Assembly: GCA_020719945.1 (NCBI GenBank)
Contig: DYPL01000013.1
Coordinates: 5,933-40,107 of the forward strand
Direction of reading: 5' to 3'
DNA: 34,175 nucleotides
Source of the DNA: Turneriella parva
Lineage (GTDB): Bacteria; Spirochaetota; Leptospiria; Turneriellales; Turneriellaceae
In this document: one piece after another, positions 1-34,175 of the stretch
How positions within the stretch are numbered: position 1 is the stretch's first letter
Layout: each line of letters opens with the position of its first letter
The notes under the pieces: generated by a model
What the model saw: only the letters and a program-made list of their open reading frames with translations
Databases searched by the model: none
Told to the model about the DNA's origin: nothing
Translations under genes and position numbers: made by a program

Positions 1-31
1 TGCCTTCCAACTTGCCTTCCAGCTTGCCTTC
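1..31 (-). repeat. In-frame 12-base tandem repeat coding GKLE
   Basis: Two and a half units of TGCCTTCCARCT (plus-strand reading: 1-12, 13-24, partial 25-31) run to the window edge. Read on the minus strand each unit adds four residues, G-K-L-E, to the C-terminal part of the partial gene. The array may continue beyond base 1. Such in-frame repeats can change copy number without breaking the frame. Confidence 0.7.
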
Positions 32-721
32 TTGTCTACCTTTGTCAAACCATGGTTTAACAAGATGCGTAATTTCCGCTTTCATTATTGCAGGCATAAT
101 AGACTCCTTAAATTCGTCTCCCTCAAAGCTATCTATCCGAAAATATATAAACTGTTTGAATATGTCGAGTATTTTTTGATTCTCCACGTTTATTTCTTTT
201 TGAAGACTTTCCTGAAAGCTTGCCGTTTCTGCAAAGTCACGAAAAAATGCCTGGTCTATACTTGTAAGCTCGGTTTTATTAATATCGACAAAATACACAT
301 AAAACAGACCATAATGAATTTTCCACACACCTGCGGATACGTTATCTATATTGTCATCATGTGCTTTTAAGAATTTTTTGGGTACGTGGTTGGCCAGAAT
401 GGTCATGCTGGTATTTTTGTAATTAGATCCGGTAGTGAGGTTGATATACCCATTCAGATAAATAAGCGCATCGCGGAAATCTTTTTCGCGCACGCGATCA
501 GCAGGTGATTTATAGCTGATTAAATTATGGTTTGTAAACCACGTAAACAGGGCAAAATCTTTTGGGGGAGATATTTTTTCTGTTTCTATCACTATAACAT
601 CAATTTTCTTTGGGAGCTTGAACAGTTCAAATTCTGTTGAAACCTTATAGCCATAAGTTTCGAAAAATATTTTGGCTCCCAGCTTGAAAAATTCATCAAA
701 GGTGAGATAAAAGCGTTCCAC
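1..721 (-). CDS. Partial PD-(D/E)XK-like (Rpn-type) protein, 5' part, runs off the left edge
   Basis: An open frame of 240 codons starts at GTG (719-721), directly preceded by an in-frame TAA, and stays open to base 1, so the C-terminus is missing. The N-terminal half has the layout of a PD-(D/E)XK-like family: LPKKIDV with an aspartate at residue 41, then a strand ending ISYKSPAD at residues 68-75. Relatives, as I recall them, read (I/V)EYKSP, so the acidic residue of ExK is replaced by Ser69 while Lys71 is kept; it may be inactive. The visible C-terminal end is GRQEGKLEGKLEG, the EGK-type repeat tail common in Rpn-like proteins. The stretch is more AT-rich than the rest of the window, which could mean transfer. 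The Shine-Dalgarno is weak. The ORF is well supported; the family is tentative. Confidence 0.62.
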   Translation of the reverse strand, partial: MERFYLTFDEFFKLGAKIFFETYGYKVSTEFELFKLPKKIDVIVIETEKISPPKDFALFTWFTNHNLISYKSPADRVREKDFRDALIYLNGYINLTTGSNYKNTSMTILANHVPKKFLKAHDDNIDNVSAGVWKIHYGLFYVYFVDINKTELTSIDQAFFRDFAETASFQESLQKEINVENQKILDIFKQFIYFRIDSFEGDEFKESIMPAIMKAEITHLVKPWFDKGRQEGKLEGKLEG

Positions 722-904
722 TTACTCAATTTATTTGTCTCGATCATTTGTCAAATACAATGGCGGGGCTTGTCAATATTTGTTGCCCAATAGGCAAATT
801 ATGTGTTCTACTTTTTCACGAAGTATGATTTTAACTATGTATTTTGGGTACCCAACCATTATTTTCATAGATTTACAAAGTAAAAGTATAACCAAAAGTT
901 GGCC

Positions 905-2437
905 ATGAACATTGCCATTGTCGATGTGGGATCTAACAACATAAAACTGGAACTCTTTGAAGTCCACAGCAATGGTTCACCATATCTTTTGCTCAGCCAA
1001 AAATTTCCAGCGCGCCTTGGGCACGATGTCTTTTTAACGCAAAAGCTGAACCATGAAAACATGGAGCTCGCCATGGAGGCATTCCACCACATTGCCAAAA
1101 TCAGCAAAAGCCACGACGACAAAACAATCATTGCCCTTGGCACAGCTGCCCTGCGCGAAACCAACCACGAAGACTTTCTCAAAAAAGTGCACAAAGAAAC
1201 CGGGATTCAGATTCAGGTAATCCCCGGCGTGGAAGAAGCGCGGCTCGTATATCTTGGCGTGCTTGCCCATACCCGCTTTGACGGGCGCACTTTTTTTCTG
1301 AACGATATTGGCGGCGGCTCTACAGAAATTTCAGTAAGCGACGACAAGCAGATGTATTTTGCAGAAAGTCTTCGCCTTGGTACGGTGCGCTTAAAAGAAA
1401 TGTTCGATCCCGATACACAACCCGATGCCATAGCCATGATGGAGCGCTATGTAAAAAAAATGTTCGCGCCGCATCTCGAAGAAATCAGATCGTATCATCT
1501 CGACATGGGGCTTTCTACCGGCGGAACGGCTCGAAACCTGATGGAAATTGTTAGACACCGCATTGGCAAACTACCCGAAGAAAACGGAATAGCGATTCTG
1601 CCCACGGATGTCCTCGTCTCATTTGTAGAAGATCTAAAAAAAATGAATCCCGTCGAAATTGCGCATCTCAAGGGACTCGACCCCCTGCGGGCCGACATTA
1701 TTCTTGCAGGCGGAATTCTCTTAGCCACTCTACTGAAAGAAATCGGAATCAAACAATCGCTCATTTCGTTCCATGGCCTGCGCGATGGAGCCATCTCTGA
1801 TTACATATACCGAAAAATAGATAAAAAGTTTTATCTGCAAAGGCAGGAAAACTACAAACTGCACTTTCTGGAACAGGCCGCCAAAAAGCATAATACGGAT
1901 TCCGAGCATGCGTTTCAAACTGCAAAACTATCTTTGCAGATATTTGACAATCTTCTGTCTTTGCACGGACTTGGAATTAATGAAAGGGATATTCTGTATG
2001 GAGCCGCACTGCTGCACGACGCCGGGAAAATCATTGATTACTCCCATCATCACAAACATTCCAAATACATTATTGAAAATATAAAACTGATGGGGTTTTC
2101 GCGGCACGAAATTAAACTCATGGCGCTCATTGCGCGCTACCACCGCAAATCCATGCCCAAAAATTCACATCCGGAATTCATGGAATTAACAGATGGCGAC
2201 AAACTTATTCTTAAAAAGCTGGCATCCATTCTGCGCATCGCCGACGCTCTCGATAGATCTAACACCAGATCGGTTCGTTCCATCGATTCCATCAGCGTTG
2301 AGCCTGCGCGCATTGTACTGCATGTCTCTGGTAAAGGGGATATTTCTCTGGAGCTCTGGAGCCTGGAGTCCAAGAAAGATCTTTTCTTAAAAGTTTTTGC
2401 AAGAGATGTCCGGCTCCACCAGGCGGAGCCATCCTGA
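905..2437 (+). CDS. ppx: Ppx/GppA exopolyphosphatase family protein with C-terminal HD domain
   Basis: This 510-residue protein of the actin-like (ASKHA) fold should cleave terminal phosphate from polyphosphate and/or pppGpp in the cytoplasm. The N-terminal phosphate-binding loop is DVGSNN (residues 7-12). The second loop is DIGGGSTE (134-141). GTAALRE and the PGVEEARLVYLGV segment, usual in the family, lie between. An HD-type helical domain follows, with LLHDAGK at about 369-375. Length matches long Ppx/GppA proteins. An in-frame TTG at 899 is possible, but the ATG at 905 puts the first beta strand at the usual distance; neither has a clear ribosome binding site. The gene ends seven bases before the convergent TPR-like gene and has no operon partner. 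The choice between Ppx and GppA activity cannot be made from sequence. Confidence 0.9.
   Translation: MNIAIVDVGSNNIKLELFEVHSNGSPYLLLSQKFPARLGHDVFLTQKLNHENMELAMEAFHHIAKISKSHDDKTIIALGTAALRETNHEDFLKKVHKETGIQIQVIPGVEEARLVYLGVLAHTRFDGRTFFLNDIGGGSTEISVSDDKQMYFAESLRLGTVRLKEMFDPDTQPDAIAMMERYVKKMFAPHLEEIRSYHLDMGLSTGGTARNLMEIVRHRIGKLPEENGIAILPTDVLVSFVEDLKKMNPVEIAHLKGLDPLRADIILAGGILLATLLKEIGIKQSLISFHGLRDGAISDYIYRKIDKKFYLQRQENYKLHFLEQAAKKHNTDSEHAFQTAKLSLQIFDNLLSLHGLGINERDILYGAALLHDAGKIIDYSHHHKHSKYIIENIKLMGFSRHEIKLMALIARYHRKSMPKNSHPEFMELTDGDKLILKKLASILRIADALDRSNTRSVRSIDSISVEPARIVLHVSGKGDISLELWSLESKKDLFLKVFARDVRLHQAEPS
2412..2430. terminator. GC-rich hairpin at the ppx 3' end, possible weak terminator
   Basis: GGCTCC (2412-2417) and GGAGCC (2425-2430) form a perfect 6-bp stem with a 7-base loop inside the last codons of ppx, just before the convergent gene end. 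No T-tract follows on either strand, so intrinsic termination is doubtful. It may act as a 3' stability hairpin or a two-way roadblock. Confidence 0.3.
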
Positions 2438-2444
2438 GCTGCAA

Positions 2445-4310
2445 TTATCGCAAAGCATCATAGGGAGAGATTAACTCAACAGGCGAGACAGGTTTTGAGC
2501 CAAGCAGAAAATCAATGCTCCCCAAAAGCAATTCCGCTTCTGGATTTTCTTTTAGTTCCAGCAGAATAGCCGTCGCCTCTGCCATATTCCCCTGCTTTTT
2601 ATGATACAATGCTTTATAGTACAAATAGATAGAGGAAAGATTTTTAGGAATAGATTTCTCTTCTGGAAACTGGGCCATGGAAATACCATACGGAGCAAGA
2701 GCAATAATTTCTGCTATAATTTTTGCCTCTCTGCTTTCTTTTCCCTCGCGCAGAACATACAGCATTTCGTAAGCGGTTTCACTAAATAACCCCGGCTTTT
2801 CCAGATAGCTTCGCAGTTCTTTCCCGTATGGTTCACCCATCGCCATTTTGTGAATAGCCAGAAAATACAGCTCGTCCCGGGAACCATGGATCTCCTTAAC
2901 CTTCAGAGAAAATTTTTCCCAATTGCCGTCATAGAGCAGAGAGTACAGATAAAACCCTGGCTCGCTGTAATAAACATTTTCCATATAATGAGCAGCCTTA
3001 TCCCATTTCTGGAGCCGAAAGGCATTCTTCCCCGCCATCAGCAGAGCATCGTCAGAGAGACTGGGATTCTTCGATTCAAGCTCTGCAAAAACGGAATACG
3101 CTTTCTCGTAACTCCCCGTGTTGTACAAAGACGATGCCAGTAAATAGGTCTCGTATTCGTTTCGATTGACCTTCTCTGCGAGCAGCTCTACTAAGAAAGA
3201 ATGCTTCTCCATTAGAATTGCTTTCTGCAGAATAGAATCTTCCCGATACGATGGCAATGCCTGGCAGGTTTTTCTTGCGTCGCGAAATCCATTTAGATCA
3301 TCGTACTCAAGATGGAGAGCAACTCTTTCCATGCAGACTTCGGGATAGATCTCCTCTGCCCACAGGAGCGCATTTTTGTACTGAAGAATTCCAAACTGGT
3401 TGATATATTCATTTTTAATTTCTGTTTTCTGGTAATCAGAGATAAATCCATTTTTATGATAGACGAGCAGCAGTTCTCCCGCCCTCGCTGAATCCCGCGT
3501 GGCCATGGCATAAAAAATATGTCTTTCGTGCAGGGGATAATTTTGCTGTAAAGCTTTCTCTACAATGCGCAACGCTTCGACGGCATCGCCTTTAGCAAAC
3601 ACAAATTCTGCCGCTGCCCGCGTTCCGCTGTAACCCAGTTTTTCCATTCTTTGGAGAACCTCGCGCATCAAGACTGCATTGTTGCTCAAAAAATATATGT
3701 CCGCCTCTTCCAACATGGCTGTCAGGTTTCCTTCTGCCCCGAGCTCCCGCACTGCCCCAAGAGCGCGCGCGTAGTCGCTGTGTGCCTTATATAATCTTGC
3801 TGAAAGAATGTTTTTTTGATACTCTGGAACCGGCGAAATTTCCAGAAGTGTTTCATTCTGTTCGCGGCTTAATACCGAAAATAAAACCGCCCATTGTTCA
3901 TCGCTCAAATGAGTTGGCTGCATTTTCTGAAGCCGATAAACAAGATCCCATTGCTTGGCCTTAAATACTGCCTGCTTTAATGCGGAGAGGAGACCGCTTT
4001 CAGAAGATTTCCCCGACAATAAAAGAACCAGAGGAGAATATTCGGGCGATGCATCCATAGAAGACAACCTTGATATCCCCGCCTGGACTATTCCTGCGGA
4101 ATCACTTCGATACTCCAACAAGTTTGCGTAAAATGCAACAATTCCCGTATAGTCTTTATTATCCCAGAAACACTGCATAGCTTCGTTGAGTTCTGCCGGA
4201 GAGAATTTTTTCAACAGGGATTCTTCGGGAACAGTGCATTGGCCCGTTTTGGCAAACGCGGGATATGTAAGTAATGATAGAAGAAATATATTTTGAAAAA
4301 AGACTTTCAT
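2445..4310 (-). CDS. Exported TPR-like helical-repeat protein of unknown function
   Basis: The 621-residue protein opens with a cleavable signal peptide: two residues after the start a lysine, a hydrophobic core, and a probable AFA cleavage site near residue 20. The rest is a long run of helix pairs with TPR-like signatures, for example ASSLYNTGSYEKAYSVFAEL and a following LLMAGKNAFRLQKWDKAAHYME unit (shown here only in part as repeats at roughly 390-450). No enzyme motif was seen. It is probably periplasmic or outer-membrane associated and acts as a binding scaffold. It stands alone on its strand, separated from the flagellin gene by a strong terminator. A GCGATAAA octamer lies about 40 bases upstream. 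I do not recognise a named family. Confidence 0.75.
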   Translation of the reverse strand: MKVFFQNIFLLSLLTYPAFAKTGQCTVPEESLLKKFSPAELNEAMQCFWDNKDYTGIVAFYANLLEYRSDSAGIVQAGISRLSSMDASPEYSPLVLLLSGKSSESGLLSALKQAVFKAKQWDLVYRLQKMQPTHLSDEQWAVLFSVLSREQNETLLEISPVPEYQKNILSARLYKAHSDYARALGAVRELGAEGNLTAMLEEADIYFLSNNAVLMREVLQRMEKLGYSGTRAAAEFVFAKGDAVEALRIVEKALQQNYPLHERHIFYAMATRDSARAGELLLVYHKNGFISDYQKTEIKNEYINQFGILQYKNALLWAEEIYPEVCMERVALHLEYDDLNGFRDARKTCQALPSYREDSILQKAILMEKHSFLVELLAEKVNRNEYETYLLASSLYNTGSYEKAYSVFAELESKNPSLSDDALLMAGKNAFRLQKWDKAAHYMENVYYSEPGFYLYSLLYDGNWEKFSLKVKEIHGSRDELYFLAIHKMAMGEPYGKELRSYLEKPGLFSETAYEMLYVLREGKESREAKIIAEIIALAPYGISMAQFPEEKSIPKNLSSIYLYYKALYHKKQGNMAEATAILLELKENPEAELLLGSIDFLLGSKPVSPVELISPYDALR

Positions 4311-4401
4311 AAGGGACTCACTAATGATTAAAAATTTTGAAAAACTTTTTTATCGCACCTCTACGATGCTTAAAAAGTCCATTATTAGAGGATCCAAATT
4401 T

Positions 4402-4431
4402 AAAAACCTTCCGGCCGCAAAGGCCGAAAGG
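4402..4431 (-). terminator. Rho-independent terminator after the downstream flagellin gene
   Basis: On the minus strand CCTTTCGGCC and GGCCGGAAGG pair as a 10-bp stem (one G-U) around a five-base loop, followed at once by TTTTTAAATTT. It lies about 35 bases after the flagellin stop codon and separates it from the TPR-like gene. Confidence 0.88.
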
Positions 4432-4466
4432 TAGAGTGATTTTTCAGCGTCGGATCGGGGAGGAAA

Positions 4467-5309
4467 TTAATTCAGTAACTGGAGGACTCCCTCAGGTTTC
4501 ATATTAGCCTGGGCGAGCATCGCCGTACCACTCTGAACCAGTATCTGCTTTGTGGTCATATTGACCATTTCCTCTGCCATGTCTGCATCCCGGATTCGCG
4601 ATTCGCTGGCCATCACGTTCTCATAAGCGCTCATCAGTCCTTTGGCGGCGCTTTCGAGTCTGTTGTAATAGGCGCCAAAATCGGCACGCTGTTTCATCAG
4701 TCTCTCAAGTGCGGCATCGATGACGCCCACTGTGCTGTTGGCCTGCGCTACGGAAGATATGGAAACGGGACCCCCGTTTGCCTTCAAGCTGAAAGAGTTG
4801 GCTGTCATTGTCCCCACAAAGACTCTTTCTCTCTGGTGCATATTGGGTCCCATGTGAAACCACATGCTTCCTACTCTGCTCTGCCGCGCAAAATCTCCCT
4901 GAAACAGTTTGAAGCGGTTAAACTCTGCCTGTGAGGCAATTCTATCCACTTCGTCTATTAGCTGGGAAACTTCCACCTGCATCAGCTGCCTGTCTTTTTC
5001 GGTATAAATACCGTTGGCTGCCTGCAGTGCGAGTACCCGGACGCGTTGCATGATATCTGCCGTTTGGGCAAGATATCCATCCGCCGTCTGGACGAAACTC
5101 ATTCCATCCTCCGTGTTTCTTTCTGCCTGTCTCAGGCCATTTACCTGAGTGCGCATTTTCTCTGAGACGGCAAGACCGGATGCATCGTCGCTGGCCCGGG
5201 TTATTCTTTCCCCGGAAGCGAGTCGCGCCATGGTCTTGTCTACTTCCCAGTAATTGGTTTTCAACACGCGATGAGCGTTTACGGCGCTCATGTTATTGTT
5301 GATTATCAT
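4467..5309 (-). CDS. flaB: Flagellin, FlaB-type (periplasmic flagellum core), downstream copy
   Basis: A 280-residue flagellin that should form the core filament of the periplasmic flagella. The start [17 protein letters not shown], the [20 protein letters not shown] segment and the C-terminal block ending [15 protein letters not shown] followed by the VLQLLN terminus are the conserved D0/D1 regions. There is almost no D2/D3 insert, as expected for spirochaete FlaB. A longer frame reaches 5387, but AGGAG at 5316-5320 and the invariant MIIN start fix the ATG at 5309. It lies in tandem with a second flagellin 190 bases upstream, with a hairpin between, so it may have its own promoter; I could not identify one with confidence. 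Confidence 0.95.
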
Positions 5310-5315
5310 AGGACA

Positions 5316-5320
5316 CTCCT
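5316..5320 (-). promoter_or_regulatory. Ribosome binding site fixing the flagellin start at 5309
   Basis: AGGAG on the minus strand lies six bases before the ATG at 5309. It rules against the longer reading frame that begins at 5387. Confidence 0.8.
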
Positions 5321-5467
5321 TTGTCTCTGGATTTGGAGCTGATTTCTCAGACATCCACGAAGCATCTCCTGAGAGTGGCACCAGCAAGACCCCACCTGGG
5401 TGTCTGAAGGCCTATGACCGAAGGATGGGTTTCAAACTTTCCCTGCTATCCTGTGAAAGCAGAGAAT

Positions 5468-5485
5468 GGGCAGCATACGCTGCCC
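5468..5485 (-). terminator. Perfect hairpin between the two flagellin genes
   Basis: GGGCAGC and GCTGCCC pair perfectly (7 bp) around a four-base loop, 12 bases after the upstream flagellin stop. The following minus-strand bases (ATTCTCTGC) are only moderately T-rich. It may be a leaky terminator or an mRNA-stabilising 3' hairpin that sets different transcript levels for the two flagellins. Confidence 0.5.
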
Positions 5486-5497
5486 TTAGCCTACTCG

Positions 5498-6340
5498 TTA
5501 GCGGATGAGCTGGAGAACGTTCTGTGGTTTCTGGTTTGCCTGCGCAAGCATTGCCGTACCACTTTGTATAAGCACCTGGTTCTTGGTGAACGCAGTCATC
5601 TCTTCTGCCATGTCTGTGTCGCGGATGCGAGACTCGGCAGCCTGGATGTTTTCGTATGCATTCATAAGACCTTTGGAAGCATGCTCAAGGCGGTTGTAAT
5701 ACGCACCAAGATTTGCTCTCTGCTTATTGATCTGGTACAGAGCTTCATCCATTGTACCAATGACTTCGTTGGCCAGAGCAGCTGTAGAGAGAGAAACGGG
5801 AACGCCGTTGTCTTTCATCTTGAGAGCTGAGGCTGTCATTGTGGCAATAAATATCTGCTCGCGCTGGTGCATATTGGCGCCAATATGAAACCACATGGAA
5901 GCAGTTCTGGAACCCCGGGCAAAATCACCCTGAAGAAGTTTCATGGTGTTGAACTCCGCCTGAGAAGCGATGCGATCTACTTCATCGATGAGCTGAGAAA
6001 CTTCCACCTGAATCATCTGGCGGTCTTCCGGTGTGTAGATACCGTTGGAGCTTTGAATGGCAAGAGTGCGGACGCGCTGGATGATTTCAGAAACTTCGCC
6101 AAGGTATCCCTCGGTTGTCTGGATCATGCTCATCCCGTCTTCTGCATTTCGCTCGGCCTGGCGAAGTCCATTCACCTGCGTTCTCATTTTTTCAGAGACA
6201 GCAAGTCCGGAAGCGTCATCACCTGCACGGTTAATGCGCATACCGCTGGAGAGTTTTTCCATGCTTTTGGAAACTTCCCAATTCTGGAACTTCAGAACGC
6301 GATTAGAGTTAATCGCTGAAAGGTTGTGGTTGATTATCAT
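5498..6340 (-). CDS. flaB: Flagellin, FlaB-type, upstream copy
   Basis: A second 280-residue FlaB-type flagellin, the same length as its neighbour and clearly its paralogue. It starts [17 protein letters not shown], keeps the [20 protein letters not shown] region and ends QNVLQLIR. The pair most likely arose by tandem duplication, then diverged: the central segment and the last 40 residues differ in many positions. A strong GGAGG at 6347-6351, six bases before the ATG at 6340, supports the start. The leader is long for this window and holds a dyad and a hairpin described separately. Spirochaetes usually carry several FlaB core proteins wrapped by a FlaA sheath; no FlaA-like gene is seen here. 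Confidence 0.95.
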
Positions 6341-6393
6341 TTGATTCCTCCGTGAATCCTGGTTAAATTCAGAGAAAAGGAGTCTCCCGAAAA

Positions 6394-6408
6394 ACCACCT
6401 CCTGTGGT
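6394..6408 (-). promoter_or_regulatory. Leader hairpin exposing a decoy SD-like AGGAG
   Basis: In the flagellin leader the minus strand reads ACCAC-AGGAG-GTGGT, a 5-bp stem with the SD-like AGGAG as its loop, about 55-68 bases before the start codon. No start codon follows at a useful distance. It could be a ribosome standby site or a protein-binding site, or chance. Confidence 0.3.
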
Positions 6409-6465
6409 CTTTGCAGGGCTTTTACCTTTTCTCTCTGGTACTTTGTCGGAGGAATAGACACAAAT

Positions 6466-6488
6466 ACCTGACTCACGATAAGTCAGGT
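6466..6488. promoter_or_regulatory. 8-bp dyad upstream of the flagellin, candidate operator
   Basis: ACCTGACT and AGTCAGGT form a perfect inverted repeat with a 7-base spacer (CACGATA), about 125 bases upstream of the flagellin ATG. There is no T-tract, so it is more like a regulator-binding dyad than a terminator. The regulator is unknown. Confidence 0.35.
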
Positions 6489-6651
6489 TAGTCAATGATT
6501 GATAATGTCTGGGTGCGATAGATCTTGTTATTCGTAAGAAAGAGGGTGTTTACATATTTTTCACTGTATTCTGATTTTCGGTTGTTTTTTCCCGGGTTTT
6601 AGCATTTTTTTTTGTTTTTCCTGAAAAATTGAGCCTGCATTCATAATTTTC

Positions 6652-7488
6652 TCAATCATCCACTAAAAAAATCACCTTTGTTTTTCGCAGGTTTTCCAGA
6701 TTCTCGGCGTTGTCAAATAATAAGCGAGCGTCCTGGTTAGAAATAACGACATCCGTACCATGCTTTCCGCTCACGGCAAGTGCAGCCGTCACTAGCGGTT
6801 TTAGACCGGTTCTGCGCTGCAGTTCGGGATCGTTCATGGATTTTGCAAATCCCGCCACGCCTCTGTATATTCCCGTGTTTCTCATCAAATATTCCGGTCC
6901 ATAAATGAGCCGGCCATCCTGAGCATAAATCCTGGGAGCGAGGGAGGGACTCAACCTCTGCTCACGCGCATCGACAACGAGGCCCGTGTACCGCACAGCT
7001 GCGCGCCCCCTGTGATAATCGTGGTGATCCGCAGGGTTTTCGTAGGCAGATGATTGGAGCTGTTTTCTCTCGGGTTGATACGAAAATGTATCCCACGGCA
7101 GGGGCAAAATTGCCAACAGGCTGCCCGTATTTCGGATGGGAAGAATCACCTGGCCGTTCAAAAATCCCTTCTGGTAGGCCACCCGGTTTAGCGATCTCGT
7201 TTGAAGATAATAGGAATATTTTTCTGCAAAAGTGGCATTTTCATCCAGATAATCTTTCAGCAGGTGGTCACCATCAATGGGAATAGACTCTAAAAAGCCG
7301 GAATGGCCTTCCAGAATTTCGTACAGGGCATTCTGTCTTGCAAACTGTTCTTCGCGTATGGTTGCATTCTTTTTAAGCGGAATGCTCGATTTCAGTTCAA
7401 TCTGATAGCTGCTCCAATCCATGCTGGACTGGTGGGTGCCTATCCCAAAAACGGAGCCGAAAACGAGAAAAGCGATCATTTTTCGCAT
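6652..7488 (-). CDS. Exported LPP20-like domain protein, possible flagellum-linked envelope protein
   Basis: The ATG at 7488 gives 278 residues with a short basic start (MRKM) and a hydrophobic segment to about residue 18, consistent with an export signal. A TTG-started longer frame (7548) would bury that signal, so 7488 is preferred although no clear SD is seen. The C-terminal half carries the pattern of the LPP20 family: RYTGLVVDAR (166-175), then SLAPRIYAQDG, a GVAGFAKS segment and PLVTAALAVSG...DVVISNQDA, ending in a short beta strand. LPP20-like folds occur in outer-membrane lipoproteins and in the flagellar protein FlgT, but the function here is not known. It lies upstream of the flagellins on the same strand, separated by 311 bases. 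Confidence 0.7.
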   Translation of the reverse strand: MRKMIAFLVFGSVFGIGTHQSSMDWSSYQIELKSSIPLKKNATIREEQFARQNALYEILEGHSGFLESIPIDGDHLLKDYLDENATFAEKYSYYLQTRSLNRVAYQKGFLNGQVILPIRNTGSLLAILPLPWDTFSYQPERKQLQSSAYENPADHHDYHRGRAAVRYTGLVVDAREQRLSPSLAPRIYAQDGRLIYGPEYLMRNTGIYRGVAGFAKSMNDPELQRRTGLKPLVTAALAVSGKHGTDVVISNQDARLLFDNAENLENLRKTKVIFLVDD

Positions 7489-7582
7489 GCTACAGTTTCG
7501 ACCAGTTTGGCGTCCGCTTTGAGCAGGAAAATTCTGGATCGGTTTCAATGGCGGACATCAGGTTGCAGCAAAAACGGAGAGT

Positions 7583-7753
7583 ATGCAACCCGGAGAGATA
7601 TCTGACAGATTCTTGAAAGAAGCACGTAGAAAAGCGGCCCTGTTGATCATGGTTCTGGAAGCCAAAAATATTTCAGAAGGTTGCCGAAGGGCAGGGCTTG
7701 TCAGGAGTACATTTTATGCCACTGTCAGGTATGTCTCTGGGTTGTACATTTAA
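7583..7753 (+). CDS. Possible 56-residue HTH (Fis-like) protein or remnant
   Basis: A short ORF with GGAG just before its ATG (spacing only three bases) encodes an alpha-helical, basic peptide. Residues 20-50 read like a helix-turn-helix of the Fis/HTH_8 type: a helix LLIMVLEAK, then NISEGCRRAGLVRSTFY. Only the DNA-binding hairpin is present, with no dimerisation or activation domain, so it may be a tiny regulator, a decayed end of a larger activator, or chance. It is divergent from the LPP20-like gene and upstream of the FlhB-like gene. The bases from 7754 to 7957 show no further gene. Confidence 0.35.
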   Translation: MQPGEISDRFLKEARRKAALLIMVLEAKNISEGCRRAGLVRSTFYATVRYVSGLYI

Positions 7754-7957
7754 GAGGCATGCCTGCTGCCGGTTATTTTACCGACAAAAAAATACATTGC
7801 GGTTTAATAATAACAATATGCCCACTGGTTGTGAACAAGCAATAGATCTTTTGCCTCTGTGGCAATACAGTAATCTCTGCCGGCAAGAAAGCAAAGTCTC
7901 CCCCCTTTCATAAAAAATTATCAGTTGTCAGCGCAAGTATGCCGATTTGAATACAAC

Positions 7958-8242
7958 ATGAACAAAGCAGGAGAAACAGCAAACAAACTTCTGAGAGCGG
8001 CTGCTCTGCACTACAAAGAGGGAATGTATGCACCCGTCCTCAAGGCATTTGGCGAAGGGCTCAAAGCAGAAAAGATAGTTGCGCTCGCCCGCGAACATGG
8101 AATTGATATCAAAAAAGATGAGGAAGAACAATTGCTGCACATGCTGAGCTCCCTAAAAATGAATCAGGAAATTCCCGCTGAACTTTTTGCCGCAGTAGCT
8201 GCAATATATGCTGAAGTAATAACGTTTCGTGAAGCAGGTTGA
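7958..8242 (+). CDS. FlhB C-terminal-domain-like protein (FhlB/FlhX type)
   Basis: A 94-residue soluble protein matching the cytoplasmic domain of the flagellar export switch FlhB without its membrane part. Landmarks are ALHYKEGMYAP (15-25), GLKAEKIVALAREHGIDI (34-51) and EIPAELFAAVAAIYAEV near the end, as in FlhB/YscU-family C-domains. The self-cleaving NPTH motif is absent. Stand-alone paralogues of this type are known in other bacteria (FhlB/YlqH, FlhX) and can substitute for or modulate the FlhB C-domain. The frame extends to a TTG at 7925, but the ATG at 7958 fits the domain start. The stop lies one base before the ATG of the HD-GYP-like gene, so the two are probably co-translated. Confidence 0.8.
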   Translation: MNKAGETANKLLRAAALHYKEGMYAPVLKAFGEGLKAEKIVALAREHGIDIKKDEEEQLLHMLSSLKMNQEIPAELFAAVAAIYAEVITFREAG

Positions 8243-8243
8243 T

Positions 8244-9440
8244 ATGAAAAGCTACCCAGTGAGCATACTCAGGCCTGGAATGGCCTTTACCAAAGAAGTC
8301 TATATAGATAAAAATGATATTCTTCTGAAACCAAACGAAGTTCTCAGCGACGCCGATATTGAACGCCTCAATAAATGGAAAATTACAGAAGTCATGTCCG
8401 ACGGGCAGCTCGTAAAGACCAGTACCGAAAAAAAGAGCCACATGTCCAATGCCGAATTAGCGGCCATTCATGAGGTAATCAAAGAACTGCGCAATGCTGT
8501 GAAATCTGGAGAAGCGTTCCAGGACTATATTTCAAAAGGGGAGAAACTGCTCGAAGGCGCCTACGACAACCTCTCCAAAGAAATAGCCATACAATTGTCC
8601 CCCATTCGTAATCTTGCAGAAGAAGCCGTTACGCTCATAGAGAACAGCCCCCTGCTGCCCATCTTTGCGGCGCCATACCATCGCAGCAATTCGCTGTACC
8701 GCCATACGTTAATGACCTCCTTTTACACTGCGCTCTTAGGCAACGCACTGGGACTGTCCTCTCCCCGCAATATTGAAGTGGTGACAGCAACTCTGCTCAT
8801 GGATGTCGGTATGAGACGCGTTCCAAAAGAAATCCTCGAAAAAGATACCCGCCTTACAGATTCTGAAAGGCAGCAATTGCAGGCACATCCTCTTGTGGCC
8901 TACCAGCTCCTTACGCAAACGGCAAAAATAAAAAATCAGCTGGCCCTAGTCGCGCTGGAGCACCACGAACATTTTGATGGCAGCGGATACCCGCGAAAAA
9001 TCAAAGGGGAAAATATGTCCGAAGGATCGCGCATAGCGGCGATCGCGGATTCTTACTGCGCTCTGATGGAATCAAAATCCTATAAAAAAAGTAAAAGCCC
9101 ATACGAGGCCATGAAAGAACTTATTTCTCTGGGCATATACCGCTACGATCCTAAAATGCTCAAAGAGTTCTTAAACCGACTTTCCATTTATCCCATCGGT
9201 TCGCTCGTGAAACTATCGGACGAATCTCTTGGCGTGGTAGTAGGCCCATCTGCGGGAAAACCCATGCGCCCTATTATTCTGCTGCTGAGGACTGCCAAAG
9301 GAGCCAAACCGGTAGAACCAGCCTTTGTCCATCTTTTGCACAACATGGATAAGTACATTGTATCCTCGCACAATTCAGAAGAACTCGGCATGAACCTTAC
9401 TGCCGAGCTGCTCGGAGAAATTGAGCGGATGAAAACATAA
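8244..9440 (+). CDS. HD-GYP domain protein with degenerate HD motif
   Basis: A 398-residue protein (ATG at 8244; a GTG at 8229 is possible) with an N-terminal region of the kind preceding many HD-GYP domains (1-125) and an HD-GYP domain from about 140 to 315. HD-GYP enzymes degrade cyclic di-GMP. Most metal ligands are present: His154, Asp187, His215, His240-His241 of HHEHFDGSGYP and Asp268 of ADSY. The hallmark HDIGK, however, reads MDVGM, so the HD histidine and the motif lysine are both methionine. The GYP signature is intact. It may be a c-di-GMP sensor rather than an enzyme, or use altered metal binding. A small beta domain follows (325-375). Its coupling to the FlhB-like gene suggests a link between c-di-GMP and flagellar export. 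Confidence 0.85.
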   Translation: MKSYPVSILRPGMAFTKEVYIDKNDILLKPNEVLSDADIERLNKWKITEVMSDGQLVKTSTEKKSHMSNAELAAIHEVIKELRNAVKSGEAFQDYISKGEKLLEGAYDNLSKEIAIQLSPIRNLAEEAVTLIENSPLLPIFAAPYHRSNSLYRHTLMTSFYTALLGNALGLSSPRNIEVVTATLLMDVGMRRVPKEILEKDTRLTDSERQQLQAHPLVAYQLLTQTAKIKNQLALVALEHHEHFDGSGYPRKIKGENMSEGSRIAAIADSYCALMESKSYKKSKSPYEAMKELISLGIYRYDPKMLKEFLNRLSIYPIGSLVKLSDESLGVVVGPSAGKPMRPIILLLRTAKGAKPVEPAFVHLLHNMDKYIVSSHNSEELGMNLTAELLGEIERMKT

Positions 9441-9493
9441 TTACAGGGACTTTTTCATAGGTTACTTAAGTCAACTATGAATGCGAAGTTTGC

Positions 9494-11212
9494 CTAATAT
9501 TTCATGAGAACGTACCCTTGGTACACGGAGGATCGGTTGCCCGCCATGTCCACGGAGCGAATCCATATATGGTGCAATCTGCCCTGCTGCGATCCATTTA
9601 AACCCGTATTCATGAGAAATGCTTTTCTATCGTAATCGTAGCGAACACCCAGTATATATTTGTCTTTTTCTGAGAGCTCTGCCCCATCCAGATACACTTC
9701 AAAACTGTTGGGGTCAATTCCAGATCCGGTTTCGGAAATGCCAAGCTCAAACAACTTTTGCTCCAGTGGACCATTCAAGGTTACCTGCCACATTTTGGGA
9801 GCCGAATTATCCTGCGCGAGATACACGCGCACAGACGAAGAAACCTCTGCTGCATAAGCTTTTCTCGCTTTGTTATACCACACATCGCTTACCGGTGTGC
9901 CCCCGACATGGTACAATGTAATTTTTTTGCTGTATGGATGAGCAATAAAGATCACAGCTGGTTGAACTTTGCCGTTGCCCGCATAGCGAATATGATAAAG
10001 GGAGCTTTTGGCGGTCAATGCTTTTGTCGATTTAGCCTTGCCTGCTGTTGCCGAAAGAAAATGCGGGGCAGACAATTTGGGCGTTTCTATCTGAAGCCCC
10101 TTGTAATTTCTTGAGTATGCCTTTCCCGCTGCTAAATTATACGACTGTTTTGCCGCTAAAACATTTTGCCCCAGACCCTTTTTAAGGCGCACATTTGCAA
10201 TCGCAGAATTTCCATAGGCATCGCTCAACTGAACGCGCACGGTTTTGGTTTCGCCCTCTTTCCAGGGAGATGTATCTATCCAGCCATTGTTTTCATGATA
10301 GCGAACAAACGAAGGAATTGTTGCTTTTTCGGGCCAGTAAATATTGTATGTATAACGCGTCGGGGAAAACGACGTATAGTTGGAATCGTAAACCCAGCGA
10401 TTCATCCAGCCTTCAGTAGAGGCAATGCTCTGAAAATTGTATTCAAATATTTTGGAGTTTTCCAGAAAAAGAAATATTTCTGCGAAGCCGATTCTGTTCA
10501 CGGCCCGGGCGTTATCGTACCCCTGCACCTTTACGGCTGTTTTGCCATCGACAAGAATAGTCTCGGGGCATTCGTACACTCGAACCACGCCAGACCTTCC
10601 CGTCGCTTTTAGACCGCAGGCCTGCACTGTTCCATCGTTTACCATTTTTTTTTCTGGCGTAAAAATGCGCACATACTCGAGAATGGGAATATCGCGATCA
10701 CTGAACTCAAGAAACGACGGCTGCAACAGATTGTGAAACAGCCCATTCCCTTCTTTTACTTCCACGTGCAGATGGGGCAGGCCTATGCCTGCCTCGCCAG
10801 CCCTTGCAATAATATCGCCTTTTTTATACTGAACATATTTTTCCGGAAATCTGATAAAAAATTTTTCATTTCCCATCAGATTCAGCAGTTGCCAGGATGC
10901 CTCCAGATCTTTATCTTCTGCCAGAGAATCAAGATGGCCAAGCACAGTCGTGTACTTTTCGTGCGCAAAATACAGTGCACGACCAAATCCGTAGCGCTGA
11001 CCAGATCCATGGATAGCAGCGACATATCCATTTTCTGGCGCAAATACGGCGATGCCGTTTACGCCATACGTCCGGAAATCCACTCCCTTGTGCAGATGGC
11101 TGTTTCGGTATTCCAGAAAGCTCCCGCTCACCCGGAGTTCTGCATCCATGGTATGGTGAAAAGGAGCAGCATAGACAGTGGCGACGAAAAAGAATAGAAC
11201 GGTCCGGAACAT
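9494..11212 (-). CDS. Exported M23 (LytM-type) peptidase-like protein
   Basis: A 572-residue protein with a signal peptide (cleavage near VYAA, residue 16) and an N-terminal M23 metallopeptidase domain at about 25-155. The zinc-binding pattern is visible: HKGVDF (His42, Asp46) and the HxH of LPHLHVEV near 147. M23 enzymes cut peptidoglycan cross-bridges. The domain contains a roughly 30-residue insertion (about 100-130) before KKGDIIARAGEAG. The remaining 400 residues form beta-rich domains that look Ig-like, with DNSAPKMWQVTLNG and a terminal SVDMAGNRSSVYQGY segment. This resembles spirochaete M23 proteins with C-terminal beta domains. No SD is seen before the ATG. It is divergent from the phosphatase gene and convergent with the HD-GYP gene. 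Confidence 0.85.
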   Translation of the reverse strand: MFRTVLFFFVATVYAAPFHHTMDAELRVSGSFLEYRNSHLHKGVDFRTYGVNGIAVFAPENGYVAAIHGSGQRYGFGRALYFAHEKYTTVLGHLDSLAEDKDLEASWQLLNLMGNEKFFIRFPEKYVQYKKGDIIARAGEAGIGLPHLHVEVKEGNGLFHNLLQPSFLEFSDRDIPILEYVRIFTPEKKMVNDGTVQACGLKATGRSGVVRVYECPETILVDGKTAVKVQGYDNARAVNRIGFAEIFLFLENSKIFEYNFQSIASTEGWMNRWVYDSNYTSFSPTRYTYNIYWPEKATIPSFVRYHENNGWIDTSPWKEGETKTVRVQLSDAYGNSAIANVRLKKGLGQNVLAAKQSYNLAAGKAYSRNYKGLQIETPKLSAPHFLSATAGKAKSTKALTAKSSLYHIRYAGNGKVQPAVIFIAHPYSKKITLYHVGGTPVSDVWYNKARKAYAAEVSSSVRVYLAQDNSAPKMWQVTLNGPLEQKLFELGISETGSGIDPNSFEVYLDGAELSEKDKYILGVRYDYDRKAFLMNTGLNGSQQGRLHHIWIRSVDMAGNRSSVYQGYVLMKY

Positions 11213-11289
11213 GGTGCATTATCGGGCATAATTCCGTTCGCCTAAAACAAAACGGCTTGACAGTCAGGCCGCAGAGCGCATCGCAAGGT

Positions 11290-13050
11290 ATGCCTGCGGA
11301 TACAAAGTTCCTGAGTCTGGTCAACATGACGACAGTGCTCAACTCTGAGCTGAATATATACCAACTTCTCCCGCTCATTATGATGTACAGCAAGGATATC
11401 CTGCGGGCAGAGGCATCTTCCCTGTTTCTTCTGGACGAGAAAGAAGAATATCTCTATTGCGAAGTGGCCATGGGCGAAAAAGGCGATATTATTCAACAAT
11501 ATCTGCGACTCCCCCTCGGCAGTGGCATAGCAGGATGGGTAGCCAGCCATAGAAAATCTCTGCTCATTCCCAATGCCTACGAAGATACCCGCTTTAACCC
11601 AGAGTACGACAAAAAATCCAGCTTTCGCACGAAATCTTTAATTTGCGTGCCCCTCTTTGTTAAAGACAAATTGATTGGCACGTTAGAAGTTCTCAATCAA
11701 ATAGATGGTGGCGCTTTTGAACAAGACGATTTGGAAATACTCTCTGTGCTTGCAGACTCCGCAGCTGTAGCCATCGAAAATGCAAGGCTCACCGAAGGTT
11801 TGCGCAAGCGCGTTCTGGAGCTATCTCTGCTCTACGAATTTGAACAGATTCTTCTCACGCGCGCATCGTTATCCGATATCAGCGACTGGCTGCTCCACAA
11901 AACGCTGGAACACATGGAAGCCAAGTCTGGCACCATATACCGCTTTAACGAAGAGACACAGGTTTTGACAATTTTAGCTGCCCAGGGAATCCCCAAAGAA
12001 GAGCAGGCTAAAATTTTCGTGCTGCCGGGAAAAGGAATAGCTGGCTGGGTTGCTCAAAACCGCCAGCCTTTACTGGTTCCCAATCTGGAACTCGATCCGC
12101 GCTACGATAAAAATGCAAAATTCAAATTTGAATCCAATTCTCTCATTTCTGCTCCCATCCTTTCTAAAGAAAGGCTTCTTGGGGTAATCAGTATTAACGA
12201 CAAATACTCTGGCTATGCATTTACTCCGCACGATCTAACCATTCTTGAAACTATTGCCGGCAGGCTGGCCTCGACTCTCTCCAATTATGAACTGTTTCAG
12301 ACGGTAACCAGGGACCGCCAGGAAAAAAAGCGCGCCGCCGACCTCATGAAACAGGTGCTGCCAGAGACTATTCCTCCGCGCAATGGACTCAAAATACGCA
12401 CTGGCTATTTCCCGCTTGAAAACATTGGCGGAGACTTTTATCATATTTACAGCATTGAACCTCATCTCACGGGAATTCTTCTCGCAGATGTTACCGGCCA
12501 CGGAATATCGGCGGCTCTGCTGTCTATCATGATACACACTATTCTGCAAAGTTATGCAAGGGAACTGTTCCTCGAACCAGGCAAACTCCTCACAATTCTA
12601 AATGCCGATCTGCACAATCGCATGCGAGACAATTTTGTCACTGTATTTTATGCTCTCATAGACACGCAGAAAAATTCCATCACGTTTGCCAACGGTGGCC
12701 ATTCCGCAGCGCTCGTCGTCCGCGACAATAACGCCCACGATGTAGAAGATCTGACAGCCAAAGGAAAGCTGCTCGGTTTTTTGCCATCTCTCGTATTTGA
12801 ACAAAACGAAACAGTCTTTGAGCCGGGCGACCGACTGTTTCTCTATACGGATGGCCTGCTAGAACTTGCCTACGACAACCGGAGCTGTCTTTTGCCGGAA
12901 CCATCTTTGCGATCCATTTTATCAGAAACGGCGGAAGACTATTCTTCTGATCTTCCAAAGACAATTCTTGAGAAAGTGAAATTCAACTGCCCCCATGCAT
13001 TTTTTGACGACGATATCAGTATATTAATTGTAGACCGACATGATAGATAG
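11290..13050 (+). CDS. GAF-GAF-PP2C (SpoIIE/RsbU-type) serine phosphatase
   Basis: The protein has 586 residues from the ATG at 11290; a TTG at 11257 would add 11. Two GAF sensor domains (about 15-170 and 185-340) share the signature GSGIAGWVA / GKGIAGWVA with ESNSLISAPI-type strands. A short linker containing MKQVLPE leads to a PP2C-type phosphatase domain (about 365-583). The metal-binding acidic residues are in GGDFY, ADVTGHG and LYTDG. Such proteins dephosphorylate anti-sigma-factor antagonists or similar partners in response to a small-molecule or redox signal. No anti-sigma partner lies nearby. The gene overlaps pcrA by 11 bases, so the two are probably in one transcript. Confidence 0.88.
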   Translation: MPADTKFLSLVNMTTVLNSELNIYQLLPLIMMYSKDILRAEASSLFLLDEKEEYLYCEVAMGEKGDIIQQYLRLPLGSGIAGWVASHRKSLLIPNAYEDTRFNPEYDKKSSFRTKSLICVPLFVKDKLIGTLEVLNQIDGGAFEQDDLEILSVLADSAAVAIENARLTEGLRKRVLELSLLYEFEQILLTRASLSDISDWLLHKTLEHMEAKSGTIYRFNEETQVLTILAAQGIPKEEQAKIFVLPGKGIAGWVAQNRQPLLVPNLELDPRYDKNAKFKFESNSLISAPILSKERLLGVISINDKYSGYAFTPHDLTILETIAGRLASTLSNYELFQTVTRDRQEKKRAADLMKQVLPETIPPRNGLKIRTGYFPLENIGGDFYHIYSIEPHLTGILLADVTGHGISAALLSIMIHTILQSYARELFLEPGKLLTILNADLHNRMRDNFVTVFYALIDTQKNSITFANGGHSAALVVRDNNAHDVEDLTAKGKLLGFLPSLVFEQNETVFEPGDRLFLYTDGLLELAYDNRSCLLPEPSLRSILSETAEDYSSDLPKTILEKVKFNCPHAFFDDDISILIVDRHDR

Positions 13051-15244
13051 CACGAGAGATTTTACGAAAGGACTTAACGAATCGCAAAAAGCAGCTGTTG
13101 AACAGACAGATGGCCCCCTTCTGATTCTGGCCGGAGCTGGATCAGGAAAGACAAAAACTATTGTCCACAGAATAGCTAATTTAATATCCTTGGGTGTACC
13201 CCCACAAAAAATTATCGCAGTTACGTTTACGAACAAGGCAGCCAAAGAAATGCGCGACCGCACGTTTTCGCTGGTGGGAGATCCTGCTCATGGAGTTCTA
13301 TTGCGCACCTTTCATGCACTTGGGTTGTATCTGCTGCGCCGCTACCACAAGCATCTCGATTATCCACCTGAGTTTACCATATGGGATGAATCTGACAGCC
13401 GGGGCGTTATCGAGAAAATTCTGGAAACAAATTTTCCTTCCATTAACAAATTTTCTAAAACCGAAATCCGTTATTTCAATAATACGATCGCATCGTGGAA
13501 AGACAATCTGATTAGACCAGAAGACGTTCCAGACATGATAGACCTGGATCTTTTGGAAGGTGGAGATATTATGGTGCAACTCTACGAGCAATACGAGCAA
13601 ACAAAGAGAAAATCCATTGCCTTTGATTTTGCTGACCTACTCTACCAGACTGTTCTGATTTTAGAGAGGAGCGAAAGACTTCTTTCTGATTTGCATAGAA
13701 TATACCATTACTTTCTGGTCGACGAATACCAGGATACCAACAAGGCACAGTATACTCTGATTCAACTGCTGTCAAAAAAAACGAGAAACCTGTGCGTAGT
13801 AGGAGACGACGACCAAGCGATATATGGATGGCGCGGAGCCGACGTGCAGAATATTTTGAGTTTTAAGGCTGATTTTCCAGAAGCTGTTATAATTAAACTC
13901 GAGGAAAACTATCGATCCACGCAGAACATTCTCACTCTTTCTAACAACGTCATTCGCAACAACACTCAGCGAATGGAAAAGGTATTATTCTCTAACCTGG
14001 GCGATGGGGAACTCCCGCTGCTGCGCATTTTCCCGGACGATGAAACCGAAGCAAGGAAAACAGCGAGAGCTGCCACAGCTTTGGCCAAAACAATTAAGCC
14101 ATCAGAAATTGTCATTTTATACCGGACAAACGCACAGTCTCGCCTGTTTGAAGAAGCACTTCGCAGAGAAGGCCAGCCTTACAAAATTCACGGCTCTACA
14201 GGTTTTTTTGACAGGCGCGAAATTAAAGACCTTCTCGCCTATATTTCTTTTCTCGTAAATCCTTATGACAGAGTTGCATTTTTCAGAATAATCAATACTC
14301 CATCGCGGGGTATTGGTCCAAAGTCTGTGGAAAATATTTTAGACTATGCTAATTCACAGAATGAAAATTTTAACTTTCTGGAATTTCTGAATGCGGATAA
14401 ATCGGCTGCAGGCTTAAGCGACAAGGCATCTGCGAGTATGGCAGAAATCTATTCCTGGTTAAAGCCTGTTTCCGACAAAATAAAAAACCCGGTTGATATG
14501 TCTTTGTTTTTTGAAGACCTTCTAAGAAAATCGGGTCTCAAGGCAATGTACAAAGAGGAAGATAAGCTCATGAAAACGGAGCGCATTGCCTCTATCGAGG
14601 AACTAAAAAATTCCATGGTGCAGTTTCAGTCCGACAATCCTTCCGGAACCGTTGCCGACTATATTCAAGATATTTCCCTTTTCACTTCTACAACAGAGAC
14701 AGGGGATGACGAAAATTCTATTACACTGATGACGGTGCACAATTCCAAGGGTCTTGAGTTTGACACCGTGTTTTTGACCGGTCTGGAAGAAGACAACTTT
14801 CCGCACGTTCTCGCCAAGAATTCGGGGTCTGTAGACGAAGAGCGCAGATTGTTTTATGTGGCCGTAACGCGTGCCAAAAAACGGCTCGTTTTATCGCGAG
14901 CAGAACGCCGCATGGTGTTCGGCATATACAGGTCACAAATGCCATCCCGCTTTCTGGATGAGGCAGGAGAAAAAAATTATCGAGTGGAAGGAGGTACGCC
15001 CACCACCTATCTGGAACGACACGACGCTGCCATCACAGAAAGTTTTCGAAACACCATCTCTTCTAAAATTCCACGCATACAGACAGATTTTAAATCTGGC
15101 GATAAAGTAAAACACCCAAATTTTGGAACGGGGAAAGTCCTTACACTGGAAGGCGGCGGCGACGCTCAAAAAATTTCCATCTATTTCAGCGACGGTAAAA
15201 CGCGAAAATTTATTCTGCGTTACACCCAGCTTGAAAAGTTGTAA
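13040..15244 (+). CDS. pcrA: UvrD/PcrA-type ATP-dependent DNA helicase
   Basis: A 734-residue superfamily 1A helicase that unwinds DNA 3'-5' in repair and replication restart. Walker A is GAGSGKT (32-38), the Walker B motif is DEYQDTN (228-234), motif III is GDDDQAIYGWRGA (255-267), and motif VI contains VAVTRAKKRL near residue 610. Motif V is TVHNSKGLEFD. The C-terminus (about 685-734) has the small beta domain, GDKVKHPNFGTGKVL, which in PcrA/UvrD binds RNA polymerase or partners. The length is typical. The start overlaps the end of the phosphatase gene and has no SD of its own, which suggests coupled translation. PcrA and UvrD cannot be told apart by sequence alone; the symbol is by similarity. 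Confidence 0.95.
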   Translation: MIDSTRDFTKGLNESQKAAVEQTDGPLLILAGAGSGKTKTIVHRIANLISLGVPPQKIIAVTFTNKAAKEMRDRTFSLVGDPAHGVLLRTFHALGLYLLRRYHKHLDYPPEFTIWDESDSRGVIEKILETNFPSINKFSKTEIRYFNNTIASWKDNLIRPEDVPDMIDLDLLEGGDIMVQLYEQYEQTKRKSIAFDFADLLYQTVLILERSERLLSDLHRIYHYFLVDEYQDTNKAQYTLIQLLSKKTRNLCVVGDDDQAIYGWRGADVQNILSFKADFPEAVIIKLEENYRSTQNILTLSNNVIRNNTQRMEKVLFSNLGDGELPLLRIFPDDETEARKTARAATALAKTIKPSEIVILYRTNAQSRLFEEALRREGQPYKIHGSTGFFDRREIKDLLAYISFLVNPYDRVAFFRIINTPSRGIGPKSVENILDYANSQNENFNFLEFLNADKSAAGLSDKASASMAEIYSWLKPVSDKIKNPVDMSLFFEDLLRKSGLKAMYKEEDKLMKTERIASIEELKNSMVQFQSDNPSGTVADYIQDISLFTSTTETGDDENSITLMTVHNSKGLEFDTVFLTGLEEDNFPHVLAKNSGSVDEERRLFYVAVTRAKKRLVLSRAERRMVFGIYRSQMPSRFLDEAGEKNYRVEGGTPTTYLERHDAAITESFRNTISSKIPRIQTDFKSGDKVKHPNFGTGKVLTLEGGGDAQKISIYFSDGKTRKFILRYTQLEKL

Positions 15245-15260
15245 GGGAACGCCACTGTTA

Positions 15261-15528
15261 CGCAGTAGACGAAGTAGCCTGTCGAAGGGTTAGATGATCG
15301 ACATCCATGGCGGCTGGAAACGACCGCACACGAAAAGTATATTTTTCTACAGAATTAAATGTCTCTGTTTAATAAGAACAAAAAGCGCACCGCCTGTAAA
15401 TGCTCAAAGAGTCTGCAGTCTCTTTGGCTGTAAAATAATCGTTTCCGGGAAAGAATCCATGCGCCCTTCGGCTCACTTCGGATACTTAACTTCGTCCACT
15501 TCGTGTCAGTGCAAGTCGCTCAGGGCAG
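15261..15528. repeat. Gap between pcrA and thrS with inverted CTTCG-rich repeats, no gene
   Basis: The gap 15245-15586 (342 bases) shows no convincing ORF. Two short related segments lie in opposite orientation: 15261-15290 (reverse complement AACCCTTCGACAGGCTACTT...) and 15461-15528 (GCGCCCTTCGGCTCACTTCG...CGCTCAGGGC). They share CCCTTCG-GCT-ACTTCG and ACTTCGTC. The second segment itself has inverted GCCCT/AGGGC ends. This resembles dispersed intergenic repeats or the ends of a small non-coding element (MITE-like). The thrS promoter or leader must also lie here; no T-box-like structure was recognised. Confidence 0.45.
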
Positions 15529-15586
15529 GAATAGCAGCGCTCCCATAGAATGCTTGCAGCGTTGAATCCATCTTCCATATGGGCTT

Positions 15587-17500
15587 ATGATCGTCCTCAC
15601 TCTTCCCGATGGAAAACAACTAAACGCAGAAGTTTCGCAAACCTATTCGGATGTCATTGCTCAGCATCTTCCTTTTTTAACCAAAAAAGCGCTGGCCGTA
15701 AAAGTAAACGGAGAAGAGTTCGATCTTTCCCGCACGGTAGACCATTCGGGAAATCTGGAGGTACTCACCTTTGACTCTGAAGAAGGGAAAGAGGTCTTCT
15801 GGCATTCCAGTGCGCATGTTCTTGCCCAGGCCGTAAAAAGAATATACCCCAAGGCAGAGCTCACCTTTGGTCCCGTTATCAAAAACGGACCGGGATTTTT
15901 CTATTACGACATATATCTTGAGCATAAAATAAGCGAAGACAATCTTCCTCGGATAGAAGAAGAAATGCAGAAAATTGTACAGGAGAAACTTCCTGTCTCG
16001 CGGGAAGTGTACGAACGCAGCAAAGCCATTGAAGAATTCAAAGCGATGGGCGAAAACTTTAAGGCCCAGATTATTGCAGAAATTCCAGAAGGCCAGACAA
16101 TAAGCGTGTATAAACAGGGCGATTTTCAGGATCTCTGCCGTGGGCCGCATGTTCCCAGCACTGGCAGCCTTGGCCATTTTAAACTCACTGCGATCTCTGG
16201 TGCTTACTGGAAGGGTGACCCTGCTAATCCACAACTGCAGCGCATTTATGGAATTTCGTTTCCGGATAAAAAGCAGCTCACCGCCCATTTAGAATTATTG
16301 GAAGAGGCAAAGCGCCGCGATCACAGAAAAATTGGGAGGGAGCTCGACCTGTTCAGTTTTCAGGAAGAAGGTCCCGGCTTTCCTTTTTACCACAACAAGG
16401 GCTCCATTCTGTTTAATAACCTTGCTGCGTATATTCGGGAACAGTGTACCCAGCGCGGTTACGAAGAAATCAAAACCCCCATTATGCTCTCCGATGAGCT
16501 ATGGGTGCGCTCTGGCCACATGGCCAACTTTAAAGAAAACATGTACTTCTCTACCGTCGATGACCGAGGCTTTGCCATAAAGCCAATGAACTGCCCAGGA
16601 TCGAATCTCGTCTATAAAACCAGAATGAGAAGCTATCGCGACCTTCCGCTTCGACAGGCTGAACTCGGTACCGTGCACCGCCACGAATTATCTGGTGTTT
16701 TGCACGGACTGTTCCGCGTTCGCTCGTTTACGCAGGACGACGCCCATATTTACTGCACGCCAGAGCAGCTCGAAGATGAAATCCAGGGAGCCATTGAATT
16801 TACGACCGATGTCTACAAAAAGTTTGGTTTTAACGAAATAAATACTTTTATTGCTACGCGTCCGGAAAAGGCAATGGGCTCCGATGAAGTCTGGGAAAAA
16901 GCGACCAATGGACTCATTAACGCTCTCACCCGAAGAGGACTTACGTACGGAATTAAGGAAGGCGAAGGAGCCTTCTACGGTCCTAAAATAGAATTTAACG
17001 TGAAAGATTCGATCGGAAGAAACTGGCAGCTTGGAACCATCCAGGTAGACTTTTCTTTACCCGAACGCTTTGAACTGGAGTACATAGCAGAAGACGGAAA
17101 AAAACACCGCCCGGTTATGATACACCGCGCAATTTTTGGATCCCTCGAAAGATTTCTGGGAATTATTATTGAACACTATGAAGGTAAATTTCCTCTCTGG
17201 ATAGCTCCCGTACAGGTTCGCATTTTAACCGTAACACCAGCTCAGGAAGCTTATGCACAAGAGCTTAGGAAAATATTTTTGAACGCCGGAATTCGCAGCG
17301 AAGTAGATACCAGCAACGAAAAAATTGGCTACAAGATTCGCGAATGGACTTCTCAAAAAATCAACTATGCGGTAGTCATTGGCGCCAAAGAAGCAGAAGA
17401 ATCCAAAGTAGCTGTTCGCAAACTTGGGGAACAGGAATCTGAAACCATTTCTGTGGACGAATGTATTTCCCGCCTTCAGTCTGAAATAGCTGAATATTGA
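15587..17500 (+). CDS. thrS: Threonyl-tRNA synthetase
   Basis: A 637-residue class II synthetase that charges tRNA-Thr. Domains in order: TGS (1-62), the N2 editing domain with HSSAH (73-77) and CRGPH (184-188), the catalytic core, and the anticodon-binding domain (about 535-637). The zinc ligands expected in the family are present: Cys336 in MNCPG, His387 in RSFTQDDAHIYC and His513 in MIHRAIFGSLERF. The length is typical and the protein looks fully active, including editing of Ser-tRNA-Thr. No SD is evident before the ATG. infC, a frequent neighbour of thrS elsewhere, is not next to it. Confidence 0.97.
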   Translation: MIVLTLPDGKQLNAEVSQTYSDVIAQHLPFLTKKALAVKVNGEEFDLSRTVDHSGNLEVLTFDSEEGKEVFWHSSAHVLAQAVKRIYPKAELTFGPVIKNGPGFFYYDIYLEHKISEDNLPRIEEEMQKIVQEKLPVSREVYERSKAIEEFKAMGENFKAQIIAEIPEGQTISVYKQGDFQDLCRGPHVPSTGSLGHFKLTAISGAYWKGDPANPQLQRIYGISFPDKKQLTAHLELLEEAKRRDHRKIGRELDLFSFQEEGPGFPFYHNKGSILFNNLAAYIREQCTQRGYEEIKTPIMLSDELWVRSGHMANFKENMYFSTVDDRGFAIKPMNCPGSNLVYKTRMRSYRDLPLRQAELGTVHRHELSGVLHGLFRVRSFTQDDAHIYCTPEQLEDEIQGAIEFTTDVYKKFGFNEINTFIATRPEKAMGSDEVWEKATNGLINALTRRGLTYGIKEGEGAFYGPKIEFNVKDSIGRNWQLGTIQVDFSLPERFELEYIAEDGKKHRPVMIHRAIFGSLERFLGIIIEHYEGKFPLWIAPVQVRILTVTPAQEAYAQELRKIFLNAGIRSEVDTSNEKIGYKIREWTSQKINYAVVIGAKEAEESKVAVRKLGEQESETISVDECISRLQSEIAEY

Positions 17501-17693
17501 AACCTCCGGGCAAGCTGACAAAAGTGAACCCGGATTTCTGGGAGTACCGATACATCGACCCCATTTCTCGTGGAACAAAGAATTTCCGGAACTTTATACC
17601 CTGATCTACGAGCGAATTTTAGAAAAAACAAATCTCTGACCAAACAGGCCAGAATCCTCTTTACAGTAAACAGAAAGTTCGGTTCTTAGCTCC

Positions 17694-19385
17694 ATGGTAG
17701 AAAACTCATCTATTTTACAGGACATCAGCTTTTCGATTATCTTTGCTGTTTTTGCTGCCCACATCATGAAGCTGCTTCGCCAGCCACTACTTTTAGGCTA
17801 TGTAATAGGTGGAATTCTTCTGGGATCCAACATGGGTTTTGGCCTTGTTTACGATAAACACTCCATAGAAATAATGTCGGAAATTGGTCTCATTCTTCTA
17901 CTATTCATTATTGGACTTGAAATTAATTTAAAAGAAATTGCACGAATGGGAAAGTCCATGCTGGTACTTGCCATAGCACAGATAGGCCTTTCCGTAGTTT
18001 TAGGTTACATTGCCTTTTCTGCCTTCTTAGGGGGAAAGGCGCAGGGCTTTGATGTTCTGTACATTGCCATGGCCATATCGCTGTCTTCCACACTGATTGT
18101 CGTTAAACTACTGCACGATAAATTTGAAGTGAGAACGCTTCCCGGTAAACTGACGATTGGGATCCTGGTGTTTCAGGATATCTGGGCCATTCTGTTTATG
18201 GGAGTACAGCCCAATCTGGCAAATCCCGAAATTTTGACCATAGGCAAATCTATTCTCTTTGTAATAATCCTCGTTCTTGTTGCTTTTTTAACCAGCCGTC
18301 ATATTCTCGCTGGTTTGTTTCACGCATCGTCAAAGGCACCAGAGCTGATTCTTCTTACCGCCATTGCCTGGAGCTTTTTGCTTGCAGCGGCTGCAGCCGA
18401 ACTTGGGCTTTCGATGGAAATGGGTGCTCTGATCGCAGGGATCAGCATTGCGGCCTTTCCCTATGGAGTCGATGTAATCTCCAAACTCGCTGGAATTCGA
18501 GATTTTTTTGTCACGCTTTTTTTTGTATCACTGGGATTACAAATGCCGGTGCCCAGTGTAGATACTCTCGTATTTGCATTTGTTCTCATTCTCGTTGTTC
18601 TGGTAACGCGTCTCGTTTCTATTATTCCCGCCGTCCGCTTTCTCGAAGGGAACTACAAACCGGGAATTCTGGCTGCACTCAATTTGTCACAGATCAGTGA
18701 ATTTGCTCTCGTGATTATGGCGCTCGGCGTTTCTTACGGTCACATATCGCATGATCTATCGGGAAACATTGTCACCACCATGCTTCTCTTTTCCGTTGTA
18801 TCCACCTATTTAATTTCTTATAATAATGAAATAGCAGGCTATCTGTTCCTCCTATTCAATAGGTTAGGGCTAAGAGACAGGGCACAATCACAGCAGATTT
18901 CGGGAGAGACCAAACCCCAAAGGGATATTGTCGTACTCGGTTTTTTCCGCATTGCCGGGGGCTTTCTTGACATTGTAGAGCAAAAAGCTCCCAAACTGAT
19001 AAAAAGAATCAGCGTAGTAGATTACCGCATCTCCAATGCCGCAGCACTTAAAGAGAGGGGTTTTAACTGGATATACGGCGATCTCGCGCATCCGGAAGCA
19101 TTAGAACACAGTGGAATTGACAGTGCATCTACCATCTTTGTCAGTATTTCTGACACCTTTTTAAAAGGAACCAATTCCATGCGCCTATTATCTACGCTAA
19201 AAAAGATGTCTCCAAAAGCGAAAATCATAATGGTCGCAGAAGACGACGAAAACGCTCTTAAACTCAAAGAAGCCGGCGCCGACCATGTTCTCATTCCCGG
19301 GCAGCTTACCGGTGTCAGCCTGTATCATTATCTGTTTGACTTAACCGGCTCTTATGAAACTATCCCGCAAACGCAGCAGAACTGA
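17694..19385 (+). CDS. KefB/CPA2-type cation/proton antiporter with degenerate RCK domain
   Basis: A 563-residue membrane protein. The first 385 residues form about 12-13 hydrophobic helices of the CPA2 monovalent cation:proton antiporter family, with LLLFIIGLEI (68-77), the helix-5 FQD motif (160-162) and a SQISEF segment (332-337). The cytosolic C-terminus (about 408-555) is a TrkA-N/RCK-like Rossmann domain. Its nucleotide loop reads VVLGFFRIAGGF (413-424) in place of the usual GxGxxG, so NAD(H) binding is uncertain. It is probably involved in potassium efflux and pH control. The 190-base gap upstream holds only short ORFs without support. The 3' end overlaps the convergent tldE gene by 26 bases. 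Confidence 0.9.
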   Translation: MVENSSILQDISFSIIFAVFAAHIMKLLRQPLLLGYVIGGILLGSNMGFGLVYDKHSIEIMSEIGLILLLFIIGLEINLKEIARMGKSMLVLAIAQIGLSVVLGYIAFSAFLGGKAQGFDVLYIAMAISLSSTLIVVKLLHDKFEVRTLPGKLTIGILVFQDIWAILFMGVQPNLANPEILTIGKSILFVIILVLVAFLTSRHILAGLFHASSKAPELILLTAIAWSFLLAAAAAELGLSMEMGALIAGISIAAFPYGVDVISKLAGIRDFFVTLFFVSLGLQMPVPSVDTLVFAFVLILVVLVTRLVSIIPAVRFLEGNYKPGILAALNLSQISEFALVIMALGVSYGHISHDLSGNIVTTMLLFSVVSTYLISYNNEIAGYLFLLFNRLGLRDRAQSQQISGETKPQRDIVVLGFFRIAGGFLDIVEQKAPKLIKRISVVDYRISNAAALKERGFNWIYGDLAHPEALEHSGIDSASTIFVSISDTFLKGTNSMRLLSTLKKMSPKAKIIMVAEDDENALKLKEAGADHVLIPGQLTGVSLYHYLFDLTGSYETIPQTQQN

Positions 19386-20697
19386 CAAAAATATCGGGCA
19401 CGAAAACGGAACGTCTCCCGGGTTCATATTCGTCCGAAACGGCCTGTATTCTCGACAGCAGGTCAAAAAAGTTTATATTCATGGTCATTCGATCTATGGG
19501 ATGACTGATCTCGCCATTTTCCACAAAATGCCCCTGTATTCCTATGGAAATATCTCCGGAGACTGGTGAAACTCCAGAGGCACCCTCCAGTTTTTCCACG
19601 AGAATTCCACGATGCATGGACTTCAGCAAATCTGAAAGAGTTTGTTCGCCGCGCGGAACCACCATATTATGAAATCCTGTCGAAACCTTGCCGGAATAGC
19701 TGCGAAAGCCATGGCCGGTTGGACGCTCTCCGGCTCTCCCGGCGGACTCCAATGTGTATAAATATGTCATTAGTTTTCCGTTCTGAATTACTTCTAAATC
19801 GGACGTGGGAACTCCCTCTCCATCTACAAGCCGGGAGGCAGCCATATCCGGATGATGAGCAATATCATGCAGTGAAAAAAATGATGGAGCGATTGATTCC
19901 CCGATTTTGCCCGCAAGTCGCGACATATTTTTCTGGACATTTTCTGCATAAAAAATACTTCTAAAAAAAGAAATAACCGATGGAGCAACTTCTTTAGAAA
20001 GAATAAAAGGAAATTCGCCGGAAGCAACAGGAAAAGCACCCAGAAGTTTTTTTCCTTTTTGAACAGCTTTCTCGGCAATGTATTCAGAGCTCACATTTTC
20101 CGGCCTCGGATGAGAATCCCCAAAATAGCCCATCTTCTTGCTCTCGCCCTGCTCTAACAAAATGCCTATTCCGGCACTCAGCGAAGAATGCTGAACCGAA
20201 TACCAGGATCCTGTGCTGGCAGCAAGTATGGAGGATGACAACGCAAGACCAGCTCCAAGATGCGGAATATTGACAACTATATCTCCGTAACCCAGCGCAT
20301 GCGACTCCATTTCAAGCGAAAGACGTTTAAGATAATCCGCATCAATCGTTTCTGCGGTCGCATCGTATCGTTTTAAATCTATGTCTGGAAGCGTTACAGG
20401 CCCCGGTAAAACTATTTGCACGGGGTCTGATAATTCTGCATGCTCCATCGCGTCTCGAATCATTTTATTCAAAGAGTCCTCAGAAAAATTTTCAGTATAA
20501 GCGTAACCGGGTGCTTCATTTCTAAATATGCGCACGCCTATTCCCTTCTCTGCCGAAGTTTCAAGATTTTTTATTTTGCTCTTATACAGTTCTACAGAAA
20601 GCGAGCGGGCCGAAGAAGCCATTATGTCAAAAGCATCGGCTCCTTCCCTGCGTATTGCCTTGGTTACAAATTCAATGGCCGCTTCTTTATTCATCAT
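19360..20697 (-). CDS. tldE: TldE/PmbA, partner subunit of the TldD metalloprotease
   Basis: A 445-residue protein of the TldE/PmbA family. In E. coli TldD and TldE form a heterodimeric zinc protease acting on unfolded peptides (microcin B17 precursor, CcdA); TldE lacks the catalytic zinc motif, and none is seen here. Family marks include SAEKGIGVRIF near residue 47, the segment VDGEGVPTS near 283 and SGDISIGIQGHFVENGE near 390. The ATG overlaps the tldD stop (ATGATGA), so the two should be co-translated. It is the last gene of the long minus-strand run, and its 3' end runs 26 bases into the convergent antiporter gene. No terminator was seen. Confidence 0.93.
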   Translation of the reverse strand: MMNKEAAIEFVTKAIRREGADAFDIMASSARSLSVELYKSKIKNLETSAEKGIGVRIFRNEAPGYAYTENFSEDSLNKMIRDAMEHAELSDPVQIVLPGPVTLPDIDLKRYDATAETIDADYLKRLSLEMESHALGYGDIVVNIPHLGAGLALSSSILAASTGSWYSVQHSSLSAGIGILLEQGESKKMGYFGDSHPRPENVSSEYIAEKAVQKGKKLLGAFPVASGEFPFILSKEVAPSVISFFRSIFYAENVQKNMSRLAGKIGESIAPSFFSLHDIAHHPDMAASRLVDGEGVPTSDLEVIQNGKLMTYLYTLESAGRAGERPTGHGFRSYSGKVSTGFHNMVVPRGEQTLSDLLKSMHRGILVEKLEGASGVSPVSGDISIGIQGHFVENGEISHPIDRMTMNINFFDLLSRIQAVSDEYEPGRRSVFVPDIFVSSAAFAG

Positions 20698-22073
20698 CTG
20701 CCCCCAACGAGAATTTCGTCTACTTTAATTGTCGGTTGCCCCACAGTAACAGGGACAGATCCCGAAGAGGCTCCACACATGCCTGCGGCAATTTCAAAAT
20801 CATTAGCTACTCCCGAAATCTGCATCAAAATTTCCTGGCCCAGCCCAATAAGTGTGGCGCCGCGCAACGGCTTCGTAATTTTTCCGTGCTCAATTTTATA
20901 TCCTTCTTCCACTGCAAAATTAAATTCACCCGTGGACGGATTCACAGAACCTCCCCCCATTTTTACTGCGTAAATTCCATCCTCTACAGACTGGATCAAC
21001 TGAGCTGGCGTGCTGCTTCCCGCTTCTATGTATGTGTTGCGCATTCGAGATACGGGAGCATACCGGTAGGATTCTCTGCGGGCGCTGCCAGAACGCGGTA
21101 CTCCCACAGCCTCTGCGCCAACTCTATCGGATAAAAATGTCTGCAATATACCGTCTTTGATGAGCTGTGTCTTTTGCGTTGGCATTCCTTCATCATCGAT
21201 GGATATCGAACCCCATGAATTGAGGATGGTACCGTCGTCCACAGCAGATACAGCCGAGTGTGCAATCTGTTGCCCAATTTTTCCCGCAAACGGAGAAGCA
21301 CCCAGCCGCACCGCCTCTGTCTCGAGAGGATGACCACACGCCTCGTGGAAAATAACGCCACCAAAACCATTTCCCAAAATCACGGGCATTTTACGTCCTT
21401 CCGCGTAATCCGCTTTGAGCATGGTCAAGGCACGCTCGGCCGCTTTAGCAGCCAGTTCTTCATAATTAAGGGTATCAAAAAATTCGAAGCCGGCCATCGC
21501 TCCTGGTGCTTCGTGCGCAGAAAATATTTCTCCGTTTTCTGACGCCGTTACATTAAGACTTAAACGAGACCTTACTCTTTTGTCTTCTGCGATTAATCCT
21601 TCTGAATTTGCAATCAAAATATGAGACGTTTCATCGCTCATGCCAGCAGAAACCTGCTGAATTAAGGGTGATACTTCTCGAGCTGCCTTGTCTGCTCTGC
21701 GCAAATATTCAGGTTTTGCTTTTTGTCCGCGATCAACGGGTTGTATCAAGATAGTATGCTGCAATCCTGGAGGACCGTATGCAAGTGGTTTCGCCTCTCT
21801 AAGTCCTTTGGAAGACGCTATCGCAAGAGACAAATCCTGGATCATTGACAATAGAATTTCTTCGGCATCTTCGCTGGTGTAGGCATAAAATACCTCTCCA
21901 TCTCTTATGAGTCGAATACCAATACCATAATCAATTCCGGAAACAGCCGTTTCCACTTTCCCGTCCCGAAGGGCAACCGTTGCGGATCGCGTTTCTTCTA
22001 TAAATATTTCTGAAAAATCTGCTCCAGCAGAAAGGCCTGCGGATAAAACTCGTTCCATTTTATTTTGTTCCAT
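20694..22073 (-). CDS. tldD: TldD zinc metalloprotease subunit
   Basis: A 459-residue TldD with the family zinc motif HEACGH (243-248) in GGVIFHEACGHPLE. Other marks are the N-terminal SAGADFSEIFIEE and a GVPRSGSARRESYRY-type segment preceding RMRNTYIEAG, which in TldD contributes the third ligand region. It should act with TldE encoded immediately downstream. The start is supported by AGGAG eight bases upstream. The start ATG shares a base with the TAA of the dNTPase gene (TAATG), so translation is probably coupled. Confidence 0.95.
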   Translation of the reverse strand: MEQNKMERVLSAGLSAGADFSEIFIEETRSATVALRDGKVETAVSGIDYGIGIRLIRDGEVFYAYTSEDAEEILLSMIQDLSLAIASSKGLREAKPLAYGPPGLQHTILIQPVDRGQKAKPEYLRRADKAAREVSPLIQQVSAGMSDETSHILIANSEGLIAEDKRVRSRLSLNVTASENGEIFSAHEAPGAMAGFEFFDTLNYEELAAKAAERALTMLKADYAEGRKMPVILGNGFGGVIFHEACGHPLETEAVRLGASPFAGKIGQQIAHSAVSAVDDGTILNSWGSISIDDEGMPTQKTQLIKDGILQTFLSDRVGAEAVGVPRSGSARRESYRYAPVSRMRNTYIEAGSSTPAQLIQSVEDGIYAVKMGGGSVNPSTGEFNFAVEEGYKIEHGKITKPLRGATLIGLGQEILMQISGVANDFEIAAGMCGASSGSVPVTVGQPTIKVDEILVGGR

Positions 22074-23164
22074 TACTCTGCTCCTCTCAATAATCGATAA
22101 TGGTTGACCGCGTATCGGTCCGTCATTCCTGCAATAAAATCAGAAGCCACCTTCTGCACACCTTCTACGGGAATCCGGTCTCTGTACTCTAAAGACATTT
22201 CCTCCGGATTTTCCATAAAGTGATTATACAAAAAACGAATTGTCACATCTGCCCTCTCTGCCATTTTTAATACACTCAGATGCCTATATAAATGACGCAT
22301 GAGAAACTTTTTCATCGCTGTAACTTTCTCACGCATGGTTATCGACAAGGCTGCTAGATTAAGGCCAGGGTTTCTCAGCTGAAAAGAAAGAACATCGTCA
22401 ATCGTTGCAACTTGAAACTGAATAAGATTCTGCCGGGTCGTCTCTATGAGATCGTTTACCATTTCGTTGATTAAATTGCGGATGGTAAAACGAATCTTCA
22501 AATATTCCGCTGCATCCGGATATTTTGCAACGGTGGCCTCCCACTGCTCCTGCCACAAACTCATTGTAGAAAGATCTTTTAAGCGTAGCAGACCACTATC
22601 CAGACCATCGTCTATGTCATGGTTATTGTAGGCTATTTCGTCACAATAATCGACAATCTGCGCTTCCAGAGTATGGCTCATTCCTGCGGGCAGTTTATTA
22701 TGCTTTTGCAGACCCAGCCTGGTCGCAAGAGTCAAATTTAAACCGGGGTGCGCAGGATAGCGCTGTTCCAAATGTGTAACAATTCGCAATGTCTGGTCGT
22801 TGTGATCAAAACCACCAAAGTCCCGCATAATGTCGTGCAGAGCCTTTTCTCCTGCATGGCCAAACGGCGGATGACCAAGGTCATGGGCAAGACCAAGAGT
22901 TTCTGCAAGATCTTCGTTGAGCGACAGGGCGCGCGCTACGCTGCGTGAAATCTGTGCCACTTCTATAGAATGAGTAAGACGGGTTCGGTAATTATCACCG
23001 AGGTGATTCACAAACACCTGTGTTTTATATTCCAGTCGACGGAAAGCGCGGGAATGGACTATGCGATCTCGATCTCTCTGGAATTCAGTTCTATACGCAT
23101 GTGGCAATTCTGCGTATTCTCTGGTTTCTAATTCACCACCGTTTGCCGCAAGTGCGGAAGTCAC
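22073..23164 (-). CDS. Deoxynucleotide triphosphate triphosphohydrolase (dGTPase-like)
   Basis: A 363-residue HD-superfamily enzyme that hydrolyses dNTPs to nucleoside and triphosphate. The conserved N-terminal signature is present: RDRDRIVHSRAFRRLEYKTQVF (30-51, given here as a location), TRLTHSIEVAQ (61-71; His65) and AHDLGHPPFGHAG (93-105; His94-Asp95). A later YCDEIAYNNHDIDDG holds the third aspartate. It belongs to the shorter, broad-specificity dNTPase group. It starts at GTG, overlapping the FHA gene stop by four bases (GTGA). Confidence 0.93.
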   Translation of the reverse strand: MTSALAANGGELETREYAELPHAYRTEFQRDRDRIVHSRAFRRLEYKTQVFVNHLGDNYRTRLTHSIEVAQISRSVARALSLNEDLAETLGLAHDLGHPPFGHAGEKALHDIMRDFGGFDHNDQTLRIVTHLEQRYPAHPGLNLTLATRLGLQKHNKLPAGMSHTLEAQIVDYCDEIAYNNHDIDDGLDSGLLRLKDLSTMSLWQEQWEATVAKYPDAAEYLKIRFTIRNLINEMVNDLIETTRQNLIQFQVATIDDVLSFQLRNPGLNLAALSITMREKVTAMKKFLMRHLYRHLSVLKMAERADVTIRFLYNHFMENPEEMSLEYRDRIPVEGVQKVASDFIAGMTDRYAVNHYRLLRGAE

Positions 23165-23862
23165 GATTGAACCCTTCTAAAGATAAACTTAGTTCGACCT
23201 AACTGTATTTCGTCAAATTCGTGCAGAGGTTTTGGACGCAGTAACTTTCTGCCGTTTAAGAAAGTTCCGTTCTTTGAAATAAGATCGTACAGAAAAAATT
23301 TCTCATTATGAAATTTAATGGCACAATGAAAATCAGAAACCAATTCATCGTGAACAACTACAGAACACTCCGGATTAGTTCCAAGATTAATGGAATGCCA
23401 TTGAATGCGGTAGCGCCTGTTTGCGTGGGCACCATTTTTCTCGTATAGATATGCTTTGTACTTTTGGACCGGTAACGGTCGCATGGTTTTTTCCCAGAGT
23501 TTTTCAGTTTCCTGGACAGGCTTAGGTTCTGCCAAGCTCTCACGTGAAGGGGGGACAATAACGTCGTCATCTTCCCCAGGAACCGGCAGAAATTTTTTGG
23601 AGGCCTTTTTGTGCGGCAGAAGAAGTAAAACAATCAGCAACAAAACGAGCCCTGAAAGCGCAATGCTTAGCTGCCAAATTGAAAATTGAAATGAAATCTG
23701 TACGGAGTCCTCTATGGGGGCTGCATGGATTGTAGATAAAACACCCAAAGCAGCATGGGTGCGCAAAAACATTCTAATCGTGCGATCTTTCTGCATTATA
23801 GCTTTGCGCACCAAAGCATCAATAGATTCTTTTAAATATTCTATCCAAGCGAATGCTGGCAT
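23161..23862 (-). CDS. Membrane-anchored FHA-domain protein
   Basis: A 233-residue protein with one clear transmembrane helix (about 63-84, leucine/valine-rich, followed by HKKASKK), a low-complexity acidic/proline linker (90-125) and a C-terminal FHA domain (about 148-230). FHA landmarks are SINLGTNPEC, SDFHCAIKFH and the SKNGTFLNGRKL strand. FHA domains bind phosphothreonine, so a Ser/Thr kinase partner is implied, although none lies in the window. The canonical RxxS of the first loop reads NLGTNPECS, missing the usual arginine, while SxxH is present as SDFH. The ATG at 23862 has GAGGAG nine bases upstream and makes the gene overlap lepB by 44 bases. Starts at 23796 or 23772 would avoid that but lack an SD. 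Confidence 0.82.
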   Translation of the reverse strand: MPAFAWIEYLKESIDALVRKAIMQKDRTIRMFLRTHAALGVLSTIHAAPIEDSVQISFQFSIWQLSIALSGLVLLLIVLLLLPHKKASKKFLPVPGEDDDVIVPPSRESLAEPKPVQETEKLWEKTMRPLPVQKYKAYLYEKNGAHANRRYRIQWHSINLGTNPECSVVVHDELVSDFHCAIKFHNEKFFLYDLISKNGTFLNGRKLLRPKPLHEFDEIQLGRTKFIFRRVQS

Positions 23863-24847
23863 CGGGGAGTTCTCCTCTTATCCACTGAGCAAGATTCATA
23901 AACGGGTTTTCGTGTACATCCCTGGAATCACTCCACTTGACAGAGAAGTAAGACAAAAACACTTTTCCGTGTATTTCTTCAAGATCAATTAGTCCCCATT
24001 CCGAGGCTCTCTCGGGAAATTTCCCAGCGATACAGGAATCAAAATCCGAACCAGATTCCGTAAGAGAAAGACAAATCTCTTCCTGGCGGGGATCGTTTTC
24101 AATGGCAAAACCAGAGACAAGCAGATCATTGAGGCGATGAAAAATCAGACAAACATTTCTCTCGCGCCGGTTGTTCAGAATACTGCAACCACGGGTGTCG
24201 TCGGAATTGTCCCGGTTATCTCCCATAACCATAAATTTACCTGCCGGTAACACCCAGCTGTGCAGGGGAGTTTTCATGCTCAGATTATAGCGGCTGTCCA
24301 TTTTGATTATATGGTGATTGCGCACGTTCATTCCCGTGTAAGGATCGATAATATTCTCTGTATATAGCTTCATGTCCGGCGAGTACGATGCACCCAAATC
24401 CCGTATGGCAACCAGATCAGTTTCCTCTGTAACGGGATACGCCTTCCCGTTCACCGTAATCTCGTTGTCGCGCACCGTAACGGTATCTCCTGGAACGCCA
24501 ACAACGCGCTTCACGAGAGTTTTGCCGTACAAGGCAGAACGTGGCCCTGGAGTAAACGTTACAATATCGCCGCGCTTTGGGGTATCCAGCCGAACCAGAT
24601 GAATATTCGTAAATGGAATATCCAGCGTGTAGCGCATTTTATTAACAAAAAGAAAATCGCCTATTTTGAGAGTGGGCTCCATGGAACCCGATGGAATATT
24701 ATTTGCATCGAGCACAGAGCTCTTAAACGCAAACACCCAAATCACGATAAACGCCAGAGATGTAATCTGGTATATAAAGGGGTATTTTCTATAAATTTCC
24801 CTCTTGCGAAAATACGCAGTATAATAGGCATGAAAAATCTTTTCCAT
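23819..24847 (-). CDS. lepB: Signal peptidase I with a cysteine-containing insertion
   Basis: A 342-residue type I signal peptidase that removes signal peptides at the outer face of the inner membrane. One membrane helix (28-42) precedes the catalytic domain. The nucleophile is Ser55 in SGSMEPTL, the general base is Lys113 in LVKRVVGVPGD, and the GDNRDNSDDTRG box is at 209-220. In most SPases this box is followed almost at once by the WG-(V/L)-P...GRA strand. Here about 63 residues (221-283) with cysteines at 221, 233, 259 and 272 intervene before WGLIDLEEIHGK (284-295). The protein is embedded in an operon of exported proteins; its stop lies inside the FHA gene start region. Confidence 0.93.
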   Translation of the reverse strand: MEKIFHAYYTAYFRKREIYRKYPFIYQITSLAFIVIWVFAFKSSVLDANNIPSGSMEPTLKIGDFLFVNKMRYTLDIPFTNIHLVRLDTPKRGDIVTFTPGPRSALYGKTLVKRVVGVPGDTVTVRDNEITVNGKAYPVTEETDLVAIRDLGASYSPDMKLYTENIIDPYTGMNVRNHHIIKMDSRYNLSMKTPLHSWVLPAGKFMVMGDNRDNSDDTRGCSILNNRRERNVCLIFHRLNDLLVSGFAIENDPRQEEICLSLTESGSDFDSCIAGKFPERASEWGLIDLEEIHGKVFLSYFSVKWSDSRDVHENPFMNLAQWIRGELPDASIRLDRIFKRIY

Positions 24848-24850
24848 AAT

Positions 24851-25288
24851 TTACTGCACCCCGGTTTTAGCATGGCAGGCACCACATTCATTTACTATCG
24901 CAGAATAACTTTTTAAGACATAGTTCCAGTCGGTATCACCAGTGGAAGAAACTGTTTTAAAATATTTGTCCAGAGCTGCGGCCTCGGTTTCAATTTTTGC
25001 AAAATGGGAATCGAGGCCATTTTTTGCAAACAGGGCCCGCACTTTTTTATACTCTTTTCCATATTCCACATGGGCAATAACGGGAGAAGAAGCAAGATAC
25101 CGCGCGTTTGTTTGGGCTGTGCTTTTGTACCTCATCGATATATTGCTCGCAAGTTCCCGAATGGTAATATCGTATTCCACCATTTCTCTGCGAAGTGCCG
25201 CCTTCTCGGTTCGAGAAAGGTCGGCCACAAACGCAGGCGCTGCATACAAAGGCAACAGAGCCTGCAATAAAAAAAATGTCTTCTTCAC
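24851..25288 (-). CDS. Periplasmic cytochrome c'-like (c556-type) haem protein
   Basis: A 145-residue protein started by GTG, with a signal peptide (KKTFFLLQALLPLYAAPAF) and a predominantly helical body. The single haem-attachment motif, CGACH (135-139), lies at the extreme C-terminus, the arrangement seen in cytochrome c' and c556 four-helix bundles. The N-terminal ligand position (methionine in c556, none in c') cannot be set; Met36 in REMVEYD or Met52 are candidates. It could carry electrons or bind NO or CO. It ends three bases before the lepB start. Its presence suggests a respiratory organism. Confidence 0.8.
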   Translation of the reverse strand: MKKTFFLLQALLPLYAAPAFVADLSRTEKAALRREMVEYDITIRELASNISMRYKSTAQTNARYLASSPVIAHVEYGKEYKKVRALFAKNGLDSHFAKIETEAAALDKYFKTVSSTGDTDWNYVLKSYSAIVNECGACHAKTGVQ

Positions 25289-25323
25289 CGGAACAAAATG
25301 GAAGGCTTGTCCGTCCGGTCAAA

Positions 25324-27612
25324 TCAATAATCGAGCATGCGTGCAATGATGCGGTAAGTTGCCTCGTCCAGAGCAGAGAAAAACATGATATCATAAGGAC
25401 CGGTTATTCTATCCTCAATGACTATTTCTTTTTTCGCCATGTCGTACACATAGAGAGTCAAATTTACGATCCTTTCGCCATTGGTTTCATGCCATTCAAA
25501 AGAACCAGCCAGCACAAGGTCCGATCCTGTCAAACTTGCCGTTTCCAGAAAATCGCCGGGCGTAAATGGATTTCGGCCAGCTCGCTCAATCATGGATTTC
25601 CGAACTGTTTCACCGGCTGCTTCGGAAACAAAATTATAGCCGAGCTTTTTAGATATAATGGTGCGCAGAGTGTTTCCTATTTCGTCTTCCATCCAGTTAA
25701 ACGTGAAGTCGCCGGTCACATTGTTTACATTGAGTATGGCCATCATTTTCTGTTTGCCGGGCTCAATCACAATAATTTCTGTACGGCGGTTTCTCGCACG
25801 GTTTTCTTCGCTGGTATTGGGAACTACGGGCTTCACGGAACCCCAGCCCCGAATGCGCATTCTCTCGGCCGGAACTCCGCGTTCAATCAGAGAACGCCTA
25901 ACATTGTCGGCACGAGAATAAGACAAATCAATATTCTGCTGGTAACCTCCGACGTTATCGGTATGTCCCTCTATAGAAATTCCAATCGAAGGATTTTTCA
26001 GAAGCAGATCTTTAATAATGTCAATCTCTGCAAACGATGTAGCCGCCAATGCTGCAGATCCAGATTCAAAGCGAAGGGCTCGGGCTGTAATGGCAGATCC
26101 CGGTTTCAGAGGAACCAGCTTTGCTTCCACATTGAGAAAGTCCTGGTCTTCCCGCAGGGTAAACTCGTCGTAATAGTACAGGTGTCCGGCAGAACGCACG
26201 CGAAGGCTGTAACTTTTTCCACGGTGCAGTCGCATAAGGGGTGAGCTTTTGTAGAATTCTCCGAGGTATTGCCTGTTGTCCCCGCTCACGAGAGGAAGCA
26301 TCTGTATTTCCGCCTGCAAAGGAACGCCAGTGGAAGAAGTCACATCAATAGCTACATTGACCACAGAGGAAAGTGGCTCCCCAGGATGCTTCAGTGCATA
26401 ATGAACGAGTTCATTCCCGGTAGGATGCTCGCGCATATAATACAGACTCGGCTGGTTTTTGAACACGCGCACGGGCATAATCTCATCGCGAAAAGAATTG
26501 ATATCTTTCAATACGTTCGCTGGTTTTCCGAGGGAAACAGAATAGCCGGAATTCTTTTCTTTTTTATAAAGGACAGGAATCGTGATTACATCAACACCGC
26601 CATAGCCGGCATGGCCATTGGACAGAATGTAGAGAAAACGGCCATCCTCACTAAAAGACGGATAGCGTTCGTCTTTGTCTGTGTTAATGGCATCAAGTCC
26701 GTCCACAGATATTCTAAACCATCCGGTGGTAGAAGAGCGCTTGTAAAAAACCAGGTCGCTGTCTTTTCTGCCGGACTTTTCAGAAGGGCATGCCGCTACG
26801 AGGATATCCATCCAGGGAGAAATAGCGGGAAAATCGCAATTTCTCTCTTCCAGATTTTTAAAGTGATTTACAATAATGGACTCCCCTGTGCGCGAAGCGG
26901 GGCGGTTTTCAAAGAGATAGTATTCTCCGCCAAAGGATGCTGCAAACGCGGCAACCGGGGCCGATTTTTTTGCGTCGAGATGGAATATCTCGAGATCAGA
27001 GAGCTGTGCCATTTTGGAATCGTATTCCTTTACGTCTTTCCAACCCTTAAAAAGCGTAAAAGGTTTTTGCTTTTCGCCCGTGCGAATATCCACAATCCAA
27101 GGGCCTTTTGCATCGATGGCAAACGCATACCCCTCCTGCATCAAAGGATAAAACCGTTTGAGTTTATTAAATTTTCCTTCCAGTTTTCCTAACGGCAATA
27201 TCTCAGGGTCGCGCAGAGGGGGCAAACCGGCAGAGCTTTCGAGATTTTGTTTCATCCCGCTCAGTTCCGGTACGCGTTCAGATTCCGGAAACTTCTGGAT
27301 ATATTCATCGAGAAGAGTTTTTGTTTTCGCAAAGTCCTGAGAAAAATACGCTGCCCGGATTCTATGCATCGCATACTCTTCATTTTGGGGCTGCATGGAA
27401 GACAAAGCATCTGCCTGAACAGAAGCCGTTTCAAAGTCCTCGTTCAGAATAGCGGCGCGGTAGAGAGACTCCCGCCATTGCACTTTCCCAGGATCTTTTT
27501 CAATTCTGCCCGCCATGTCCTTTTGATAAGACTGATAATCTTCTTTAGAAATCTGCTGGGCTGCAACAACGCTAACCAGCAAAAATCCCAGCATCCAAAA
27601 TATTTTTTTCAT
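25324..27612 (-). CDS. Exported propeller-like/OmpA protein with TolB-N/LpoB-like tail
   Basis: A 762-residue protein from the ATG at 27612, chosen for its SD (GGAGA, seven bases upstream) and overlap with the preceding stop (ATGA). Order of parts: signal peptide (to about residue 19); TPR-like helices (20-125); a beta-rich region with a PD40-like repeat, ERYPSFSEDGRFLYILS, near residue 310; a beta-sandwich-like stretch (about 420-505); an OmpA peptidoglycan-binding domain (about 510-622) with IEGHTDNVGG and RARNRRTEI; and a 140-residue tail. The tail begins MMAILNVNNVTGDF and contains DLVLAGSFEW, the pattern of CsgG/LpoB/TolB-N-type domains (inference). It should tie the outer membrane to peptidoglycan. 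It follows the receptor-like gene in one operon. Confidence 0.85.
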   Translation of the reverse strand: MKKIFWMLGFLLVSVVAAQQISKEDYQSYQKDMAGRIEKDPGKVQWRESLYRAAILNEDFETASVQADALSSMQPQNEEYAMHRIRAAYFSQDFAKTKTLLDEYIQKFPESERVPELSGMKQNLESSAGLPPLRDPEILPLGKLEGKFNKLKRFYPLMQEGYAFAIDAKGPWIVDIRTGEKQKPFTLFKGWKDVKEYDSKMAQLSDLEIFHLDAKKSAPVAAFAASFGGEYYLFENRPASRTGESIIVNHFKNLEERNCDFPAISPWMDILVAACPSEKSGRKDSDLVFYKRSSTTGWFRISVDGLDAINTDKDERYPSFSEDGRFLYILSNGHAGYGGVDVITIPVLYKKEKNSGYSVSLGKPANVLKDINSFRDEIMPVRVFKNQPSLYYMREHPTGNELVHYALKHPGEPLSSVVNVAIDVTSSTGVPLQAEIQMLPLVSGDNRQYLGEFYKSSPLMRLHRGKSYSLRVRSAGHLYYYDEFTLREDQDFLNVEAKLVPLKPGSAITARALRFESGSAALAATSFAEIDIIKDLLLKNPSIGISIEGHTDNVGGYQQNIDLSYSRADNVRRSLIERGVPAERMRIRGWGSVKPVVPNTSEENRARNRRTEIIVIEPGKQKMMAILNVNNVTGDFTFNWMEDEIGNTLRTIISKKLGYNFVSEAAGETVRKSMIERAGRNPFTPGDFLETASLTGSDLVLAGSFEWHETNGERIVNLTLYVYDMAKKEIVIEDRITGPYDIMFFSALDEATYRIIARMLDY

Positions 27613-29735
27613 CGCGATCTCCACTGAAGTCCAACCGAGAAATAAAACGGCACAGAAGAATACGATCTGTCCAGCAATACCGATGAGCGCATTTGCTCCA
27701 TCAGGGGAGCATAACCGTAAAACGGAGCCGGTGCAGAAGAATCTGCGGTGCGCGCCGTTAACGATGCCCCCATATCAAAATAATAAGACCACCCTCCGGC
27801 GTACTGGCTCGTCACGCGGTAGCCAATATCGGTCGTCGTACCGGCTTCGTCTTCGTAGCGCTCGCGAACCAACAGACCGCGAATTTTGTAAGTGAGTGAA
27901 TGGCTGGCAGGACCGAGTCTTTTAATGTATGAACCCGAAAAAATGTAATTCTCCATCCAAGTAATATCACCCGTGCCTTCCATGATAGACAGGGCTGTGC
28001 GAATCTGGTGCGTATCCCAGAATACAAGATACGCAGTTTCTAATCCCAGGCTCTTATACTCGCCGTCCTGCGTGTAATAGGAAGTCGACGATGGATTGTA
28101 ACGCATTAGATCCTGCTGCATCAGGGCAAACAAGGTCTGCGAAAAGCGCTTGCCGGTCGACTTAAATTCATACCCCGTTTCTGCTTCTGCGGTTTTTACC
28201 GTTTTCATGGGTGAGGCATCTTCATCTCCCGTGCGATTCAGATATAACACATCGGGCTTGCTCTGGTAAAGGCCGGCAGCCGCGAAAACATTCCAGTGTT
28301 TTGTAATGTCATAAGCTGCTTTATTGGCGGCAGAAAGATATATAGTTCCGGAATCACCATAGTGATCGGCCCGCGCGGAGCCATCCCAGTAAAAGCTGTC
28401 CAGCTTGAGGAGAGCCCTTCCAAAGCCTCCCGAAATTAAAAATGGATCGGGAGTGTAACGCTGGTGCTTGTTCTCCAGAGGCCTGTAGAAATCGCCATTG
28501 TCTTTCCAGCGATCTTTTGAATTGATCCGCAAATGGCTGCGCGGGGAGTAGTATTCTACTTCGGCACCAGCCTCCAACGATAAAATGGATAGAGGCTTAA
28601 CCAGAACAGAAGGCCGGGCCGAAAAAAGGGCATAGCGCTGGTCTAAAAAAAGCGTTTCATCATTATAGGTCATTGTCATCATATCATACCCGGTTTGTTT
28701 ATCCGTGTACGCTGTTTCTTCGTAGCGGGCCTGCCCCTCTAAAGACCACGAAAACAATCCAGATGCAATGTGCGTGTAGCGGAGCATATTGGCACCCGCG
28801 TACTTTCTATAACTGTAACCTTCTGCCGCATTGGCAATGGAATCAAGCCCCTGGATCGTGATGAGCTCTATAGTGTCTGCCTTTGTCAATTGAAACGTAT
28901 TGGCAGAATGTATATCCTGACTGCTCGCCGACGAAGTAGTCTGCCTTGCCGTCAGGGATCCATACACTCCGGGAGTGAGCTGGTATGCGGCAGATGCCTT
29001 GATCTGCTGCGGATTGACTTCGGTAAAAAGATGATTTCCCGTGCGTGCATTTCTATTGAGTCGCGTTTCAGAAACGGCACCGCCAAGTCCATCGCGCCGC
29101 ACAACCGAGTGCCCTCCCCTGTGGAACAGAACCTCGTAAGAATCATAGGGGTCTACATAGGGCGCACTGCCCCCATAATGAAAAGGCGAAGAGAGAGCCA
29201 TGCCGTCATACAGAAACACGGTAGAAGAAGGCGCCATGCCTCGCGAACTCATGCGCGCGTCCAGAGTGCCAGACTGGTACACAGAAGGAGACAAAACCAG
29301 CGGATTGGTATATGCGCCCATGTTTCCGGGAAGTCGAATAATCTCGTCATTAAACCAGGTGTCGGTAGAGGGGGGGGTTGGGACTAACTGCCGTGCGGGA
29401 ATTGCGTTCACCCGATCGACGACATCTGCCATATTAATCGCAATCGTAAAGTTACTTCTCGCCTTGATGAGAATGGTTTTTTTGCCAGTGGATGTATGCG
29501 TTACCGTGAGCATGTATCTGCCAGGCTTTACGTTCTCCGCAATAAATTCTCCCGACTCGTTAGTTTTCACAGAGTAGCCACCGGGAGCAGGAATTTTATT
29601 TAGAGGGCTCGGAGTCAAAAAAACGGTGGCGCCAGAAACGGGAGCCTCCCCCTTCGTAACTTTTCCAGAAACCGTAACCGCATCTAACGATACAATTCCA
29701 AAAATAAATAGAGCAAAAATAAGCATCGAACGCAT
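27609..29735 (-). CDS. TonB-receptor-like outer membrane protein with carboxypeptidase-regulatory-like domain
   Basis: A 708-residue exported protein. After a signal peptide (about 1-19) comes a CarboxypepD_reg-like beta domain (20-105: VSGKVTKGEAPVSGATVFLTP and ENVKPGRYMLTV). Next is a plug-like region (about 125-230) with MSSRGMAPSSTVFLYDGM and GGHSVVRRDGLGGAV, then a C-terminal beta-barrel of alternating strands ending FYFSVGLQWRSR. This is the layout of TonB-dependent outer membrane transporters, although no canonical N-terminal TonB box was identified and the plug is somewhat divergent. The ligand is unknown. It overlaps both its neighbours by 1-4 bases. Confidence 0.85.
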   Translation of the reverse strand: MRSMLIFALFIFGIVSLDAVTVSGKVTKGEAPVSGATVFLTPSPLNKIPAPGGYSVKTNESGEFIAENVKPGRYMLTVTHTSTGKKTILIKARSNFTIAINMADVVDRVNAIPARQLVPTPPSTDTWFNDEIIRLPGNMGAYTNPLVLSPSVYQSGTLDARMSSRGMAPSSTVFLYDGMALSSPFHYGGSAPYVDPYDSYEVLFHRGGHSVVRRDGLGGAVSETRLNRNARTGNHLFTEVNPQQIKASAAYQLTPGVYGSLTARQTTSSASSQDIHSANTFQLTKADTIELITIQGLDSIANAAEGYSYRKYAGANMLRYTHIASGLFSWSLEGQARYEETAYTDKQTGYDMMTMTYNDETLFLDQRYALFSARPSVLVKPLSILSLEAGAEVEYYSPRSHLRINSKDRWKDNGDFYRPLENKHQRYTPDPFLISGGFGRALLKLDSFYWDGSARADHYGDSGTIYLSAANKAAYDITKHWNVFAAAGLYQSKPDVLYLNRTGDEDASPMKTVKTAEAETGYEFKSTGKRFSQTLFALMQQDLMRYNPSSTSYYTQDGEYKSLGLETAYLVFWDTHQIRTALSIMEGTGDITWMENYIFSGSYIKRLGPASHSLTYKIRGLLVRERYEDEAGTTTDIGYRVTSQYAGGWSYYFDMGASLTARTADSSAPAPFYGYAPLMEQMRSSVLLDRSYSSVPFYFSVGLQWRSR

Positions 29736-30175
29736 CAGCGGACTCCTTCGGTAAACTGGAATACCAGATACACTACCGGGTAGTGGGCCTCGTTACCCAC
29801 ATAGGCCGGGGCAATGTCCCCGGGCTTGAGTTCCGAGAGCGCTTTTTCGGCCTGTTTAAAATAGGGTTCCGGAGCCGTTTTTATCAGCTTGCTGGATGCA
29901 ATATTGCCCTCCGCAAAGGTTAGTCTGTACACGACAGATTCCGGAACGGGATAAAAAACGGCATCAACAGGCAAGGTAAGTACAATCTCTTTGGTGAGAG
30001 CGGCAGACTTCCTGTTTGTGTAGAACTCTTTATACTCTTTCTGGAAGGTTTCCTCAAATAAACTGGCGGTGTACTCGTAGGACAGTACGCTGCGCGCGGC
30101 AACGGGTTTGTGGACAACAGGTGCCGTGCAGGAAATAACGAAAAGCGAAAAAGCTGCGGCGATTATTTTTTTCAC
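29735..30175 (-). CDS. Lipoprotein with TonB C-terminal-like domain
   Basis: A 146-residue lipoprotein: GTG start, signal with lipobox VISC (Cys16, Thr17 at +2), then a globular domain. The last 70 residues resemble the TonB C-terminal fold in pattern: a strand VYRLTFAEGNIASSKLIKTA, a helix YFKQAEKALSEL and a final strand VVYLVFQFTEG. TonB normally spans the inner membrane and contacts the TonB box of receptors. Here the domain sits on a lipid-anchored protein with a short linker, directly upstream of a receptor-like gene (TGATG overlap). The domain match is by eye and is the weakest part of the call. The +2 threonine gives no inner-membrane retention signal of the E. coli type. Confidence 0.68.
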   Translation of the reverse strand: MKKIIAAAFSLFVISCTAPVVHKPVAARSVLSYEYTASLFEETFQKEYKEFYTNRKSAALTKEIVLTLPVDAVFYPVPESVVYRLTFAEGNIASSKLIKTAPEPYFKQAEKALSELKPGDIAPAYVGNEAHYPVVYLVFQFTEGVR

Positions 30176-30957
30176 GGCTTACCTCCAAAATATTGTTTTG
30201 CAGAATCCAGCCTGTAACCAACCTGAAATTCAAAGCGCATATAGTCGGCAGACAATTCCGTTTCAGAATCGATAGCAGATTTAAGCATGCTGTAGGTTAC
30301 AAGAGCCTGGTAATACAGGCCATAGGGATGAGGAGCAACTGTGATTCCACCACCACCGAAAAGATACATTTCCCCGTACGTTGCAAAGCGCACGAGAAAA
30401 CCTTCGTCTGTGGGAATATACAACCCTGCCTTTACGAAAAGAGGAAAAGAGAAATCCCAGTTATTCCTTTGCAGAAAAACGGGCTCCACGCGAACATGCG
30501 CTGCCGCAAACGGTTTGGAATAGTTTTCGCCAACCGTGGCAAGCGGGTACATTACCCCGGCACCAAGAACGAGATCTTCCCGGTCTCCCTTGGTAAAAAA
30601 CCGATAATTGAGAAAAGCATCGGCAGAGTGAACGGTAGGGACGGGAGCTCCGTCTTCTTTCCTAAAGGTGCTCTCGTTATTGGTTTTCGGATACTCGCGG
30701 GTTCCTTTTGCAGAAAGCTGGCCGTGCACAAAGGCATCCAAGCCAATTCTGTCGTAATATCCAATAAAACGGGCATTGATACCAGAATGGCTCACTTTGT
30801 AAAAACTCATGGATTCCTGTTTGGAGCGCGCCTCCACGGAATTTCCTAAAGGGCCGACTGTGTAACCGCCAGAAAAATCGAGAACCGTGTCTGCCGAGGC
30901 GAACGCCTGCGCGGTAACCATAAAAATTGCCAAGAATCCAGTTCGCATTGTTACCAT
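30172..30957 (-). CDS. Exported beta-barrel-like outer membrane protein
   Basis: A 261-residue protein starting at the ATG at 30957, which has GGGAG six bases upstream; ATGs at 30969 and 30948 lack this spacing. The signal peptide ends at AFA-SAD (about 20). The mature part alternates polar and hydrophobic residues in many strands rich in Tyr, Phe and Gly, such as FEFQVGYRLDSA near the end and GLYYQALVTYS, as in an outer membrane barrel of 8-12 strands. No family is recognised. It is the first gene of the long minus-strand run and overlaps the lipoprotein start by four bases (GTGA). Confidence 0.7.
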   Translation of the reverse strand: MVTMRTGFLAIFMVTAQAFASADTVLDFSGGYTVGPLGNSVEARSKQESMSFYKVSHSGINARFIGYYDRIGLDAFVHGQLSAKGTREYPKTNNESTFRKEDGAPVPTVHSADAFLNYRFFTKGDREDLVLGAGVMYPLATVGENYSKPFAAAHVRVEPVFLQRNNWDFSFPLFVKAGLYIPTDEGFLVRFATYGEMYLFGGGGITVAPHPYGLYYQALVTYSMLKSAIDSETELSADYMRFEFQVGYRLDSAKQYFGGKP

Positions 30958-30984
30958 TGAAACTCCCATCGCATGTGTAAATAC

Positions 30985-31031
30985 TTTATCGGCATAAAAA
31001 AATCATGAGTTGCGGAAAAAAAACCGATAAA
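30985..31031. promoter_or_regulatory. Back-to-back CCGATAAA elements, candidate sigma-28-type divergent promoters or operator
   Basis: TTTATCGG (30985-30992) and CCGATAAA (31024-31031) form a perfect 8-bp inverted repeat with a 31-base spacer between the divergent barrel and CNB-regulator genes. The minus-strand reading is GCCGATAA, identical to the consensus -10 of flagellar sigma-28. It lies 28 bases before the ATG at 30957. The plus arm reads ACCGATAA. The matching -35 positions are poor on both strands (CAAC and CATG against TAAA), so an operator for a dimeric regulator is the alternative. Confidence 0.4.
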
Positions 31032-31163
31032 TAATAGAACTGCGAACAAAGACTGTCATGAAACAATAAAATGGAGCGCCAGCGGGCTTTTCAGAGCCGG
31101 TTTGCCATTCCAGTGGATTATGATTGACAGTGAACGCACAACCAAAAAAGGAATAGATATACT

Positions 31164-32381
31164 ATGTCGGGCCCCGTATTTCAAACTGCAAACTTTCAAC
31201 AAAACGCATTTGTCATTGTAGAAGGAAAATCTGCTCCCGGCTTTTTTATAATCCGCCAGGGCCAGGTGCGTCTCACAGCAGAAATTCCCATTCCGGGAGA
31301 AGATGCAAACCTGCTCTTAGGGCCCGGAGACTTCTTTGGCGTCGTCTCCAGCATGAGCGGCCATCCGCACATTGAATCTGCGCAAACTCTTCAGCCCACC
31401 TCTTTAATTGCCGTAGGCAGTGGCCAGTTTGGTGCGCTCATCCAAAAGAACGCACCCATAGCCATGAAGATTATCCGCTATTTTTCCCAGCGGTTGCGCA
31501 TTATCGATAAGGCCATTACCAAACTTACATTTCACGGAACAGTAGAAGAAGACCCCCAGCTGATGTTTCAGATTGGAGAGTTTTACTTTAACAAGCAGGA
31601 ATACAAGCACGCTGCCTATGCCTACCAAAAATATCTGCGGTTTTTTCCAAACGGAACCTTTTCTGCAAAAGCCAAGATGCAGTTACAGACAATGGGTGCC
31701 CCGTTAGAACCGCCAGCCATACAGGGCAATAATCTTTCCCGCACTTTTCTCGATGGCCAGATGATCATGATAGAGCACGAGCCCGGTGCAGAGCTGTATA
31801 TTATTCAGAGCGGGCGCGTAAAAATTACCAAAGTCGTAAACGACAAAGAAGTGCTGCTGGCCGTGTTACAGCCAGGAGATATTTTTGGAGAAATGGCGCT
31901 TCTCGAAAACAAGCCGCGTTCTGCCTCTGCCGTAACTCATGGCCAGGTATCGACACTTGCCATCAGCCGCCAGAACTTTGAGGCCATGGTGCAGGCCCAG
32001 CCGCAGCTTGCCACAAAACTGATTACGCTGCTCAGCGAACGAATCTGGACAGCATACCGACAGCTCGCTAACCTCCTTATTTTCGATCCCATTGGGCGCA
32101 TTTACGATATGCTTCTCACACAGATCCAAAAAAAGAAAGTGCATATTCAGCCTAAAATACCGTACACATTTGATATTGGTGCACAGGAGCTCATGAAAAT
32201 GCTCGCGTTTTCGCAGGAAGAAGGAGAGCGCCATCTCATGACGATTCTCGAAGACCGCAATATTCGCCTCGATGCAGGCCGCCTCATGACGATGGACGTG
32301 GCAGAAATGGAAAAGCAGGTATTGTTCCACCGCAAAAAGGCAGCCATGGAGCGCAAGCGCGAAGCATCGAGAACACAGTAA
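31164..32381 (+). CDS. CNB-TPR-CNB regulator (two cyclic-nucleotide-binding-like domains)
   Basis: A 405-residue cytoplasmic protein. The first CNB-like beta-roll (about 10-115) has a degenerate phosphate-binding cassette, FFGVVSSMSGHPHIESA. A short TPR-like unit (about 128-170, FYFNKQEYKHAAYAYQKYL) follows. The second CNB domain (about 185-300) has a canonical cassette, FGEMALLENKPRSASA, with the arginine that contacts the cyclic phosphate. The remainder (300-405) is helical and could be a reduced CRP-type DNA-binding region, but I cannot place a clear helix-turn-helix; QELMKMLAFSQEEGERHLMTILE is the best candidate. AGGA lies about 10 bases before the ATG. It is divergent from the ten-gene run and could regulate it, which is inference from position. 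Confidence 0.85.
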   Translation: MSGPVFQTANFQQNAFVIVEGKSAPGFFIIRQGQVRLTAEIPIPGEDANLLLGPGDFFGVVSSMSGHPHIESAQTLQPTSLIAVGSGQFGALIQKNAPIAMKIIRYFSQRLRIIDKAITKLTFHGTVEEDPQLMFQIGEFYFNKQEYKHAAYAYQKYLRFFPNGTFSAKAKMQLQTMGAPLEPPAIQGNNLSRTFLDGQMIMIEHEPGAELYIIQSGRVKITKVVNDKEVLLAVLQPGDIFGEMALLENKPRSASAVTHGQVSTLAISRQNFEAMVQAQPQLATKLITLLSERIWTAYRQLANLLIFDPIGRIYDMLLTQIQKKKVHIQPKIPYTFDIGAQELMKMLAFSQEEGERHLMTILEDRNIRLDAGRLMTMDVAEMEKQVLFHRKKAAMERKREASRTQ

Positions 32382-32432
32382 ACCTCTGAACGCGAAGAGA
32401 GCCGCAGGCAAAAAGTCCCTCCCTGAACTTTG

Positions 32433-33275
32433 TCAAATTAAAGAAGCTATTTCAAACCATTTGACAATTTTCCCGGTTTCTTCGCGCAGACCACTATCAG
32501 TAAAGTCTATAGACTGCAATGCATTCTCAAACGCTTTCTTTTGCTCCCCTTTCAGTGCAGCAGAATTCACGCTCGCCAAATTTTCACGCACCATCTGGAT
32601 AAGATCTAATCCACCCTTAATGGCCTTGAGCATATAGGTGCCAATGGTAGCCGCTTTAATATATTCTTTCTGCCTCTCTGAATTGAGCGTATCGAAATAG
32701 ATCTTGTGTTTCTTATTCAAATACGCAAGATAATTGCTCATAGGCTTTGGAAACCGCGTCAGCTCCGTTACCATGTTCTGCGTTTCGTGCAATGGCGCCT
32801 GAATATCTCGATCAAAAGCAGTCGTAACAATCAGGATAAAATCGTGGTGACCTCCCGAGTCAATTTCTACCTCGGCGCGTTTAATGTTGGCAATAATTCC
32901 TCGAAAACGTTCTGATATTCGATTGCATTCTTTTTCGATTTCATTCAGGTACTCTACAATGTTCAGGCGCGAAGCCGGTGTAATACCAAGCTGGGCAATC
33001 CACGGGGGAAGATTAAACGGTGCCGGGTGCACCTTGACTTCCGCTACTTTGCTTTCTGAAGAAACTTTGGTTCCACGAGAACGCTGAGCAATGGCCTGGG
33101 CTTCATCAAAACCAAGTGCTATTCGGACAATTTCTACTTTTCGCTTTCTTTTGTTAAAGCGCGTGGCATAACGGTTTCCCTGAGAATCAATGTAGCGATT
33201 TTCAATATTTCCCACACCAATCCGCGAAAGATCGATATCGCTTACACTCGATATTTTTATATATTTTCTTGCCAT
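32433..33275 (-). CDS. Unrecognised soluble protein, 280 residues
   Basis: I do not recognise a family. The product has no signal peptide or membrane segment. It has a basic beta-like N-terminus (1-55, with NKRKRKVEIVRI), a proline-containing linker (about 70-95) and a mainly helical remainder with the look of a coiled or bundled domain (IVEYLNEIEKECNRISERF and further helices). A weak GGA precedes the ATG. It is convergent with the CNB regulator and divergent, by only 30 bases, from the TPR gene, so its promoter must lie within or beside that gene's start. The reading frame is well supported by length and by even codon use. Confidence 0.7.
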   Translation of the reverse strand: MARKYIKISSVSDIDLSRIGVGNIENRYIDSQGNRYATRFNKRKRKVEIVRIALGFDEAQAIAQRSRGTKVSSESKVAEVKVHPAPFNLPPWIAQLGITPASRLNIVEYLNEIEKECNRISERFRGIIANIKRAEVEIDSGGHHDFILIVTTAFDRDIQAPLHETQNMVTELTRFPKPMSNYLAYLNKKHKIYFDTLNSERQKEYIKAATIGTYMLKAIKGGLDLIQMVRENLASVNSAALKGEQKKAFENALQSIDFTDSGLREETGKIVKWFEIASLI

Positions 33276-33305
33276 TGTTTTCCGTAAAACGTCGATATAT
33301 CAGAT

Positions 33306-33989
33306 ATGAAAAGGTTCATCCTTTACGTACTGCTCTCTGCCATTGCTTTATGGTCCTCTGATGCAGCCTTCCTTGAGGCTGAAAAGAAATTTTTTGCGCG
33401 TGAACATGCGGCCGCCCTGCCGCTTCTGTTAGCCGTGGCAGAAAAAAATCCTGCCCATCCAAAAGCTTTCTCTTATATTGGGGATATATATTTACTGCAA
33501 AAAGAATACAGGATGGCCATCACGTGGTATAACAAGGCGCTTGCGAATTCTCCGGATCCCGCTGCAGAACATTTCAGGATTGCTCAGGGATATCAGGAAC
33601 TTCACGAAATAGAGAAGTCGCTTACTTCTTACCAGGAAGCTTATACACTGAATCCATCGCTGCATCCCGCCCTGTTTCAGATTGGCTATCTTCAACTCAT
33701 GGAAAAAAGGGATAAAGAAAAGACAATCTTTTATTGGCGCACATTTATACAGGCGGCTCCGGACGATCCCCAGTCGCCAACCATTGAAAAAATTCTGTTC
33801 ATGATAGAAGACCCGACTTTTGAACTTCCGCCGCCGGGTTCAGAAATTTCTCTTGAGGAAGTTTTGCGCCTTGGAGGAAAAAAAATCGAATCCTCAGAAA
33901 TAAAAACAGAGACAAAAATTAAAGACTACGAAAAAGACAAAGAGAAAAACAAGCAGCTTGGCCTGCCGGATGATGACATGCTGGAATAA
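33306..33989 (+). CDS. Exported TPR protein
   Basis: A 227-residue protein with a signal peptide (MKRFILYVLLSAIALWSSDA, about 1-20) and four TPR-like units between 24 and 155, including AFSYIGDIYLLQKEYRMAI and HPALFQIGYLQLMEKRDKE. The C-terminal 60 residues are charged and low-complexity (KTETKIKDYEKDKEKNKQ), probably disordered. TPR units bind partner proteins, so a periplasmic adaptor is likely; the partner is unknown. The following partial gene starts 40 bases downstream on the same strand and may share the transcript. Confidence 0.8.
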   Translation: MKRFILYVLLSAIALWSSDAAFLEAEKKFFAREHAAALPLLLAVAEKNPAHPKAFSYIGDIYLLQKEYRMAITWYNKALANSPDPAAEHFRIAQGYQELHEIEKSLTSYQEAYTLNPSLHPALFQIGYLQLMEKRDKEKTIFYWRTFIQAAPDDPQSPTIEKILFMIEDPTFELPPPGSEISLEEVLRLGGKKIESSEIKTETKIKDYEKDKEKNKQLGLPDDDMLE

Positions 33990-34028
33990 ATTTTATAGAC
34001 AAACGAAACAAAGAATGCAAACTACCGC

Positions 34029-34175
34029 ATGAAATTCCATCCCACAATATTTCTCTTTCTATCTATTACAGCCGGAATCGCAGGTTCGCCCGTTACGCGA
34101 TCCGTAACACAAATTGCTGAAGATCTTTCCTGGCAGCACGCTCAGGAAAACAGTAAGGCGCTGAAACCGCGCCTG
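34029..34175 (+). CDS. Partial exported protein, runs off the right edge
   Basis: From the ATG at 34029 the frame stays open for 49 codons to the window end. The first 20 residues (KFHPTIFLFLSITAGIAG) form a signal peptide, with likely cleavage near AGS. The remaining residues are hydrophilic and helical. Too little is visible to name a family. It follows the TPR gene and is probably in the same operon. Confidence 0.65.
   Translation, partial: MKFHPTIFLFLSITAGIAGSPVTRSVTQIAEDLSWQHAQENSKALKPRL

Follow-up and report, generated by a model that had tools for sequence, protein, structure and literature searches.

A four-gene envelope module of Turneriella parva encodes a TonB-C-like lipoprotein beside a TonB-dependent-receptor-like protein

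TonB is understood to open outer-membrane receptors as an arm powered from the inner membrane. This energy transducer has an N-terminal inner-membrane transmembrane anchor and a long proline-rich spacer, and is coupled to ExbB-ExbD. What would a TonB-like domain do on a lipoprotein encoded beside a receptor-like protein? Four genes of Turneriella parva raise this question. They lie in a 34,175-nucleotide stretch of DNA (contig DYPL01000013.1, positions 5,933–40,107), referred to here as the window. Judged from sequence, there is about an even chance that the gene products form an outer-membrane channel complex in which a motor-free TonB C-terminal (TonB-C) domain on the lipoprotein links or gates its dedicated receptor against a wall-bound protein.

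The open reading frame list places four minus-strand genes between 30969 and 25324, encoding a barrel-like protein, a TonB-C lipoprotein, a receptor-like protein and an OmpA fusion. The original prediction described four consecutive genes with 1–4 base overlaps, and direct reading of the junctions confirmed overlaps of 4, 1 and 4 nt. Genes 1 and 2 overlap by 4 nt at GTGA, with GGAGG upstream, and genes 2 and 3 by 1 nt at TGATG, with AAGGAG upstream; a ribosome-binding-site-like sequence thus precedes genes 2 and 3. At the gene 3/gene 4 junction (ATGA), the overlap is 4 nt with the ATG at 27612 and 16 nt with the GTG at 27624, and the ATG is the likelier start of gene 4. The genes and their domains are as follows.

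30172–30969, minus strand: gene 1, putative small barrel-like outer-membrane protein; 265 aa, with a signal peptide and a presumed barrel fold.
29735–30175, minus strand: gene 2, TonB-C-like lipoprotein; 146 aa, lipobox VISC with Cys16, TonB-C match at family level.
29750–29938, minus strand: TonB-C-like domain, gene 2 residues about 80–142; full-family hhalign, in register.
27609–29735, minus strand: gene 3, TonB-dependent-receptor-like protein; 708 aa, CarboxypepD_reg and weak Plug, compared with ordinary receptors by tree and alignment.
29454–29675, minus strand: CarboxypepD_reg domain, gene 3 residues 21–94; Pfam 3e-9.
29079–29282, minus strand: Plug-like stretch, gene 3 residues 152–219; Pfam 0.003, below cut-off, aligning with the plugs of relatives.
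25324–27624, minus strand: gene 4, PorE-like anchor with TPR-like, PD40, CarboxypepD-like, OmpA and tail regions; 766 aa.
25786–26073, minus strand: OmpA peptidoglycan-binding domain, gene 4 residues 518–613; Pfam 1.3e-20.
25327–25782, minus strand: C-terminal tail, CsgG/LpoB/TolB-N-like, gene 4 residues 615–766; Pfam LpoB 0.0099, below cut-off.

The order barrel, TonB-C lipoprotein, receptor-like protein and PorE-like protein was found in 13 sampled genomes from four families of the phylum, mostly with overlapping genes. Conservation of the four-gene order, set as a check on the original prediction, thus reaches well past the close relatives. The sister species (G001) has all four genes; genes 1, 2 and 4 share 88–92% identity, and the receptor gene is broken by a run of N in the assembly. 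Divergent copies from two species of another genus of the same family lie on short contigs, one with the barrel, lipoprotein, receptor and start of gene 4 (G008), the other with the end of the lipoprotein, the receptor and gene 4 (G011). The near-complete relatives G005 and G007 lack the lipoprotein and show no close match to the receptor, so the module is patchy within the family.

To find distant copies, the receptors of the window, G008 and G011 were combined into one profile, which was run over 393 genomes of the phylum; sampling covered this one phylum, with many fragmented assemblies. Matches were obtained in the families labelled f23, f35 and f39, and receptor identity between the window and these families is 15–18%. 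The same order is found at nine distant loci (L155, L156, L157, L158, L160, L161, L162, L163 and L167). Lipoprotein and receptor genes overlap by 4 nt in seven of the nine; the 62 nt obtained for L157 and L160 stems from the script's choice of the most upstream start. Receptor and gene 4 overlap by 10 nt at six loci and by 25–28 nt at three. Spacing between the barrel and lipoprotein genes varies, from an overlap of 17 nt to a gap of 78 nt. Flanking genes differ between the families carrying the module. All 12 strong lipoprotein-profile matches in the 393 genomes are inside the module. Two further matches are weak: one in G056 looks by eye like an ordinary TonB behind ExbB/ExbD-like genes, and one in G344 is TonB-like.

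The C-terminal half of the lipoprotein had been likened to TonB-C, an assignment that holds for the family and lies below Pfam detection for the window protein by itself. Searched singly, the window lipoprotein has no TonB match in Pfam or NCBIfam, and only a sub-threshold match to DUF4179. An early hhalign comparison of four close sequences with TonB-C scored 22.8, above all 300 shuffles, and single lipoprotein sequences gave no excess over real ORFs. The assignment became firm only after distant relatives were added. The lipoprotein family then aligned with TonB-C (PF03544) over about 70 residues, with probability 96.8, E 2.5e-10 and score 57.9, versus 9.9±1.8 (maximum 17.1) for 200 column shuffles of the same alignment. 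Distant members alone gave probability 96.5 and E 9.2e-10, and the lipoproteins of L160, L161 and L163 score above the Pfam TonB_C cut-off. Searched against PDB sequences, the family profile returned TonB chains only below significance (E 0.14–0.19). Structure prediction neither supports nor refutes a TonB-C fold: AlphaFold modelled the single window lipoprotein at pLDDT 44.6, with strand-strand-helix-strand order in this low-confidence model, and Foldseek with the model returned nothing meaningful.

The lipobox Cys does not vary among the 12 aligned members, and in none of them is the next residue Asp. Under the E. coli sorting rule, lipoproteins without Asp after the Cys go to the outer membrane, so the module lipoprotein is probably sorted there. 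The mature proteins (window and G008 members) have few Pro residues and neither a second strongly hydrophobic segment nor a proline-rich spacer. The lipoproteins are thus homologous to TonB by sequence profile but differ from it in having a lipobox and predicted lipid anchor instead of a transmembrane helix, no long spacer and no adjacent ExbBD, and in being dedicated to one receptor gene. ExbBD genes are present elsewhere in the window genome. The lipoprotein appears to be TonB's grip without the anatomy that connects TonB to the inner-membrane motor. Since it has no transmembrane helix or proline-rich spacer, and separate full-length TonBs are encoded in the same genome, its predicted anatomy favors a regulator, adaptor or bridge over an energized TonB. 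Of the three roles originally suggested (TonB substitute, plug regulator or structural bridge), sequence by itself does not single out one. No description of such a lipid-anchored TonB-C lipoprotein was found in the open-access literature.

The myxochelin receptor MxcH also has a TonB-C-like domain tied to a receptor. Positions 2–84 of the MxcH model (NCBIfam NF038079) match module lipoproteins at 1.3e-5 and 2.2e-5, and this N-terminal stretch also matches TonB ORFs in many genomes. In MxcH the TonB-C-like stretch is fused to the receptor, whereas the module has a separate lipoprotein and its receptor part is far below the NF038079 cut-off. Because MxcH carries both parts in one protein, direct contact of TonB-C with the receptor is plausible. 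A categorically new system was considered and rejected, since every domain is known and MxcH already joins TonB-C to a receptor.

Gene 3 had been described as a plug protein with a CarboxypepD_reg-like front, and both parts were recovered. In the window receptor, CarboxypepD_reg is above the Pfam cut-off and the Plug match is weak; the receptors of L155 and L158 are above the Plug cut-off, and the plug region of module receptors aligns with plugs of ordinary receptors. No Pfam barrel match (PF00593-type) was found in module receptors. In a receptor tree, a well-supported branch (100/99) separates module receptors from ordinary ones; one side of it is a clade only if the root is on the other side. 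The exact place of the window receptor is unsure because its branch is very long. The CarboxypepD_reg-Plug plan with its presumed barrel recalls Oar from Myxococcus xanthus, a CarboxypepD-bearing transporter of the TonB-dependent class with an N-terminal extension, which is required for PopC secretion (PMC6434023). Oar differs in having a functional TonB box and a motor-linked TonB, and no lipoprotein partner is described in the parts of that paper drawn on here (PMC6434023).

Ordinary TonB proteins, several in number, are also encoded in the window genome. One belongs to the ExbB-ExbD-TonB cluster of L084. Another, membrane-anchored (L080:5013-11585), immediately precedes an ordinary receptor, after which come a small lipoprotein-like gene and then a further receptor. 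An ExbB-ExbD-ExbD-TonB-receptor cluster is found at L165 (gene names read from the sequences). Another TonB-C protein of unusual anatomy is encoded at L128:1048-1440 in G019; it is 130 aa long, hydrophobic near its N-terminus and has hardly any spacer.

Ordinary TonB-dependent transport by the module is rather unlikely, though it is the strongest alternative. The ExbBD-TonB system of the cell would energize the receptor, and the lipoprotein would be an accessory that aids TonB docking or resets or reserves the plug. The L084 cluster and the other TonBs of the genome could still drive a module receptor, which has retained its plug. Against this, module receptors show no conservation between CarboxypepD and plug and share no TonB-box-like segment there, whereas the matching segment is conserved in ordinary receptors. 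A dedicated TonB-C partner is moreover always present in the module, while ordinary receptors in the same genomes have no lipid-anchored one. We infer that the module resembles a TonB/receptor pair in which the motor-linked TonB was swapped for a lipid-anchored TonB-C domain.

Gene 4 encodes, in order, TPR-like, PD40 propeller, CarboxypepD-like and OmpA regions, followed in the window's genus by a tail. The predicted OmpA protein in fourth position agrees with the Pfam matches to the window protein (OmpA 1.3e-20, PD40 2.5e-4). The domain order is that of PorE, from type IX secretion, and the CHU_0125 family. Gene 4 of L161 matches CHU_0125 at 4.1e-41 (residues 218–605) and PorE at 5e-36, both far below equivalog cut-offs. 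The module proteins differ from PorE by the extra tail in the window's genus and an exchanged C-terminus in f23, and no type IX genes were noticed in the module loci read. A lipobox is found in gene 4 of G008 and G011 only and is absent from the window protein. In f23 (L158, L162 and L167), a sub-threshold LpoB-like C-terminus replaces the missing OmpA domain, so OmpA cannot account for wall binding in every module. The window and f23 tails do not align with each other. The TolB-N/LpoB-like character originally proposed for the window tail has some support at the level of fold superfamily and not of Pfam family, where the LpoB match is sub-threshold. Foldseek matches to a weak tail model (pLDDT 48.6) are dominated by CsgG, PelC, LpoB and TolB chains (best E 1.3e-3), and an unrelated endonuclease V also appears among them.

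The C-terminal domain of PorE was crystallized with a peptidoglycan fragment (PMC7192894), and a proposal holds that PorE combines CpoB, TolB and Pal in one fused protein linking the outer membrane to peptidoglycan (PMC12204202). A Tol-Pal/PorE-type tether is a less probable reading again. The outer membrane would be held to peptidoglycan with the receptor and barrel as anchors, the lipoprotein would be a TolA/TonB-type domain, and transport would be unnecessary. The PorE-like architecture of gene 4, its CsgG/LpoB/TolB-N-like tail and the lack of a stand-alone TolB in the window genome by the TolB_N profile all fit such a tether. The module's patchy distribution, with absence from G005 and G007, is unlike that of a general tether, the fourth protein of f23 has no OmpA domain, and the retained plug suggests a gated channel.

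In the preferred reading, a channel complex with a motor-free TonB-C domain, all four products would form one outer-membrane assembly. Gene 3 would be the TonB-dependent-receptor-like channel, and gene 2 would provide a TonB C-terminal domain that its lipid keeps on the periplasmic side of the outer membrane. The docking site of this domain would be the plug and CarboxypepD part of the receptor, where it would replace or compete with motor-driven TonB. The PorE-like gene 4 product would link the complex to peptidoglycan, and gene 1 would supply an accompanying barrel. Instead of transducing energy, the TonB-C domain would form a fixed link between plug and cell-wall anchor and serve as an adaptor or gate that needs no motor. 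Somewhat short of an even chance is given to the more specific proposal of a TonB domain freed from ExbBD, lipid-anchored in the outer membrane and the fixed partner of a wall-tied channel, which it would gate or couple mechanically to peptidoglycan. If true, TonB-type binding would serve regulation or tethering as well. The module presents a conserved, dedicated TonB domain whose anatomy should keep it from the inner-membrane motor; a receptor-like channel is invariably encoded beside it, and in most modules a peptidoglycan-binding protein as well. Plug gating without a motor becomes directly testable, and PorE-like envelope anchors would extend beyond Bacteroidetes.

The small-barrel label of gene 1 comes from its signal peptide, size and position, and no family model matches it. 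A homolog occupies the same place in the G008 module. In modules of f23, f35 and f39 the position is taken by a protein of roughly 280 aa, and homology between these proteins and gene 1 of the window's family was not detected.

Chance adjacency of unrelated same-strand envelope genes without joint function is very improbable. A cytochrome-like gene and lepB also continue on this strand, so that adjacency in the window alone proves little, but the same overlapping order in four families at 15–20% receptor identity, with different flanks and, among 393 genomes, no strong lipoprotein match outside the module, places the arrangement beyond chance. The cytochrome-like gene (24851–25288) follows the module after 35 nt, in the same orientation. 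It encodes a small protein with a C-terminal CxxCH haem motif (CGACH) that is weakly cytochrome c'-like (Pfam 0.088, below cut-off). The gene is present in the sister species G001 and absent beside the module in G011, so the conserved core comprises the four genes. On the other side, a divergently transcribed gene (31164–32381) encodes two CRP-type cyclic-nucleotide-binding stretches flanking a YbgF/BamD-like TPR stretch; this protein is possibly a regulator of the module or a mere neighbor. The protein encoded at 32433–33275 is related to the Leptospira LIC_10450 family (7.7e-21, short of the model's cut-off).
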